Assembly (NCBI GenBank): GCA_024279425.1
Contig: JAJRRO010000059.1
Span: 62,001-126,000, forward strand
Reading direction: 5' to 3'
From: Bacteroidota bacterium
GTDB taxonomy: Bacteria; Bacteroidota; Bacteroidia; Flavobacteriales; Flavobacteriaceae
DNA length: 64,000 bases
In this document: positions 1-64,000 of the stretch, piece by piece
How positions within the stretch are numbered: position 1 is the first letter of the stretch
How the letters are laid out: each line of letters opens with the position of its first letter
Position numbers and translations under genes: made by a program
Notes under the pieces: model-generated
Databases searched by the model: none
What the model was told of the DNA's origin: nothing
The model's input: only the letters and a program-made list of their open reading frames with translations

Positions 1-2
1 TA

Positions 3-215
3 CGCCCACAAGTGGTTGCTCCTGTTATGGGAGACTTCAGCGCGACCTATACGAAAACTGCCCATGACTATGGATCTAAAGTCATTGTCGATGAAGGAAA
101 AGGTGATGAAAGAGAGTGGGAATGGATATTGAGCCTAGGTACGGACGGTATTCAAACCGACCATCCTGAAAAGCTGATCAACTTTTTGAAAGCAACAGAT
201 GGAGTGGAGGAGTAA
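3..215 (+). CDS. Glycerophosphodiester phosphodiesterase, C-terminal end (partial)
   Basis: This is the last ~70 codons of a gene that begins before the window; the frame is open from base 3 with no convincing internal start. The ending motif GTDGIQTDHPEKLINFLK is the typical C-terminal strand and helix of GDPD-type TIM-barrel enzymes, which hydrolyse glycerophosphodiesters to glycerol-3-phosphate and an alcohol. The catalytic His/Glu residues lie in the missing part, so the family call rests on this tail only. It is followed by the convergent transhydrogenase operon after about 70 bases. Confidence 0.7.
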   Translation, partial: RPQVVAPVMGDFSATYTKTAHDYGSKVIVDEGKGDEREWEWILSLGTDGIQTDHPEKLINFLKATDGVEE

Positions 216-286
216 TTCAAGAAGATGAAGGAACTCAAAAGGTTCAATCTATGCCACATGGCACATCTTAACTTTCCAAATTCTAA

Positions 287-1666
287 CTACATATTCTTTA
301 ATTCTGCCACCAAGTCCGTCAATGCTGCCTTGGCATCCCCAAAAAGCATAGACGTTTTGGAGTTGTAAAACAATTCATTTTCGATACCGGCATAACCTGC
401 ACTCATTCCTCTTTTGTTTACGATGATATGTTTTGCTTTTTCAACATCCAAAATGGGCATACCATAAATGGGACTTGCGGGATCGTTATGTGCAGCGGGG
501 TTTACAACATCATTGGCCCCTACCACTAAAACAACATCTGCATTGTTGAACTGGGGATTGATATCATCCATTTCAACCAACATATTATACTCCACATTAG
601 ACTCGGCCAACAATACGTTCATATGTCCTGGCATGCGACCTGCGACGGGGTGGATAGCATATTTGACGTTTACCCCTTTTTTAGACAACAATTCTTCCAG
701 CTCATGAATTACATGTTGTGCTTGCGCAACCGCCAAACCATATCCTGGAACGATAATAACGTTGGTTGCATAATTCATCATAACCGCTGCATCGCTAGGA
801 TTGGTACTTTTAATGGACCCTAAAGCCTTGTTCTCACCAGTAACGGTATTGTCTCCTCCAAAAGCCCCAAATATTACAGATCCCAAAGTCCTGTTCATGG
901 CCTTACACATGGCCACAGTGAGTATAATACCAGCTGAACCTACAAGAATACCACCTACGAGCATCACCATATTGCTATATAGGATTCCAGTAATGGCAGC
1001 AGCAATACCCGTCAAAGAGTTCAGCAAAGAAATAACAACAGGCATATCTGCTCCCCCAATGGGCAGGACAAATAGAATTCCATAGATTAATCCTGCGGCT
1101 AAAAGCCCATATATGGCAATTTGACTACCTACCCCAGTGGCAATCATAAAAATGGCAAAAGCTATAATTCCTATAAAGAATATATTGTTGACGGCATTGT
1201 ATTGCGGAATCTTTACCACACTTTTTAAGGAACCATTCAATTTCCCCCAAGCGATCAAACTCCCTGAAAAGGTGATGGCCCCGATGATAATTCCCGAGAC
1301 AATAGTAATGACCTGCATTGAATCGTCAACATTCTTACTAAATTCGACCAACCCGATCAAGGCAGCACTTGCCCCGCCAAAACCATTGAACAAGGAAACC
1401 AATTCGGGCATTTTGGTCATTTCAATCTTGATGGCTATCAACCAACCCATAATAGAACCCATAAGGATAGCCAACCCAATGAGTATATAAATCACTGGTG
1501 ATATACTCAGGTCATGGATAAAAATAGTCCCTACAATGGCCAACCCCATTCCCGCTGCCGCTATTAAATTTCCATTTTTAGCGGTTTCAGGATGGCCTAA
1601 TTTTTTTAGGCCAACAATAAAGGTTATGGTTGCAATTAGATATATAATATTCAAGACTATGCCCAT
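287..1666 (-). CDS. pntB: NAD(P) transhydrogenase subunit beta (PntB)
   Basis: This is the membrane and NADP(H)-binding subunit of the proton-translocating transhydrogenase, which moves hydride from NADH to NADP+ using the proton gradient. The first ~270 residues form about eight or nine hydrophobic helices. The last ~180 residues are the soluble domain III, with the nucleotide-binding signature VPGYGLAVAQAQH and the later stretch VVGANDVVNPAAHNDP. At 459 residues it is the normal bacterial length. Its start overlaps the stop of the preceding small subunit gene by one base (TAATG), so the two are translationally coupled. It is the last gene of a three-gene minus-strand operon. Confidence 0.96.
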   Translation of the reverse strand: MGIVLNIIYLIATITFIVGLKKLGHPETAKNGNLIAAAGMGLAIVGTIFIHDLSISPVIYILIGLAILMGSIMGWLIAIKIEMTKMPELVSLFNGFGGASAALIGLVEFSKNVDDSMQVITIVSGIIIGAITFSGSLIAWGKLNGSLKSVVKIPQYNAVNNIFFIGIIAFAIFMIATGVGSQIAIYGLLAAGLIYGILFVLPIGGADMPVVISLLNSLTGIAAAITGILYSNMVMLVGGILVGSAGIILTVAMCKAMNRTLGSVIFGAFGGDNTVTGENKALGSIKSTNPSDAAVMMNYATNVIIVPGYGLAVAQAQHVIHELEELLSKKGVNVKYAIHPVAGRMPGHMNVLLAESNVEYNMLVEMDDINPQFNNADVVLVVGANDVVNPAAHNDPASPIYGMPILDVEKAKHIIVNKRGMSAGYAGIENELFYNSKTSMLFGDAKAALTDLVAELKNM

Positions 1667-1974
1667 TATTTTTTCTTTTTAAACATTTGTAACATTCTGT
1701 TGGTAACCGCAAAACCGCCTACTACATTTAAAATACCCAACACAACGGCAATAAACCCTAGCGACAGCGCCAAATAATCTTCAGGCGCCGAATGCAGCAT
1801 CACCAAAATGGCCCCTACAATAACAACGCCACTTAAAGCATTTGCACCTGACATTAGTGGGGTATGCAAAACAGCCGGAATGCTTTTGATGACCTCAATA
1901 CCCACGAATATTGAAAGAATAAGGATGTAGGTAATCTGGAGGTTGTTATTTACAAATTCCAAAAATTCATTCAT
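1666..1974 (-). CDS. pntAB: NAD(P) transhydrogenase subunit alpha, membrane part (PntAB)
   Basis: This 102-residue protein with three predicted membrane helices corresponds to the C-terminal membrane domain of one-piece PntA. The segment PLMSGANALSGVVIVGA is the conserved family motif. In this organism alpha is split into a soluble NAD-binding protein and this membrane piece, as in several other bacteria. It lies 11 bases downstream of pntAA and overlaps pntB. The Lys-rich C-terminus (KKKK) probably faces the cytoplasm. Confidence 0.94.
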   Translation of the reverse strand: MNEFLEFVNNNLQITYILILSIFVGIEVIKSIPAVLHTPLMSGANALSGVVIVGAILVMLHSAPEDYLALSLGFIAVVLGILNVVGGFAVTNRMLQMFKKKK

Positions 1975-1985
1975 GATTTTCTTAT

Positions 1986-3086
1986 TTAGTTTTTTCTAAT
2001 GGTTCCGTCTTGTACAATCAAGGTTTCATCAGTGATTTCATCTTCCAAATCCCATTTAAAATTAATGTTCTCGGTAAGGTGCATAATAAAGTTGTAGACA
2101 TTTTTCGCATATAAATCGCTTGCATTTGTGGAAACACTTCTTGGAGCACTGCTTTTTCCGATAACTTTTACACCGTTTTGGAAAACAATTTTATTGAGAA
2201 TGCTTACTTCACAATTTCCTCCCTGAGAGGCGGCCAAATCAATAATTACAGCACCATTCTTCATTTGCATTACTTGTTTCTCTGTAATTAAAATCGGGGC
2301 CTTTCTACCAGGAATACTTGCTGTCGTAATGACCAAATCCGCTTGAAACAATGATTTGTCAACCGCCTCTTTTTGTCGTTGGGTATACGCTGCGGAAGCT
2401 TCCTTGGCATAACCTCCTTCAGATTCTTCTCCCTCATTATCTACCGATATAAATTTTGCTCCCAGGGATTCGGCTTGTTCTTTAGTTTCTGATCGTATGT
2501 CGGTTGCTTCAACAACAGCTCCTAAACGTTTTGCTGTAGCTATGGCCTGTAATCCCGCAACACCAACTCCATAAATCAAAACCTTGGCAGGCGCAATGGT
2601 CCCTGCAGAGGTCATCATTAAAGGAAATATTTTGGTCATTTCATAGGCTCCCAAAATAACGGCTTTATAACCTGCCAAATTATTTTGAGAACTTAGTACA
2701 TCCATATCTTGAGCTCTTGAAATTCTAGGCATTGCATCCATGGAAAAAGCCGTTGCCCCTTTATCCGCTATGGCTTTAATCAACTCTGGGTTTGATTTAT
2801 GATACAATTGACTAATTAGAATCTGACCTTTGTCCACCAATTTTAAATCCTCTTCATCAAAGGGATTTATTTTTATGAGTACTTGGGCATCTTTAAAAAC
2901 GACCCCTCTTTTTTCTATGGCTACTTGTACTTCCCTATACTCCGAATTCTTGAAAGAAGAGTTCTTGCCAGCCCCTTCCTCAGCAAGGACCTCAAAGCCT
3001 GCGGCAATCAATTGTTTAGCAATGTTCGGTGTAATTGCAACACGTTTTTCCCGCTCTCGTGTTTCCCTTAATATGCCTATTTTCAT
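1986..3086 (-). CDS. pntAA: NAD(P) transhydrogenase subunit alpha, NAD-binding part (PntAA)
   Basis: This is the soluble domain I of the transhydrogenase, which binds NAD(H). The N-terminus MKIGILRETREREKRVA is that of the alanine dehydrogenase/PntA family, and the Rossmann motif is YGVGVAGLQAIATAKRLGA around residues 170-190. The 366-residue length fits the separate AA subunit of split systems. It is the first gene of the pntAA-pntAB-pntB operon. The 305-base gap upstream separates it from a divergent transporter gene and should hold both promoters. Confidence 0.95.
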   Translation of the reverse strand: MKIGILRETREREKRVAITPNIAKQLIAAGFEVLAEEGAGKNSSFKNSEYREVQVAIEKRGVVFKDAQVLIKINPFDEEDLKLVDKGQILISQLYHKSNPELIKAIADKGATAFSMDAMPRISRAQDMDVLSSQNNLAGYKAVILGAYEMTKIFPLMMTSAGTIAPAKVLIYGVGVAGLQAIATAKRLGAVVEATDIRSETKEQAESLGAKFISVDNEGEESEGGYAKEASAAYTQRQKEAVDKSLFQADLVITTASIPGRKAPILITEKQVMQMKNGAVIIDLAASQGGNCEVSILNKIVFQNGVKVIGKSSAPRSVSTNASDLYAKNVYNFIMHLTENINFKWDLEDEITDETLIVQDGTIRKN

Positions 3087-3273
3087 ATTGGTCGGTGGTT
3101 TATATAAATATTTTTTTTTAGCAAAGAAAATGTAATTTCCTTATATGGCGTAAAACTAATGTATCATTGATTTATACACGGTATTTCACAGGAAAGATTA
3201 CATTTTTTTTATCAATTGTTGAATAATTAGAAATGACCTTGTCCCTAAAAATGTGTTTCGTTTTACGTTCCAA

Positions 3274-3345
3274 ATGAACAAACTCAAGATCATAGCTCCA
3301 ATAGTAATATTATTATTTGTATTTGGCAAAATATTCATAAATTAA
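3274..3345 (+). CDS. Possible 23-residue single-helix membrane peptide
   Basis: An ATG at 3274 opens a 23-codon frame (MNKLKIIAPIVILLF and a short hydrophobic tail ending IFIN). It has a basic N-terminus followed by one hydrophobic helix, the usual form of a small membrane protein. It lies 46 bases before the Nramp-like gene on the same strand, in an otherwise empty 305-base divergent intergenic region. Nothing but composition and position supports it, and no family is recognised. It could be chance in AT-rich DNA. Confidence 0.3.
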   Translation: MNKLKIIAPIVILLFVFGKIFIN

Positions 3346-3391
3346 AGAACTGAAAAATCATGCCTCAATTGATACCATTAACACTCCAATT

Positions 3392-4702
3392 ATGCGTGTT
3401 AATGACCAAAGAAAAAAATTGTTTGCATTTAAATACGAATACAAACCTACCAACTGGATGACAAAAAAACCATGGGGTAATAGAGTTCTAATTGCTTTGA
3501 GTGCCGTAGGTCCGGGGTTGTTCCTCATCGGGTACAATATTGGTACAGGAAGCGTAACGACTATGGCCAAAACTGGGGCGGAATACGGCATGAGCTTGTT
3601 TTGGGCCCTTGTACTTTCCTGTATTTTTACTTATATATTAATGATTGCCTATGGCAAAGTGACCTTGGTCTCTGGCAAAACGGCATTGTTTAATTTCAAA
3701 ACGGAGTTCAAATGGGGTTGGATACTTTCACTCTATATCATTGTAGCCCTTATCATTGGTGAATTATTGGCCTTAATTGGTGTAATGGGGATAGTGGCAG
3801 ATTTAGTTCAAGAAGGAATACGGCTTGCGTTTAATGGACAGCAACTTGGAAAGTTTTGGGTAATCTTATTTTTCGTGATTGTTTTGTCCTTTTTCCTGTG
3901 GTTTGGAAGATATAAGATCTTTGAAAAGTTGTTGACCGTTTTGGTGTTTCTAATGGGATTATCATTTATAATGGTTCTTTTTATGGTTAAACCAAGTATG
4001 TCCGCCCTTATGGAAGGTCTGATCCCCTCCATTCCTGACACACCGGGTGCTCTTGGACTTATAGCTGCCATTGCTGGAACAACTTGTTCTGCTGCTGTTT
4101 TTATAATGAGAAGTACTGTTGTCGCTGAAAAAGGATGGACGATTAGGGATTTGAAAAAAGAAAAAACAGATGCCTTCGTATCCGCTGGCACAATGTTGTT
4201 ATTAAGTGGGGTAATAATGGCCGTCGCGGCAGGAACGTTGCATATAGCCGGTTTAAAGTTGGACAATACGATTGAAATGATCGATTTATTCAGACCTTTT
4301 GGAGGGGAAACCGCTGCTTTTATTCTGATTATTGGAATTACAGGAGCTGGGCTTTCTACAATATTTCCTATTGTTTTAATAGCCCCTTGGCTGCTTTCAG
4401 ATTACAGCGGTACACCAAGGAACATTCATTCAACCACCTCAAGGTGGCTCATATTCGGAGGCTTATTGTTTGCATTTGGAACTGTTTTTTTAGAGGAAAG
4501 ACCACCTGCTCTAATGGTATTCTCGCAAGCTTTTCAAGCATGTATCCTTCCAGCTGTAGCCATTCCCATATTCATTTTGATCAATAAAAGTCAATTAATG
4601 AACCAGCATAAAGCCAGTACCATGCTGAATGTAAGCATAGTGGCGGTTATTGTATTTTCATTGATTACCTCTTGGTTCGCTTTAACCGATTTTTTCGGGT
4701 AG
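3392..4702 (+). CDS. Nramp-fold transporter lacking the canonical metal motifs
   Basis: This 436-residue multi-pass membrane protein has about eleven hydrophobic segments and the Nramp (SLC11) layout: GPG in the first helix and a long conserved sixth helix. Classical Nramp proteins carry DPGN in helix 1 and a Met-Pro-His motif in helix 6 that coordinate Mn2+ or Fe2+. Here those places read IGYNIGTGSV and FIMRSTVVAEKGW, so neither is present. The substrate therefore cannot be assumed to be a divalent transition metal. A paralogue with the same G-x-G-S and EKGW signatures lies at 50772-51992. The gene stands alone, divergent from the transhydrogenase operon. Confidence 0.8.
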   Translation: MRVNDQRKKLFAFKYEYKPTNWMTKKPWGNRVLIALSAVGPGLFLIGYNIGTGSVTTMAKTGAEYGMSLFWALVLSCIFTYILMIAYGKVTLVSGKTALFNFKTEFKWGWILSLYIIVALIIGELLALIGVMGIVADLVQEGIRLAFNGQQLGKFWVILFFVIVLSFFLWFGRYKIFEKLLTVLVFLMGLSFIMVLFMVKPSMSALMEGLIPSIPDTPGALGLIAAIAGTTCSAAVFIMRSTVVAEKGWTIRDLKKEKTDAFVSAGTMLLLSGVIMAVAAGTLHIAGLKLDNTIEMIDLFRPFGGETAAFILIIGITGAGLSTIFPIVLIAPWLLSDYSGTPRNIHSTTSRWLIFGGLLFAFGTVFLEERPPALMVFSQAFQACILPAVAIPIFILINKSQLMNQHKASTMLNVSIVAVIVFSLITSWFALTDFFG

Positions 4703-4729
4703 GAATTTTGTGGAGGGCAAACTCAAAAA

Positions 4730-5617
4730 CTAACCTAATTTTTCATGGAAAAAATCTATGGTACGTTGCCAGGCCAAATGGGCCGCTTCCCTGTCATACC
4801 TCGGCGTTGTGTCGTTATGGAAGCCGTGATTGGCCTTTGGGTATACAAACGCCTTGTATTCCTTTCCCTGTTTCTTTAATTCCTTTTCATACGCTGGCCA
4901 GCCTTCATTGACACGTTTGTCCAATTCCCCAAAATGAAGCAAAAGGGGTGCCTTTATTTTATCGATATCGGCTTTGGGTTGCCCACCATAAAAAGGAACG
5001 GATGCCCCTAAATCAGGAACTTTAACCGCCATCATATTTGATATCCAACCTCCAAAACAAAAACCGACCACGCCGACCTTACCTGTACATTCGGGATGGG
5101 TTTTCAAATATTCAAAGGCTGCGACAAAATCTTCCAACATCTTATTGCGATCCCGTTGACGTTGAAGCGTTCGGCCATCATCATCATTGCCGGGATAACC
5201 ACCCAATGGGGTCAGCGCATCTGGCGCCAACGAGATAAATCCCGCAAACCCTGCTCTTCTTCCCACATCTTCGATATGCGGGTTCAATCCGCGGTTCTCA
5301 TGCACCACGACAATCCCAGGCAACTTGCCTTTTGTATCAGCAGGCCTTGAAAGCAACCCTTTTATCGAACCTCCTCCTTTGGGTGAATCATAATTGATGA
5401 ATTCTGATTTCAATCTCGGATCATCCTGCCGTATTTGAATTTTTTTCTCATAATCAGGTGAGATAAAGCTTAACAAGGAAGCTACTGTAAGTCCACCAAC
5501 GGCATATGTAGATAATTTATCCAAAAACAGCCTTCTACTAAGTCTATTGTGTGCGTAGTCGTCGTAAAGGTCAAACACTTCCTGTTTTACGTCTTCTTTC
5601 TTTAGTTTTTTGTCCAT
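4730..5617 (-). CDS. Exported dienelactone hydrolase family protein
   Basis: This is an alpha/beta hydrolase of 295 residues. The N-terminal part holds a twin-arginine-like signal, SRRLFLDKLSTYAVGG, preceded by about 30 residues. The catalytic triad is visible: the Cys nucleophile in GFCFGGW, the Asp in GELDKRV and the His in ANHGFHND near the C-terminus. In this family a Cys nucleophile acts on dienelactones or other activated esters. The arrangement suggests export folded through Tat. It is convergent with the Nramp-like gene and not part of an operon; the natural substrate is unknown. Confidence 0.85.
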   Translation of the reverse strand: MDKKLKKEDVKQEVFDLYDDYAHNRLSRRLFLDKLSTYAVGGLTVASLLSFISPDYEKKIQIRQDDPRLKSEFINYDSPKGGGSIKGLLSRPADTKGKLPGIVVVHENRGLNPHIEDVGRRAGFAGFISLAPDALTPLGGYPGNDDDGRTLQRQRDRNKMLEDFVAAFEYLKTHPECTGKVGVVGFCFGGWISNMMAVKVPDLGASVPFYGGQPKADIDKIKAPLLLHFGELDKRVNEGWPAYEKELKKQGKEYKAFVYPKANHGFHNDTTPRYDREAAHLAWQRTIDFFHEKLG

Positions 5618-5812
5618 AACTGTATATTTTCAAATGGTTTTGCTTTTTGTTTCTGTAGTGCTGGCTGGCCATCAGTTTTCTTTTTTCAAAGACTTAAGAT
5701 ACAACTGTTTACCGTAACTCCCACCCAAACAAATAGTTATAGCTTTCCCTGTATTCCTTAAACGGGTTCGACGGCCACTTTATGAGACTATCATTTTAAT
5801 AATATCTTAGCA

Positions 5813-5842
5813 TTTGCTTAAATAATAAAATCCTTATCTTTA
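5813..5842 (+). promoter_or_regulatory. Bacteroidetes-type promoter of the arsR/mer operon
   Basis: TTTG at 5813-5816 and TATCTTTA at 5835-5842 are separated by 18 bases. This is close to the Bacteroidetes sigma-A consensus TTTG-N19-TAnnTTTG. The -7 box ends only four bases before the ATG of the ArsR gene at 5847, so the transcript would have almost no leader. The imperfect dyad TTAGC-attt-GCTTAA overlapping the -33 box could be the ArsR operator, but that part is weak. Confidence 0.5.
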
Positions 5843-5846
5843 TCTC

Positions 5847-6233
5847 ATGAATGAAAATATATGTATACGACTACAGGCTGATGCCAAGCAAATAATGGAT
5901 TGCAGAGCATCTATTGAAGAAATAGACCCCTCCTTTAATTCTCTTTCTGAGGTATTAAGTTTAGCCGGGAATATGGTCCGACTTAAAATTATTTATTTAC
6001 TCAATAAGGAAGGAAGGCTTTGCGTCTGTGATCTTAGTGACATTTTGCAAATGAACGTATCTGCAATATCACAGCATTTAAGAAAATTAAAAGATAGAAA
6101 TCTGATTTTTTCAACAAAAGAGGGTCAGATCATATTTTATTCAATCCGGGAGGAGAGGGATTTACTATTAAGCTCTCTTTTAAAAATGTTGGGTAACAAA
6201 AAAATTCTAGTTGAAGATTATGAAGAACAATAA
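5847..6233 (+). CDS. ArsR/SmtB family metal-responsive repressor
   Basis: This 128-residue winged helix-turn-helix protein has the ArsR core: LAGNMVRLKIIYLL, then the recognition region MNVSAISQHLRKLKDRNLI and the wing GQIIFYSI. The segment LCVCDLSDIL carries the two vicinal Cys found in thiol-coordinating ArsR sensors, and a further Cys lies near residue 19 (MDCRAS). It is the first gene of the mer-like operon and its stop codon overlaps the start of merTP, so it most likely represses the operon and releases it on binding Hg(II) or a similar thiophilic metal. Confidence 0.88.
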   Translation: MNENICIRLQADAKQIMDCRASIEEIDPSFNSLSEVLSLAGNMVRLKIIYLLNKEGRLCVCDLSDILQMNVSAISQHLRKLKDRNLIFSTKEGQIIFYSIREERDLLLSSLLKMLGNKKILVEDYEEQ

Positions 6234-7071
6234 AAGATTAATCGGAACTTCGGTATTGGCCGCAATTACGGCCTCGTTATGCTGTATTACACCTATACTG
6301 GCGGTACTGGCAGGAACCAGCGGAGTGGCATCCACGTTTTCGTGGATCGAACCTTTCAGACCTTATTTGATCGGCTTTACTATATTGGTTTTGGCATTTG
6401 CCTGGTATCAACAATTACGGCCAAAAACGCTGGAAGAGTTGGAATGTGCCTGTGAGGGTAATGAAAAAACCTCGTTCAGACAGTCCAAGAAATTTCTAGG
6501 TATAGTCACAGTATTCGCAGTGGTCATGCTTGCGTTTCCTTACTATTCCTCAATATTTTATCCAGAGAGTACATCAAACCCGACTTTCGCCATGTCGGAT
6601 AATCTAGAAGAAATAACCGTTGACATAAAAGGAATGACCTGTGCTGGCTGTGAACTACATATTGAGCATGCGGTTGGGCAGTTGGAAGGGGTGAATTTGG
6701 TCGAAGCTTCCTATGATTCAGGCACGGCAACAATACATTTTTTACCCTCCTTGATCAATGATAAAAGTATAGTAGCGGCCATAAATGGAACGGGGTATCA
6801 AGTATTTAAGAAAAAAGCAGGCAACAATGAGGTAGTCATGAAAGATCAAAACATCAATTTTTATAAAGTGCCCTTGGTCTGTAATGCGGCACCAACCATC
6901 GGATGCGGGAGCAGGGCCAAACCGGTCCTCAAAGATTTTGAGGAATCTAAAGAGGTTTCAGAGGCTTGGTTGAACAGGGCTGGAACAGTTATTGCCGTAG
7001 TTTGGAAGGAAGAATCAGAAAATGGTGGAAAGGAAAGTATCAGCAAAAAAAAAATTCCAAGCATCAAATAA
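6220..7071 (+). CDS. merTP: Mercuric transport protein MerTP, with unusual C-terminal extension
   Basis: The first ~205 residues are a MerT-MerP fusion. The membrane part has the MerT Cys pair in ASLCCITPILA and three helices. The MerP-like HMA domain has the metal site GMTCAGC around residues 140-150. Together they take Hg(II) into the cytoplasm. The ATG at 6220 is preferred over the upstream TTG and overlaps arsR. Usual flavobacterial MerTP proteins end after the HMA domain; here the frame continues into a second domain starting at the in-frame Met at 6838. One extra A in the A6 run at 6811-6816 would instead end MerTP at the TGA at 6828-6830, so the fusion may be an artefact or a recent mutation. 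Confidence 0.8.
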   Translation: MKNNKRLIGTSVLAAITASLCCITPILAVLAGTSGVASTFSWIEPFRPYLIGFTILVLAFAWYQQLRPKTLEELECACEGNEKTSFRQSKKFLGIVTVFAVVMLAFPYYSSIFYPESTSNPTFAMSDNLEEITVDIKGMTCAGCELHIEHAVGQLEGVNLVEASYDSGTATIHFLPSLINDKSIVAAINGTGYQVFKKKAGNNEVVMKDQNINFYKVPLVCNAAPTIGCGSRAKPVLKDFEESKEVSEAWLNRAGTVIAVVWKEESENGGKESISKKKIPSIK

Positions 7072-7493
7072 ACGTTCAGGAACTTACTTCGGACGAGTAT
7101 GCAACTACCTATGAATCTTTTGCACAACAAGATAATTGGCTTAAAAGTTCTGAGGTCGACGAATTAAGTAAGGAAGAAGCTTCCATAATTGCAAATCAGA
7201 TTATCGGTGCCATTAAAGAAAAGACCAAGCTGTCCCCAGAAAATGAGAGAAAAATACATCAAAAGACCACGGATATCTTCTATGAGTTCTTTCTTAATTA
7301 TAAATCGCTTACCGAACTTGGAGATCCAGATGTTTATAAGGCGAAGTTGAAAGGTATTAAGGCTTATGGTGAAAAACTTTTAGGTAAAGGGAAAATGCCT
7401 TCACTGGCAGAATTATGGAGTTCATGTTCAAATGCGGCCAAAAGCTGTAATCATGATGGCTGTTCTTCTGCCTGTAATGCACCCCAAAGTTAA
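6838..7493 (+). pseudogene. Cys-containing mer-locus protein split by a frameshift at an A10 run
   Basis: Two frames join into one plausible protein of about 218 residues. From the Met at 6838 the first frame reads MKDQNINFYKVPLVC, then IGCGSRAKP and AWLNRAGTVIAVVWKE, and stops at 7071. The second frame is open from before the A10 run (7045-7054) and reads NVQELTSDEYATTYESFA, a helical middle part, and a Cys-rich tail CSNAAKSCNHDGCSSAC ending at 7493. A -1 slip, or an eleventh A, joins them. The second frame has no good start of its own. The Cys motifs suggest metal binding; the function is otherwise unknown. Confidence 0.6.
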
Positions 7494-7535
7494 ACGGCCA
7501 TACTTGCCTTAAATAAGATTATAAAAACAAAATTC

Positions 7536-7748
7536 ATGACTGGAGAAATCATCTTAAAATCTACTATAACCTGCCCCAATTGTGGGCATAAAAAAGAAGA
7601 AGAAATGCCCACCGGGGCCTGTCAGTTCTTTTATGAATGTGAGAATTGTAAAAAAATGATGAAGCCCAAACAAGGAGATTGCTGTGTATACTGTTCGTAT
7701 GGCACAATAAAGTGTCCACCAGTTCAAGATGGATCATGTAACTGTTAA
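7536..7748 (+). CDS. Small Cys-rich GDCCVYCSYG protein
   Basis: This 70-residue protein has ten Cys: a zinc-ribbon-like CPNCGHKKEE followed by CENCKK, then GDCCVYCSYGTIKCPP and a CNC tail. Small proteins with the GDCCVYCSYG motif are regularly found next to mer transport genes, where they presumably bind or pass on metal. I know no assigned biochemical role. It starts 42 bases after the preceding broken gene and is followed at once by a membrane protein gene, in the same operon. Confidence 0.8.
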   Translation: MTGEIILKSTITCPNCGHKKEEEMPTGACQFFYECENCKKMMKPKQGDCCVYCSYGTIKCPPVQDGSCNC

Positions 7749-7753
7749 ATGGT

Positions 7754-8203
7754 ATGAATTCGACAAACACTTTATCAAAAGCCCGTCCAATTGGTCGAAT
7801 ACTCCGATTTATTTTGGGTGTGTTTTTTGTGACCGAGGTCTGGCCGGTTTATGTGGCTGCAACTACTGAGGGTGCCATTATAAGATTAAATTGGGCATTG
7901 GGACTTTTGGCGTTCTACAATGTGTTACACCTTATTATTTTGAGGGTTACTCCCAAAATCAATGGACTAATGGGAGCTATTTTGGCCTTCGGACCTTTAT
8001 TGGCTGTTTTCTTTATTGGGTATGGTGGTCCTGCCGCTACAGGCACCTTGACCTATCTCACCCTTGCACTTCTTACCGCCGCAATCAGAGGGGATCGTGG
8101 ATGTGAAGTAATGTCGGTTCCAGCCGTTTTTACTGGAAAGTATACACATTTGGCTTGTCCTTTATTTTCTCCAATTGATTGGTGTGAGAGTCAGTTTAAA
8201 TAG
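7754..8203 (+). CDS. Four-helix membrane protein of the mer locus (unknown function)
   Basis: This 149-residue protein has four hydrophobic segments (about residues 14-32, 45-63, 72-90 and 95-110) and a hydrophilic tail GDRGCEVMSVPAVFTGKYTH followed by CPLFSPIDWCE. The hydrophobic part is like DUF2892-type inner-membrane proteins. The tail with its three Cys is distinctive and may bind metal. It begins 5 bases after the GDCCVYCSYG gene, so it belongs to the operon. No enzymatic motif is visible. Confidence 0.65.
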   Translation: MNSTNTLSKARPIGRILRFILGVFFVTEVWPVYVAATTEGAIIRLNWALGLLAFYNVLHLIILRVTPKINGLMGAILAFGPLLAVFFIGYGGPAATGTLTYLTLALLTAAIRGDRGCEVMSVPAVFTGKYTHLACPLFSPIDWCESQFK

Positions 8204-8256
8204 GCTATTTAGGATGGTAACAGCGAAAATATAAAAACATTTTTTGGAGAGACGAC

Positions 8257-8939
8257 ATGATGAATCAAAAACGTTTTATGAAGAACTTAGATTTGATTGC
8301 TGAACCTTCTATAAGAACTAACAATAGAATCTTATATAATTGGGGTCTAGGCTTAGCGTTATTTACTATCGTGTACAATATCGCCGAGGGGTTGATTTCA
8401 ACATATCTGGGATATGAGGATGAAAGCTTGGCTTTATTCGGTTTTGGGGCAGACAGTTTTATTGAAGTCATTTCCGGTATGGGAATAGTAGATATGATTA
8501 TCCGGATACGAAGAAAACCTCATAGCAATAGGGATGCATTTGAACGGACAGCTTTAAAAATAGCGGGATTTGCATTTTACGGGTTGGTCTTTGTTCTTGT
8601 ACTTACCAGTATGTATACTATTTGGATCGGTCATAAGCCTGTTACTACGTTTTGGGGGGTTATCATTTCTGTGGTTTCAATTTCTGTCATGGTGCTGTTG
8701 GTATATGGAAAAAGAAAGATTGGAACAAAACTAGATTCCGACCCAATACTGGCAGATGCCAACTGCACTATGGTCTGTGTTTATATGTCTATCATTTTGC
8801 TGGTCAGCAGCGGAATACATGAATAAATATCCCCTATGTCGACAGTATCGGTACGCTTGGACTGTCCTATTTTGCATTTAAAGAAGGTAAGGAATGCTTT
8901 GAAAAGGTTAAGAGCGATAAATATTGTGGTTGTGATTAG
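8257..8939 (+). pseudogene. Cation diffusion facilitator-like membrane protein, frameshifted near its C-terminus
   Basis: The first frame (8257-8826) encodes 189 residues with about five helices and CDF-like segments ESLALFGFGADSFIEV and SDPILADANCTMVCVY; Cys replaces the His of the usual metal-binding helix. It stops at a TAA after SGIHE. Directly after, another frame (8823-8939) reads NIPYVDSIGTLGLSYFAF, then KEGKECFEKVKSDKY and a CGCD end. These join into one normal protein if a single base is added around 8824-8828. The gene therefore carries a one-base deletion or a sequencing error. It likely served metal transport in the mer-like operon. Confidence 0.7.
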
Positions 8940-8985
8940 TTACCTTCTTTGTAATGATGACATTTGTAATTAACCATGTATTAGT

Positions 8986-9777
8986 ATGATTTTAAAGAAA
9001 AAGAAAGCACATATTCTTTTGGCTTTTATTATCCTGATTATATCGGTTAAAGGGAAAGCTCAAGGCCCGCCCATATTTACGGACACCCCGATAATGCTGG
9101 GATTGGAAGGACGAGGTATACGAACTTTTGGAAATATTATCTCAAAGGAGAATGCGAACGCTTATGTACAGCCGGTCGTGTTCCCATTTAATATTTCTAC
9201 AAAATGGCAGGTTGGGGCCATGGCCCCATTTATATCCATATCCCCCGATGGCTTTGACTCACGGTCAGGTATTGGTGATGTAAGGGTCTTTACCAAATAC
9301 CAGATTTATAAAAAGGATGGTAAGGCAAAGACACTTCGGGGACTCATAAAATTAACAGAAACGTTTCCCACTGGGAATTCAACAACTAACCCTGGGCTGG
9401 GAACCGGAGCTTATCAAACTACCTTGAGCCTGGTTAATGGTTATGTTACGACAAAATATGGCATTTACGGGGAATTTGGTTATAATGTCGCAGGCAATGG
9501 TCTACCCGATAATTTTGTCTACAACATCGCTGTGGGCTACCCCTTGTTGCCCCAAAAATACCCACCCAACCAGTTGAACCTGTTTTTGGAACTCAATGGT
9601 AGTTATGTTTTTGACCAAGTGGGGAACAATCTGTTCCTTTCTCCTGGAATTCAGTACATTGTAGGGAGAAAATTACTCTTTGAATCTGGAATACAGATAC
9701 CTTTGGACGATTCGGCACCCATCGACCAACAAGTAAATTATATTTTAAGAATAGGAACGAGAATATTGATATTTTAA
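8986..9777 (+). CDS. Outer-membrane beta-barrel protein, MetA-phenol-degradation transporter-like
   Basis: This 263-residue protein has a signal peptide (basic KKKK start, hydrophobic core, cut after GKAQ) and alternating strand patterns with an aromatic C-terminal residue (ILIF), as in outer-membrane barrels. The pattern GIGDVRVFTKYQ, then TETFPTGNST with GLGTGAYQ, matches the family annotated as putative transporter of the phenol MetA pathway. Such barrels often accompany metal-resistance clusters. It is separated by 46 bases from the broken CDF-like gene and is 10 bases ahead of the HMA protein. Confidence 0.75.
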   Translation: MILKKKKAHILLAFIILIISVKGKAQGPPIFTDTPIMLGLEGRGIRTFGNIISKENANAYVQPVVFPFNISTKWQVGAMAPFISISPDGFDSRSGIGDVRVFTKYQIYKKDGKAKTLRGLIKLTETFPTGNSTTNPGLGTGAYQTTLSLVNGYVTTKYGIYGEFGYNVAGNGLPDNFVYNIAVGYPLLPQKYPPNQLNLFLELNGSYVFDQVGNNLFLSPGIQYIVGRKLLFESGIQIPLDDSAPIDQQVNYILRIGTRILIF

Positions 9778-9787
9778 AATTAAAGGA

Positions 9788-10099
9788 ATGGAAAAGATGA
9801 TACTAATGATGCTTATAAGCCTTAGCGCCCTTGCCGTAAAAGCACAAGACACGGAAAACAAGTTAAATGGTACCTTAAAAATAGAGATCGACGGACTTTC
9901 CTGTCCATTTTGTGCCTATGGTCTGGAAAAAAATTTAAGTAAAGTTGAAGGCGTCCAAACCATAAAAATTGACGTTGAAAATGCATTTGTATTACTTACG
10001 ATTTTTGAGGGTATGGGTGTCAATGAAGCAACAATACGTAAAAACATAAAAGATGCCGGATTTACCCCCAGATCGATAACCAAGGAGAATGATGGGTAG
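9788..10099 (+). CDS. Secreted heavy-metal-associated (HMA) domain protein
   Basis: This is a 103-residue protein with a signal peptide (cleavage probably after VKAQ) and one HMA fold. The metal site is DGLSCPFCAYGLEK, a CxxC in the first loop, followed by the usual VEGVQTIKIDVENA strand. It would bind Hg(II), Cu(I) or a similar ion in the periplasm, like a free-standing MerP. It overlaps the next gene by 11 bases, which argues for coupling with the propeller lipoprotein. Confidence 0.85.
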   Translation: MEKMILMMLISLSALAVKAQDTENKLNGTLKIEIDGLSCPFCAYGLEKNLSKVEGVQTIKIDVENAFVLLTIFEGMGVNEATIRKNIKDAGFTPRSITKENDG

Positions 10100-10901
10100 G
10101 CTCTATTTTTTAGCTCTTCTTGTACTTGTCATTATTAGCTGCAAAGAAGAAAAGAAGGAATGGGTTTTTGAAGGCAAAATAGAGCTGCCTGAAAACTCAC
10201 GACCTCTGGCTTTGGCCAAAACCGGAGATGAATTGTGGTTTTCGGATCCTGAAAATTTCAGGCTTCTTAAAATTGATTTTCATGGAAATGTTTTAGATTC
10301 GATAACAGGAGTCAAACGACCCATGAACATTGATTTTGATAAGGGCAAACTTTATACCCCCGAATTTTTAACCGATACCATTTGGGTATTTGAAAACGGA
10401 AAAAACATACCTCTTCCAATCAAAGCACAACCTAACGCTCCAGCCGGAATTTCTGTAAAAGGGGATACTATTGCGATTGCGGACTTCTACAACCATAGGG
10501 TTATACTTCAAATAGGCTCCAAAGTAACTTTTATTGGTAAAGTAGGACATGATAAGGGGCAATTATACTATCCTACTGATGTGAAAATTAAGGAGGATAA
10601 AATTTATGTTGCAGATGCCTATAATCACCGGGTACAAATATTCAATTTCAGTAATAAACTATTAAATATTATAGGTGAAAAAGATGGTTTTAACGTTACT
10701 TCTGCTATCGCATTGAACAGCAATTATATTGCAGCAACTGATCAAGAAAACAGTAGGGTCTTGATTTACGACTTAAAAGGAGCGCTCTTACAAATATTGG
10801 AAACCAATATCAACTACCCAACGGATGTACTGCTAAACCAGGATAGACTTTACATTTCAAATTTTAAGAAAAATTCAATATCAATCTACCGTAATCGATA
10901 A
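10089..10901 (+). CDS. Six-bladed beta-propeller (NHL-type) lipoprotein
   Basis: This 270-residue protein starts with a lipoprotein signal; the lipobox Cys is in LVIISCKEEK, about residue 18. The rest is made of NHL-like repeats, seen in IADFYNHRVILQI, VADAYNHRVQIFNF and TDQENSRVLIYDL. These build a propeller that usually serves protein-protein or ligand binding. Both ATG codons at 10089 and 10092 are possible starts. It is the last gene of the mer-like run; its role with metals is inferred only from the overlap with the HMA gene. Confidence 0.8.
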   Translation: MMGRLYFLALLVLVIISCKEEKKEWVFEGKIELPENSRPLALAKTGDELWFSDPENFRLLKIDFHGNVLDSITGVKRPMNIDFDKGKLYTPEFLTDTIWVFENGKNIPLPIKAQPNAPAGISVKGDTIAIADFYNHRVILQIGSKVTFIGKVGHDKGQLYYPTDVKIKEDKIYVADAYNHRVQIFNFSNKLLNIIGEKDGFNVTSAIALNSNYIAATDQENSRVLIYDLKGALLQILETNINYPTDVLLNQDRLYISNFKKNSISIYRNR

Positions 10902-11019
10902 TAGCATTCATTGGGCTTTATTTTTCGGTTTCATAAAACGAAGGTTTAATGAGACCCCATTAATTTTCTAAACTAGTTTAATTAAATGGACATTTTGTCA
11001 ACCTTAAGCTTTTCTAAAC
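10902..11019 (+). other. Intergenic, nothing recognised
   Basis: This is AT-rich sequence between the propeller lipoprotein gene and a degenerate reading frame. No gene, strong hairpin or repeat is seen. It begins a 715-base stretch without an intact gene; the other contents are listed separately at 11020 and 11316. Confidence 0.4.
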
Positions 11020-11205
11020 ATGAAACCGTTAATCCTACTTTCCTGTATTATCCTGATCGGAGGTTTCCTTAATTTCAATTTCTTGTAGTTCATCAAATGG
11101 TGAAGGTGGCAACTGCAGTATTAGTGGTGGAGATGCGGGTACCGGGCAACCTTTTGTCCAGACAAACAAAACCTTTGTACCGGAATCGGAGTCTGCGCAA
11201 TATTA
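11020..11205 (+). pseudogene. Possible broken small lipoprotein gene
   Basis: An ATG at 11020 opens MKPLILLSCIILIGGF, a signal-peptide-like sequence that soon stops at a TAG. A second frame overlaps it and continues SISCSSSNGEGGNCSISGG to a stop near 11205. Read together with a frame change they resemble a lipoprotein of about 60 residues. No homologue is recognised and the frame change is opposite in sign to the others in this locus, so this is a weak call. Confidence 0.25.
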
Positions 11206-11315
11206 GGTAAGGAAAAAACGATGCGAGCTGTAAAGCCTTCTTATGCCCTCCTACGGGTAATTCAAGTGATTGCTTTCAAGTGCTCTCATGAAAAGACGAA
11301 AACCCGTTGTTCATT

Positions 11316-11485
11316 TTAAATAATGCCGATTTTTATAGTATTGATGTTTCTATTAAATACCGTTTTATTGATGAACCGCACTATTGTCAGTGCCGAGATT
11401 TTCGAGAGTACACTTGTTTTAAACCCTTCGAAAGACTTGGCATAGTTGAGAGACATAGAGGATTGATTTGTAATTACTTCAATTT
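11316..11485 (-). pseudogene. IS982-family transposase, C-terminal remnant
   Basis: On the minus strand a frame ending at TAA (11316-11318) reads NYAKSFEGFKTSVLSKIS, ALTIVRFINKTVFNRNIN and TIKIGII. This is the characteristic C-terminus of IS982-type DDE transposases (usually NYAK followed by a hydrophobic helix and a short basic end). Upstream the frame meets stops and no N-terminal part is found. It marks a decayed insertion between the mer-like locus and the nitrate operon. Confidence 0.6.
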
Positions 11486-11616
11486 ACCGCTATTTAGCAG
11501 TTTGCACAACTTCTTTTGTTCCAAATCATAATGCACAACGGGTTATATAAAAAATCCTATTCAAATAAAGGATAAAAACATCTTTTTATTATATTTGATT
11601 ACTAACTACTATTCAC

Positions 11617-12083
11617 ATGCTCTCTAATGCCAGTAAATATGCAATTCGTTCGATACTCTATTTGGCGATATATTCCGATATAACAAAAAAATAGGTGTAA
11701 AGAAAATCGCAGAAGATTTAGAAACACCCCAACCCTTTTTGGCGAAGTTGCTCCAACAATTAAACCGAAACAAATTGGTATCTTCCACAAAAGGGCCAAA
11801 TGGAGGGTTCTATTTAGATAAAAAAAATAGGGATAAGTCGGTTTGGGATATTATAGAGAGCATTGATGGCACCGAAAAATTTGATCAATGTTTTTTGGGG
11901 TTGTCCAAATGTAGTGATGAACAGCCCTGCCCAGTGCATTTCATTGCAAACCCATTCAAACAAAAAATATTGGAAGAGTTTAGGGATAAGACTATTTTTA
12001 AATGGTCAAAAGAGATAAAAAAATCTGGGAAAGTAATCTCCTTAAAAGATTTTGATGTTTTAGCAAATAGCAAAGGGGATTAA
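11617..12083 (+). pseudogene. Rrf2-family Fe-S regulator, frameshifted at an A7 run
   Basis: From ATG 11617 the first frame reads MLSNASKYAIRSILYLA, the normal Rrf2 N-terminus, and stops after 25 codons just past an A7 run (11685-11691). The other frame continues KIGVKKIAEDLETPQPFLAK, then GPNGGFYL, and ends at 12083. One added A joins them into a 155-residue protein with a winged helix. It also has the cluster-binding pattern CFLGLSKCSDEQPCPVH (C-x6-C-x5-C), as in NsrR/IscR-type sensors. Sitting just before the nitrate operon, it was probably a NO- or redox-responsive regulator of it. Whether it is still made depends on the frameshift being real. Confidence 0.7.
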
Positions 12084-12453
12084 CCACCCAATATATGCAC
12101 CTATGTAGTAGATAAAAGCACTCATAAATAACAACTACTTCACTTGCCACATATGCTAAGGCCTTTTTAACTCTGGCAATCTATACACTTCAAATAAAAT
12201 AACATCTTTATAAATCCACAAAGTAGGTTCCTTAGCTACGCTAAATCGTAATAGCTATCCGCATTAAAAAAAATCAGGGTCACAAAAGTTGAAATCAAGT
12301 TTTATTTAAAAATCCTTAATTGGTTTAGTACTTATTAATGTTGAAGTCAAAATGGCGATCTGCTTAAGGTTTTATTTAAAAAAAGATTAAAAGACCTTTT
12401 ATTATTAAAATGGAATTGCTATCTTGACGGTCAATTATTTATGTCTTACCTAT
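12084..12453 (+). other. Intergenic region upstream of the nitrate operon
   Basis: These 370 AT-rich bases carry no open frame of interest. They should hold the operon promoter; a weak TATCTTG at about 12420 resembles a -7 box, but no clear -33 box is seen. I found no convincing FNR/Crp dyad. Confidence 0.35.
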
Positions 12454-13311
12454 ATGAGCCACAATATTTCAATTTCGGTTTTATTAGTCCTCTTTTTAAC
12501 CCTAAGTATTTCATCAAAAGCACAAGATGGCGAGAGCATTTTTAAGTCTACCTGTGCTGCTTGTCATCAAACCACCGCTAGAAAACTTATAGGCCCCGGA
12601 TTAGCCAATATTCATGAAAAACGTACCGAAGAATGGTTCACCCAATTTGTAAAGTCTTCTCAAACCTTTATTAATAGTGGAGATACAGAGGCCATTAAAA
12701 TATTTGAAGAGTACAACAAAATACTCATGCCCGATCAAGCTTTATCAGATTCTGAAATAAATGCGGTTTTTGAGTACATAAAGAGTAAGAGTCCTGCAAA
12801 AACAGAAGCAACTTCCGTTGAAACAGTTGAGGAGGCTGAAGTTCCTTTTGAACCATCCGAAGAAGATATCTTAGTGGGTCAAGCTTTATTTTCCGGAAAT
12901 CAAAGATTCGAGAATAAAGGGCCTTCGTGCATCTCGTGCCATCATGTTAATAAACATGGGTTTATTGCCGGTGGGGAGTTGGCAGCAGATTTAACGGATG
13001 TATATGAAAGATTGGGGAGAGCTGGTGTTGAAGGTATGATGACCGGACTTCCTTTTCCCCAAATGAAAACTTCGTATCAGAATCACAAAATAACCGAAAA
13101 AGAAACTACACAGCTAACTGCATTCTTGAAAGAGGTAAGCGCCCAACGTTATTATCAAAGATATTCCCCCTCTTATAATAACATTCTTTTAATATGGGGC
13201 GCTGCGGGCGCAATTGTATTAATGGGTGTTTTCCCTCTTTTTTGGTATAAACGCAAAAAGGATAGTGTAAACAAAAGAATTTACGAAAGACAGATCAAAT
13301 CTCACAATTAA
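12454..13311 (+). CDS. Membrane-anchored diheme cytochrome c of the nitrate operon (NarC-like)
   Basis: Start at ATG 12454 gives a 285-residue protein with a signal peptide cut after SSKAQ. Two c-type heme sites are visible, CAACH near residue 34 and CISCH near residue 159, joined by an acidic Glu/Val/Ala-rich linker. A C-terminal helix (NILLIWGAAGAIVLMGVF) with a basic tail anchors it with the hemes in the periplasm. It ends 29 bases before narG. In Thermus the nar operon also begins with a diheme cytochrome, NarC, which hands electrons to NarI; the same role is inferred here from order and architecture, not from sequence identity. Confidence 0.85.
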   Translation: MSHNISISVLLVLFLTLSISSKAQDGESIFKSTCAACHQTTARKLIGPGLANIHEKRTEEWFTQFVKSSQTFINSGDTEAIKIFEEYNKILMPDQALSDSEINAVFEYIKSKSPAKTEATSVETVEEAEVPFEPSEEDILVGQALFSGNQRFENKGPSCISCHHVNKHGFIAGGELAADLTDVYERLGRAGVEGMMTGLPFPQMKTSYQNHKITEKETTQLTAFLKEVSAQRYYQRYSPSYNNILLIWGAAGAIVLMGVFPLFWYKRKKDSVNKRIYERQIKSHN

Positions 13312-13340
13312 TAAAAATACCACATAATTAATCTACTACT

Positions 13341-16300
13341 ATGAGTTGGATAGAAGACATTATTTCTCCTCAAACACGTAAATGGGAAGAATTTTATAAG
13401 AATCGTTTTCAGCACGATAAAATTGTCAGAAGTACCCATGGTGTCAATTGTACAGGGGGATGTTCTTGGCAAATTCATGTTAAAGAAGGTATCGTTGTTT
13501 GGGAGACCCAACAATTGGATTATCCTTTATTAGAGGACAAATTGCCTCCTTATGAGCCCCGTGGGTGCCAAAGAGGTATTTCATTTTCTTGGTATTTATA
13601 CAGTCCTCTTAGGATAAAATATCCTCTGATTCGTGGTGCTTTAATTAGTGCCTACAGAGCGGAAAAAGAAAAAGTGGGTGACCCTTTAAAGGCATGGGAA
13701 AACTTGCAAAACAATAAAGAAGCCAGAGCAAAGTACCAAATGGCCAGGGGTAAAGGCGGATTTAGAAGAGTTCATTGGGATGAAGTCTTGGAAATCATGG
13801 CAGTTGCCAATATTTATACCGCAAAAAAATACGGTCCCGATAGGGTTGTTGGGTTTTCACCAATCCCTGCAATGTCAATGCTTAGTTACGCTTCTGGCTC
13901 AAGGTTTTTACAATTGTTTGGTGGCGTTAACTTAAGTTTTTACGATTGGTATTGCGATTTGCCAAATGCATTCCCAGAGATTTGGGGAGAACAAACGGAT
14001 GTTTGTGAAAGCGCCGATTGGTATAATGCAAAAATGGTTGCCGTAATGGGGGCCAATTTGAACATGACAAGAACACCAGATTGTCACTTTTTTGCAGAAT
14101 CTAGGCATAATGGAACAAAAGCAGTGGTATTCGCACCAGATTTTAACCAAGTTGCGAAATATGCCGATCAATGGGTGCCTGTACATGCCGGTAGTGACGG
14201 TGCATTTTGGATGGCGGTTACCCACGTTATATTACAAGAGTTTCATCATGAAAAGAAAACCTCTTACTTTATTGAATACACCAAACGCTATACAGATAGT
14301 CCTTATTTGGTTGAATTAAAAGATGAAGGCGGCCATTACTCCTCGGGTAGATTGTTACGTGCCAATCAATTAGAAGAACATAAGAATATTGATCAAGGAG
14401 ATTGGAAATTTGTAAATATCGACTCAAAAAGTGGTGACTTTGTAATTCCAAAGGGAAGTTCCGGATATCGATGGCAGGAAGAAAAAGGAAAATGGAATAT
14501 GAAGTATGAAGATGGAGAAACAGATAGAACCTATGATCCTGTTTTGAGTCTTTTAGATACTCGTGACGATATTGCCCAGGTAGAATTCACGGAATTTGGT
14601 CTGGACAAGAAAGCATTAAGAAATGTCCCGGTTAAAAAAATAAAAACTGTTGATGGTGAAAGATTAGTAACAACGGTCTATGATCTGACCATGGCCCAAT
14701 ATGGTGTCAGCAGGGGTCTTGAAGGGGATTATCCTAAAAATTATGATGAAAAAGACCAAGCCTATACACCAGCATGGCAAGAAATATTTACGGGTATTGA
14801 TGCTAAAACAGTAATCTCTTTTGCAAGAGAATGGGCCAGTACGGCAGAAGTTACCGAAGGAAAATGTATGATTATAGTAGGTGCAGGAATCAATCACTGG
14901 TATCATAATAATTTAATATATCGTTCAGGGATAATGGCTTTGATGCTAACGGGCTGCGTTGGTAAAAATGGTGGAGGCATGAACCACTATGTAGGTCAGG
15001 AAAAATTAGCACCTTCAGATTCTTGGGGTGCGATTGCTTTTGCAAATGATTGGCAAGGTCCACCTAGATTACAACAGGCACCGATTTGGCATTATATTAA
15101 TACCTGTCAATATAGATATGACGGACATTCTTCTAGATATAATACAGTTCCAGAAAATGATATGACGGCTGGGCATCATGCTGATCATATCTTTAAGTCA
15201 GTTAGAATGGGATGGATGCCGTTCTTCCCTCAATTTGATCAAAACACTTTAGAGTTAAGTAAAGAAGCCATATCCCAAGGAGCAAAAACAGATGAAGACA
15301 TCAAAAATCATGTGCTTGAAAAACTTAAAAGCAAAGAATTGGGTTATGCCGTTGGAGATCCTGAAAATGAATTTAATTTCCCAAGAACTTGGTATATATG
15401 GAGAGGGAATGCCATTTCCGGAAGTATGAAAGGTACTGAGTTTGCGTTAAAACATTATTTGGGAACTACTTCCAATGCCATTGCCAAGGATTATGATGAA
15501 GAAAAAACAGAAGAAGTAAAATGGCATGATATTGCCCCTACGGGCAAAATGGATCTGGTTGTTGATCTTAACTTCCGAATGGATTCTTCAGCACTGTATT
15601 CAGATATTGTTTTACCCGCTGCATCATGGTATGAAAAAGCTGATTTGAACAGTACAGATCTGCATTCTTTTATTCATCCACTTTCACAGGCTATTGCGCC
15701 AGTTTGGGAGTCCAAATCGGATTGGGAAATATTCAAGGCCATCGCAAAAAAGACCAGTGAACTTTCAGAAAAGTACATTCCTGATACACAAATTGATATC
15801 GTTGCAACGGCACTTTCCCATGATTCTAAGGGTGAAGTTTCACAAAAAGACATTAAAGATTGGTATCATGGGGAATGTGAGGCGATTCCGGGTAAAACCA
15901 TGCACAACATCTCAATTGTACATAGGGATTATCCCAAAATCTATGAAAAATTCTGTGCACTGGGAGAGAATGTTAAAACCAAAGGACTGGGAGCACATGG
16001 CAATCATTATTTCTGTGCGGAAGAGTACGATGAGATGGTTGATTCCAATCATTTTCCTACCGTTAAAATAGGTGATAAAAAGTATCCCTCTTTAACTGAA
16101 GATATCGAAGCTGCAAACGCTGTGCTACATTTGTCTTCCTTAACCAATGGGAGTCTTACCGTCAAGGCCTACGAAAGTATGGAGAAAAAATCTGGAATGC
16201 CTTTGGTAGATCTGGCAAAAGGAAGTGAAGACTTTAGATTGGATTACAAAGATTTGCAAGCGCAACCTCGAAGGTACTTAACTTCACCCGTATGGTCAGG

Positions 16301-16961
16301 ATTAATGAACGAAGGGAGAGCATATTCGGCCTATACCTATAATGTAGAACGATTAATTCCCTGGAGAACACTTACGGGAAGACAACATTTCTATTTAGAT
16401 CATGAAATGTATATCGCTTATGGCGAACATTTGCCAACATATAAGCCATCACCCAACCCTGAAGTTTACGGTGACCTAAAAGAAACTCTAAAAGGGGAAG
16501 GCATGGCCAGAGCATTAAACTGCCTAACACCTCACGGTAAATGGCATATTCATTCTACGTATATGGATAATCATAGAATGCTTACCCTATCAAGGGGAAT
16601 GGAACCATGTTGGATAAGTGAGGTAGACGCCACAGAAATGGATATTAAAGACAATGATTGGGTAGAGGTGCACAATGACAATGGGGTGTATTGTACAAGA
16701 GCCGTGGTAAGTTCTAGAATTCCCAAAGGAGTATGTATTGTTTATCACACCGTTGAAAGAACTATTAGTATCCCTAAATCCCAATTGAGAAATGGAAATA
16801 GAGGTGGTTCAAATAACAGTATTACCAGAGTTCACCTTAAACCCAATTTATTAGCTGGAGGGTATGGACAGTTTACATTCCATTTCAACTACTGGGGTCC
16901 TACCGCGGTTAATAGGGATACTCACGTAGTGATTCAAAAAATGAACAAATTAGAATGGTAG
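13341..16961 (+). CDS. narG: Respiratory nitrate reductase alpha subunit (NarG)
   Basis: This 1206-residue molybdopterin enzyme reduces nitrate to nitrite at a Mo-bisMGD site. The FS0 iron-sulfur ligands are in [11 protein letters not shown] (His 33, Cys 37, Cys 41) and RGCQRG (Cys 76). The Mo ligand Asp is in [12 protein letters not shown], about residue 220; most relatives have Pro where Cys follows here. Later blocks such as [16 protein letters not shown] and [18 protein letters not shown] are highly conserved in NarG. There is no Tat signal, consistent with the membrane-bound, cytoplasm-facing enzyme. It is followed by narH after 77 bases. Confidence 0.97.
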
Positions 16962-17038
16962 ATAAGTGCCTAACGTGCACTTTAAGCATACTAGTTCCTT
17001 ATTAATAAAAAATACAGTAAAAACAAACAAATAGAGAT

Positions 17039-18589
17039 ATGGATGTACGTTCTCAAATTTCAATGGTATTTCACCTAGATAAGTGTATTGGGTGCCATAC
17101 CTGTTCAATAGCTTGTAAAAACATTTGGACAGATAGGAAAGGAGCTGAATATATGTGGTGGAACAATGTTGAAACCAAGCCCGGCACTGGGTATCCTACC
17201 AAATGGGAAAATCAGGATATATATAAAGGAGGTTGGGAAAAAAGCATGGGCAAGGTTCGTTTGCGAGGTGCTGGCAAGGCAAAAGGCTTGTTAAATATTT
17301 TTCATAATCCACACTTACCCGTTATTGATGATTATTACGAACCTTTTACCTATAAGTATTTAAACTTGATAGAGTCTCCGGAAGAGGATACTCAGGTTAC
17401 GGCAAGACCTGTATCCATGATAACTGGGAAACCTATAGATATTAAAATGGGTCCAAACTGGGATGATGATTTAAGTGGCACCCCGGATTATGCCCGTAAT
17501 GACCCAAACTTTAAAAACTTATCAGCGGGAGAACAAGAAGCCATGTTCCAACTGGAACGTATGTCCATGTTTTATTTGCCAAGAATTTGCAATCATTGTT
17601 TAAATCCGGCTTGCGTAGGTTCTTGTCCCTCAAGGGCCATATATAAAAGAGGCGAAGATGGGATTGTCCTTATTAACCAAAAAGTCTGTAGAGCTTGGCG
17701 TATGTGTGTTACCGCCTGTCCCTATAAAAAATCATACTATAACTGGGGAACCGGAAAGTCTGAAAAATGTATTCTTTGCTATCCAAGATTAGAATCAGGT
17801 TATGCTCCTGCGTGCATGCATTCCTGCGTGGGTCGCATTAGATATTTGGGTGTATTGTTATACGATGCGAGTCAAATTGAAAACGTAGCGGCATCTGACG
17901 ATGAAGACTTGATCCAAAAGCAAATGGATATGATTTTAGATCCGTTCGACCCTAAAGTAATAGCTTCTGCAAAGAAAAATGGAATTGCGGATTCAACTAT
18001 AAAAGCAGCTCAGCAATCACCTACTTACAAGTTTATCAAAGAATGGGGTATGGCCTTACCATTGCATCCTGAATATAGAACATTGCCAATGTTGTTCTAT
18101 GTACCACCCCTATTGCCGGTAATGGCAACATTAGCAGATAATGATGTGGAATCTCAAAAAGGAACCTTAAATCCTATTTCCAAGTTTTGGGAAAGAGCAA
18201 CTAAATACGACACCACCAATGAACACATTTTCGGAACTATTGATGATGCACGTATGCCACTAAAATACTTGGCTAATTTATTTAGTAATGGAGATGAGGA
18301 ATTAATCAAGGAAACCATTAAGAAGTTAATGGCCGTTCGTTTACATCGTAGAGATGTTACCGTAGGCGACTTAAACAAAGAGATGGTTGCAGAAAGCTTA
18401 AAAGAAGTAGGCCTGAATGCTGAAATGGCAGATGCCATTTATTATTTGACCTCTTTGGCGAAGTTTGACGACCGATTTGTTATTCCACCTGCCCATAGAG
18501 AACAAGCTATAGAAATGTCTGAATTTACAGGAGATAGAAAAGGAAGCGCTGGATTTGGATTTGTTGAGAAACCTGCCCGTGGACTATAA
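17039..18589 (+). CDS. narH: Respiratory nitrate reductase beta subunit (NarH)
   Basis: This 516-residue protein carries four iron-sulfur clusters that relay electrons from NarI to NarG. Ferredoxin-type Cys groups are seen in HLDKCIGCHTCSIACKN near the N-terminus, CNHCLNPACVGSCP around residues 185-200, CRAWRMCVTACP and CILCYP with CMHSC. The Trp in CRAW replaces a Cys, as in all NarH, and makes that cluster 3Fe-4S. The length and order fit NarH of other Bacteroidetes. It lies 12 bases ahead of narJ. Confidence 0.97.
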   Translation: MDVRSQISMVFHLDKCIGCHTCSIACKNIWTDRKGAEYMWWNNVETKPGTGYPTKWENQDIYKGGWEKSMGKVRLRGAGKAKGLLNIFHNPHLPVIDDYYEPFTYKYLNLIESPEEDTQVTARPVSMITGKPIDIKMGPNWDDDLSGTPDYARNDPNFKNLSAGEQEAMFQLERMSMFYLPRICNHCLNPACVGSCPSRAIYKRGEDGIVLINQKVCRAWRMCVTACPYKKSYYNWGTGKSEKCILCYPRLESGYAPACMHSCVGRIRYLGVLLYDASQIENVAASDDEDLIQKQMDMILDPFDPKVIASAKKNGIADSTIKAAQQSPTYKFIKEWGMALPLHPEYRTLPMLFYVPPLLPVMATLADNDVESQKGTLNPISKFWERATKYDTTNEHIFGTIDDARMPLKYLANLFSNGDEELIKETIKKLMAVRLHRRDVTVGDLNKEMVAESLKEVGLNAEMADAIYYLTSLAKFDDRFVIPPAHREQAIEMSEFTGDRKGSAGFGFVEKPARGL

Positions 18590-18601
18590 AAAAACAATAA
18601 A

Positions 18602-19264
18602 ATGAATCAAAAAATATTGGATTATAGTAAAATTTCCAACCTATTTATCTTTCCTAAAGCTGAAAACTTCGTGGAAAATGTTAATGAAGTTCAGCAATAC
18701 TTAAATAGCATTTTACCTGATGCAGGTAAAACATTGCAACCTTTTACAGATGTCGTAGGAAACATTTCAAAAATTGAATTGGAAGACCTCTACGTAAGAA
18801 CCTTCGAAGTACAGTCTATTACTACTTTGGATATTGGATATATTGTTTTTGGCGACGATTATAAAAGAGGTGAACTCTTGGTCAACCTTAATAGGGAACA
18901 TCAAAAGTACGGTATAGACTGTGGTACTGAATTAGCCGATAACCTATCAAATATCCTGAAGCTATTGCATGTGTTACAGGACGAGGAGTTAAGAGATGAT
19001 TTGGTAAATAAAATAATCATGCCTGCTTTAATTAAAATGATAGAAGGTTTCGGCGAGGGTCAAATTGCGGCAAAAGACAGGGTATATACCAAACACCATA
19101 AAACCCTGATAGAAAAGCATCAAGCATTTACAATTTACAAGCATACGCTTATGGTTTTATATAAATCGTTGAACCGTGACTTTGATATTAAAATTGAAGA
19201 ACAGTCTCAACGATCAGGAGGGTTTTTAAGCTCAATAAAGCAAGAAATTACAATTGAATCATAA
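18602..19264 (+). CDS. narJ: Nitrate reductase molybdenum cofactor assembly chaperone (NarJ)
   Basis: This 220-residue all-helical protein belongs to the TorD/NarJ family of chaperones that insert the Mo cofactor into NarG before membrane attachment. Sequence conservation is low as usual; the stretch EDLYVRTFEVQSITTLDIGY, with the conserved Tyr-Val-x-Thr-Phe, is the recognisable NarJ signature. The position between narH and narI is diagnostic. Confidence 0.93.
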   Translation: MNQKILDYSKISNLFIFPKAENFVENVNEVQQYLNSILPDAGKTLQPFTDVVGNISKIELEDLYVRTFEVQSITTLDIGYIVFGDDYKRGELLVNLNREHQKYGIDCGTELADNLSNILKLLHVLQDEELRDDLVNKIIMPALIKMIEGFGEGQIAAKDRVYTKHHKTLIEKHQAFTIYKHTLMVLYKSLNRDFDIKIEEQSQRSGGFLSSIKQEITIES

Positions 19265-19279
19265 TTAATAAATAGCCCA

Positions 19280-20008
19280 ATGGATACACTGAATAATTTC
19301 TTTTTTATAGCTCTACCTTACATCGCATTTTTGGTATTTTTAATTGGAACTATTTCAAGATATAAATCACAAAAATTTAAAGTGTCTTCGTTGTCTTCTC
19401 AATTTTTAGAAGGAAAAAAATTGTTTTGGGGATCTATCCCCTTTCACTTTGGGATATTGATTTTATTTTTTGGGCATCTTGTTGCCTTCCTTATTCCAAA
19501 AAGTATAATTCTTTGGAACAGTGAGCCCTTACGCTTGTTGTTTTTGGAAATTTCCTCCTTTATAGCGGCAATCTGTGTTTTTATTGGTCTAATTCTATTA
19601 TATATACGAAGAATAACGGACGATCGAATAAAGATGGTGACCACCAAAATGGATATTTTTGTGGAACTGCTGCTACTGTTTCAAATATTTACAGGAATGT
19701 ACACCGCAGTATTCATGAGATGGGGAAGTTCCTGGTTTGCATCTGTAATGTCTCCCTATTTAAAATCCATTTTTACATTTTCACCTGATATTACAACCGT
19801 AAGCGCTATGCCATTACTATTTAAATTACATGTAATAGGGGCTTTTGTAATTATATTAATGGTGCCATTTACACGTTTGGTGCACTTTCTGGTATATCCG
19901 TTAGACTACATTTGGAAACCTTACCAGCAAGTTATCTGGAATTGGAACAAAAGGAAAGTCAGGAGCCCAAAAACACCCTGGTCCATTCATCGTCCTAAGA
20001 ATAATTAA
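19280..20008 (+). CDS. narI: Respiratory nitrate reductase gamma subunit (NarI)
   Basis: This 242-residue diheme b-type membrane subunit has five helices. Conserved His residues that can ligate the hemes are in PFHFGI and GHLVAF in the second helix and KLHVIGAF with RLVHFLVYP near the C-terminus. It takes electrons from menaquinol, or here possibly exchanges them with the periplasmic cytochrome, and passes them to NarH. It lies 15 bases after narJ and 30 before narK. Confidence 0.95.
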   Translation: MDTLNNFFFIALPYIAFLVFLIGTISRYKSQKFKVSSLSSQFLEGKKLFWGSIPFHFGILILFFGHLVAFLIPKSIILWNSEPLRLLFLEISSFIAAICVFIGLILLYIRRITDDRIKMVTTKMDIFVELLLLFQIFTGMYTAVFMRWGSSWFASVMSPYLKSIFTFSPDITTVSAMPLLFKLHVIGAFVIILMVPFTRLVHFLVYPLDYIWKPYQQVIWNWNKRKVRSPKTPWSIHRPKNN

Positions 20009-20038
20009 CTTTTTAATAAACTCCCTTACGAATATACT

Positions 20039-21586
20039 ATGGAACAAACCGCACCTAATTTACTGAACTTTAAAGATCCAAGTATAAAAACGTTGCATTT
20101 AACTTGGATTGCTTTTTTCTTGACTTTTGTTGTTTGGTTTAATGTAGCACCAGTTTTAACAGAAATGTTAGATCGATTCGATTGGCTGACCAAGGCCAAT
20201 GTTAAATCAATTATTTTATGTAATGTTGCTTTAACAATTCCTGCCCGGGTTGTGGTCGGAAATTTAATCGACCGTTATGGTCCAAGAAGAATTTTTGGTG
20301 GCTTAATGGTTCTAACTGTTATTCCAGGATTGATATTTGCGTTCGGAAATTCACTTACGGTGCTTACCATTTCCAGATTGTTTTTAGGTACTATTGGTGC
20401 AGGATTTGTTATAGGGATTAAAATGACCGCCAATTGGTTTACCCCAAAATATATTGGGAGAGCTGAAGGGTTTTATGCTGGTTGGGGTAATTTTGGTTCT
20501 GCTGCTGCTGCTGCTTTGGTACCTTTCTTCGCTGTTTCCATAATTGGGGGTGATGATGGTTGGAGATGGTCTTTGGCCATTACAAGTATTATGTGTGGTG
20601 GCTATGGCGTGTTTTATTTCTTTGCCGTTGAGGATCATCCTAAAGGTTTTGAGGTTAAGGAAAAAAAGGGGGAAATGGAACCCATGCCCATCACCTCAAT
20701 AAAAGACCTGGCTCAATACTGGTTTTGGCAGTTTCCGTTATTTGGTGCCATTGGTTTGGTCGTTTATAACTTGCATAAACAACAAGTTGATGGTCATGCC
20801 ATGTTAAGTTGGACAACGGTCTATGTAATATGGGGCATATTGTTTCTTGTTTATTTAATGGATGTCCTAAAAGTAACCAATCATAACTTACCTAAAATAA
20901 AAGCAGGAATCCCAGAAAAAGATAAATACCATTTTGGAAGTATTGGAGCCTTAAATTCTACCTATTTTGCCAATTTTGGAGCTGAACTGGCCATTGTATC
21001 AATGCTGCCCATGTTTTTTTATCAAGTATTTAGTACGCTATTGAATACTAATGGCGAGAGAATAGTAACACTTGAGATAGCTGGTCTTGTTGCTGGTTCA
21101 TTCGCGGTTATTAATTTGATAGCTCGTCCATTGGGAGGACTACTTTCAGATAAAATGGGCAATAGAAAAAAGACTATGCTTTTATATATGGGGGGAATAG
21201 TGGTAGGTTTTTTCCTGATGGCTATTATTGCAAAAGTCGGCCCAATTAATTCAGAAACTGGCGAAGCAACGCTAGTTCCCTTATACAATACAGTAACCTG
21301 GCTAGTAGTTTCAATATTAATCACCATGTTCGCTTCCTTTTTTGTACAAGGAGCGGAAGGGGCCACGTTTGCTATGATACCTAATATTAAAAGAGACATG
21401 ACGGGTCGTATTGCTGGAATGGCGGGCGCCTATGGTAATGTTGGTGCCGTATTCTATTTGTTTTTGTACACCATGATGGATGAAAAGACCTTTTTGTATA
21501 TACTTTCAGCAGGAGCTTTTATTAGTTTAATTTATACCTCCATTACATTAAAAGAACCTGAAGGTGCTTTTGAAGATCATTTATAA
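20039..21586 (+). CDS. narK: Nitrate/nitrite transporter NarK, first copy
   Basis: This 515-residue major facilitator protein of the nitrate/nitrite porter family starts with the conserved LTWIAFFLTFVVWFNVAP. It has the MFS motif between helices 2 and 3 (GNLIDRYGPRR) and Gly-rich nitrate signatures in AGWGNFGSAAAAALVP and GMAGAYGNVGAVFY. It moves nitrate in and/or nitrite out across the inner membrane. Together with the following copy it forms a two-porter set, as in many nitrate respirers; which copy is the symporter cannot be told by eye. Confidence 0.94.
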   Translation: MEQTAPNLLNFKDPSIKTLHLTWIAFFLTFVVWFNVAPVLTEMLDRFDWLTKANVKSIILCNVALTIPARVVVGNLIDRYGPRRIFGGLMVLTVIPGLIFAFGNSLTVLTISRLFLGTIGAGFVIGIKMTANWFTPKYIGRAEGFYAGWGNFGSAAAAALVPFFAVSIIGGDDGWRWSLAITSIMCGGYGVFYFFAVEDHPKGFEVKEKKGEMEPMPITSIKDLAQYWFWQFPLFGAIGLVVYNLHKQQVDGHAMLSWTTVYVIWGILFLVYLMDVLKVTNHNLPKIKAGIPEKDKYHFGSIGALNSTYFANFGAELAIVSMLPMFFYQVFSTLLNTNGERIVTLEIAGLVAGSFAVINLIARPLGGLLSDKMGNRKKTMLLYMGGIVVGFFLMAIIAKVGPINSETGEATLVPLYNTVTWLVVSILITMFASFFVQGAEGATFAMIPNIKRDMTGRIAGMAGAYGNVGAVFYLFLYTMMDEKTFLYILSAGAFISLIYTSITLKEPEGAFEDHL

Positions 21587-21611
21587 TATCGAACATTAAA
21601 ACTTTAGATTT

Positions 21612-23240
21612 ATGTCAGTAAATATAAAAGATTGGAATGTAGAAGATGATTCCTTTTGGAAGTCCAAAGGAAATAAAATAGCCACAAGAAACCTATGGTC
21701 ATCTATTCCAGCACTATTACTAGCATTCTCAATTTGGATTATGTGGGGAGTGCTCATAAAATATATGAAGGAATTTGGATTTTCCTTTGGTATGACGGAT
21801 GGACTATCATCTGGAACAGATGCTTATAAGGAGGCTCTTAAGGAAATTAACAATTTGTATTATACCCTACCTGCAATTGCCGGGTTGGCTGGTGCTACAT
21901 TAAGACTTCCAAACTCCTTCTTAATTTCATTGGGGGGTGGTAGAAATGTAATATTTGTAACTACAGGTTTACTTCTAATCCCTGCGATTGGTACAGGAAT
22001 GGCCCTTGGCGATATTAATACCTCCTACATATTTTTTGCTGTAATGGCATTGTTATCAGGTTTTGGGGGAGGAAATTTTGCCTCGTCGATGAGTAATATT
22101 AGTTTCTTTTTCCCTAAAAAAAAGCAGGGTTATGCATTGGGAATGAATGCAGGGCTTGGAAATCTGGGGGTTGGAGTCATGCAAAAATTGATTCCATTGG
22201 TTGTTACCATGTCACTGTTTGGAGGTACGGCCGGTTCAATTGCCACAGCAAAAGGAGCTCCATTTGAAGGCTTACAAAATGCAGCTTGGGTATGGGTTCC
22301 TCTTATTGCACTAGCTACTTTAGGAGCATTTTTTGGGATGAACAATGTTTCAACAGGTACGCCAAGCCTACCAAATACGGCAAAAGGAGTTTCCAAAACG
22401 TTGTACATGATTGTTTTGGGCCTAATTGCAGCCAGTGTAGGGGCCTTTATGTTAATTGGACTTCCGTGGGGAGATTGGGGGATGAAAAATTCCTCGATGT
22501 GGATTGTTCTTCCTATAGTTGTTATTCTTGCTGTGGTTCTTATGAAATATGCCACGCCGGGAGAGATAAAACAAAACCTTAAAAAACAATTTTCAATTCT
22601 TGGTGATAAGCATAACTGGATCATGACCATTATTTATGTCATGACATTTGGTTCTTTTATTGGCTACTCAATGGTATTTCCAAAATTAGCTCAAGATATA
22701 TTTGTCTATTCCAATGCCTTGGACCCTGAGTGGGTGAATCCCAATGCGCCGAATATTATGCTCTGGGCTTTTCTAGGCCCGGTAATTGGTGCCTTAATTA
22801 GACCGATAGGGGGAATCCTTTCAGATAAAGTGAACAGTGGTTCCAAAGTTACTGGATGGAGTACCTTTTTTCAAATTCTGGCAGCATTGGCAGTCGCCTA
22901 TTTTGTGCTTCAGGCAAAAGGAACCGATACCCCTGAAATATACTGGTGGCCGTTCTTTGCAGCATTTATGGTATTATTTTTAACCACGGGAATAGGAAAT
23001 GGCTCTACTTTTAGAAGTATTCCCTATATTTTCTCCAAGGAAAAAGCGGGGCCCGTATTAGGCTGGACATCGGCTATTGCCGCTTATGGTGCCTTTATCA
23101 TTCCTAAAGTGTTTGGACAACAAGTAACCGCAGGGCATGCCGAATACGCTCTTTATGGCTTTGCAGCATATTACCTGATCTGTTTATTGCTAAATTGGTG
23201 GTACTATCTAGGCCCTAAGCGAGAGTTTGACAAACCATAA
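21612..23240 (+). CDS. Nitrate/nitrite transporter NarK, second copy
   Basis: This second NarK-family porter, 542 residues, is clearly divergent from the first. Conserved parts are FSIWIMWGVLIKYMKEFGFS, the Gly-rich segment SGFGGGNFASSMSNISFFFP followed by GLGNLGVGVMQ, and GNGSTFRSIPYIF near the C-terminus. The extra length comes from a loop between helices 1 and 2. It starts 25 bases after the first copy and ends the polycistron at a strong hairpin terminator. Confidence 0.93.
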   Translation: MSVNIKDWNVEDDSFWKSKGNKIATRNLWSSIPALLLAFSIWIMWGVLIKYMKEFGFSFGMTDGLSSGTDAYKEALKEINNLYYTLPAIAGLAGATLRLPNSFLISLGGGRNVIFVTTGLLLIPAIGTGMALGDINTSYIFFAVMALLSGFGGGNFASSMSNISFFFPKKKQGYALGMNAGLGNLGVGVMQKLIPLVVTMSLFGGTAGSIATAKGAPFEGLQNAAWVWVPLIALATLGAFFGMNNVSTGTPSLPNTAKGVSKTLYMIVLGLIAASVGAFMLIGLPWGDWGMKNSSMWIVLPIVVILAVVLMKYATPGEIKQNLKKQFSILGDKHNWIMTIIYVMTFGSFIGYSMVFPKLAQDIFVYSNALDPEWVNPNAPNIMLWAFLGPVIGALIRPIGGILSDKVNSGSKVTGWSTFFQILAALAVAYFVLQAKGTDTPEIYWWPFFAAFMVLFLTTGIGNGSTFRSIPYIFSKEKAGPVLGWTSAIAAYGAFIIPKVFGQQVTAGHAEYALYGFAAYYLICLLLNWWYYLGPKREFDKP

Positions 23241-23282
23241 TAATTTGTTTTTATCTCTGTTCATTAAAAAAAATGTTTTTAA

Positions 23283-23312
23283 TTTCCCCTAATCGTAATC
23301 GATTAGGGGAAA
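23283..23312 (+). terminator. Terminator after the nar operon
   Basis: A perfect 13-base-pair stem (tttcccctaatcg with cgattaggggaaa) closes a TAAT loop and is followed by a short T-rich run. It lies 42 bases after the second narK gene and should end the nar transcript. The hemerythrin gene downstream would then need its own promoter or read-through. Confidence 0.75.
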
Positions 23313-23361
23313 CGATTTTTAACCTCTATTAAACTAAAAAAGTTAATTAAAAAATAAAAAA

Positions 23362-24018
23362 ATGAGTTTAGATTTAAAGAACTTGAACAAACAAGATCCA
23401 TTAAAAAGAATGGTGGAACGCCAACAGGAAACTGAAGAATTTTCTCCAATGGATCCACCAGATGCGTTTAAGCCGCCTACTTTGGATGAAGTTAACTATG
23501 AGGAAATGCATCCCATAATTCAATCATTAATGGATGAGCATGTAAAATGCAATGAAGTGATCAGTGCTTTTGAAAACACTATCAATTCTTTGAATACTAA
23601 CGGTTTTTCGAAAAGTACGCTAGAAGGAATAAACGATTTCTTTTCTTTCTTTGATGAATCTATCATCGACCACAACAGAAAAGAAGATGATACCGTTTTT
23701 GCCGATTTAAATCTCGTTCTGCATGAGAAAGAAGAATTTAGTACAGGTACTGAAAAGACCGTAGTGGATTTAATGGAAGAGGACCATATAAAAATGTTAC
23801 AGCTTGCTGCCATATCTTTTAATTTGTTTGGATTGATTACACGTATTCCAGATGAAAGTTCAAGATTAGTTATTTTAGATTTGGCGGTGGAGCAATCCAA
23901 AGCCCTGATTGAAATGCTTAAACTTCATATTTTCAGGGAAGACCATGTTGTTTTTCCTATAGCGAATGATTATTTGTCGACTGAAATTTTAGATGCACAT
24001 AATGCACGATTCGCATAA
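23362..24018 (+). CDS. Hemerythrin domain protein
   Basis: This 218-residue protein is a four-helix hemerythrin-like fold. Candidate di-iron ligands are in MHPIIQSLMDEHVKCNEVI, ESIIDHNRKEDDTVF, MEEDHIKM and KLHIFREDHVVFP, with the His/Glu spacing of the family. The first ~45 residues are polar and disordered-looking. Bacterial hemerythrins next to nitrate reductase genes are thought to bind O2 or NO or to help repair damaged iron-sulfur clusters (compare YtfE/ScdA); such a role is inferred here. It follows the nar terminator by 49 bases. Confidence 0.85.
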   Translation: MSLDLKNLNKQDPLKRMVERQQETEEFSPMDPPDAFKPPTLDEVNYEEMHPIIQSLMDEHVKCNEVISAFENTINSLNTNGFSKSTLEGINDFFSFFDESIIDHNRKEDDTVFADLNLVLHEKEEFSTGTEKTVVDLMEEDHIKMLQLAAISFNLFGLITRIPDESSRLVILDLAVEQSKALIEMLKLHIFREDHVVFPIANDYLSTEILDAHNARFA

Positions 24019-24236
24019 AGAATTTGCCAAACCTTATAGGGGTTTTAATAATATTAATTGACACCAATAAAATCGAAAAGAACTGATAATCATATGGTTA
24101 ACAGCGTTTTGATATTGCCGAAATGGCAGTTCGTATTTAGCCTATAATTTTGGGTAGATTTTTTTGCCACACCATTAAAGTCAAGTTCATCGAGAGAAAC
24201 TAAGTTAACATTTTGATAGGCTCGCCAAACTATCGA

Positions 24237-25139
24237 TCAGTCCCATTTCAAGTATTTCTGCCAGTTATGTTGTTCTCTGAATCCCAGAACTTCACGGATT
24301 TTGCGATTTGAAAACAAAGCCTCATGCTCCCCCAATTCGCGAGTAATCGGCACATCAGGGAAAAACTGTTCTGCCAATTCTTTGCTGGGGATAATCGCAC
24401 CGTTCTGATCGTTTCCTGCATTGAAAACCTGATAACCAAGGCCATCTTTTTTCAAACATAAATCCACAATCTGTCCCAGGTCACGCGCATCAATATAACA
24501 GAACGCATTTCTGCGGCGCACTTCAGGGTTTTTGAAATAATCCGGAAACAGTTCAGCGTATTCGTGTGGCTCAATCACATTTCCGATACGAAGGGCATAA
24601 ATATCATAGCCTGACCGTCGCTGGAAGCTGCGTGCTGTTTTCTCATTTACAACCTTCGATAATCCGTAGCTATCCATGGGATCAACGTCATAATCCTCCT
24701 CCAAAGGCAGCACATTAGGATTGGTTTTGCCATCTGAAAAACAGATACCGTAGGTGGTCTCCGACGAAGCAATAATAATCTTCTTAATTCCAAGCTTAAC
24801 AGCCGTTTCAATCACATTGTAGGTACCCATGGTGTTGACCCGAAAAGTTTCATTATCAGGATTGATCAAGATCCTGGGCACGGCAGCAAAATGTACTACA
24901 GCATCAAATTTTGGTACGCCATTACCGGGTTCCAATTCATCTAACCCGGCATATGAACTCATGGCATTAAACATTTGTCCAGAATCCGTAATATCAGCTA
25001 TCAGATTATCCACGCCTGGGTGATCTAAAGGCACCAGGTCTACATTCATAACTCTATGTCCTTGGTCAAGAAGGTAGGGTATCACATGCTTTCCTGCTTT
25101 TCCCGATCCCCCTGTAAAAAATATTCGCTTTTTAGTCAT
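24237..25139 (-). CDS. NAD-dependent epimerase/dehydratase family protein
   Basis: This 300-residue short-chain dehydrogenase of the extended type has the nucleotide motif FTGGSGKAGKHV at the N-terminus, Ser in ASSETTYG and the catalytic pair Tyr-x3-Lys in SYGLSKV. The C-terminal half contains RNAFCYIDARDLGQIVDLCL, which is usual in sugar-nucleotide or uronate-type members. The substrate is unknown. It stands alone, facing the nar operon end, with gene remnants upstream. Confidence 0.88.
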   Translation of the reverse strand: MTKKRIFFTGGSGKAGKHVIPYLLDQGHRVMNVDLVPLDHPGVDNLIADITDSGQMFNAMSSYAGLDELEPGNGVPKFDAVVHFAAVPRILINPDNETFRVNTMGTYNVIETAVKLGIKKIIIASSETTYGICFSDGKTNPNVLPLEEDYDVDPMDSYGLSKVVNEKTARSFQRRSGYDIYALRIGNVIEPHEYAELFPDYFKNPEVRRRNAFCYIDARDLGQIVDLCLKKDGLGYQVFNAGNDQNGAIIPSKELAEQFFPDVPITRELGEHEALFSNRKIREVLGFREQHNWQKYLKWD

Positions 25140-26140
25140 GTATTCTCCTATTTAATAATGATTTCAATTGTCACCAACTGAGAGTGTGTACGGCTGCATA
25201 TTCCATGTCAATTTCACAATTAGTAATCACAAATTTAAGAATAATGAAATGCTATTTAAGAGAGTACTCAACTTTCTCCCTTTCAGTTGCAGGATTATAT
25301 ATAACATTTTCTCGATGGTTCTGGTACATCCGACCCCAATGTGAAACTCTTGCATCGCACTTAATAATTCGTTGTAAAAATTCTCGAAAAAAGTCATGTT
25401 ATCGTCAGTTTTGATCTCAAACTTTCCTTTGGCACATCTACTAATTAATTTACCGTCAAAAGAAATGTCCTCGGGTTGCAGTATTCTTTGCATTGAGTGA
25501 GATTGAGCATAACGGGGGGGTCTGCTACACCATCTCTCCGAAATAGCCAACCGTTACCCACAATATGAGAAAACTGACAGTTTTAAAGATTTATATTGTT
25601 GTAGCCTTACCTCTAAAGGGTAAGACTACAGGATGATGTCCATCTACATGAACTAGCTCAAAATCCGTAATCTTTTGAAAGAGGGTTTAATATCCTAAAC
25701 GAAAAAAAAATCGGTAATTAAAACAAAAACCAAAATGCCTAAAACAACATTGACAAAATTATTAGATAAATCATCAATTCCTGAATCACTAGTAGTTCCA
25801 AGCCAGATATTCATAAATCAGATTTCCAATTTTTTGCTTAGGAAAATATTTTTGACTTCGTAGTAGACCCAACGAACTAGCGCGCCAAAGAATCCATTGC
25901 ATTTCAATTCAATTCAATTTAAATCTGAATAATGATTTTTAAATTCGTCCAGAAACGGGCAAAGAGTGGGTCGGGCATGGTCTCTTTATCCAGTTTCGCC
26001 AAAAACCCCTTGAATTTGTTCGATACTTTGTCCACAGGCTCTGAAAAAGTTTGGGCGCAGCACCAATGTGTTTAAAAAAAGTCTCGGTAAAGAGGCTTAT
26101 AGGACCTTGGTTTTTCCAAAATCAAGGGGTTGAGCAACGG
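25140..26140. other. About 1 kb of decayed sequence without an intact gene
   Basis: Only short frames remain here. A minus-strand frame at 25227-25550 (107 codons, reading KLISRCAKGKFEIKTDDN in the middle) and a minus-strand piece ending at 25919 (PVDKVSNKFKGFLAKLDKET) look weakly coding, but I recognise neither. Given the IS and gene remnants on the right side, this is most likely a graveyard of past insertions. Confidence 0.4.
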
Positions 26141-26227
26141 TTACTCACCCATTGCATATTTAAGATACTTTCCAGTTTTGTTCTGTACCATAAGGTTGTT
26201 GCGTATTGTTCTAAAGAATTTAATCAT
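26141..26227 (-). pseudogene. N-terminal fragment of a DUF6090 family gene
   Basis: The 28-codon frame MIKFFRTIRNNLMVQNKT followed by GKYLKYAMGE is the unmistakable start of a DUF6090 protein. It stops exactly where the membrane helix should begin. An intact relative follows about 160 bases away at 26386-27312 in the same orientation. The remainder of this copy is gone. Confidence 0.65.
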
Positions 26228-26385
26228 CCTGTTTTATAAATTCATATTCACCAGTTATCGGTTTAAAAATAATATGGTAATTACCAGCTTCATTCACCTC
26301 GTTATTTCTTCCATCTAGTTCACCAATTCCAGTTGGAAGTCATTATTTCCCCAATTTTGTGCCCAACTATCTCTACATCTAAATT

Positions 26386-27312
26386 TTACGCACCTTCTTT
26401 TAAATAAAGGTCAATTTCCCAAATATCATTTTCTATATCAGTGAGTATCATTGGTGTAGATTTACCTCCAACATCGTCAAAACCATCTAATGAAGTGCCA
26501 ATGATTCCTACATCTTGGTTTAAAACTTTTACTTCGGGATAATAATTTTTAATGAGTTGTAATATAGACTTTGCATCATTTAAACAATTAAATAAAATTG
26601 TTCGATAATAAACCTTATCATTTCTAGTGTTCTTTTTGGCTATTCTAAACCTGTTAGTATTAATTAATTTAACAGCATTTAAAATATCATTTTCATTGTA
26701 ATAAAGAGTATCTGATACATCAAAACGGCTATTTGAATCATTTCTATTAGCTTTAGGTGACGCGATACCATATTCTAAGTAAAGCGGATGTAAATAATCA
26801 TTCAAAGGAATTTCTCTATTAATTTCATTAACATAATTAATTACATGTTTAAATATTTCGTTCTGACTTTTGTTGTTAGGATTAAAGCTTAAGTTTTCTG
26901 CATGATATTTAGTCTCTGAAACTATTTCATTTGAATAATCGCCTGCCATAAAAGATGAAAGAAATGGTATTCTATTGTAAAAGTCGAGATCTTGATTAGT
27001 TAAATAAAGTTCAATACTAGGTATAGAATCAGGATGATTTAAATAAAGATCCATCCTTTCAATTTGAATATCTGCTAAATTGATATGGTTTTCAAATTTT
27101 TGCATATCGTAAGACATAGCACTATATAACTGTTCTAAAGTCACTTTAAATTGTGCTTCCTGTTTTCTGTTTTCGTTCCAGTTATTTAATTGTAATACCA
27201 TAAAAATACCAATCATAATGAGTCCTACTTCACCAATAGCATAGCGTGTATATTTCTGGAATTCATTTTCGTTAGCAAGTTTTTTACGAATTTTTCTAAA
27301 GAAGTTTATCAT
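26386..27312 (-). CDS. DUF6090 family membrane-anchored protein
   Basis: This 308-residue protein starts with the family hallmark: a basic amphipathic stretch (MINFFRKIRKKLANE), then YAIGEVGLIMIGIFMVLQ as one membrane helix, then NNWNENRK. The remaining ~260 residues are a charged, mostly helical soluble domain, longer than in many members. DUF6090 proteins are very common and often multi-copy in marine Flavobacteriia; their function is unknown. Its 5' leader carries a 23-base sequence that recurs at 56184-56206. Confidence 0.85.
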   Translation of the reverse strand: MINFFRKIRKKLANENEFQKYTRYAIGEVGLIMIGIFMVLQLNNWNENRKQEAQFKVTLEQLYSAMSYDMQKFENHINLADIQIERMDLYLNHPDSIPSIELYLTNQDLDFYNRIPFLSSFMAGDYSNEIVSETKYHAENLSFNPNNKSQNEIFKHVINYVNEINREIPLNDYLHPLYLEYGIASPKANRNDSNSRFDVSDTLYYNENDILNAVKLINTNRFRIAKKNTRNDKVYYRTILFNCLNDAKSILQLIKNYYPEVKVLNQDVGIIGTSLDGFDDVGGKSTPMILTDIENDIWEIDLYLKEGA

Positions 27313-27334
27313 TGGTTTGTTGGTTGGTCATAAC
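27312..27334. repeat. 23-base repeat, copy 1 (DUF6090 leader)
   Basis: The sequence ttggtttgttggttggtc plus ataac is identical here and at 56184-56206. Here it lies directly upstream of the DUF6090 start codon; at 56 kb it forms the right end of a longer AT-rich repeat-like stretch. It may be part of a dispersed intergenic repeat family. Confidence 0.5.
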
Positions 27335-27372
27335 GTTCTTGATAAAATGCGTTTCAATGTATTTTATCTTTT

Positions 27373-27640
27373 GTGCGTGCCCCGGCATGGGCATCTTTTT
27401 GATTATTGAAAGATAATCAAATTCATCTAGAGGGTGCAAGTCCACTGTGGGTAGAGTAACGCCTTGAACCATTAGTAAATCGCAAGGTTGTCAGTTGCGA
27501 GACTGGAACTGAAGGAAGCGAAATACGAAGTATTCACGAATACAAAAAAAGAATGGAAAGGGAATGAGTAAACTACTAAACTTGGTACTGACCCTTCTGC
27601 CGGGCTCAGGACAGGCTAAACAGGGACCGTATATGAGGCA
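27373..27640 (+). mobile_element. Group II intron fragment (5' end, domain I)
   Basis: The stretch starts with GTGCG, the conserved group II 5' splice end. Typical domain I landmarks follow in order: CCGGCATGGGCATC, AGGGTGCAAGTCC, TAGAGTAACGCC and GAACTGAAGGAAGCGAA. These match bacterial intron 5' regions. No reverse transcriptase frame and no clear domain V/VI is present; about 270 bases on, the sequence runs into an istB remnant. It is a truncated intron, its right limit estimated. Confidence 0.7.
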
Positions 27641-27660
27641 TATTTACTTGTGTAAGCTGT

Positions 27661-27750
27661 TTATTGGTTGCAGATGCAATTTTAGATCGTCTGGTACATA
27701 CAGCACATAGATATAGACATCAAAAGGGGAATCAATACGAAAAAAACTAA
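27661..27750 (+). pseudogene. IstB-like ATPase C-terminus (IS21 family remnant)
   Basis: The frame reads VADAILDRLVHTAHR followed by a polar tail to a TAA at 27748. This is the C-terminal end of IstB, the AAA+ transposition helper of IS21 elements. It is followed by the 58-base IS21-type end at 27798. The rest of istB and istA is missing. Confidence 0.65.
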
Positions 27751-27797
27751 AAAATAAACAGTAATTTTAACCACAAAGGAATCGATTTTAAGCACTT

Positions 27798-27855
27798 AGT
27801 TTACTATGTTCACTTTAATCCGGCGCACATGATTCACTTTGACCGGCTCATCCAC
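27798..27855. repeat. IS21-type terminal repeat, copy A
   Basis: This 58-base sequence contains two related boxes, cactttaatccggcg and cactttgaccggctca, as at IS21-family ends. It recurs in inverted orientation at 37353-37410 with five mismatches. It lies 47 bases after the istB remnant, in the right place for the element end, and cuts into the IS200 remnant that follows. Confidence 0.65.
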
Positions 27856-27858
27856 AAC

Positions 27859-28092
27859 ATTCCCATATATTCAGAAATTGAAACCTTGGGAGGTAATGTA
27901 CACACCAAATGAATGTGGTCTTTTTGAACATTCAATTACCTGAACATCTTTCCATGAACTGATTAATTGTAAATCATGCTCTACTAAAGATTTGACCATG
28001 CCTTCAAGTATTTTGAAGCGGTACTTGGATGTGAAAACAACGTGATAGTCACATTTGTAATACACATGTGTTAATTTTCTATATTTACGCAT
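27859..28092 (-). pseudogene. IS200/IS605-type tnpA remnant, copy 1
   Basis: The minus-strand frame from 28092 reads RKYRKLTHVYYKCDYHVVFT and SKYRFKILEGMVKSLVEHDL, the start of a Y1 (HUH) transposase. After VQVIE the frame shifts; the correct continuation NVQKDHIHLVCTLPPKVSIS and EYMGML is in another frame. The sequence then breaks into the IS21-type end. The catalytic Tyr region is lost. A second truncated copy lies at 63272-63459. Confidence 0.75.
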
Positions 28093-28145
28093 CTTAAAAC
28101 TTTTAGATGTGTAAACCTAAAAAATGGCAGAGTCTTTTAAACATG

Positions 28146-28166
28146 ACCACCGTCAAAGACGGTGGT
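28146..28166. terminator. IS200-end hairpin upstream of cysK
   Basis: A perfect 9-base-pair stem (accaccgtc with gacggtggt) closes an AAA loop and is followed by five T. It belongs to the IS200 remnant end, and the same structure recurs at about 63513. On the plus strand it has the form of a terminator and could insulate cysK from upstream transcription. Confidence 0.6.
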
Positions 28167-28201
28167 TTTTCAATAAGAAATAAATTAAATGTAAAAACAA
28201 T

Positions 28202-29122
28202 ATGAAAATAACCAACATTTTAGAAAGCATTGGTAACACACCTGTTGTACAATTGGCTAAATTATTTCCAAACGCAAATGTTTGGATGAAACTTGAAAAA
28301 GCCAATCCTGGAGGAAGCATTAAAGACAGAATTGCATTATCTATGATCGAGGATGCAGAAAAAAGGAATATTTTAACCAAGGACACAGAAATTATTGAGC
28401 CTACTTCTGGCAATACTGGTATTGGTTTAGCAATGGTTGCTGCAGTGAAAAACTACAAACTTACCCTTGTAATGCCAGAATCAATGTCTGTTGAAAGAAG
28501 GGCTTTAATGGAAGCTTACGGAGCTAATCTTGTACTAACTCCAAAAGAATTGGGCTTAGGTGGCACAATTGAAAAAGCCAATGAATTAGTTGAAAATAAT
28601 AAAAATGCGTGGATGCCTTCACAATTCACTAACCAAGCAAACCCAGAAATACATCGTAAAACAACTGCCTTGGAAATTATTGATGATTTTCCTGAAGGTG
28701 TAGATTATTTGATTACCGGAGTTGGCACAGGTGGTCATATTACTGGTATTTCTGAGGTTTTAAAGGAGAAATTTTCGAATTTAAAGGTGCTCGCGGTAGA
28801 GCCCGATGATTCTGCCATAATCTCTGGAGGGGAGCCAGGACCTCACCCTCTACAAGGTATTGGACCTGGGTTTTTCCCAGAAGTGTTCAATAAGAATTCA
28901 ATTGATGGTGCCATTAGAATAACAAAAGAGGAAGCATTTTCTGAAGTTCAAAATTTAGCGAAAACTGAAGGTATTTTAGTTGGTATTTCTACAGGAGCAT
29001 CTTTGGCCGCGATTAGAAAACAATTACAAACCATAAATACGGAAAAAACTATTTTAACCTTTAATTATGACACGGGAGAGCGCTATCTTTCTATTGAAGG
29101 CCTTTTAACAAAGGATCAGTAA
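28202..29122 (+). CDS. cysK: Cysteine synthase (O-acetylserine sulfhydrylase)
   Basis: This 306-residue PLP enzyme makes cysteine from O-acetylserine and sulfide. The PLP lysine is in GGSIKDRIA, the substrate loop in [11 protein letters not shown], and the phosphate-binding loop in [30 protein letters not shown] is the conserved C-terminal loop of CysK/CysM. It stands alone; its start is about 20 bases downstream of the end of an IS200 remnant, so its upstream region is largely IS-derived. Confidence 0.95.
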
Positions 29123-29461
29123 TACCGCCATTCTATTTTAAAGAAGTTTAAATCAAGCTATTTTTTTTGAATAAAATTGAGCACGTTATTTCAAAAATAT
29201 ATTGCGTAAAATAGAAGAACTCATTGCCTATTGCAGGAATTGAAATTGTACACATGTTAAAGAAAAACCAATTATTGAATCCAAAAAATTCAACCTTTGA
29301 ATCTTTCAAATCATTGACTATATAATAAAGACCTTCAATACTGTTTTTCTTTTTTTGAGAAACAGATGCGACAGAACCGTGCCAGTAGACCTGCATCGAA
29401 TTAATTATGTTTCACCTCTTGAGTTTACCTAAGGAGGTAGTTGATTGTTTTCTATCATCTT
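29123..29461. other. Intergenic, with one IS-end-like repeat
   Basis: About 340 AT-rich bases lie between convergent cysK and an esterase gene. The only notable element is aacagatgcgacagaacc at 29361-29378, whose core recurs at 33500 (inverted) and 54588. No gene is supported. Confidence 0.4.
29361..29378 (+). repeat. Dispersed IS-end-like repeat, copy 1
   Basis: The core agatgcgacagaacc is identical in three places in the window (29364, 33500 inverted, 54591). Copies 1 and 3 share 18 bases. In reverse it reads GGTTCTGTCGCATCTG, reminiscent of GGTTCTGTTGCAAAG ends of IS6-type elements. No transposase lies next to it, so it may be a solo end. Confidence 0.4.
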
Positions 29462-31519
29462 TTAGTCAATAAGCCACTCTGATATCTTTTGTATTTTTTT
29501 GTAAGCATCTGGTTTTTTTAAATTTTCGTAAAGGTCTTCAGTCCATTTATAAGTGTCGGGAAGGTCACCTATCACGACTAATTGTCGAGGAAACATCAGC
29601 CCTGCTACCTGAGGTAAATCGGTTATACGTAGGCAGTTGAGCATTTCGATGGATTCACCTCTTCCGTTGGGCTGGCCGGGGCCATCCTGTGTCGCGGGCG
29701 GGTTTTTAAGAATAAGCGATTTTATATTTCCATCGAGCAAGGCTACATAGGGGGCTATTCCCGCCATTTCTCCCTGTGCAACAATACTGATGTTATTTGG
29801 GTCAACACCAGGGATCTTGCGCAGGACCTCAAGGCACCTCAGCACATCATAGACCCGCATCGAGGCGATTGTCCGCCCTGTCCATGCCGCAGATCTGCGA
29901 ATGTGCCATTGCAAGGAGGGCGACCATCCTGTTTCCCCAATACCCCGGGCCTCAAAATAGGCAATATTCGTTTTCTCCCTCAGTCCAGAGATCAGGGATG
30001 CCGATGCCCAGCGCTCTTCTTCCGGATTTTTCAATACCAGTGAAAAAGGTTGTGGCTTATCCTGTGTCTCCCTTTTTTGAAGGGAAACTTTCAACCTCCA
30101 ACCTTCTTCCGGGGTAAAGCTGTAATTCTCTCTGTAATCTTCCCTGTTAACGGTGGCCTGAAATTCCAATCTTACGTCCAATGGCACTGGTTCTCTGGGG
30201 AAGGCTCCAAACGTCTTGACTTTTAAAAAATCTATCACTTCATTTCGATAGGAATCCAATTGATCCACATTTTTGATCTCCGGTGGCTTAGCCAACTCCA
30301 CAAAGGAATCTTGGATGGTTTTTGTTATGTCATCTTCAGGGGTTCCATTTATGTAGACCAGAAGATCTTCATTGGACAGTTCTTTTGAAATATCAATTTC
30401 TCCCAACTCTTCAAGTTTCTTATCTTTTCCCATCAATTCTTTTATAAAGAATGATAGTATTTTAGGGCGTAATTCTTCTTTTGACCCATAACTATGTCCC
30501 CCAGTAGCATCTGCCATGATTACATTTTGGGACTTTCCATAATAATCATAAATTGTTCTTATTTTATCGTACACCGTATGAACGGCTTCTATGGAATAAT
30601 ACAAATCTCTTGATGGTTGTGCTATCATAAATGGCCTAGGGGCAATCAGGGCACCAATATCTGAAAAATCAATGCCATAGGTATTGATCGGCATCATACA
30701 GTCGCAATGATCATCGATTGTCCTTTGTACTACTTGACCTTCCACAGATGCTCCCCCGGCAACTGCCGCTGCCGCTTTTACCCGTGAATCGGCTGCCGGT
30801 AAATACCAGCTCTGGGAACCTCCTCCTGAAATACCGGTAACACCCAGCCGGGCTTTATCCACTTCGGGCAGTTCACTCAAAAGGTCAAGTCCACGAATGC
30901 CGTTCCAAATTTCCACGCCACCGGGATTGTAACCTCTGCTGTACCAATTGAACCAACCTCTGGATTCCGCTCCCAGGTGTTCGCCCTCTACTTCTCCCCT
31001 TTGTATCGTTTCTATGATCAGGCAGACGAAACCGTTCTTGGCAAAGCTTTTTGCATGTGCCTGATAGTGGTGTTTTTGTGTATGGGCATGTCCACATACG
31101 TATAGTATTGCGGGCACGGGCTTTTTTATCCCTTCCGGGATATAGAGATTGGCTGGCACGAACAGGCCTGGTAGGGATTCATAATACAACTTTTCTATCC
31201 TGTAACCTTCTTTTTTTATGACTCCCGTTTTGGTGACATTCAGGGGTGGGCGCTTAGCTGTAAATTGTTTTCCCTGTAGCCCCATCATTTCTAAAAATTC
31301 TTTTTGTCGCTGGTCACGTACGGCTTCCCAATCTTGAAGGTTTTTGATCGTACTTAATGAATTGTTGGTAATATCACTTGCTGCTTTGCCCAAATAGCAG
31401 CGAATGTTATTCGTTTGGTCAAAATCCAGAGCAACGGAATAGTTAAATGATTGTGCGAACGAAAGCTTGGTACACAACACCAAAAGGCTGATAATTATGG
31501 GTTTGATATTTGTCATCAT
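29462..31519 (-). CDS. Secreted tandem alpha/beta hydrolase (acetyl-xylan-esterase-like)
   Basis: This 685-residue protein has a signal peptide (cut after SFAQ) and two alpha/beta hydrolase-like halves. The first has the nucleophile elbow GISGGGSQSW near residue 230, with a GHAHTQKHHY oxyanion region, and a candidate acid/His in ATGGHSYGSK near residue 345. The second half (from ~residue 440) keeps the fold with VAQGEMAGIAP in place of the elbow, so it is probably non-catalytic. Relatives deacetylate or de-esterify plant or algal glycans. It follows the amidohydrolase pseudogene on the same strand. Confidence 0.8.
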   Translation of the reverse strand: MMTNIKPIIISLLVLCTKLSFAQSFNYSVALDFDQTNNIRCYLGKAASDITNNSLSTIKNLQDWEAVRDQRQKEFLEMMGLQGKQFTAKRPPLNVTKTGVIKKEGYRIEKLYYESLPGLFVPANLYIPEGIKKPVPAILYVCGHAHTQKHHYQAHAKSFAKNGFVCLIIETIQRGEVEGEHLGAESRGWFNWYSRGYNPGGVEIWNGIRGLDLLSELPEVDKARLGVTGISGGGSQSWYLPAADSRVKAAAAVAGGASVEGQVVQRTIDDHCDCMMPINTYGIDFSDIGALIAPRPFMIAQPSRDLYYSIEAVHTVYDKIRTIYDYYGKSQNVIMADATGGHSYGSKEELRPKILSFFIKELMGKDKKLEELGEIDISKELSNEDLLVYINGTPEDDITKTIQDSFVELAKPPEIKNVDQLDSYRNEVIDFLKVKTFGAFPREPVPLDVRLEFQATVNREDYRENYSFTPEEGWRLKVSLQKRETQDKPQPFSLVLKNPEEERWASASLISGLREKTNIAYFEARGIGETGWSPSLQWHIRRSAAWTGRTIASMRVYDVLRCLEVLRKIPGVDPNNISIVAQGEMAGIAPYVALLDGNIKSLILKNPPATQDGPGQPNGRGESIEMLNCLRITDLPQVAGLMFPRQLVVIGDLPDTYKWTEDLYENLKKPDAYKKIQKISEWLID

Positions 31520-31523
31520 CTTG

Positions 31524-32016
31524 CTATTTATCTTTAGAAAACATCTTCAGCCACTTTCGAGCATTTTTAGAATATATTGTATCAACTACTTCCTTTGGCA
31601 GTTTTACCCCTAAAGGCCATTCCAATGTTCTTCCATACCTTCACTCATATGGCTCCGTCCTTAAAACTTTTGTCCAACCAGGCAAGGGTATTTTCCATCC
31701 AATTGGGATCGTCCCATTCCTGAATAGAAAATGCTGTGGCAACTTCGAAATCTTCGGAATGTCTGGTCTTTTGATCCAGACAATAACTGTATGGTTGTTC
31801 AATGTATTTCCTACCTCTGGAGGCATCTACTACAATATTGAGCAGTTTGAAGTTATCTTTTCGCGATTGTTCTACAAAGACATCCCTGTTAGTTCTTACC
31901 TGGATATGGACATCTATTTTATCCACTATTTCAAAATCGCACAAAGAATAATATTCGGGGTTTTCCGTACAAGAAATAAATGTAAACAAGTTCAATAGTA
32001 TAATCAGGTTTTTCAT
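31524..32016 (-). pseudogene. Amidohydrolase (Amidohydro_2 type) lipoprotein gene with nonsense mutation and internal deletion
   Basis: From Met 32016 the frame reads a lipoprotein signal (FISCTENPE) and KIDVHIQVRTNRDVFVEQSR, a normal start of this family. At GAI a TGA interrupts the frame, but the same frame continues VKVWKNIGMA, exactly what relatives have after GAI-G. Soon after, another frame reads WPLGVKLPKEVVDTIYSKNA and RKWLK, the family C-terminus, up to a TAG at 31524. About 200 central residues with most metal ligands are deleted. The gene is dead. Confidence 0.75.
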
Positions 32017-32096
32017 AAAATGTTGGTTAAAATTAAATGGCATATTCTCATCCCATTAATATTTAGCCCGAATCTGGTAGATTCTTGTTAATTAAT

Positions 32097-33479
32097 TTAA
32101 GTATCAAAATTTAACAGCATTACCCAATGTCCGTCCGATGGTGTTTTGATCGTTACCTTTCCCCCACCATTCAATCGCCGGCCATTGCTCCACTTACTTT
32201 TCATCACTTCCAACCATTGGATTTGTGCCTTTCCCTTCGCTTTTACCAAATTCAGGTTCACTTCTCCACCATTGGTAAAATACAGGGCATAATCTGCCCC
32301 TTGAACAGCCCGACAATAGGCTTCATTCTCTTTTCGCGCTGACAATAAGTCGTTTCTGGGAATGGCCTTAAAAAAATCCATCTTTTCTGATAGCAGCCTC
32401 ATACTACGAATAACAGCCTGCGCTTCCGCAGTTAATCCCAATCCAGAATTGGGCCGATGAAAACGAATGGCGGCTGACCCAAAAAACACACTTCTAATAA
32501 AACTCTGAATACCATTTTGAGTACCCCCTCCATGCTTGCCCAAGTCATTTCCATAGGTTTTTACATTGGTCACTGGCCTTAGGTTATCAAGTACCTTCAA
32601 CCGCTCTATTTGATTAAGTCCATTATCCCAATGATCCTGCCCTCTTTGGTGATTATTTTGTGAAATTTCCACAAAATCATAGGTCTCGGGATGATCGAAA
32701 GTTTCCCTATGTGAAATGTGGTCAAGGTCCCATGGATCCCACATTTCAGTAATCTTCACTGATTTTCCCTGCTCATTTGCTTTTTTCCGAATATAGTCTG
32801 CCCAAAACTTACCCCAAGATGCTGTGACAGATGTTTCGTTATCAATACAGTACAACACATTCCCATATCTAAGAGAGTAAGACAATAATTTGTCTACAAA
32901 CAGCTGCTGATATTTTAACACAGGAATATTGTTATATTGCATCGGAATAGTCCAAAAAAAGGGATTTTCAGTCCATGTTGGATGTGTGCTGATTTCCTCC
33001 GGTAGTTTTACACGTTCACTTGTATAGTTGCTATTGTTCTTTGGGTTAAAAGGGTTTTTCTCCCAATTTTCTCTGTAAAAATCGAATGTGGCCCATATTT
33101 CAATTTGTACTATGATATCCCTATCCGAAGTGAGTTGCAATAAATTTTCAAACCGGCCCCAATATTCATCGTTCCATTGGTTAAGGTCATAAAGTCCTTT
33201 TCCCGTATCAAAATGGAAAGCCCATACATTGTCATCGTCACGTGACGACATTGTATTACGAACGTAATTGCCCCCTACCTCCTTTAGCTTTTCAAGTTGC
33301 GCCTGTAATTCCGGAATCTGAAACAAATTATCTTCAACACTACCACCTAATAATAACACTATTTCTCCATTAAATGACCAGTACTGGGGAAGTTCTGAAC
33401 TTATTTCGATGGTGTTCTGAGCATGGATTGATATTGTTGTTAAAAGGAGGGTGCATAGCCCTATGGATATTTTTTTCAT
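32097..33479 (-). CDS. Secreted glycoside-hydrolase-like TIM-barrel protein
   Basis: The start at 33479 (MKKISIGLCTLLL) is preferred because it gives a clean signal peptide cut after IHAQ; the eleven codons upstream overlap a dispersed repeat. The mature ~440 residues look like a clan-A-type barrel: NYVRNTMSSRD early, ENLLQLTSDRDIIVQIEIW, then YCIDNETSVTASWGKFWADY with an acidic residue where such enzymes have their acid/base, and VEISQNNHQRG. The C-terminal ~80 residues form a beta domain. It cannot be placed in a known GH family by eye; glycan degradation is inferred from secretion and neighbours. Confidence 0.65.
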   Translation of the reverse strand: MKKISIGLCTLLLTTISIHAQNTIEISSELPQYWSFNGEIVLLLGGSVEDNLFQIPELQAQLEKLKEVGGNYVRNTMSSRDDDNVWAFHFDTGKGLYDLNQWNDEYWGRFENLLQLTSDRDIIVQIEIWATFDFYRENWEKNPFNPKNNSNYTSERVKLPEEISTHPTWTENPFFWTIPMQYNNIPVLKYQQLFVDKLLSYSLRYGNVLYCIDNETSVTASWGKFWADYIRKKANEQGKSVKITEMWDPWDLDHISHRETFDHPETYDFVEISQNNHQRGQDHWDNGLNQIERLKVLDNLRPVTNVKTYGNDLGKHGGGTQNGIQSFIRSVFFGSAAIRFHRPNSGLGLTAEAQAVIRSMRLLSEKMDFFKAIPRNDLLSARKENEAYCRAVQGADYALYFTNGGEVNLNLVKAKGKAQIQWLEVMKSKWSNGRRLNGGGKVTIKTPSDGHWVMLLNFDT

Positions 33480-33499
33480 TATATATTGGTAAAATCTCA

Positions 33500-33514
33500 G
33501 GTTCTGTCGCATCT
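33500..33514 (-). repeat. Dispersed IS-end-like repeat, copy 2 (inverted)
   Basis: The sequence ggttctgtcgcatct is the exact reverse complement of the core found at 29364 and 54591. It lies in the 5' leader of the glycoside-hydrolase-like gene, about 20 bases before its start codon. Confidence 0.4.
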
Positions 33515-33762
33515 AATGTAAGAAAAAATAAAATCTTATATATTTACAATAAAAAAGATGTTCAAAGGCCACTGTTTTCCTAAATCAATTATTCTACAAG
33601 CTGTTTATTTCAAATTTAAGATTTAGTCTTAGATTTAGAGACGTGGAAGAACTTATGACTATCAGAAAAAGAGGCGCTTTCACGAAATTCTCAAATTACA
33701 AGTAGAGCCATAAATACAAGGAAGATGAAATTAGCTAATGTTAACGCAACTTATTAAAAAAG

Positions 33763-34017
33763 ATGATATACAGACTCATTTCCTTTTTAACATTCTGCTA
33801 TATATTAAATGAACCAACAGACTTACCTCAAATTAACGAAGTTCGCACTTATGGGTCATTTGAAACTGGTGGTATTGATGTTCAATTAATTAACTATACT
33901 GGAAGCGAAAGGATTCAAATTTTATATAAAGAAAAACCAAACAAAAACTCTAATTTTGAAGGAGGACTTGCTTGTTTGATGACGTACAAAAATGCACAAT
34001 GGGTTTACATTATATAA
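33763..34017 (+). CDS. Small hypothetical protein, doubtful
   Basis: An 84-codon frame begins with a short hydrophobic stretch (MIYRLISFLTFCYIL) and continues with a polar sequence such as EVRTYGSFETGGIDVQLI and GGLACLMTYKNAQWVYI. Nothing is recognised. It ends 28 bases before the amidohydrolase gene on the same strand. The signal-like start and balanced composition make it possible, but it could also be chance. Confidence 0.3.
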   Translation: MIYRLISFLTFCYILNEPTDLPQINEVRTYGSFETGGIDVQLINYTGSERIQILYKEKPNKNSNFEGGLACLMTYKNAQWVYII

Positions 34018-34045
34018 TTATATCGACATAATAATCTCTCCAAAC

Positions 34046-35386
34046 ATGAAAAATGAACAAAAAATATTGAAAGCTACTGAGACATTAAAAAGTATACTGT
34101 TTGTTATACTATTAACATCATTTTCCTGCAAGCCAATAAACTCATCGGATACAACGGAAAATAAGAGAGCAACTAATTTGATTACCGAATTGAATAGTAA
34201 AGAAATTCCTATTGGGGATAAGACCATAACTATTGTCGGTGTATCACTTGTTGATGGAATTAGCGATTCTCCGATGGAAAATGCATATGTAATTGTGCGC
34301 AATGGGATAATTTCCGAGATCGGGAAAACTGGTTCCTTGCAGATTCCTGAAGATGCAGAAGTCGTAAAAGGTGAAGGATTGACCCTTATGCCGGGATTGA
34401 TTGACGCTCATTACCATAATTCCAAGGATTATCCGGCTATATTTTTAAAACGGGGTGTTACCTCCTTGAGAGATCCTGGAATTTGGATCGAAGATTATGA
34501 CCTTGACAGACAATCTGGCAAACCTATCCCGAGATTATTTCTGACCGGCCCTCATTTAGACATGCATCCACCGGCCTATCCAAATGACAGTTATCTGGTT
34601 CGTGATAAAGCAGAAGTAAGAGAGGCAATGGATTTTTTAATTAATGAAGGGAGTACGGCGATCAAGGTATATTTTAGACTGTCACTTGAATTGATTAAAG
34701 AGGCATGCGATATAGCCCATGAGCAAGGACTTCCTGTTACGGGACACCTAGAAATTACGGATGCCCGACAAGCAATATTGGCCGGATTGGACGGAATAGA
34801 GCATGTAACTTCGTTGGGTACTGCCTTAATCCCCCGTAAAAAGGCTGAAAAGTATCGACAACGAATACTGGCAGATAACAATGAAAGGAAACGGGGAAGA
34901 TATGAAATGTGGAAAGATATAGATGTATATGGTAAAGCTGTTGATTCTTTACTTAATTTCTTGGTGGCTCATCAAACGTTTATAACACCAACATTGGGCG
35001 CATTTGAATATCGATTGGACGAAACTGAAAAAGACAGTGTAGCCTTTTTGGGTTTCCAAAATATGATGAAATTTGTGGGAAGGTGTCAAGAAGCCAATGT
35101 CAGAATAGTTGTTGGTTCCCATGGCCCATGGAACAAGTATGTAGAAACGGGCTGGACCTACCAGCATGAGATGTGGCTTTTTTCCCAAACAGGTATGAAG
35201 AATATGGATGTTATTAAAGCGGCAACCATTGAGAATGCCCGTTTTTTTAAAATTGACCATCGCTTGGGAAGCATTGAAAAAGGAAAACAGGCTGACCTTA
35301 TATTGATTGAGGGAAATCCTATTGCCGATATAAACGATATGCGCAATATTAAAAAAATAATGCTGAATGGGAGGTGGGTTGAATAA
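34046..35386 (+). CDS. Amidohydrolase-family lipoprotein
   Basis: The start at ATG 34046 (MKNEQKILKATE) gives a lipoprotein signal with the Cys in LLTSFSCKPI. The 446-residue protein is an imidazolonepropionase/prolidase-like amidohydrolase. Metal ligands are visible: HYHN after MPGLIDA, Lys in STAIKVYF, His in VTGHLEI and His in IEHVTS. The usual Asp is in the VGSHGPWN region only as Ser/His, so the last ligand is uncertain. EKGKQADLILIEGNPI is the conserved C-terminal return to the small beta domain. It is probably anchored in the periplasm; the substrate is unknown. Confidence 0.8.
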   Translation: MKNEQKILKATETLKSILFVILLTSFSCKPINSSDTTENKRATNLITELNSKEIPIGDKTITIVGVSLVDGISDSPMENAYVIVRNGIISEIGKTGSLQIPEDAEVVKGEGLTLMPGLIDAHYHNSKDYPAIFLKRGVTSLRDPGIWIEDYDLDRQSGKPIPRLFLTGPHLDMHPPAYPNDSYLVRDKAEVREAMDFLINEGSTAIKVYFRLSLELIKEACDIAHEQGLPVTGHLEITDARQAILAGLDGIEHVTSLGTALIPRKKAEKYRQRILADNNERKRGRYEMWKDIDVYGKAVDSLLNFLVAHQTFITPTLGAFEYRLDETEKDSVAFLGFQNMMKFVGRCQEANVRIVVGSHGPWNKYVETGWTYQHEMWLFSQTGMKNMDVIKAATIENARFFKIDHRLGSIEKGKQADLILIEGNPIADINDMRNIKKIMLNGRWVE

Positions 35387-35761
35387 CCCAATCTTAAAAA
35401 TAGATCTCGGACATGAAACATTAAAAATTCGTCATCAATGGATGTCCCATAAATAGTTTATGAAAATAATTCTAGGATATTAGTCCGTTTATAATAAAAC
35501 CTATATCAATACTCTACCATGTAATTCTTTTATCTCTTGATATTTTTCAAAGTTAATTTAAACAGCATATTCGCTCTTAACCTTATGTCTAGTTAAATGT
35601 AGTAGGCCCACCCTATTTAAATACAAGGGTATAATGCTCAAAAAAAAGAACACCAAGTACCTTTTGTTAATTTGATCGAAGCTTATGAAAAGGGAATAAT
35701 TGTAGAAGAAACTGCAAATTAGATAATACCCTAAAAAGGTTTAAAAATAGAATATTTACCT
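35387..35761. other. Intergenic, nothing recognised
   Basis: These 375 AT-rich bases lie between the amidohydrolase and sulfatase genes. I found no coding frame, strong hairpin or repeat. The promoter of the sulfatase is presumably here. Confidence 0.35.
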
Positions 35762-37216
35762 ATGAAAAAATTCGCAATCGCCACACTAATTATTTCTTGT
35801 ACAATTATTCCATTTTCGTGTTTTGCACAAAATCGCCCGAACATTGTAATGATTATGGCGGATGACCTAGGAGGAAGAGATTTGCCTGTTTATGGCAACG
35901 CATTTAACGAAACTCCAAATATTGATAAATTGGCAACACAGGGCATGTTATTTAACAATGCATACGCCGCACCGGTTTGTTCAGCCACGAGAGCCAGTAT
36001 AATGTCGGGGCAATATCCCGCAAGGGTGGGAATCTTCGATTTTATTCCTGGACATTGGCGTCCTTATGAAGAGGTAACGGTTCCGCATCACGAGCTGCAG
36101 CATTTACCAGAGCATATTTCCACCATTGGAGATGCTATGCAGGCTGCAGGTTATAAAACAGGCTATTTCGGAAAATGGCATTTGGGTCAAAAACCAGAAC
36201 ATTTACCCAATGCTCGTGGCTATGACAAGGCGCATATGTATGCCGGTGGAGGTTTTTACGATCCGAGGTTTGTGCCAGAATACAACACCCCCAAGAAGAA
36301 ACGATTGAGTGAAACCCTCACTGAAATGGGGGTCAATTTTATCAAGGAAAACAAAAAGGAACCTTTCTTTCTATTTGTATCACATTACGATGTACATGTA
36401 CAGTTAGATGCGGATAGGGATATAATTAATAAATATTTAAAAAAGGAGAAAGATCCAGACTACCCTTGTAATGCTGTATATGCCTCCATGATAGAACATG
36501 TAGACAAAAGTGTTGGTGCCATTATGAAAGCCATTGAGGAAATGGATTTAGCCGACAATACTGTATTTATCTTTTATTCGGATAATGGAGGTGTTGACAA
36601 TCGATTTGACAACATTCCTTTATTGGGAGGTAATAGTATCAATGTTTATCCCGAAGGCCATCCTCTTAGCTATATAGCCACTTCCAATGCACCTTTGCGC
36701 GCTGGAAAAGGAACACTCTACGAAGGAGGTGTCAGAGTTCCATTGATTGTAAGATGGCCAGGGGAAATTAAGCCTGCATCTACTTCTGACGCCATTGTAT
36801 CTAGTGTGGACTTCTACCCTACTTTCGTTGCATTAGCGGACGGTATAAACCCTAAAAAACAAGTACTTGATGGATTCTCAATGCTTCCAGCCCTGACAGA
36901 AAACCGCTTTGACCCAAAACGTGAATTATTTACACATTATCCCGTATATCATCATGAGCAACCTATGTCTGCACTAAGAAAAGGGGATTGGAAACTTGTG
37001 GAAAATCTAGTGTCTGGGGAGTTTGATCTTTACAACTTAGAGTATGATATAAATGAAATGACGGATCTCAAGTTCAGCTACCCTGATACGTTGGAAACTA
37101 TGAAGTCAATTTTAAAAAAGTGGCAAGTTGACACGAATGCACATATGCCTTTTCCCAACCTTAATTTTGATGCCAATAAAAGATACGAATGGGGTAAGAA
37201 CCCTTACCGGAAGTAA
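35762..37216 (+). CDS. Secreted sulfatase (family S1)
   Basis: This 484-residue arylsulfatase-type protein has a signal peptide cut after CFAQ. The N-terminal metal site is IVMIMADDLGGRDLP. The activation motif is PVCSATRASIMSGQYPAR, in which the Cys becomes formylglycine, and GYFGKWHLG is the second signature. FYSDNGG and GKGTLYEGGVRVP complete the set. It hydrolyses sulfate esters, in this setting most likely from marine algal glycans. The maturation enzyme is not in the window. Confidence 0.93.
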   Translation: MKKFAIATLIISCTIIPFSCFAQNRPNIVMIMADDLGGRDLPVYGNAFNETPNIDKLATQGMLFNNAYAAPVCSATRASIMSGQYPARVGIFDFIPGHWRPYEEVTVPHHELQHLPEHISTIGDAMQAAGYKTGYFGKWHLGQKPEHLPNARGYDKAHMYAGGGFYDPRFVPEYNTPKKKRLSETLTEMGVNFIKENKKEPFFLFVSHYDVHVQLDADRDIINKYLKKEKDPDYPCNAVYASMIEHVDKSVGAIMKAIEEMDLADNTVFIFYSDNGGVDNRFDNIPLLGGNSINVYPEGHPLSYIATSNAPLRAGKGTLYEGGVRVPLIVRWPGEIKPASTSDAIVSSVDFYPTFVALADGINPKKQVLDGFSMLPALTENRFDPKRELFTHYPVYHHEQPMSALRKGDWKLVENLVSGEFDLYNLEYDINEMTDLKFSYPDTLETMKSILKKWQVDTNAHMPFPNLNFDANKRYEWGKNPYRK

Positions 37217-37352
37217 ATCTGTAATACTATATTTTGCATTGTTTATACGAAAACTCAAAATGATTTCTATTCATCATACTTCTCCAAGCAACCCTTATTT
37301 TGAAAAGCTATGAATACGTGAAAATTTCATGGTTATCTTATTTCCTTCTAAA

Positions 37353-37410
37353 GTAGATGAGCCGGTCAAAGTGAACCACGTACGCCGGATTAAAGTGAGC
37401 ATAGTAAACT
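37353..37410. repeat. IS21-type terminal repeat, copy B
   Basis: This 58-base sequence is copy A (27798-27855) in inverted orientation, with five mismatches. Its inner side points right, but no istA or istB sequence follows; a REP-like hairpin follows at once. It is a solo end or a trace of a lost IS21 element. Confidence 0.6.
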
Positions 37411-37438
37411 ACCCCGAGGCAGAGCCATCGAGGTATCG
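37411..37438. repeat. Degenerate REP-like hairpin
   Basis: The sequence ccccgaggcagagcc followed by atcgaggtatc is an imperfect palindrome. It resembles the perfect hairpin cccgacgc-aga-gcgtcggg at 59524-59542 with its following g(a/t)at(t)c. The two may belong to one family of IS200-associated palindromes. Confidence 0.4.
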
Positions 37439-37512
37439 AGCTGGCACTTGCAACCCTAGTACAGCCTCTTGTTTTTCATAATGCTTAGTACCACTTCCTG
37501 CAATTTAAGATT

Positions 37513-37797
37513 TCACATGTCTGTATTTAATCCATTATCCCAGTCCCCGTCGTTATCTTTTTTGACTGCAAAAAACATTTTAGGGTGGCCACACTACATC
37601 CAGACGGTCACACCCAGTGACCACTCGCTATCAGGACAAGTTATTTATTTTTTACGTTTATCGTTGAGTTTGGATAAAGGAATAAACTGGTGTATCAACC
37701 ACTGCTTATCGCAGAAAAACATACCGGTTCGAATCATGTCAGGATTGAACTGCTACTCCATTATCCCTTTAAATCCAATACTTTCAGTACTTTTTAC
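37513..37797 (-). pseudogene. Degenerate coding sequence with three in-frame stops
   Basis: One minus-strand frame reads FNPDMIRTGMFFCDKQW, LIHQFIPLSKLND, EWSLGVTVWM, CGHPKMFFAVKKDND and GDWDNGLNTDM. It is interrupted by TAG, TAA and TAG and ends at a TGA. The composition is clearly coding-like and the frame never shifts over 95 codons. The family is not recognised. Both gene ends are missing and an IS21 end lies 100 bases away. Confidence 0.5.
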
Positions 37798-38025
37798 AAA
37801 AAAAAAGTAACCGAATGGATAACCTATAAAATGACTTGATTTAGTTGATTTTGATAAAAGTAATAAACTTAAATCTTCGGAGATTAAAAATCGTAAAAGT
37901 GTATAAAAATAATCGATTTTAAACTGTCCAGAATCAGGAATCCTTCATTTTGGTACCTTAAATGATTTTACTACATTTAGAAGAGCCAAAAAGATTACTT
38001 CTAATGGCAACCATAATCCATAAAT

Positions 38026-39654
38026 ATGAATCGCAGAGAAATCATAAAACAGTTAAGTGTTTTTCCAATAGCCAGTAGCCTTCTCGCCAGTGAATCCATC
38101 CTTGGGAATACCTTTAAAGAGTTTTCACCAATTTTCTCTGACCCGTTTTCGGCCGATAAAACTATTTACGATGCGATTGGGGTTGTCCCTATAATCAACT
38201 GCAGGGGTACCTTTACCATTCTTGGCGGGTCTACCGAAAGACCTGAAGTGTTAAAAGCAATTGAAGCTTCCTCCGGGTATTTTGTTCAGTATGATGAGCT
38301 GGCCTTCGGAATTGGCCAACGTCTGGCGGAATTGACCAAGGCCGAATGGGGTATGGTATCGGCCGGTTGCGCTGCAGGCTTAAAACATATTACTGCCGCC
38401 TGCGTCTCAGGTGGAAACCCAGAAAAACTCCTTAAAATTCCCAACCTGAACGGACTGGAAAAAACAGAAGTCATCTCGCCTCGGTATTCCCGTAATGTAT
38501 ATGATCATGGTATTCGCAACATAGGTGTCACGATGATTGATGTAGATTCTCCGGAAGAACTTGAACGAGCCATAAATTCCCGTACGGCAATGATCTATGT
38601 CAACTCTGAAGAAAATTCTGCCACGGGTCAACCGCTTTCTTTAGAGGTCATCCACCAAATAGCCAAACCAAAAAATATACCCATATTAGTTGATGCTGCG
38701 GCAGAGAATTTGACCATTCCATCTGTGCACCTTGAGAGAGGTGCTACTGTAGTGGCTTATAGCGGCGGAAAAGCCATTTGCGGCCCACAATGTGCCGGTT
38801 TGCTATTGGGAGATAAAGATTTACTTATGTCGGCATGGCAGGCAAGTTCTCCACATCATGGCCCGGGTAGGGACAACAAGGTAGGTAAGGAAGAAATGTT
38901 AGGTATGTTGGCTGCAGTGGAAGCTTGGACAACCCGAGATCATGAGGCGGAATGGAACACATGGCTCTCATGGCTTGAAGAAATCTCAATTCAGGTACTG
39001 AAAGTTAAAGGAATAACCACCGAGGTGCAGCAGCCAAAAGGGCTCTCTAATCTAGCACCCCGACTGGTCATAAAATGGAATCCCGATAAGTTGCACATTA
39101 CTGGGGAAGAAATAGCGGAGGAGGTTGCCAGAAATAAACCTAGGATTGCCATTGGAGCCAGTAGTCAAAATGGGATGACATCTATTAATATCACCCCCAG
39201 CCAAATGCGTCCAGGAAATGCAAAAACGGTTGCGGATCGTCTCTATGGAATTTTTTCCCGAAAGCGCAGCCCTCGCTCCGATAAAATGATACCCGCTAAG
39301 GTCAATGTCAGCGGTCATTGGGAAGTAGAAATGGAGTTTTTTACCAGTAAAAGTTCTCATGTTATGTTCCTTGAACAGGATGGTAATTGGATCAGGGGAA
39401 CACACAAAAGCGATTTTTCTACACAAGAAATTGTGGGCATGATCGAAGGCGATGAAGTAAAACTTCGAAGTAATTATCGTGCTCTGGGGGATTCAATAAA
39501 TTATTGGTTTTCGGCCAAGGCTACTGATGACACACTTGTGGGCTCAGTATTTCTGGGGGAATATCTCACCGCCAAATTCACGGCCAAGCGTTCAACGTAT
39601 AAGGAAGAGCACAAGCGAATCGTAATTCCGGGTGGACCACCATTGGCTACATAA
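38026..39654 (+). CDS. Exported SelA/DgaE-like PLP-dependent enzyme with extra C-terminal domain
   Basis: Residues ~45-420 are a fold-type-I PLP enzyme of the SelA / D-glucosaminate-6-phosphate ammonia-lyase group. The signatures are NCRGTFTILGGSTERPEV, the PLP lysine in YSGGKAICGPQCAG, and VDAAAENL ahead of it. The N-terminus MNRREIIKQLSVFPIAS looks like a twin-arginine signal, which would suit a folded cofactor protein. Residues ~430-542 form an added beta-rich domain (VSGHWEVEMEFFTSKSS), which family members usually lack. It is followed by two amidohydrolases, as in clusters where DgaE-like and EF0837-like enzymes go together. The reaction is unknown; an ammonia lyase or related elimination is likely. 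Confidence 0.8.
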   Translation: MNRREIIKQLSVFPIASSLLASESILGNTFKEFSPIFSDPFSADKTIYDAIGVVPIINCRGTFTILGGSTERPEVLKAIEASSGYFVQYDELAFGIGQRLAELTKAEWGMVSAGCAAGLKHITAACVSGGNPEKLLKIPNLNGLEKTEVISPRYSRNVYDHGIRNIGVTMIDVDSPEELERAINSRTAMIYVNSEENSATGQPLSLEVIHQIAKPKNIPILVDAAAENLTIPSVHLERGATVVAYSGGKAICGPQCAGLLLGDKDLLMSAWQASSPHHGPGRDNKVGKEEMLGMLAAVEAWTTRDHEAEWNTWLSWLEEISIQVLKVKGITTEVQQPKGLSNLAPRLVIKWNPDKLHITGEEIAEEVARNKPRIAIGASSQNGMTSINITPSQMRPGNAKTVADRLYGIFSRKRSPRSDKMIPAKVNVSGHWEVEMEFFTSKSSHVMFLEQDGNWIRGTHKSDFSTQEIVGMIEGDEVKLRSNYRALGDSINYWFSAKATDDTLVGSVFLGEYLTAKFTAKRSTYKEEHKRIVIPGGPPLAT

Positions 39655-39685
39655 CAACTACAAATCAGTTTCAAAAATTCACCTC

Positions 39686-40948
39686 ATGCCGAACCAGAGA
39701 GGATTGCCAAGCAAGTGTTTTATCACTCTATTCATTTTTCTGATGCCTTTGCTATATCTGCACGCTCAAGAATTGGATATTCTACTCAAGGGCGGGCATC
39801 TAATCGATGCAAAAAATAGTATAGATGGCCCCATGGATGTGGGCATACGGGACGGCAAAATAGCCGAAGTGGCGAAAAATATTTCTACAGAAAGAGCCAA
39901 AAAGATTATTAATGTTACCGGCCTATATGTTACCCCTGGGCTCTTGGATATGCACGTACACGTCTTTATGGGAAATGAGCCCGGCGCTTATATTGCGAAT
40001 GGCGCTACCAGCGTAATGCCTGATGGCTATACTTTTAGGGCCGGAGTGACCACCGTTGTGGATGCCGGCTCCTCTGGATGGAGAAATTTTCCGCTATTCA
40101 AAGAACAGACAATTGACAAATCCAAAACAAGAATATTAGCATTGCTCAATATTGTGGGCTCCGGAATGCGGAGTAGATTTGAAGAACAGGATGTATCGGA
40201 TATGAATCCGGTAATGACAGCCCATAGCATAAAGAAATTATATCCTGATATCCTGGTTGGCATCAAAGCGGCACACTATTGGGGAGACTTTACGCAGGTA
40301 GATCTTGCCGTTGAGGCAGGCAAGAAGGCTGATGTTCCCGTAATGGTCGATTTTGGCGAACACTATCCTCCAAATTCCATCGAAGCTCTTTTTATGGAAC
40401 ATCTTCGCCCCGGGGATATTTTTACACATACCTATTCACATGGACCCACGCAACGTGAAACAATTGTTGATGAAGAAGGAAAACTAAAGCCCTTCATAAT
40501 CAAAGCACAACAGAGAGGTATTGTCTTTGACATGGGACATGGAGGTGGTGCCTTTACCTGGCAACAGGCCATACCTGCCCACCAACAAGGATTTAAAGCC
40601 GATGTCGTAAGTACCGATTTGCATACACAAAGTATGAATGCCGGGATGAAGGACCTGAGCAATGTTTTATCGAAATTTATGGCCATGGGTGTTTCCCTGC
40701 CCGATGCTATTTCTCGGGCCACTTGGGCTCCTGCCCAAGTGATAGGTAAACCAGATCTCGGGCATTTGAGTGTGGGAGCCGAGGCCGATGTGGCGGTTTT
40801 TAATCTGCGTGAAGGTGATTTCGGTTTTTTAGATGTTCGCCGCTTGAAAATCCAAGGAAGCAGGAAATTGGAAACAGAACTTACAATTCGGGCAGGTAAG
40901 GTGGTTTGGGACTTGAACGGACTGGCGGCCGAGGATTTCAAAAAGTAG
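39686..40948 (+). CDS. Secreted amidohydrolase/deacetylase, first paralogue
   Basis: Start at ATG 39686 gives a 420-residue protein with a signal peptide cut after LHAQ; the upstream 18 codons overlap the previous gene and are unlikely. Metal ligands are in LDMHVHVFMG, the bridging Lys in VGIKAAHYW, His in FTHTYSHG and MGHGGG, and Asp in STDLHTQ. This is the EF0837/AHA3915 branch of metallo-dependent hydrolases. It is closely related to the next gene, both ending with LTIRAGKVVWDLNGL. Together with the PLP enzyme it suggests periplasmic breakdown of an N-acyl or cyclic amide compound; the substrate is not known. Confidence 0.82.
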   Translation: MPNQRGLPSKCFITLFIFLMPLLYLHAQELDILLKGGHLIDAKNSIDGPMDVGIRDGKIAEVAKNISTERAKKIINVTGLYVTPGLLDMHVHVFMGNEPGAYIANGATSVMPDGYTFRAGVTTVVDAGSSGWRNFPLFKEQTIDKSKTRILALLNIVGSGMRSRFEEQDVSDMNPVMTAHSIKKLYPDILVGIKAAHYWGDFTQVDLAVEAGKKADVPVMVDFGEHYPPNSIEALFMEHLRPGDIFTHTYSHGPTQRETIVDEEGKLKPFIIKAQQRGIVFDMGHGGGAFTWQQAIPAHQQGFKADVVSTDLHTQSMNAGMKDLSNVLSKFMAMGVSLPDAISRATWAPAQVIGKPDLGHLSVGAEADVAVFNLREGDFGFLDVRRLKIQGSRKLETELTIRAGKVVWDLNGLAAEDFKK

Positions 40949-40990
40949 TTAGCTGCTTTTATAGCAGTTATTTTTCACTGGCAAAGTATT

Positions 40991-42238
40991 ATGAGTATGG
41001 TTTTAGATACGGCAATTAAAAATACAATTAACATCCTATCCTATTTTATTTTGGTTGCGATTCAAGCGCAGGAAGTAGATTTTTTAATAAAAAACGGGCA
41101 TGTTTTCGATCCCAAAAATAATCGTGACACCATACTCGACATTTCCATTGGAGATGGTAAAATACTTGAAGTGGCTCCTAATATTGTGACAGAAAATGCT
41201 AAAACAGTAGTTGATGCCACTGGCCTCTATGTATGCCCTGGCCTTATTGACATCCATACTCATGTTTTTGTAGGTACCAAAGCGAATAAATTTGCAGATG
41301 GCAACAATAGCCTGTCTCCCGATAATTTTAGCTTTAAGGCCGGTATTACCACCGTGGTTGATGCCGGAACTTCTGGTTGGCGAAATTTTCCACTGTTTAA
41401 GACGCAAGTAATCGACCAGTCGAAAACACGGATTTTGGCCTTTTTGAATATTGCCGCTTCGGGAATGACCGGAGATGCCGCCCAGCATGACCTTAATGAA
41501 ATGGATGCTGAAAAGACCGCAGAAATAATTCAGAAGTACGCTGATATCATTGTTGGGGTTAAAATAGGGCACTTTGATGGGGCTACGTGGATACCTTTCG
41601 AAAGGGCACTTGAAGCCGGGTCGAAAACAGATAGACCACTTTTTGTAGAATGTCACTTGCCACAGTATTCCCTAAAAGACCAGCTAGGTCGTATGCGTCC
41701 AGGAGATATTATAACCCATTCCTTTGAAAATATCTCCGAACGGACACCCGTGGTTGACAAAGAAGGAAATGTTTTGTTGTATGTGCTTGAAGCAAAAGAA
41801 AAGGGCATTCTGTTTGATGTTGGACATGGAGGTGCCGGTTTTTGGTTCAATCAGGCAGTCCCTTCAATGGAACAGGGCCTTTGGCCAAACACCTTTGGCA
41901 CTGATCTGCATCGATTCAGTATGAATGCGGGTATGAAAGATATGTTAAACGTGATGTCTAAATATTTAAACATGGGTATGCCATTAAAGGAGGTGCTTCT
42001 GAGAGGAAGCTGGAACCCGGCCCAGGCCATTGGACGAGAAGACCTAGGACATTTGAGTGTTGGGGCTGAAGCCGATATGGCACTATTAGGGCTGAAAAAA
42101 GGTAAATTTGGTTTTGTCGACGCAAGAAATAATCGGATTACCGGGGATCGAAAATTAGAAGCGGAATTGACCATTAGAGCCGGGAAGGTCGTATGGGATC
42201 TTAATGGGTTGACGGCAAAGTCCTTTAAACAACAATAA
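40991..42238 (+). CDS. Secreted amidohydrolase/deacetylase, second paralogue
   Basis: This 415-residue protein is a tandem duplicate of the preceding enzyme: the same domain order, HTHVFVG, Lys in VGVKIGHFDG, His in ITHSFEN and VGHGGAG, and Asp in GTDLHRF. The signal peptide is less typical (FILVAIQAQE). It differs from its neighbour around residues 200-230 (FVECHLPQYSL versus MVDFGEHYPPNS), the part near the active site, so the two probably act on different substrates. It lies 42 bases after the first copy. Confidence 0.82.
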   Translation: MSMVLDTAIKNTINILSYFILVAIQAQEVDFLIKNGHVFDPKNNRDTILDISIGDGKILEVAPNIVTENAKTVVDATGLYVCPGLIDIHTHVFVGTKANKFADGNNSLSPDNFSFKAGITTVVDAGTSGWRNFPLFKTQVIDQSKTRILAFLNIAASGMTGDAAQHDLNEMDAEKTAEIIQKYADIIVGVKIGHFDGATWIPFERALEAGSKTDRPLFVECHLPQYSLKDQLGRMRPGDIITHSFENISERTPVVDKEGNVLLYVLEAKEKGILFDVGHGGAGFWFNQAVPSMEQGLWPNTFGTDLHRFSMNAGMKDMLNVMSKYLNMGMPLKEVLLRGSWNPAQAIGREDLGHLSVGAEADMALLGLKKGKFGFVDARNNRITGDRKLEAELTIRAGKVVWDLNGLTAKSFKQQ

Positions 42239-42296
42239 AGCGGAAACAAAATTAGGAAATTCAGTGCAATCAACGAATAAAAACATTTGATCTTTT

Positions 42297-44075
42297 ATGA
42301 AAAGTAGTTCTGGAAATTTAGCTCTGTATTCTTCAAAAGTCATCGCAATTCTATTAATGTCAATGAGTCTGTTCCAGTGTAACTCAGAAAAAAAATTACC
42401 ATTGAGTGATCCGGATAACGGCGGACTTTTCCTTCCAGAAAAATTTGAAGCTTTGGCGGTGGTGGACAGCATTGGGCGAACCAGACATATTGCGGTCAAC
42501 TATAACGGGGATATTTATGTACAATTAGGTAATTCCAAGGACGGAAAAGGAACAATCGCTCTTCGCGATACTGACAATGATGGCAAGGCCGACAGCCTAG
42601 TCCACTTTGGTGATTATATTGATAAAGGTCGTTCTGCTACAGGGGTAACTATACACAAGGGATATCTATATACGAGTACAAACAGAATGGTCTATAGAAA
42701 TAAATTAACAGCCGGAGAATTGGTGCCCACTAGTGAGACAGAAGTGGTATTTACCGATATGGAAGAAGATGTTGATAGAAATTGGCACACAACAAAACCT
42801 CTAGCCTTTGATAACAAGGGCAATATGTATATCCCTTTTGGTGCTCCATCCGATGCCTGTCAGGATATGGAAAAATATGGTCCTGTCGGAATTCCTCAAG
42901 GCAAGGGGCTGTATCCATGCCCTGAACTTGAGACTCAAGCTGGAATATGGCGGTTTGACGCCGACAAAATTGGACTAACTCAAGCAGACGGTTATAAATT
43001 TGCTACGGGTATCAGAAGCGTTGTAGGAATGGAATGGAATCCGAGGGACGAAAGTTTATATGCCGTAGGTAATGGAATAGACAATTTTCACACCCTGTTT
43101 CCCGAGCTGTTTTCTTCTTGGCAGGCGGCTATGCTACCTTCAGAAACCCTTATGAAAGTGACTGAAGGCTCGAACTATGGATGGCCTTATGCATACTACG
43201 ACCAGCTACAGAAAAAAAATGTTTTACAACCCGGGTACGGAGGCGATGGGAAGATGGTAAGAAGAGCCAATGAATATGATGATCCCGTTATTGGTTTTCC
43301 AGGGCATTGGGCTCCTATGGATGTCATGTTCTATCATGGTGATCAATTTCCCAAACGGTATAACAACGGAGTCTTTGTCGCATTTCATGGCTCTACAGAT
43401 CGACCACCCTATCCCCAGGCCGGATTTATTGTATGTTTTGTACCCTTTGATGCCGAAGGAAAATCTACGGGAACATGGGAAGTTTTCGCGGATGGTTTTA
43501 CGGGGGTAGACAAAGTATGGAATACCAGCGATGCGGTTTACAGACCTATGGGTTTATCCACTGGCCCCGATGGCTCACTTTACATTAGTGAGTCGAATGA
43601 AGGAAAAATATGGCGGGTAATGTATAAAGGGGATAAAGACAAATTTGAGGAAATTCAACTGGCATCCATGGAAAAAAGAAAATCCAAAAATCATATAAGA
43701 ACCCCGATAGAAGGCCAAGATATTAGAAACGATGGTGATATGCTTAGCGGTAGAATATTATACAATACCTATTGTGCGGCCTGCCATCAAAGAAACGGCC
43801 AAGGGGATAATAATCGTTTCCCACCCCTTTATGCCTCCGATTGGGTAAGCGGGGATGAAGACCGCCTGATTGATGTCGTTCTTAATGGAATGCAGGAGGA
43901 GATTGAAGTAAGCGGTAGGTCATACGATGGCCTAATGCCACAGAATCGGCATTTGGATGATTTTGCCATCTCGTCGATTCTAACCTTTATAAGGAAAAGA
44001 TTTGGCAATGAGGCCCCACCGGTAACCGCATCGAAAGTTGCACAAGTTCGTAGTGCCACTGAAGATAAACACTGA
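42297..44075 (+). CDS. PQQ-glucose-dehydrogenase-like propeller lipoprotein with cytochrome c domain
   Basis: This 592-residue lipoprotein (Cys in SLFQCNSEKK) has a beta-propeller of the sorbosone/soluble aldose dehydrogenase type up to about residue 460 (FATGIRSVVGMEWNPR, EGSNYGWPYAYYD). It ends with a class I cytochrome c domain carrying the heme site CAACHQ near residue 498 and an axial Met candidate in GLMPQN. Such fusions oxidise sugars or alcohols in the periplasm and pass electrons to the bound heme. Whether this copy binds PQQ is not visible. It follows the amidohydrolase pair by 58 bases on the same strand. Confidence 0.82.
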   Translation: MKSSSGNLALYSSKVIAILLMSMSLFQCNSEKKLPLSDPDNGGLFLPEKFEALAVVDSIGRTRHIAVNYNGDIYVQLGNSKDGKGTIALRDTDNDGKADSLVHFGDYIDKGRSATGVTIHKGYLYTSTNRMVYRNKLTAGELVPTSETEVVFTDMEEDVDRNWHTTKPLAFDNKGNMYIPFGAPSDACQDMEKYGPVGIPQGKGLYPCPELETQAGIWRFDADKIGLTQADGYKFATGIRSVVGMEWNPRDESLYAVGNGIDNFHTLFPELFSSWQAAMLPSETLMKVTEGSNYGWPYAYYDQLQKKNVLQPGYGGDGKMVRRANEYDDPVIGFPGHWAPMDVMFYHGDQFPKRYNNGVFVAFHGSTDRPPYPQAGFIVCFVPFDAEGKSTGTWEVFADGFTGVDKVWNTSDAVYRPMGLSTGPDGSLYISESNEGKIWRVMYKGDKDKFEEIQLASMEKRKSKNHIRTPIEGQDIRNDGDMLSGRILYNTYCAACHQRNGQGDNNRFPPLYASDWVSGDEDRLIDVVLNGMQEEIEVSGRSYDGLMPQNRHLDDFAISSILTFIRKRFGNEAPPVTASKVAQVRSATEDKH

Positions 44076-44218
44076 GTGTTACATATAACATAATTTAGCC
44101 TACCCAAACCGTATACAAATGAGATTCATCCTTGTACTTAGAGCCTGTTTTCATCTACTCAAATGGCAAAAGCAATTTCAGATAAAAAAGTTGGTCTTGA
44201 TGACGCTATTGTTTGACG

Positions 44219-44433
44219 TCAGCATAAAGTGAACTCTTTTAGAGCAGATATAAAAGAAGATGATATTCGTATTTTGGTCATAATTGCACTAAATGGGGAA
44301 TCGCAAGCAGCTCCATTTCCAAATAAGGAACTTGGATCAAAACCCAATTGAGTGAACTTGATTCCTACTTCGGCAAAATAATTTGTGTTGTAATTACTAC
44401 TATAACCTAAAGTATTTGTAGTTCCCCAAGGGA
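44219..44433 (-). pseudogene. C-terminal fragment of a large secreted protein, cut by an IS3 remnant
   Basis: A minus-strand frame of about 70 codons ends at TGA 44219 and reads TNTLGYSSNYNTNYFAEVG, FTQLGFDPSSLFGNGAACD, SPFSAIMTKIRISSSF and TSALKEFTLC-like residues. Bacteroidetes surface proteins often end with such K-x-R-x-S-x-S-F-x-x-x-L-K-x-F tails. Its 5' side stops exactly at the terminal repeat of the IS3 remnant at 44437; the rest of the gene is not in the window. Confidence 0.5.
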
Positions 44434-44436
44434 AGC

Positions 44437-44663
44437 TGGACTTACCACAAAAAAGTGGATAATTAGATAAGGGTCATGCTGCTATTTTTTGGTTGGACAT
44501 TTAGTTTTCATATTCCTCTATAGTTTTATACCCTAAGCTCTTGAAGAAGCTTTCCGCCACTGCATTGTCCCAACAATTTCCCTTTCTGCCCATACTTTGT
44601 TTTACCGACCCGTCATAACTTTTAATGATGTTTGCAAATCTGCAACTGGCTGTATGACCCTAT
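44437..44663 (-). mobile_element. IS3-family remnant with internal deletion
   Basis: The minus-strand sequence encodes pieces of an IS3 OrfB integrase: SVKQSMGRKGNCWDNAVAES then FFKSL, followed directly by GYKTIEEYEN and SNQKIAA. Compared with the copy at 62.8 kb about 37 codons between KSL and GYK are deleted in frame. It ends with the IS terminal region (agtggataattagataag). The N-terminal half is gone. Confidence 0.75.
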
Positions 44664-44715
44664 AGTAGAATCCATTAAAAAATTTAGCAAAGGAAAGATA
44701 TTGGTTGTACGAGTT

Positions 44716-45903
44716 TCAAGTATTTAGGGCATTAATTGCCATCCAGGCCATAAGCCCGCCACCAATTTCCAAAGCCGATTCATCAATATTGAAAGTTGGG
44801 GTATGAAGCCCTGATTCAATGCCTTTTTCCGTATTGCCAACGCCTAATAAAAAAAAACAGGCCGGGTTTCTTTGGGAATAGTATGCAAAATCTTCTGCGG
44901 CCATCCATTGGTTCATTTCAATCACATTTCCTTCGCCCAAATAGGAGATTGCATGGAACTTTGAGTCCTCGGTTAAACGGAAGTCGTTGACCAAATGCGG
45001 ATAGCCATGGTTGATTTTCAATTTGCAGGTTCCTCCCATGGCTTCTGCCATTGAGGTGACCAATTTTTCCAATTTTTCCAAAGCCGTTTTACGCCATGCT
45101 TCGTCCAAAGTTCGGAATGTACCCTCAATGTGAACTTCATCAGGAAGGATGTTGATTGCACCGTTGGCAATCACTTTTCCAAAAGAAAGTACGGACGGAG
45201 TTTTGGGCGAAGCCATTCGGCTGACCAGCTGTTGTGCAGCAACGATGATATGCGAAGTAATTAAAACTGGATCTATTGCATTTTCGGGCATCGCGGCATG
45301 GCCTCCCCTTCCTTTAACCGTTAAAAAGAGTTCGTCCATACTGGCCATAAATTTCCCAGAACAAAAACCCACCTTGCCAACCGGAATATCCGGTCGTACA
45401 TGTTGAGCGAAATGTGGTAGATTTCCTAAATCTTGATATGCTTTTTCATTGATTACCAAACTTGCCCCTCCCGGCATAACTTCTTCACCTGGTTGGAAAA
45501 GCAATTTTACTTTCCCCTGTAAATCATCCTTTAGCTCAAATAAAATCTTAGCGCAGAGCAAAAGTGAAGCAGTATGTACATCGTGGCCACATGCATGCAT
45601 TACCCCCTTTTTTTTGGACACGTATGAAACATCATTTATTTCCTCGATGGGTAGTGCATCAATATCGGCACGCAATAAGACCGATTCACCTTCCCGTATT
45701 CCATAGATGGTTGCCAAAAGTCCGGTTTCAGCCACTGAAACGATGTCAGTAATTCCAATGTCCTGCAACTGTGCTTTGATGTAGGCACAGGTATTGTGCT
45801 CTTTAAAAGAAAGTTCAGGGTTTTGGTGGAGGTGTCGCCTTACAATTATGAATTCGGCGGTGTGTTTTTGAGCTAAATATTTTATGTTTCCTTTTTGAAT
45901 CAT
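44716..45903 (-). CDS. M20 family amidohydrolase/peptidase
   Basis: This 395-residue cytosolic metallo-hydrolase belongs to the hippurate hydrolase / indole-acetyl-amino-acid hydrolase branch of M20. Motifs are RRHLHQNPELSFKE, LLRADIDALPIEE, the metal site MHACGHDVHTA (Cys and two His), FQPGEEVMPGGAS and GRGGHAAMPENAIDP. These enzymes remove N-acyl groups from amino acids or amino sugars. It may be the last gene of the minus-strand catabolic region, but a hairpin at 46007-46032 separates it from the lipoprotein gene. Confidence 0.9.
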   Translation of the reverse strand: MIQKGNIKYLAQKHTAEFIIVRRHLHQNPELSFKEHNTCAYIKAQLQDIGITDIVSVAETGLLATIYGIREGESVLLRADIDALPIEEINDVSYVSKKKGVMHACGHDVHTASLLLCAKILFELKDDLQGKVKLLFQPGEEVMPGGASLVINEKAYQDLGNLPHFAQHVRPDIPVGKVGFCSGKFMASMDELFLTVKGRGGHAAMPENAIDPVLITSHIIVAAQQLVSRMASPKTPSVLSFGKVIANGAINILPDEVHIEGTFRTLDEAWRKTALEKLEKLVTSMAEAMGGTCKLKINHGYPHLVNDFRLTEDSKFHAISYLGEGNVIEMNQWMAAEDFAYYSQRNPACFFLLGVGNTEKGIESGLHTPTFNIDESALEIGGGLMAWMAINALNT

Positions 45904-46006
45904 AAGGTAAAAACAACTGTTTTAGGAATAGTACTATACGATTAAGGAGTCGTCAATGCTCCAGCTTTCAAATCCCCTCGTTCTTGCCGCAGAAAAGGCA
46001 TGAAAC

Positions 46007-46032
46007 CACCTCACCTCGCTCGAGGGTAGGTG
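46007..46032. terminator. Hairpin between the lipoprotein and M20 genes
   Basis: cacctcacctcg pairs with cgagggtaggtg (10 of 12 positions) around a two-base loop. It lies directly after the stop of the lipoprotein gene on the minus strand. It lacks a clear T tract, so it may be a weak terminator or an mRNA-end stabiliser. Confidence 0.4.
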
Positions 46033-46038
46033 TCTAAA

Positions 46039-47262
46039 CTAATTCACTTTAACTACCAAAGGATTCATCAACCGCTCCCTAAAATACAAAATTTCTTTTT
46101 CGGGCATTTCTTCATCTGCATGAAAAATTAAATAGGCATTCTTTTCATTATACCGGCTCCCTTTGGGTAAGCTTTGGATGGTATCAGATAATACGCGATT
46201 CCAATAACGGCCGTTACCCCTTGATTTGCTTATTTTGGTGTAAGGCTTGTATGTAGGCGAAAGATTTCCATCAACGTTTAAATTGTCATACTCAATCCGA
46301 ATAGAACCAAAACCATATTTTTTTTCATTATGATAGAAAGCGACAAAAACCGCATCGTCGGGTATGGGACTTTCTTCCAATACCTCCAATTCTTCATCAT
46401 ATAATTTGAGATGTTCAATGTCACCTTCTTTCTTTTGATATACTACATGGGTAAAAAGGCTGTCCATAGTCATTTCATCATTGCGTAACAAATCGAGTTC
46501 CACATCATCGTTCATTTCTATGGTAGATTCGAAATTAAAATAGGGAAGTCCGCTATAAAAAGTGTATTTGCCTTTTAAGTCGATTTCTGGGACACTATCT
46601 GTAACTCCCGAACGGTTTTTTACAATCTGGTACATTCCCCTAGTGATATCATTTCGAGAAGAAGACGATAAATCCTCAAAATTAAAATAGCTTTCCGAAC
46701 TGCTCTTTGAGAAGTTTGGCGCCCAATGCATCGAAATATGGCCTCGCTTTAGCAATTTGTCATTAAAATCTTTTAAAACTATTCCGTTGATTTGACCTCC
46801 ACGCTTATCTTCGTCGATGCTGAAGAATACTTTATAAGTCTTGTTTTCAATGGACATCCCATCTTTGGAAAATTGAATTTTAGAGGGTACACCTGCATGT
46901 GTTTTATCCGTTGACTGTAACTGAAATTTTCGCATTTCGTATGCCTTTACAGCAACCGGAAACAGTATTCCTAATACGGATTTACCTTGATTTTGAATAG
47001 TATCCAGAATTTGAACGGGAATAGACATTCCACTTTGAACATCAGAGGCTATTAGTATTTCAGAATCTTTTTGTAAAAACTCCAATGGGATTTGTGCGGA
47101 AACATATTCCGTTTCCCTATCCAAGCCCTTAGTTTCAGAAACCGAGATTATGGTTACCGGATTGGGGCTTGAACAGCTAGAAACTATTGTACAAATCAGC
47201 GCCCCAAAAAAAATACTTAGTTTTGACCGTTTGATAAAAAATATGATGCTACTATTTTTCAA
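46039..47262 (-). CDS. Lipoprotein of unknown function in catabolic operon
   Basis: This 407-residue protein has a lipoprotein signal (IVSSCSSPNP, Cys ~30). The rest is beta-rich and acidic (RETEYVSAQIPLEFLQ, YFNFESTIEMNDDVEL, RYWNRVLSDTIQSLPKGS). It resembles jelly-roll or lyase-like surface proteins of glycan utilisation, but no motif allows a family call. It lies 21 bases after the Gfo/Idh/MocA gene and shares its operon. A ligand-binding or lyase role in the periplasm or at the surface is a guess. Confidence 0.65.
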   Translation of the reverse strand: MKNSSIIFFIKRSKLSIFFGALICTIVSSCSSPNPVTIISVSETKGLDRETEYVSAQIPLEFLQKDSEILIASDVQSGMSIPVQILDTIQNQGKSVLGILFPVAVKAYEMRKFQLQSTDKTHAGVPSKIQFSKDGMSIENKTYKVFFSIDEDKRGGQINGIVLKDFNDKLLKRGHISMHWAPNFSKSSSESYFNFEDLSSSSRNDITRGMYQIVKNRSGVTDSVPEIDLKGKYTFYSGLPYFNFESTIEMNDDVELDLLRNDEMTMDSLFTHVVYQKKEGDIEHLKLYDEELEVLEESPIPDDAVFVAFYHNEKKYGFGSIRIEYDNLNVDGNLSPTYKPYTKISKSRGNGRYWNRVLSDTIQSLPKGSRYNEKNAYLIFHADEEMPEKEILYFRERLMNPLVVKVN

Positions 47263-47283
47263 TGTCTTCGATTTAATTCATTT

Positions 47284-48591
47284 TTACAAAACCTTTACCC
47301 TAGGTTTTGGTATGCTATAATTGCCGTCAGTTAATGGTGCGTTGGGCATTTCCATATTCCAAGAAAAGGTTTCGGGTACGATTCTAAGTTCGGAAGTCTT
47401 AGCCTCCTCAAGCTCGATAATTTCACCGGATTCGATGGCCATACGACCCATTATAGTAGTTAGTGTACTTTCCGCACCGTATTTTGTGTTGTTTATATAT
47501 GGTTTTGTTCCCATAACAGCACCGATAAACACATCTTGTTCGATTTGTGATGAAGGACGGTCATCTTTGTCACGGTAGCGCCAAAAGGCATTCCCTTGGG
47601 TGTCCAAAAGTTGGCATCGCTCATTAGCTCTTGCTTTTGAACCCTGAACGTTGAAACCCATTCGGTTAGCGCAATTATCCATCTGCCGGCATTGTACATG
47701 AAGTTTGGTGCCGTCTGCATATTCCATTTCGACATAATGGTGGTCGAAAATCTCACCATGGTCCGGGCCTTCGAGCATCGCCCTACCACCCATTCCGCTT
47801 GCTTTCATGGGATACTCTTGTTTAATCCAGTTGATTACATCGATTTGATGAATGGCCTGCCCTGCTAGTTGCCCGCCCCATAACCAGTTGAAATAATGCC
47901 AATTGCTGATCTGGTACTCCAGCTCGGTCTGGTCCGGTTTTCTAGGATGCACCGTTGCCTTGCCCACATTGTAATATACATCGGTAGAAAGAATGTCGCC
48001 TATTTCGCCCGCATGAATCTTACTGACCATTTCATTCATACCAATTTCATAACGGGATTGCAAGCCTACTACTACGTTCAACTTTTTCTGTTCTGCCCTT
48101 TCTCCCACGGCTATAATTTTTCGATACCCCGGCCCATCAACGGCTAGCGGTTTCTCCATAAATACATGTTTTCCAGAATTTATGGCGTGTTCAAAATGTT
48201 CCGGACGAAAACCTGGTGGCGTAGCCAGAATAACCGCATCACATTCGGCAATAACATTTTTGTAGGCATCCAAGCCCAAAAACTGTCGCTCTCTAGGCAC
48301 ATCGACCTGCTCCAGGAAATTTTTGGATACGTTTTGAAAACTAGAGTCCATCTCATGCTGAAAGACATCGCCCATAGCTACTAGTTGTACCGATTTTGAG
48401 GCGGTCAAAGCCTGAAAAATGGCACCCGTTCCCCTACCTCCACAACCTACAAGTCCTAATTTTATTTTTTCCTGCCCCAAGACATTGACACTTGAAAATA
48501 CGGGCAGATGACCAAATACCATACCGGCTGCTACCGTTTTTGCCGTACTCTTTACAAAGTTTCTGCGCGTTTTATTTCCTTTTTTATTCAT
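47284..48591 (-). CDS. Exported Gfo/Idh/MocA family oxidoreductase
   Basis: The start at 48591 (MNKKGNKTRRNFVKSTAK) gives a twin-arginine signal; the longer frame upstream overlaps the previous gene. The mature protein has the NAD(P)-binding motif GLVGCGGRGTGA, the family signature EKPLAVDG with its catalytic Lys, and a C-terminal substrate domain with NWLWGGQLAGQAIHQIDVIN, where His probably acts with Lys. Tat-exported members with bound cofactor act on sugars in the periplasm. The substrate is unknown. Confidence 0.88.
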   Translation of the reverse strand: MNKKGNKTRRNFVKSTAKTVAAGMVFGHLPVFSSVNVLGQEKIKLGLVGCGGRGTGAIFQALTASKSVQLVAMGDVFQHEMDSSFQNVSKNFLEQVDVPRERQFLGLDAYKNVIAECDAVILATPPGFRPEHFEHAINSGKHVFMEKPLAVDGPGYRKIIAVGERAEQKKLNVVVGLQSRYEIGMNEMVSKIHAGEIGDILSTDVYYNVGKATVHPRKPDQTELEYQISNWHYFNWLWGGQLAGQAIHQIDVINWIKQEYPMKASGMGGRAMLEGPDHGEIFDHHYVEMEYADGTKLHVQCRQMDNCANRMGFNVQGSKARANERCQLLDTQGNAFWRYRDKDDRPSSQIEQDVFIGAVMGTKPYINNTKYGAESTLTTIMGRMAIESGEIIELEEAKTSELRIVPETFSWNMEMPNAPLTDGNYSIPKPRVKVL

Positions 48592-48620
48592 CTTTTTGTT
48601 TTCTCTAAAATAATGATTTT

Positions 48621-49703
48621 TCAATAATTCCCATTTTCTATATCGTTCAACCACCTACTGTTATTTTGCCTTACAAATACATCATCGTTCAAGTTGGGGT
48701 AATCTTTATATACTCTATCGATTTCTTCTTTTTGACCTACTGACAAGGTTTCGTTCTCATCTAAACACCATGTTCCCTTCAATAAACCTTGCCGCCTTAA
48801 AACTTCATGAATTCCTGCGATACAGCCTCGAAAATTATTGGCAACGTCAAAAAAAGCAGCGTTCGTATCGGTTACCGCAATATTAAGCGTCATTAATTCC
48901 TCGGGAATGTTGTTCCCCGATTTTTTGACTTTATGTATGTGCTTCAATAGCTCCACTGCCTTAAGTGTCCAAACCGCCCAGTGACCTAGTAATCCTCCAA
49001 CAATATCCTTTTTTATTAATTCTCCTTCGACATGGACTTCATAGGTGGTCAAAAGATCGGCAACGATATTATCATCATTGCCTGTATATAGTGCAATATC
49101 ATCTCGGCGAGAAGAAGCACATACAGCACGAACCACTTCTAAGGTCTGATACCGATTGAAAGGGGCCATTTTGATAGCTTGTACATTTTCAATTTCCGAA
49201 AAGGACTTCCAAAAATCATGGCTTAAGACCCGACCGCCAACGGCAGGCTGCAGATAAAACCCGAAAACAGGAATTACTTCAGCTATTTTTTTTGTGCGCT
49301 CCAATAGGGCATCTTCATCCCAGTTACCCAGCCCATTCGTGCTGACCAATACAATATCATAACCAAGTTCTGCACAAATCTCGGCTTCGTTTATAGCTTG
49401 TTGATTATTGCCACTCACTCCAGCCACTTTGATGAAAGGCCGATGTAAATCTGCCCTCTCGATTTCTTCAATGGCCAATTGCAATACTTTGTGATATAGA
49501 TTTATTTTTGGATCCCTAATCTGGAACTGGGTTGTGTGTACACCAATGGCGATACCCCCTGCACCTGATGCCATATAGTATCTGGTCAATAACCGTTGTC
49601 GATTCTCGTCGAGCAACCGGTCTTCGGTCAACGCCAAGGGATGGGCAGGTATTACAGTACCCTTATGGAGCAATCTTTTAATTTCGGGATTTAGGGTTTT
49701 CAT
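48621..49703 (-). CDS. Dihydrodipicolinate synthase/N-acetylneuraminate lyase family protein
   Basis: This 360-residue TIM-barrel protein has the Schiff-base Lys in VQAIKMAPFNRY, a Tyr in VFGFYLQPAVGG and the N-terminal HPLALTEDRLLDENRQ with GAGGIAIGVHTTQ. This branch is longer than DapA and NanA and is common in sugar-acid gene clusters, where such enzymes cleave or dehydrate keto-sugar acids to give pyruvate. It lies between the epimerase (37 bases upstream) and the oxidoreductase in the operon. The substrate is not known. Confidence 0.85.
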   Translation of the reverse strand: MKTLNPEIKRLLHKGTVIPAHPLALTEDRLLDENRQRLLTRYYMASGAGGIAIGVHTTQFQIRDPKINLYHKVLQLAIEEIERADLHRPFIKVAGVSGNNQQAINEAEICAELGYDIVLVSTNGLGNWDEDALLERTKKIAEVIPVFGFYLQPAVGGRVLSHDFWKSFSEIENVQAIKMAPFNRYQTLEVVRAVCASSRRDDIALYTGNDDNIVADLLTTYEVHVEGELIKKDIVGGLLGHWAVWTLKAVELLKHIHKVKKSGNNIPEELMTLNIAVTDTNAAFFDVANNFRGCIAGIHEVLRRQGLLKGTWCLDENETLSVGQKEEIDRVYKDYPNLNDDVFVRQNNSRWLNDIENGNY

Positions 49704-49740
49704 TTTTTAACGTGAATTTCATTCTTTAAAGGTATTTGGG

Positions 49741-50760
49741 CTAGAAGTCTCCCTTTCTTTCTTGAAAGTGTGTCGGCTTGCCGAGTTGCTCGCCACCTGT
49801 TTTAACCCAATGAGCTGTCCACTGTATCATTTCATCAAGGGAAACCAAAGGGTTTCCGAACAATTTATAAGACTGAGAGGCATCGTTCAATAAAGCCGTC
49901 TCGGCCGGACTATTTTCAAAAATAGGATCTTTGTCCAATAATTTTCCGAATTCCTTGGCAAGCCATTTAACGGATATGGTCTCCGGCCCCGTTATGTTCA
50001 TTTTTTTTGCGGGCGATTCGCAGTGTAATAGACTACGAATAGCATATTCATTGGCATCACCCTGCCAAATAACATTTGCGAAACCCATGCTCAAATCGAT
50101 GGGTTTATTGTTCATTACCTTATTTGCAACTTCCAACAAAACCCCATACCTGAGATCTAGTGCATAGTTCAAACGGTACAAAACCATTTTTATACCATTC
50201 TTGATACAAAAATGCTCGAAGATACGTTCCCTTCCCAGACAGGACTGTGCATATTCTCCAATGGGAGATGGCTTAACATCTTCCTTTGCACCACCACTAT
50301 CGATAGGCATGAAGGGGTATACGTTTCCTGTAGAAAATACGACAATTTTGGAATTCCTGTATTTTTCGGAAACCCTCCCTGGAAGGTAAGCATTCATTGC
50401 CCAAGTAAAATGTTCATTGCCAGATGTACCAAACTTATTACCTGCCATGTAAATAATATTCTTGGCTTCAGGTAGTTGCATCAAAGCATCGTCGTTCAAC
50501 AGATCCACTTTAATACATTCGATACCAAAATCTGTTAATTCTTTGAAAAGGTCTTTATCGGAAAATCGGGAAGCCCCCATTATTTTTTTATGGGTACCAG
50601 ATGCATCGACCGCCTTTTTTGCAAGCTTGGCCAAAGTCGGCCCCATTTTTCCACCCAAACCTAAAATCATAATATCGCCTTCGATCTTGGCCATATCTTC
50701 AATAAGACGTTTTGAAGGTTCAGAGAGCCTTGTCTCCAGCTCCTTAATCGTATTCATCAT
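49741..50760 (-). CDS. NAD-dependent epimerase/dehydratase family protein
   Basis: This is a 339-residue extended SDR-like protein. The nucleotide-binding segment is MILGLGGKMGPTLAKLA, somewhat different from the usual GxxGxxG. Later blocks are NIIYMAGNKFG, VVFSTGNVYPF and PIGEYAQSCLGRERIF, where Tyr is followed by Cys rather than the usual Lys spacing (Y-x3-K), so catalysis may differ. It starts 11 bases after the stop of the Nramp-like gene, in the same operon. It probably acts on a sugar or sugar acid. Confidence 0.82.
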   Translation of the reverse strand: MMNTIKELETRLSEPSKRLIEDMAKIEGDIMILGLGGKMGPTLAKLAKKAVDASGTHKKIMGASRFSDKDLFKELTDFGIECIKVDLLNDDALMQLPEAKNIIYMAGNKFGTSGNEHFTWAMNAYLPGRVSEKYRNSKIVVFSTGNVYPFMPIDSGGAKEDVKPSPIGEYAQSCLGRERIFEHFCIKNGIKMVLYRLNYALDLRYGVLLEVANKVMNNKPIDLSMGFANVIWQGDANEYAIRSLLHCESPAKKMNITGPETISVKWLAKEFGKLLDKDPIFENSPAETALLNDASQSYKLFGNPLVSLDEMIQWTAHWVKTGGEQLGKPTHFQERKGDF

Positions 50761-50771
50761 TACCTTTTACG

Positions 50772-51992
50772 TTATTTCATAAAAATATTATAAGCGTTCG
50801 CCCCGGCCAAAAACAATAACAATATCAATCCCAAGATCAATACTCCCTGCAATGGTTTACCTATTCTAAAATGACTTTTTCCAGCTCTGTCCTTAGCAAT
50901 TAAATAGAGCATCAATCCGATTACAGGTACAACGATGATGGTGAAGCCCTGTGCCATAACTATTAGATCAATGGGCAGGCTCCCGAAAACAATCGCAACC
51001 GAAGCACCTATCAAAATGACAGACATGATAACATAACGTACTTTTTGGGATTCCAGTTTTCTACCAATATTGAGGGCATCCGATAGCAAGACCCCTCCCA
51101 GGGTTGCATTTCCTATTAAAGAGGAAAAGGAGGCTGCAAAAAGGCCGGACATAAAAATCAGCGTCGCATAACTACCGAAAATTGGCTCCAAAGTCTTTCC
51201 CATTTCAGTAGCGGAATTCACTTGTATGCCCTGAGGAAAGAGCACAGATGCGGCCGTTAGCATTACCGTGGACGTTATGATGCCCAAAATAAGGACACCA
51301 GATATGCATTCACGTTCATGAGCCTTTGATTTACTCTTGTCCCATCCTTTTTCCTGCACCAAATATGATTGGTAAAAGGCCCCGGCAACCGAAAAACTAG
51401 AAGCCACCAACCCAAAGGTCAAAAATTCGGAACCACTGGGCAAGCGAAAATCGAACTGGGTTACCAAAAGCGGGATATCGGGTTTTGAAATAATCAGGGT
51501 AATAACAAAACAGACCAGCATTAGAGCCACCATGGCAATCATGATCTTTTCCAGAATCTTGAAGAAAGACTTAAAGAACAACAGTATGATAGCAATGACC
51601 GAAAAGGCAATTACCCAAGGCACCGACGAAGAATCAAAAATCTCACCGAACACCATACCCGCACCAATAGAGTTACCTGCCTGAAACGAAGCTGCTACGA
51701 CAAAAAGACCAACTCCGATGATTATACAGACGGCATTCCCATATTTTTCACGAATCAACTGGATCAAGGTACGGTCCGAACTGAGCCCGATACGTGTGGA
51801 AATAATGGTGAAGGCTCCCATAAATAGGATACATAGCGGTACGATCCAAAGCAACTGAAATTCATAAATCGCCCCAATTTTAGAGGCTATCGCAAGACTT
51901 CCGGGGCCCAATACCAGTGCTGCGGTTATAAATCCAGGGCCGACAAGGTTGAATATACTCTTTGATTTTTTTTCGGTCATTTTGAATTTCAA
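50772..51992 (-). CDS. Nramp-fold transporter without metal motifs, first gene of a catabolic operon
   Basis: This 406-residue protein with about eleven helices has Nramp topology. Helix 1 reads GPGFITAALVLGPGSLAIAS, with GPGS where DPGN is expected. Helix 6 reads GAFYQSYLVQEKGW instead of the Met-Pro-His motif. The G-x-G-S and EKGW marks are shared with the transporter at 3392-4702. It heads a minus-strand operon with epimerase, DHDPS-like, Gfo/Idh/MocA and lipoprotein genes, all of sugar-acid catabolic type. This suggests an organic or unusual-ion substrate rather than Mn2+/Fe2+. No other transporter is in the operon. MTEKK, four codons in, is an alternative start. Confidence 0.78.
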   Translation of the reverse strand: MKFKMTEKKSKSIFNLVGPGFITAALVLGPGSLAIASKIGAIYEFQLLWIVPLCILFMGAFTIISTRIGLSSDRTLIQLIREKYGNAVCIIIGVGLFVVAASFQAGNSIGAGMVFGEIFDSSSVPWVIAFSVIAIILLFFKSFFKILEKIMIAMVALMLVCFVITLIISKPDIPLLVTQFDFRLPSGSEFLTFGLVASSFSVAGAFYQSYLVQEKGWDKSKSKAHERECISGVLILGIITSTVMLTAASVLFPQGIQVNSATEMGKTLEPIFGSYATLIFMSGLFAASFSSLIGNATLGGVLLSDALNIGRKLESQKVRYVIMSVILIGASVAIVFGSLPIDLIVMAQGFTIIVVPVIGLMLYLIAKDRAGKSHFRIGKPLQGVLILGLILLLFLAGANAYNIFMK

Positions 51993-52224
51993 ACGTAAGG
52001 AACACCGGTGTACGGAATATCCAATTTATCTTCAAAGATTTAAACAAGTTCAAAAGATATAGATTATTATTGCTATATATGAAGATTATTGATTTAATTT
52101 TTGGCTGCAACTGTATCCTAAGGCCAAGATGCTTTTCCACCTAGTTAAGTTTCATCCAGTCAAAGGCATTTCACATTGTCCATTCATGGACACTTACAAG
52201 ATGCTTAAGTAATAATTTAAAACA

Positions 52225-53229
52225 ATGAATGAGAGCGAATTAATAGCATATTTGGTTCATAAAGGGCTTATTAAAGCCGACGGTATTCAGGTAACTCCAT
52301 TAACAGGGGGTGTTTCCTCCCAGATATTATTAATAGATGATGGGGAGCATCGCCTTGTTTTAAAGCGAGCATTGGAAAAGCTTAATGTAAAAGAGGATTG
52401 GTTTGCAGACGTTAAACGAAACGTTATAGAACAGCAATATTTAATATATGTGGCTGGTTTTATGCCAGAGGCTGTTCCTGCAATTCTTTATAGTGACGAA
52501 ACTCACAATTTTTTCTGCATGGAAATGTTAGAAAATGGATTACAAAATTGGAAAACCTTATTGCTAAATAAGCAATTCAATTTGGCATATGCGGGAAAGG
52601 CGGGAAAAGTACTTGCTGAAATTCATTTAAAATCTATAAACAATTCAAAACTGGGGGAAGAGTTCGATACACTTGATAACTTTTCAGAGTTAAGAATTGA
52701 ACCCTATTTATTGGCTACAGCAGAAAAAAATGAATTATTGGCTTTCTTTTTTAAAGCAGAAGCAAAACGTTTGGCAGAGACAAAATTTTGTCTTGTACAT
52801 GGAGATTTTAGTCCCAAAAACATACTGGTGAACGAAGAGCGTTTGGTTATACTTGATTGCGAAGTTGCTTGGTACGGCGACCCGGTATTTGACATCACAT
52901 TTTTACTAAACCACTTTGTTTTGAAGGCATTGTATTTAAAAGAAGATGCTGGTAAATTGATGCAAATGGCTGAATTGGTTTGGGAATCTTATATCACCGT
53001 AATTAATAATGAAGTAGACAGTCGATTTGAAAACAGAGTCATACATTTATTACCTATGCTTATGTTGGCACGGGTAGATGGAAAATCACCTGTAGAATAT
53101 CTGAGTACAGAAAATCAAAACGTTGTAAGAGGGTTTGTGAATAATGAATTGCCTAATAGTTCGAAAATATTTAAAGATTTTAAAGAAAATTGGTTGCAAA
53201 CAGTAAATAAAATAACAGATGAAGATTAA
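52225..53229 (+). CDS. APH/choline-kinase-like small-molecule kinase
   Basis: This 334-residue protein has the aminoglycoside-phosphotransferase fold: PLTGGVSSQILLID as the nucleotide loop, LVLKRAL with the ATP Lys, the catalytic loop VHGDFSPKNILV and the metal-binding DCEVAWYGDP. The family phosphorylates hydroxyls of small molecules (methylthioribose, homoserine, choline, aminoglycosides). It overlaps the following enolase-like gene by 11 bases, so the pair is translationally coupled and probably acts in sequence: phosphorylation, then dehydration. The substrate is unknown. Confidence 0.85.
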   Translation: MNESELIAYLVHKGLIKADGIQVTPLTGGVSSQILLIDDGEHRLVLKRALEKLNVKEDWFADVKRNVIEQQYLIYVAGFMPEAVPAILYSDETHNFFCMEMLENGLQNWKTLLLNKQFNLAYAGKAGKVLAEIHLKSINNSKLGEEFDTLDNFSELRIEPYLLATAEKNELLAFFFKAEAKRLAETKFCLVHGDFSPKNILVNEERLVILDCEVAWYGDPVFDITFLLNHFVLKALYLKEDAGKLMQMAELVWESYITVINNEVDSRFENRVIHLLPMLMLARVDGKSPVEYLSTENQNVVRGFVNNELPNSSKIFKDFKENWLQTVNKITDED

Positions 53230-54508
53230 AAACATTGATGCATATCAAATATATGATTCTAGAGGGTTTCCAACGGTTGAGGTAGAAGTAATACTTGAAA
53301 ATGGCGTGAAAGGTTATGGTTTGGTTCCTTCAGGGGCATCAACAGGACAATTTGAAGCTTTGGAGTTAAGAGATAAAGACGAAAATCTATTTAAAGGAAA
53401 GTCGGTTTATAAGGCAATTTCGAATGTTAAAAATAAAATAGCTCCCTTACTCGTTGGGGAATCTGTATTTGAGCAAGAAACTATCGATCAAAAAATGATT
53501 GATTTAGACGGTACACAGAATAAATCTAGACTAGGTGCAAATGCCATTTTGGGAGTTTCAATGGCCATGTCTAAAGCAGCTGCGAACGAAAAAGGAATCC
53601 CACTTTATGAATATTTAGGTAATGGTAAAGGAAATTTAATTCCATTAAATGAAATTCAAATTTTAGGTGGTGGTGCACACGCAGATTGGGCAATTGATAT
53701 TCAAGATTTCTTAGTTATTGCAATTGGAGCGAAAACCTATGAAGAAACCTTGGAGATGACCTACAATATTTACCATACCGCAGGCCAAATAATGAAAGAA
53801 AAAGGGAAATGTGTTGGTATTGCCGATGAAGGTGGTTGGTGGCCGGATTATGTTTCAAACGAAGAACCTTTTGAGGTTTTAATGGAAGCCATTCAACGTG
53901 CAGGATATATTCCAGGAAAAGATGTTGGAATTTCGTTAGATATTGCAGCAAGTGATTTGTATGATGGAGAACACTATAAATTCCAATTAACCAATGAGAC
54001 CTTCACACGTAAAGAGTTTTATGACTTAATGGTTTTGTGGTGTACAAAATATCCAGTAATCTCTATAGAAGATCCTTTTGCAGACACCGATTTTGAAAGT
54101 TGGAAACAATTTACTCAGGAATTGGGTCATAGAGTTCAAATAATTGGAGATGATTTATTTACAACAAATATAAAGCGTATTGAGCAAGGTATAGAGGAAA
54201 AGTTAGCCAATTCAGTATTAATAAAACTAAATCAAATTGGTTCGGTGTCTGAAACGATTAAGGCCATTCGTCTAACCCAAAAAGCCGGGTGGTTGCCAGT
54301 GGTTTCTGCAAGGTCGGGAGAAACAGAAGATGCCTTTATTTGTCATTTAGCGGTAGGTACTAATGCGGGGCAATTAAAGGTGGGGTCTTTTGCTAGAAGT
54401 GAACGTATGGTAAAGTGGAATGAAAATTTAAGAATTCAACGCAGTTTGGGAGATAATGCTAAATTTATTGGAGGTAAAATTTTTCAAAGAATTTTTAAAA
54501 AGGTGTAG
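53219..54508 (+). CDS. Divergent enolase paralogue with altered active-site residues
   Basis: This 429-residue protein is clearly of the enolase family: SGASTGQFEALELRD, GADEGG-like ADEGGWWPDY, SIEDPFADTDFESW, IIGDDLFTTN, LIKLNQIGSVSET and RSGETEDAF. By yeast numbering (from memory) the metal Asp/Glu set, Glu211 and Lys345/Lys396 are kept. Glu168 is Asp here (DIQDFLV instead of the IQEF pattern), and the substrate-binding His373 is Ala (VVSARSGETED instead of SHRSGETED). It is therefore probably not the glycolytic enolase. It is coupled to an upstream small-molecule kinase. Confidence 0.85.
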   Translation: MKIKNIDAYQIYDSRGFPTVEVEVILENGVKGYGLVPSGASTGQFEALELRDKDENLFKGKSVYKAISNVKNKIAPLLVGESVFEQETIDQKMIDLDGTQNKSRLGANAILGVSMAMSKAAANEKGIPLYEYLGNGKGNLIPLNEIQILGGGAHADWAIDIQDFLVIAIGAKTYEETLEMTYNIYHTAGQIMKEKGKCVGIADEGGWWPDYVSNEEPFEVLMEAIQRAGYIPGKDVGISLDIAASDLYDGEHYKFQLTNETFTRKEFYDLMVLWCTKYPVISIEDPFADTDFESWKQFTQELGHRVQIIGDDLFTTNIKRIEQGIEEKLANSVLIKLNQIGSVSETIKAIRLTQKAGWLPVVSARSGETEDAFICHLAVGTNAGQLKVGSFARSERMVKWNENLRIQRSLGDNAKFIGGKIFQRIFKKV

Positions 54509-54587
54509 TGTAAGTAGTTGATTTTAATCATCGGCTAAATTTGGGTATTATTTGAAGTGATGGTACTGTTGTATCTATCTATCAAAA

Positions 54588-54605
54588 AACAGATGCGACA
54601 GAACC
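54588..54605 (+). repeat. Dispersed IS-end-like repeat, copy 3
   Basis: aacagatgcgacagaacc is identical over 18 bases to the copy at 29361-29378, with the 15-base core also at 33500 inverted. It lies 80 bases after the enolase-like gene, between convergent genes. Confidence 0.4.
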
Positions 54606-54670
54606 CCTTTAATAGAACTTATAGTTTTTAACCATTACTCGCCAACCTACTAAGATAACATTACCGCCTA

Positions 54671-55990
54671 TTATTTCAACCAACGGTCAAACCAATCGAA
54701 TGCGTCCTTTTGCATCACCACATCAAATTTATGTCCCCCTGGATAAAACTTGCCTTTATATTTGTCCGCGGCACCTGCTTTGCTAAAGACCTCCTGTAAA
54801 ATTTCATCGGCCTTTTTCATTTCGGGTAAGGTGTATAATTCGTCTTCACTATTGCTAAGCACCATGGTGGGCAGGGGTACACGGAGCCCTAACACTTCCG
54901 GGAAATCCAAATATTTTGACAAGAGTGGGATATAAGTCATCCAGGTATGGGTGAATGACTTGTTAAGTAAAAAATCTTTCCATGTGGACATAAACCCAAC
55001 ACTTATTGCACATTTTATCCTGTTATCCAGACCACCCAGATAATCCGCCCGTAATCCTCCTCCGGACAGGCCACAGCATCCCACGTTTTCCGTGTCAACA
55101 TCGGATCGTTTGCATAAAATATCTAATGCAATTTGATCATCGGCCAATGTCATACCAGGCCAAGTGGTTCCAGAGCAGAACAAAGATTTGGACATGATAT
55201 GCTCATGCTCGGCGGCCCATTGATTATATACCTTTATGTTTTCAATAGCTTCGGAGTTTTCGTCGGTCTTTTCCCCTACCCTACACTCGCCCCAGGTAAT
55301 GCCCGTCACGTCTTTGTACCTGACTCTTCGTGATCCAAAAGTGAACACATCATGTACCATCACCACATAGCCACGTTTGGCCAATTCGTTGGCCCAGGGC
55401 ATTCCGGAATAAGAGTTTTTTTGATGTTCAACAATTGTCGGATGCATGTCATCGGAAGTTCTGGTAATCTTTCTTTTTCCAAAATATTTTTGACCGCCAT
55501 GATCATGCAATCCCAAAACCGCCGGTAATGGTCCCGTTGTCCCTGCAGGCTTCAACAAAATCGCTTCTGTTGGGCTTCCATAGGGCAGTTGCCATTCCAA
55601 TTCCTCGATGATCAATCCATCATACTCATATCTGGCTTTTACGATTATATCGGGAATATTCTCCTTTAAAGCTGGAGCGGCCATCAGCTCCCGAGTTTTT
55701 GTCAAAGCCTGTTCGCGCCAGGCAGTTATATTAGTCCAATGTGAATTTCTAAATGAGAGCGTCGGAGGGTTTTCTACCATTTCCGCAGCCCAGGGACCAT
55801 ACGCTCCGATAATACTCATGCCGTCACTCATTGTTTTAAGGGTATCCTGCTGAACATATTTCTCAGTATGTGGGAAAATATTTTTCAAGTCATTGGGAAG
55901 TACAGGCATTATGCCAAAAGCTGCTGCCGAAGTTAGAAATTCCCTTCTTGATCTTATCTGTGCATTTGAGCCTTCTTTCTTTGTCTTCAT
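54671..55990 (-). CDS. Tat-exported alpha/beta hydrolase (acetyl-xylan-esterase-like)
   Basis: This 439-residue protein starts with a twin-arginine signal (RSRREFLTSAAAFG). The alpha/beta hydrolase core shows the oxyanion region VLGLHDHGGQKYFG, the Ser nucleophile in CCGLSGGGLRADYLGG near residue 300, Asp in NSEDELYTLPEM and His in YPGGHKFDVV. It is related to esterases acting on acetylated glycans and to the two-domain esterase at 29462-31519. It stands alone, convergent with the enolase-like gene. Confidence 0.83.
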   Translation of the reverse strand: MKTKKEGSNAQIRSRREFLTSAAAFGIMPVLPNDLKNIFPHTEKYVQQDTLKTMSDGMSIIGAYGPWAAEMVENPPTLSFRNSHWTNITAWREQALTKTRELMAAPALKENIPDIIVKARYEYDGLIIEELEWQLPYGSPTEAILLKPAGTTGPLPAVLGLHDHGGQKYFGKRKITRTSDDMHPTIVEHQKNSYSGMPWANELAKRGYVVMVHDVFTFGSRRVRYKDVTGITWGECRVGEKTDENSEAIENIKVYNQWAAEHEHIMSKSLFCSGTTWPGMTLADDQIALDILCKRSDVDTENVGCCGLSGGGLRADYLGGLDNRIKCAISVGFMSTWKDFLLNKSFTHTWMTYIPLLSKYLDFPEVLGLRVPLPTMVLSNSEDELYTLPEMKKADEILQEVFSKAGAADKYKGKFYPGGHKFDVVMQKDAFDWFDRWLK

Positions 55991-56037
55991 GAGTATTTCG
56001 AGTGTTATAAATGATGTATTTGTTCTTTAGGTTTAAT

Positions 56038-56206
56038 GCCTAACGGTCTGTATAAGAATAGTAAGGTATTAAAATGCACTTACTTTTCCGATAAGCACTT
56101 AGCCAAATTTACAATTTTACCGTTATTTTTCTTTTAACCGTCAAATTTTAAATTTGGCGGACTTTGTTAATATGTACTAACTTTTGGTTTGTTGGTTGGT
56201 CATAAC
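56038..56206. repeat. Repeat-like intergenic element ending in a 23-base shared sequence
   Basis: This AT-rich stretch runs from gcctaacggtctgtataag to ggttggtcataac. Its last 23 bases are identical to the DUF6090 leader at 27312-27334. There the shared part is followed by taacgttcttgataaaa, which resembles this element's own start, as if such units can be joined head to tail. No coding frame is present. The limits are estimated. Confidence 0.4.
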
Positions 56207-56470
56207 TGAACTCGTTACTGGTGGTTAAACATTGATAAAGCATATTCAATTTCTCCCCTTTAAGTTCCGCAATTATTTTTCCAAGCCCTTCAAGTACGTT
56301 GTATGTAATTACTTTAATCTCTTTTCCGCATAAATATTAAAAGAAACAATGGTTGTTAGAGTTAATAATTTAAGAGACTTTTCATTTAATATAAATTTAT
56401 TTAGACAGCGAATACGGTACATTTTCAATTCAACATCAATTCACCTCCTTTTGGATATAACTAAGTTTAT
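56207..56470. other. Intergenic, nothing recognised
   Basis: This AT-rich region lies between the repeat-like element and the end of the melibiase-like gene. No coding frame or strong hairpin was seen. With the element before it, it makes a 480-base gap without genes. Confidence 0.35.
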
Positions 56471-58822
56471 CTAATAAATCTCATTCGCTTCTAGTACGAG
56501 TAATTCAAAAGGAGCTAATTCAATTTCTGTAATTGTCTTATAATTTACGATTAAATCTTTACTGTTTGTATCTTCCTTCCAAGGACTTTTTAGTTTAAAA
56601 TCACAACTATAATCCGTCGGGAGTTCAAACACTTCACTTGGATTTAACGTATAACTTACTTTATTACTACTCGGATTTCTAAGTGTAATGACACCTTTTC
56701 CTGGCTTCCATGATGCAAAGCCATAAACTTCTAAATTAATGGGACTTCCTCCAATCCAATGGGTATCTTTTAAAAGATCTTCGTTTTCTTCAGACCATTT
56801 AACGGCTTCCGCCAAAACTGGCCAAAATTCTTTTGACATTCTATCATGACTAATATACAATTCCTGTAAATTTGAACCTGCACCAAACGACGATCTGACC
56901 ATATCTTTAAAATCATCTAAATTATCATTGATATAATTTGAGGGATGCCCAAGATTGGCATATGCCACGCCAACTGTCATTATTGAATTCAGAGGGTAAT
57001 AAGGGGCTCTTTTTACAATATTATTATGTAAGGTTCCGTCACGATAAGTTATGAATTTTTGGGTTTTATTTCCTTGCCCTGCATTGTGTAGATCGCCAGA
57101 TCCTCGCCAAGTACAATCGGCATATTTTAGCCAAAATGGTGATGGCCATGAACCAACGGTTATGTTTACAAATACATCTGGATTGTTATGTCTCAGCGAT
57201 TTTATCAATCGAGTTCCAGCCTCCATATCAGGTAAATATTTTGGGTTGGCACCTCCAAAACCATCATATTTAAAATAATTTACTTTATAATTAGTCAGCA
57301 TGTCAAGAGAGCGCTCTAAAAAACGATTGTAATAATTTGTACCAGCAAGGCTTAAACCTTTATCGTTCGTTTCTAATCCTTCTCTATGAGCCGATTCAAT
57401 TCTTCGTCTCTTATTCTCTGAATAGCCACCAAATGGCGACAGCCAAACGCCAATTCCAGCATTGTATTTTTCACATAACTCCGCCTGTTCAGCAAATCCA
57501 TTTGGAAATTTTATTGGGTCGAAATACCAAACTTTATCTAAATCATCCCATCCATCATCAAAGACAAAGGCATCCAAATTAACATCAAAAGGCTCTATGA
57601 ATTTCTCATTCCAAGCATGCATTCGTTCTATCAATTGCTCGGATGTAAAACTTGATGCGCCATCATCTGTTATATCCCACCAACAGTTATAATGTAAAAA
57701 ATGCTCGTATGGTCTGGCCCGTTCCTGTTCTAAATAATATAAAAAATCTCTTCTTTTTTGATTTTCCGAAACGACTCCGATCACCAACCATTCGGAAATA
57801 GGTTTCCCAGGTAAAAGTTCGTCTTCACGGTTTACGTAAAAATTCAATAGATCATTTGTTTTTCTATACAGGTGAAGTGTGCCAGTTGCATTCTTATATT
57901 TTGAATAATCAAGTTTTATTTCATACTTGCTTTTTTTATCGTGGTTTTTAAGTTGTAGTTTGTACAAACTACTTCCCTTATAACCGTTCAAGACATGCTT
58001 ATCGGAACTAATAATTTCTCCATCTTTTAATAAAGAAAGGGAGTTGATATTAAAATCATCAGACCCTCCACCATGTTCAAAAACAATCACATACTCACCA
58101 TTTGTATCTACCAAGTCAGAAATGTCTATGTTTTTATCAGTTATACTTCCGATGGTCCTTGAAAACAAGGCTTTACTTTTTGCTATTGGATGTTCTAATC
58201 CGAAGAAGAAATTGTTGTAAAAAATGGGCGATCCTAATACAGAACCAGCATAATTTGCTCCTTTTAATTCACCATCGAAAAAGGTGACTTTTGTTATTCT
58301 TACAGGTTTGTTCAGTGCACTTATTTTGATGTTTTGTCGAATATAATTGGATCCTTTTCGTAATAAAGCAGACCAACGAATAACAATATTTTCATCTTCC
58401 GAAATAAAATTCCCTGAAATTTCTTTGCCAGGAAAAGTGAGTGCTTTTGTGGGTAAACTATCTGTTGCCTTAATGCTTGCAATTTTTAATTCACCTTGAA
58501 GTATAAAACGTGTATTGTTAAATCGTTCACCATTTTCTAATTCAATTTCAAAGAGAAGCTTATCTTCAAGGAATACCTTTGAATCGTCAAATGTATTATA
58601 TACCTCTTTAAGGTGTATGGATTTGTTTTTTAAAAGCCAAACCGCCTTAATTGAATTGTTTTTTAAGATTATCTTCCCATCTTCAAGAAGCGCAATAGGT
58701 TTTCCTGGTTGTTTTTGTTGAAATTCATTTTTAGTACTATTTCCTTTTTTATCACAACTTCCAAAAGAAAGCATCATAAAAAATAGGAAACACACTTTTA
58801 TTATTAGAGAGTACTTTTGCAT
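56471..58822 (-). CDS. GH36/GH27-like alpha-galactosidase-type lipoprotein
   Basis: The start at 58822 (MQKYSLIIKVCFLFF) gives a lipoprotein signal with Cys in LSFGSCDKK. The frame upstream of it is a RelA/SpoT remnant, not part of this protein. The 783-residue product has an N-terminal beta domain (to ~360) and a TIM barrel of clan GH-D type: HYNCWWDITDDG, LDAFVFDDGWDD, GVWLSPFGGYSENK and the nucleophile candidate Asp in YFKYDGFGGANPKY. A small beta domain ends it. It would release alpha-linked galactose or N-acetylgalactosamine; the exact family is uncertain. Confidence 0.8.
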   Translation of the reverse strand: MQKYSLIIKVCFLFFMMLSFGSCDKKGNSTKNEFQQKQPGKPIALLEDGKIILKNNSIKAVWLLKNKSIHLKEVYNTFDDSKVFLEDKLLFEIELENGERFNNTRFILQGELKIASIKATDSLPTKALTFPGKEISGNFISEDENIVIRWSALLRKGSNYIRQNIKISALNKPVRITKVTFFDGELKGANYAGSVLGSPIFYNNFFFGLEHPIAKSKALFSRTIGSITDKNIDISDLVDTNGEYVIVFEHGGGSDDFNINSLSLLKDGEIISSDKHVLNGYKGSSLYKLQLKNHDKKSKYEIKLDYSKYKNATGTLHLYRKTNDLLNFYVNREDELLPGKPISEWLVIGVVSENQKRRDFLYYLEQERARPYEHFLHYNCWWDITDDGASSFTSEQLIERMHAWNEKFIEPFDVNLDAFVFDDGWDDLDKVWYFDPIKFPNGFAEQAELCEKYNAGIGVWLSPFGGYSENKRRRIESAHREGLETNDKGLSLAGTNYYNRFLERSLDMLTNYKVNYFKYDGFGGANPKYLPDMEAGTRLIKSLRHNNPDVFVNITVGSWPSPFWLKYADCTWRGSGDLHNAGQGNKTQKFITYRDGTLHNNIVKRAPYYPLNSIMTVGVAYANLGHPSNYINDNLDDFKDMVRSSFGAGSNLQELYISHDRMSKEFWPVLAEAVKWSEENEDLLKDTHWIGGSPINLEVYGFASWKPGKGVITLRNPSSNKVSYTLNPSEVFELPTDYSCDFKLKSPWKEDTNSKDLIVNYKTITEIELAPFELLVLEANEIY

Positions 58823-58825
58823 ATT

Positions 58826-59103
58826 CTTAAACTCTGGAAAGACTGCTACTATTCTCGACCCAACCAAATCATTTAATTCTATTATGGACTTATTGATGAA
58901 ACCTCTCCCAGAACTGTTTTTTCAAGAATCGAATCAAATTCCTTTAATCTAGCTGATATTTCAAAAACCACTGGTATATTGTATCTCAGAAGTTATTCTA
59001 AAACTTTTTTTATTTTCGTTAAAAAATCAAAATATTCATCTTTTATTTCTCCATATTCTTTTTGCAAGCTCATAAGCAAAATCTTTGGTGAGTTAAGGTT
59101 CAT
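58826..59103 (-). pseudogene. RelA/SpoT-domain protein fragment with stop and frameshift
   Basis: From ATG 59103 the minus strand reads MNLNSPKILLMSLQKEYGEI and DEYFDFLTKIKKVLE, then a TAA, then in the same frame LLRYNIPVVFEISARLKEFD and SILEK. After a frame change it reads INKSIIELNDLVGSRIVAVF and PEFK. This is the N-terminal part of a RelA_SpoT-type nucleotide pyrophosphokinase; the ELNDLVGSRIV motif is its synthetase signature. The rest of the domain is replaced by the melibiase-like gene, whose start follows PEFK by one codon. Confidence 0.65.
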
Positions 59104-59338
59104 CTCCGTAGAATCTTCTAATTTTCAAAATTTTCATAATGCGATCTCCTCTACCTTTTATGTACTTATCCAAAAAAAATTATTTCTATGAGTTTGCAAG
59201 TACATATTTGTTGACGATGCTATAAATGAACCCAAAGTAAAATGCTTTACTTTCTGATAATATAAATATACCATTTTTCTCAATATTGTTCGAATGACAC
59301 TAATGGTATCGAGGACTACATTATTATAGCAAGTGGTT
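59104..59338. other. Intergenic, nothing recognised
   Basis: This AT-rich stretch lies between the RelA/SpoT fragment and an IS200-type remnant. I see no gene, hairpin or repeat in it. Confidence 0.3.
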
Positions 59339-59524
59339 CTAAGTAAATATGCTTTTCTTTATTTGACCGGTACAGACTACTTTCAAGGTATTGGAAACAA
59401 CTTCACTCAAAACATCCCAGCGATATTTGATCGGGCAAACAAAATGATACAAAAGCAAACTCTTGTTGTGGCTCTTGAGAATATGATCACTCATATCCCA
59501 AATGTATATATCTTTACGATACAC
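59339..59524 (-). pseudogene. REP-associated/IS200-type transposase N-terminal remnant
   Basis: A 61-codon minus-strand frame reads ILKSHNKSLLLYHFVCPIKY and RWDVLSEVVSNTLKVVC, the start of a Y1 (HUH) transposase of a type different from the copies at 28 and 63 kb. It stops after CTGQIKKSIFT and the catalytic His and Tyr regions are missing. A perfect hairpin lies right at its 5' side (59524-59542), as is usual for the left end of these elements. Confidence 0.6.
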
Positions 59525-59542
59525 CCGACGCAGAGCGTCGGG
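59524..59542. repeat. Perfect palindrome of the IS200/REP type
   Basis: cccgacgc pairs with gcgtcggg over 8 bases around an AGA loop. It sits at the start of the IS200-type remnant and is followed by ggaattc. A degenerate relative lies at 37411-37438. Such hairpins are recognised by HUH transposases. Confidence 0.55.
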
Positions 59543-59575
59543 GAATTCTAATGATTAAATTATACCATCTGGCAA

Positions 59576-59609
59576 AAATTGAGACCTGTTGAGTAGAATG
59601 GCTCAATTT
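59576..59609 (-). terminator. Terminator of the DUF4091 gene
   Basis: Read on the minus strand, aaattgag and ctcaattt form an 8-base-pair stem around an 18-base loop, followed by further T. It lies about 30 bases after the stop codon at 59637. Confidence 0.4.
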
Positions 59610-59636
59610 AGGTAAGTAAAAGGTTGGTTACATTTT

Positions 59637-62552
59637 TCACTTTATTGAAGCTTTAATATTTTCTATTTGTAGTGCTATCCGGTTTCGGAGCTGATAAAGC
59701 ATTTCCGTTGTTACAGGTTCTGACAATGCCTTATCTATATCAAGTAATTTTTCTGATTCACTGATTAACTCCTGATTTTTTTCTTTATCCGAATTCCTGA
59801 GTTCGTCTGTCAATTCCCTCAAAGTATATAAGTACTCATAATCCTCCTGGGCATCCCGTAAATTCTCCAGTCTGAAGGAGCTTAAAGGCTTCATATCGGG
59901 TCCGGGATATATAAAGTGTCCATCACCATTGCCCATGGAATGGCTCATGGAATGCCACGGGCTATTGGGCCATTTATCTTCCAGTGGTTCATCCTCCCTT
60001 GTATTCAAAACCCAATTTGTTGTTGACCAGTATGCAAGGCCATCCAAATTACGTGCCCAGGCTCGCCAATGGATTTTCCTCAAGTTTATGGCAGGCCTGT
60101 CTATAACACAATTTACATAATCGTGGTATGCCCAGCATTGCTCCCCCGCTTCATGTCGTTCTTTGATGGCAGGGTCCCATGATGAAGGAGGGACATAATC
60201 AGGACACCAAATATCCAGAACTCCCTCAAGAGTAGACTTTTCTCCTTTACTCCAAGGTTCGTGATAATCGCCGCCTTCTCCTTTCTGCAGGATTTTTATT
60301 TCTGGAACAGCCTTTTTCAATTTTGTATAAAATGGCTTTGTGACATCTGCTGAAACTTCGTTGAGCGGCTCCACCAAGGCGTATTCGAACAGACCTTTTT
60401 CCTTTAAATGATTGCTGTAATCAATAAATTGATCCAAGGCCTCTTCAATTCCATCAACCGTAAGGTTTCTTACAGATGCAAATCCTAAATCAAAAACATT
60501 CATTCCATGCTCTATACTATATGCAATATTTTTATCTGAAATAGAATAATCATAGGAACCGTCAGCATTTCGAACTTTCCCAAAACTCTGGCTGGGTTGG
60601 CCAATCCTATGTTTTAATTGAAATGCTGACCATTCCCTGAACTTTTCCTCGGTCATCTCTTTTCCATAAAAAGGGGCAAAACTCCAGGTACTTAAACGAA
60701 AAAATTCCTTAATATGCGGTGTTGTAGATATATTAAAGTCCCTGACAGTTACCATTACCTTTACCTTTTGATCTTGGGCGTTGGAAAAAGAAACAGTTAA
60801 TTCTCCCTCATACTTTCCGTGAGGCGTATTTGCAGGCACATAAACATTTATCCATATCGGCTGCAGTAGATGGTCTGCCTTCACATCACTAAAGTATGGT
60901 TTTTCCATGGGCACAAGCGGATCGGGCCACCAACCGACATATTCTACCTCGTAGGTCGGAATTTTTGTCTCAACATAATCGACTGCATTGATCTCAATAT
61001 TTTCACTGTTTATTCTTGAGTTTTTTTGTTTATTTATCAGATCGGTAACTTTCACGCTGATGTTCGTAAGATCCTTTTCGAATGGTAAAATCACTAGTTG
61101 AAATCCTTCATATTCATTTCCACAAGCTGATATTTCAACCTTATTACAAATATCCCCGGTAAATGGCTTGTCCCTTCTTAGTTTTGTCAAATTCGTTTCA
61201 ATTCCGATACCATATTCAAGTTTATCCCAGGAATATGATAATCCGGAATTCCCATCCTGTGCCAAGGCTTTGTAGCTTTTAATCTTATGCCCTAATTTGG
61301 CAACTTTTTTATCCAGTTCATTTACACTTTCTGTTAAACTATTCCAATTTCCCGGTGCTTGGGTTTTTTTCGCTTTCCGCTCAAGACCTTCATGAGATTT
61401 GACAAGTAGATTATTGGCTTCGTTCAACCCTTCCTTTATATTCTCGGGACTTGTGGGAATGTTTTTCTTTAAGCCTTCTAATCGCATTTTCAACTCTGCC
61501 AATTTCTCCTTGTTTTTAGCGACCGAAAATAAAAAACCGGTACGATAGTATATTGTCCTATCCTTTGGATCTGAAAGTGTGTAGGTCAAATAATGCTCTC
61601 CTTCCTCTTTTATACTATATTTTGCATCAAATTTCTTTTGTTCCCTTCCCTTGAGCTTTAGTTGATTTGAGAAAGCATATGGCTCACTGGAAAGCACAAG
61701 ACTATCCAGTTTTTTCAGACGATACAACTCTTGGAGATATTTTACTTCGGAGAGTGGAAAGATCCTTATTGTTGCATTCAATGTCACAGATGAGGTATTA
61801 TTGTTGATTACCTCAAAATCAACAGCACTTTCTCCAGCTGTAAGTTCTCCAAACGACGATATACGGCAAACTGGGTCTGTAGCTTCACCAAATACTAACT
61901 TCCCATTCCAACTGCTACTCTCATTAACAATTCCATTTCTTCTTGCCAAATGCAACATAACCGTTTCTCCCGCAATTTTATCGCCTTCCGATAGCTCTCC
62001 ACCTATGATCTCCTCCACAAAACAAGCTCTTTCTTCTGACCAATAATCTTCTGAAAATGAATGCTGATATTCCCAGTACGGAAACTTATCAATTCCATTT
62101 ACCGTAAAAAATGCTTCTCTTGAATCGCGGGTTTGATTGATCGCCTCCCTGTTTGAAATAAATTCATCATGAAAATACCCTCCGATCCTTTCTAGTTTAT
62201 CCATGTGGATCTCATCATTTTTAAATCCAAAATACAACCTGATGGATCCTTTTCCATGCCAGGCTTCCTGGTCGTTATACATGAGGTAAACTCTGGTTTG
62301 CTGGTCTACTTCATCCCGCCTGCCATCAACACCATTGAAACCTGAAATCACACTTGCTTTTTCCCAGCTGCGATCATCCAATTTCCCATCAATGATCGGA
62401 AATCCTCCACCCCTTTCAGAGTTGAGGTTAACCTTCCCTTCAACAACCCGGATTATTTGAGTTGGAACAGGAATAATCTGAGCGGAAACAGGGCCAGTAC
62501 AAAATGATCCAATAATAAAAATCAAACTGAAATAAATTGATATACGTTCCAT
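59637..62552 (-). CDS. Secreted GH123-like (DUF4091) protein with N-terminal carbohydrate-binding-type domain
   Basis: The start at 62552 (MERISIYFSLIF) gives a signal peptide; 13 upstream codons are excluded. Of 971 residues, ~45-230 resemble a family-9-type carbohydrate-binding domain (DGKLDDRSWEKASVISGF). The middle has beta and coiled-coil segments (~350-430). From ~residue 540 the DUF4091/GH123-type part starts (PHGKYEGELTVSFSNA), with the barrel seen in ALVEPLNEVSAD, DIWCPDYVPPSSWD, GLAYWSTTNWVLN and the ending SFRLENLRDAQEDYEYLYTL. GH123 enzymes cleave beta-N-acetylgalactosaminides; here only the fold is supported. Confidence 0.78.
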   Translation of the reverse strand: MERISIYFSLIFIIGSFCTGPVSAQIIPVPTQIIRVVEGKVNLNSERGGGFPIIDGKLDDRSWEKASVISGFNGVDGRRDEVDQQTRVYLMYNDQEAWHGKGSIRLYFGFKNDEIHMDKLERIGGYFHDEFISNREAINQTRDSREAFFTVNGIDKFPYWEYQHSFSEDYWSEERACFVEEIIGGELSEGDKIAGETVMLHLARRNGIVNESSSWNGKLVFGEATDPVCRISSFGELTAGESAVDFEVINNNTSSVTLNATIRIFPLSEVKYLQELYRLKKLDSLVLSSEPYAFSNQLKLKGREQKKFDAKYSIKEEGEHYLTYTLSDPKDRTIYYRTGFLFSVAKNKEKLAELKMRLEGLKKNIPTSPENIKEGLNEANNLLVKSHEGLERKAKKTQAPGNWNSLTESVNELDKKVAKLGHKIKSYKALAQDGNSGLSYSWDKLEYGIGIETNLTKLRRDKPFTGDICNKVEISACGNEYEGFQLVILPFEKDLTNISVKVTDLINKQKNSRINSENIEINAVDYVETKIPTYEVEYVGWWPDPLVPMEKPYFSDVKADHLLQPIWINVYVPANTPHGKYEGELTVSFSNAQDQKVKVMVTVRDFNISTTPHIKEFFRLSTWSFAPFYGKEMTEEKFREWSAFQLKHRIGQPSQSFGKVRNADGSYDYSISDKNIAYSIEHGMNVFDLGFASVRNLTVDGIEEALDQFIDYSNHLKEKGLFEYALVEPLNEVSADVTKPFYTKLKKAVPEIKILQKGEGGDYHEPWSKGEKSTLEGVLDIWCPDYVPPSSWDPAIKERHEAGEQCWAYHDYVNCVIDRPAINLRKIHWRAWARNLDGLAYWSTTNWVLNTREDEPLEDKWPNSPWHSMSHSMGNGDGHFIYPGPDMKPLSSFRLENLRDAQEDYEYLYTLRELTDELRNSDKEKNQELISESEKLLDIDKALSEPVTTEMLYQLRNRIALQIENIKASIK

Positions 62553-62797
62553 AATCTTTAGTTGAGTATGTGATTTTGCTCTTTCAATCAAAATTCAAAT
62601 GTCATTGGATTCTATAATACCTAGATTGAGCGATTTGTGGAAAAAATATTAAAAATATCTTCACTTAAATACCCGTTAATAAGCATATTTAAGCTGTTAA
62701 ATGATTTAAAAAAACCATCGCTTTCTAAGTGAACAAGACTTTTTTTTATGAACTCTAATATAACAAAAATCGGAATAACAAACGATAAAATTTCAGG

Positions 62798-63143
62798 CAG
62801 GGGGTCGCAATATGCCAGTTACAGATTTACAGATATCATTAAAAGTCATGGTGAGTCGGTAAAACAAAGTATGAGTAGAAAAGGAAATTGTTGGGACAAC
62901 GCAGTGGCCGAATCCTTCTCTAAGAGCTTAAAAGTAGAATGGGTCTATAATCACAATTACAGGCGTAGATCAGAAGCCGAGCTGCCCATCTTCCAATGGA
63001 TCGAAACTTGGTATAACAGAAGAAGGATACATTCCACTTTGGGGTACAAAACAATAGAAGAATTTGAAACGGAAATGTCTAATCAAAAAGTAGCTGCATG
63101 ACTCTTATCTAATTGTCCACTTTTTTGTTGCAAGTCCAGCAAA
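62798..63143 (+). mobile_element. IS3-family OrfB remnant, 3' half
   Basis: The frame reads RGSQYASYRFTDIIKSHG, SMSRKGNCWDNAVAESFSKS with the last catalytic Glu, WIETWYNRRRIHSTLGYKT and ends SNQKVAA at 63101. The first catalytic Asp and most of the core are missing: the sequence before RGSQY (open from ATG 62748) is unrelated and the usual HSD is replaced by ISG. It is followed by the IS terminal region (ttgtccacttttttgttgca). A more deleted relative lies at 44437-44663. Confidence 0.75.
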
Positions 63144-63207
63144 ATATATTCACGCTTTGTTGTCATAAAGATACAATCTATATTAAATAACAGACAACAA
63201 AATTTTT

Positions 63208-63271
63208 AATCAAAAAGTAGCTGCATGATTCTTATCTAAATGTCCACATTCTTGTTGCAAGTCCAAGCAAA
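63208..63271 (+). repeat. Second copy of the IS3 3' end
   Basis: These 64 bases repeat 63081-63143 (end of the OrfB frame plus terminal region) with four substitutions and one inserted base. The 64 bases between the copies are unrelated AT-rich DNA. The second copy runs directly into the IS200 remnant. It is probably a trace of a second IS3 copy inserted nearby and later deleted. Confidence 0.65.
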
Positions 63272-63459
63272 TGAATATGGTCTTTTTGTACATTCAACTC
63301 AATCACTTGAACATCTTTCCATGAACTGATCAGTTGTAAATCGTGTTCTACTAATGATTTGACGATTCCACCAAGTATTTGAAATCGATACTTGGGTGTG
63401 AAAACAATGTGATAGTCACATTTGTAATACACATGTGTTAATTTTCTATATTTACTCAT
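63272..63459 (-). pseudogene. IS200/IS605-type tnpA remnant, copy 2
   Basis: The minus-strand frame from 63459 reads SKYRKLTHVYYKCDYHIVFT, PKYRFQILGGIVKSLVEHD and VQVIELNVQKDHIHLLG, a better-preserved start of the same transposase as at 28 kb. At HIHLLGLATR it runs into the IS3 end. The HUH motif (HIHL) is just retained but the catalytic Tyr helix is lost. Confidence 0.78.
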
Positions 63460-63512
63460 CTTAAAAAGTTTTAGATGGCAAACCTAAAAAATGGCACAGC
63501 CTTTAGAACATG

Positions 63513-63534
63513 ACCACTGCCAAAGACGGTGGTT
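63513..63534. repeat. IS200-end hairpin upstream of acyltransferase gene
   Basis: accactgcc and gacggtggt form an imperfect stem around AAA, followed by T5. It corresponds to the perfect hairpin at 28146-28166, and the flanking tttttcaat(a/g)agaaataaat is the same in both places. Confidence 0.55.
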
Positions 63535-63565
63535 TTTCAATGAGAAATAAATACACTCCCAAATA

Positions 63566-64000
63566 ATGAAAGAAAAAAGTAAAAGATTACTATCTATAGA
63601 TGCGTTACGAGGTTTTGACATGTTCTTCATATCCGGGGGAGCCTCTTTTTTATATTTCATTCAGGGAAAAACGGGCTGGGCCTGGGTCGATGTACTCGCT
63701 GCACAATTGGAACATCCCGCCTGGAATGGCTTCACCTTTTACGACTTTATATTTCCCCTATTTCTCTTTATCTCAGGGGTTTCATTAAGTTTTTCAATAA
63801 GTCGTAATATCGAGAAGAACATCTCGAAAGCTGACCTGTATAAAAAAGCCTTTAAGCGGATGGTCATTTTGATTCTTTTGGGTATTCTCTATAAAAATGC
63901 TCCAATCCCATTATTTGAACCTATGGATATAAGATTCGGAAGTGTACTCGGTCGTATAGGAATTGCCACATGTATTACTACCTTGCTCTATTTGAATTTT
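63566..64000 (+). CDS. Acyltransferase-type membrane protein (HGSNAT/DUF5009-like), partial
   Basis: The gene starts at ATG 63566 and runs out of the window. The visible 145 residues begin KSKRLLSIDALRGFDMFFI, the hallmark of heparan-alpha-glucosaminide acetyltransferase-like proteins. They continue with FTFYDFIFPLFLFISGVSLS and RMVILILLGILYKNAP, with several membrane helices. Family members transfer acyl groups across the membrane onto amino sugars. The upstream region is the end of an IS200 remnant, 22 bases away. Confidence 0.85.
   Translation, partial: MKEKSKRLLSIDALRGFDMFFISGGASFLYFIQGKTGWAWVDVLAAQLEHPAWNGFTFYDFIFPLFLFISGVSLSFSISRNIEKNISKADLYKKAFKRMVILILLGILYKNAPIPLFEPMDIRFGSVLGRIGIATCITTLLYLNF

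Follow-up and report, generated by a model that had tools for sequence, protein, structure and literature searches.

The window, by which we mean the whole 64,000-nucleotide stretch of Bacteroidota DNA analysed here, carries on its forward strand a kinase gene (52225..53229, 334 aa) and, directly after it, the gene of an enolase paralogue (53219..54508, 429 aa). The first product is a small-molecule kinase of the APH family with a methylthioribose-kinase fold, proposed here to be an L-glycerate 2-kinase, and the second is a proposed 2-phospho-L-glycerate dehydratase giving phosphoenolpyruvate (PEP). The ORF coordinates bear out the 11-base overlap of the two genes (53219..53229, forward strand) given in a preliminary description of this DNA, and from it we infer that translation of the two is probably coupled; in relatives, the kinase/enolase junctions are usually short overlaps or short gaps. 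Since the next gene downstream (54671-55990) lies on the opposite strand and the gene upstream (50772-51992) is divergent, the pair is apparently its own transcription unit.

The upstream gene belongs to an apparent operon on the reverse strand (46039-51992), which looks like a separate sugar or sugar-acid pathway and encodes a 407-aa protein without a Pfam match, a Gfo/Idh/MocA oxidoreductase, a DHDPS-like protein (under its cut-off), a 339-aa epimerase-like protein without a Pfam match and an NRAMP-like transporter. A function for the pair tied to these divergent genes was considered and rejected; they are unusable for this purpose because, among the clustered loci, their sole shared relative is an epimerase-like protein in one locus (L031). 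The window has two NRAMP-type transporter genes, one at 50772-51992 (reverse strand), divergent from the pair, and one at 3392-4702 (forward strand; judged by eye). Their products read GPGS and GTGS at the position of DPGN, which we take to be the metal-binding motif of NRAMP transporters, and helix 6 seemingly lacks MPH; judged by these residues, the two are possibly carriers of non-metal cargo.

The window kinase matches the APH model PF01636 at 62.1 bits (cut-off 23.2), and a Pfam scan with E up to 0.001 returned besides this only a sub-cut-off RIO1 match, and no match to PF05161 (MOFRL) or PF02595 (Gly_kinase). The APH motif HxDxxxxN and the Asp that follows it are present and invariant in 40 aligned rows, so that the preliminary description was right in stating that the APH motifs are kept. 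In the catalytic loop HGDFSPKN (residues 192-199, codons 52798..52821, forward strand), H192, G193, D194, S196, P197, K198 and N199 are invariant among the 40 aligned kinases, and we assume for HGDxSPKN and the following Asp the meanings usual in such kinases. A second stretch, RVDGKSPVEY (residues 283-292, codons 53071..53100, forward strand), is a signature of the kinase group, with R283, D285, G286, K287, S288, P289, E291 and Y292 invariant in the same alignment, and is possibly a carboxylate-binding motif. An AlphaFold2 model of the kinase has a mean pLDDT of 95.6, and its best Foldseek matches are methylthioribose kinases (top E 1e-17, TM 0.87, about 18% identity). MtnK (TIGR01767) is therefore the nearest fold, and it is also the nearest NCBIfam model; the window kinase differs from it in this low identity, in the possession of its own signature RxDGKSPxEY and in a score of 65.8 bits against a cut-off of 275, which rules out a plain methylthioribose kinase. 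We file the protein as a new branch near the methylthioribose kinases.

The enolase matches both enolase domains (PF00113 and PF03952) and passes the curated model TIGR01060 with about 550.5-550.9 bits (cut-off 300). Aligned with its relatives and with the other enolase of the same genome, and with residue numbers and catalytic roles that we take over from yeast enolase, it reads S39, H159, D168, E211, D246, E295, D320, K345, A373, R374, S375 and K396. Ten of these twelve catalytic positions are unchanged and E168D and H373A alone differ, as had been claimed for these two changes in a protein that otherwise keeps its metal and base residues; D and A thus stand where glycolytic enolases are recognised by Glu168 and His373. 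The codons concerned are those of Asp163 (53705..53707, forward strand) and Ala364 (54308..54310, forward strand), and yeast enolase mutants at Glu168 and His373 have reportedly been studied. The paralogue shares with glycolytic enolase (TIGR01060) the fold family, the metal ligands, Lys345, Lys396, Glu211, His159, Ser39, Arg374 and Ser375, but is set apart by the two substitutions, 16 further diagnostic positions, a separate clade and the adjoining kinase gene, and is 47% identical to the ordinary enolase of its own genome. We class it as a distinct paralogous branch within the enolases, rather than as a glycolytic enolase.

Genome contigs were scanned for relatives, and of the 123 obtained the 80 best loci were retained; one of these (L061) proved to be an ordinary enolase, leaving 79 paralogue loci. 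Judged by record titles and tree labels, these (from the best 80 of 123) fall in Bacteroidota, Balneolota, Verrucomicrobiota, Planctomycetota, Acidobacteriota, Myxococcota and Pseudomonadota, and many are MAGs. Residues were compared between the window protein plus 77 of these loci (best 80 of 123; the partial rows L027 and L048, which likewise read D and A, were left out) and 31 ordinary enolases. Position 163 is D in 78 of 78 paralogues and E in 31 of 31 ordinary enolases, and position 364 is A in 78 of 78 and H in 31 of 31 (best 80 of 123); with these two included, 18 positions split the 78 from the 31 almost completely. The remaining ten catalytic positions are constant across the 78 paralogues (best 80 of 123) except for Asn in place of Lys345 in L081, the end of L017 being missing. 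In a maximum-likelihood tree (quick method) the 78 form one clade with 100% SH-aLRT support. A degenerate or dying enolase copy was also considered and was rejected in view of the fixation of D and A in 78 of 78 (best 80 of 123), the retention of the rest of the active site apart from Lys345 in L081, the single clade and the linkage to a kinase (below). In L053, L077 and L081, from Rhodospirillales-type genomes, SerA-like and SerC-like genes (read by eye) stand divergent beside the pair.

A housekeeping enolase elsewhere in the genome, as the preliminary description would expect, was found at G000:C65:116576-117850 (672.6 bits), with E168 and H373. An ordinary enolase is likewise present in 30 of the 30 further genomes searched, 29 of them entering the residue comparison and one, that of L024, having as its second enolase a partial gene that is also ordinary.

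The pairing of the two genes holds beyond the window. The kinase gene lies directly upstream of the paralogue in 76 of the 78 testable loci (best 80 of 123), 70 of them recognised by clustering and six by tblastn; L043 and L044 are without a kinase upstream, and L048 begins at a contig edge. In Vibrio halioticoli (L018:4139-6400) kinase and enolase share one open frame of 753 aa, an apparent in-frame fusion seen in one draft genome, which may be an assembly error because it is the sole fusion among six kinase-bearing genomes of that genus.

Relatives were also sought from the kinase side, with a kinase alignment and, for plasmid proteins, with the Litoreibacter kinase. The gene was found in one genome (that of the window itself) out of 120 from its family, in seven of 395 of its phylum (its own included) and in six of 148 of the genus of L018 (L018 included), and is thus a sporadic accessory gene. 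The plasmid search returned 31 records, including Rhizobium, Rhodococcus and haloarchaea, of which 14 were opened; together with the seven from the phylum and the six from the L018 genus they make 27 kinase-side matches, at least four of which are genomes of the first set. An enolase is present in the fetched stretch in 26 of these 27, the exception (L127) being a broken kinase on a stretch of 2155 bases, and all 26 enolases read D and A, haloarchaea and Rhodococcus included; in L146, kinase and enolase are each spread over two frames. Because the enolases of L130-L132 and L136-L140 are among these, with most other diagnostic residues absent but D, A and Ala202 kept, the two changes follow the kinase beyond close relatives.

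No third partner is general to the pair: among the 79 loci (best 80 of 123), the next clusters reach 19 and 16 loci. An ALDH occurs in 19 of the 79, immediately before the kinase except in L011, and a relative of FAH-family (diketo-acid) hydrolases in 12 of the 79; the two occur together in none, and neither is found in 48, many of these stretches ending at contig edges (all counts from the best 80 of 123). This mutual exclusion is only suggestive and statistically weak, because both sets follow taxonomy, and one plasmid (L140) has distant relatives of both, at 32 and 33% identity. Ahead of the kinase, an ALDH is likewise present in five of six matches from the L018 genus and in a Persicobacter plasmid. 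ALDH and hydrolase alike yield a carboxylic acid, which would be a natural substrate of the kinase. The closest match of the L005 hydrolase is L-2,4-diketo-3-deoxyrhamnonate hydrolase 8gsr, at 243.5 bits against 161.3 for the next best, and for the hydrolase nearest 8gsr the NCBIfam score is 319.5 bits, under the cut-off of 500. In the window neither an ALDH nor an FAH-family hydrolase adjoins the pair; the best hydrolase relative of the genome is 52% identical and lies on another contig, with an SDR-like gene also there, and the best ALDH relative is 31% identical. On another contig of this genome (L119:5208-7229), two adjacent ORFs appear by eye to be one glycoside hydrolase split in two frames, near a sulfatase-like gene and SDR-hydrolase genes (likewise by eye).

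Several of these neighbourhoods suggest the use of L-sugars. On the aldehyde side, the clusters of Vibrio sp. qd031 (L028) and Aporhodopirellula (L012) resemble an aldol route: they encode an isomerase, a kinase that is ketohexokinase-type or PfkB-like, and either a class II aldolase or a protein with weak aldolase similarity. The isomerase (L011:2109-3623, L012:5162-6724 and six other loci) is aldose-isomerase-like and without a Pfam match in the scanned member; a model of the Pelagicoccus protein shows, with moderate confidence (mean pLDDT 77.4), the L-arabinose/L-fucose isomerase fold, and sequence comparison with solved structures found nothing meaningful for the isomerase of the Vibrio and Rhodopirellula clusters. 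A further family (L012:7796-8905 and six other loci), without a Pfam match in the scanned member and with a weak aldolase-type NCBIfam match, sits in L012 between the ketohexokinase-type gene and the kinase-enolase pair. In Arenibacter and a member of the Balneolaceae (L035) the route is oxidative and comprises an SDR, a lactonase, a dehydratase and a hydrolase, and plasmids of Paracoccus and Roseibium carry SDRs, a hydrolase and a sugar ABC transporter with the pair. The cluster of Microbulbifer HZ11 (L063) is flanked by genes for a porphyranase, an agarase-type protein, a CBM6 protein and a sulfatase, and a second member of the Balneolaceae (L033) has an L-rhamnose-isomerase-like gene near the pair (490.5 bits, cut-off 646.75). 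In L047 an FGGY kinase precedes the pair and LutA- and LutB-like genes follow it directly, with a LutC-like gene and the end of an isomerase read by eye.

According to an excerpt of PMC11199699, the non-phosphorylative route III converts L-fucose or L-rhamnose to pyruvate and L-lactate. Its characteristic combination of SDR and FAH-family hydrolase (FucF/FucG, LRA5/LRA6) also stands beside the pair in some relatives, with the hydrolase in 12 of the 79 loci (best 80 of 123) and none beside the window pair. The known route stops at L-lactate (as excerpted in PMC11199699); the pair-bearing clusters have in addition a kinase and an enolase, the two enzymes that would be required for a C3 acid bearing a 3-hydroxyl. 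Glycerate is such an acid and can serve as an enolase substrate, but lactate, with no hydroxyl at C3 to be eliminated, cannot, and 2-phospholactate was rejected as an intermediate for this reason. A 1979 study in mammals, present by its title in the reference list of PMC13406643, concerns conversion of L-galactose to L-lactate and glycerate.

Other neighbours point elsewhere. Dehydrogenases of the D-isomer 2-hydroxyacid family adjoin the pair or lie near it in Rhizobium, Pararhizobium, Cupriavidus, Rhodococcus, Sphingobium, Halomarina, L050 and L057, the one that was searched being nearest to D-3-phosphoglycerate dehydrogenase and glyoxylate reductase, and they would point to D-glycerate in these cases, or to some other acid for that branch. 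In the cluster of the Rhizobium and Pararhizobium plasmids, a PEP carboxylase stands beside dehydrogenase and kinase genes, an arrangement that resembles a segment of the serine cycle; the C-terminal part of a PEP carboxylase lies at the edge of the Cupriavidus stretch, and the enzyme was found in none of the 79 loci (best 80 of 123). Extradiol-dioxygenase-like genes, just under the cut-off of the HpaD model, accompany the pair in the Rhizobium (L135:13199-14200) and Sphingobium (L140:6680-7702) plasmids, so that the acid may come from aromatics in that branch.

The rhizobial dehydrogenase and PEP carboxylase, together with the MOFRL glycerate 2-kinase that adjoins the pair in L024, speak for the main rival explanation, one we consider unlikely but the most serious: the kinase would act on D-glycerate, as a 2-kinase of a new class, and the paralogue would carry out the usual enolase reaction on 2-phospho-D-glycerate, having been retained for reasons of dosage, regulation or channelling. 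Against it stand an ordinary enolase already present in 30 of 30 genomes, and the change in 78 of 78 paralogues (best 80 of 123) of two residues that, by the yeast structures, lie around the leaving hydroxyl. The proposed reaction of the window kinase, 2-phosphorylation of glycerate feeding an enolase, is like that of the known glycerate 2-kinases (MOFRL/GckA and GarK; PF05161 and PF02595), but these are different protein families. They are encoded in 27 of 31 genomes (12 with MOFRL, 16 with the GarK type, one genome with both), and one of their 32 genes, that of L024 beside the paralogue, is close to an enolase, a count limited by draft contigs. That the APH kinase travels with an enolase and the conventional glycerate kinases do not is most simply explained if its product is not 2-phospho-D-glycerate.

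As regards the final product, the lack of a generally conserved third partner suggests a common metabolite, probably PEP, and the PEP carboxylase of the two rhizobial plasmid clusters (with its C-terminal part in Cupriavidus) fits this. The preliminary description had supposed that a hydroxy acid is phosphorylated and then dehydrated, to which part of the neighbourhoods does point, and that the resulting enol-phosphate is other than PEP, a supposition left unsupported, as no enzyme acting further downstream generally accompanies the pair. In that form the explanation calls for a larger 2,3-dihydroxy acid, such as erythronate or threonate; H373A and E168D could free room near C3, and the substrate assigned to the kinase is a prediction. 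We regard it as improbable, given the PEP carboxylase in two rhizobial plasmid clusters (0 of the 79 loci, best 80 of 123), the want of a conserved product-using enzyme beside the pair, and hexose-type pathways around part of the pairs, which end in C3 acids. Glycerate, which was among the substrates listed earlier, is the candidate adopted here, and the unusual feature of the module is probably the stereochemistry of this substrate.

Very improbable, in our judgement, is a further explanation, by which 3-sulfolactate from sulfoquinovose would be 2-phosphorylated and lose sulfite to give PEP, the ComA reaction run backwards. It draws on genes upstream of the pair at L073:2653-5965, which are galactarate-dehydratase-like (138.1 bits), sulfolactate-dehydrogenase-like (184.7 bits, cut-off 500) and YeiH-like (138 bits, cut-off 232.6), the same clusters being upstream in L070 (both Roseibium-type genomes), and on the L012 isomerase, which scores 88 bits against the sulfoquinovose isomerase SftI (cut-off 700). 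However, the leaving group still has the acidic residues E211 and D168 around it, sugar ABC binding proteins, one of them named glucose-binding, are nearest to the L074 binding protein, and agar and porphyran are not known to contain sulfoquinovose. A further point against it, from an excerpt of PMC6336799, is that the same dehydratase family includes enzymes acting on L-galactonate and L-fuconate.

Given L-sugar settings, and if the product of the kinase is not 2-phospho-D-glycerate, 2-phospho-L-glycerate is the best candidate, and we lean, by a little over an even chance, to a pair composed of an L-glycerate 2-kinase and an enolase paralogue for 2-phospho-L-glycerate. The pair, its conservation, the two fixed residue changes, the second enolase and the neighbourhoods are observed; predicted from them are the substrates and their stereochemistry, the product, and what each change does. 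On this prediction, the kinase would use ATP to phosphorylate the 2-hydroxyl of L-glycerate, the paralogue would remove water from 2-phospho-L-glycerate to give PEP, and pyruvate kinase would convert this to pyruvate, recovering the ATP. The L-glycerate would come from unusual L-sugars such as red seaweed contains, and more precisely from L-hexoses, of which L-mannose and the L-galactose in agar and in porphyran are examples. It would be formed in one of two ways, through aldol cleavage giving L-glyceraldehyde, which is then oxidised, or through hydrolytic splitting of a 2,4-diketo-3-deoxy acid. A housekeeping enolase would accept 2-phospho-D-glycerate only, and such a kinase would need an enolase of its own. 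The geometry of the active site is argued from yeast enolase structures, in which, we assume, Glu168 and His373 surround the hydroxyl that departs and Lys345 is on the other face; the C2 proton of the L-form would be directed towards the Glu168/His373 face, and E168D and H373A would then reshape the side on which the C3 hydroxyl leaves and that proton lies.

Several observations count against the L-glycerate reading. The D-isomer-family dehydrogenases near the pair would by their family make D-glycerate, a MOFRL kinase stands beside the pair in L024, and 48 of the 79 loci (best 80 of 123) have neither ALDH nor hydrolase; the window has no acid-producing neighbour, PEP carboxylase occurs in none of the 79 loci (best 80 of 123), and L081 has Asn345. 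Nor does the reading account for turnover of an L-substrate with Lys345 kept.

Among open-licence full-text literature we recognised no paper that deals with the pair or with an enolase acting on 2-phospho-L-glycerate, and an excerpt of PMC13228409 indicates that both enantiomers of 2-phosphoglycerate are sold commercially. Few enzymes are as conserved as enolase, and automatic annotation labels it glycolytic; the paralogue passes the curated TIGR01060 model, and its relatives are named phosphopyruvate hydratase in seven annotated plasmid records. The broader proposition, which we judge to fall just short of evenly balanced, is that an old enolase branch with its own kinase, spread through bacteria and archaea, performs a second, mirror-image enolase reaction from 2-phospho-L-glycerate to PEP, giving L-glycerate and L-glyceraldehyde a direct entry into lower glycolysis. 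If true, a reaction of inverted stereochemistry would be hidden under the name phosphopyruvate hydratase, and the L-glyceraldehyde and L-glycerate derived from L-sugars would gain an enzyme pair for their fate.
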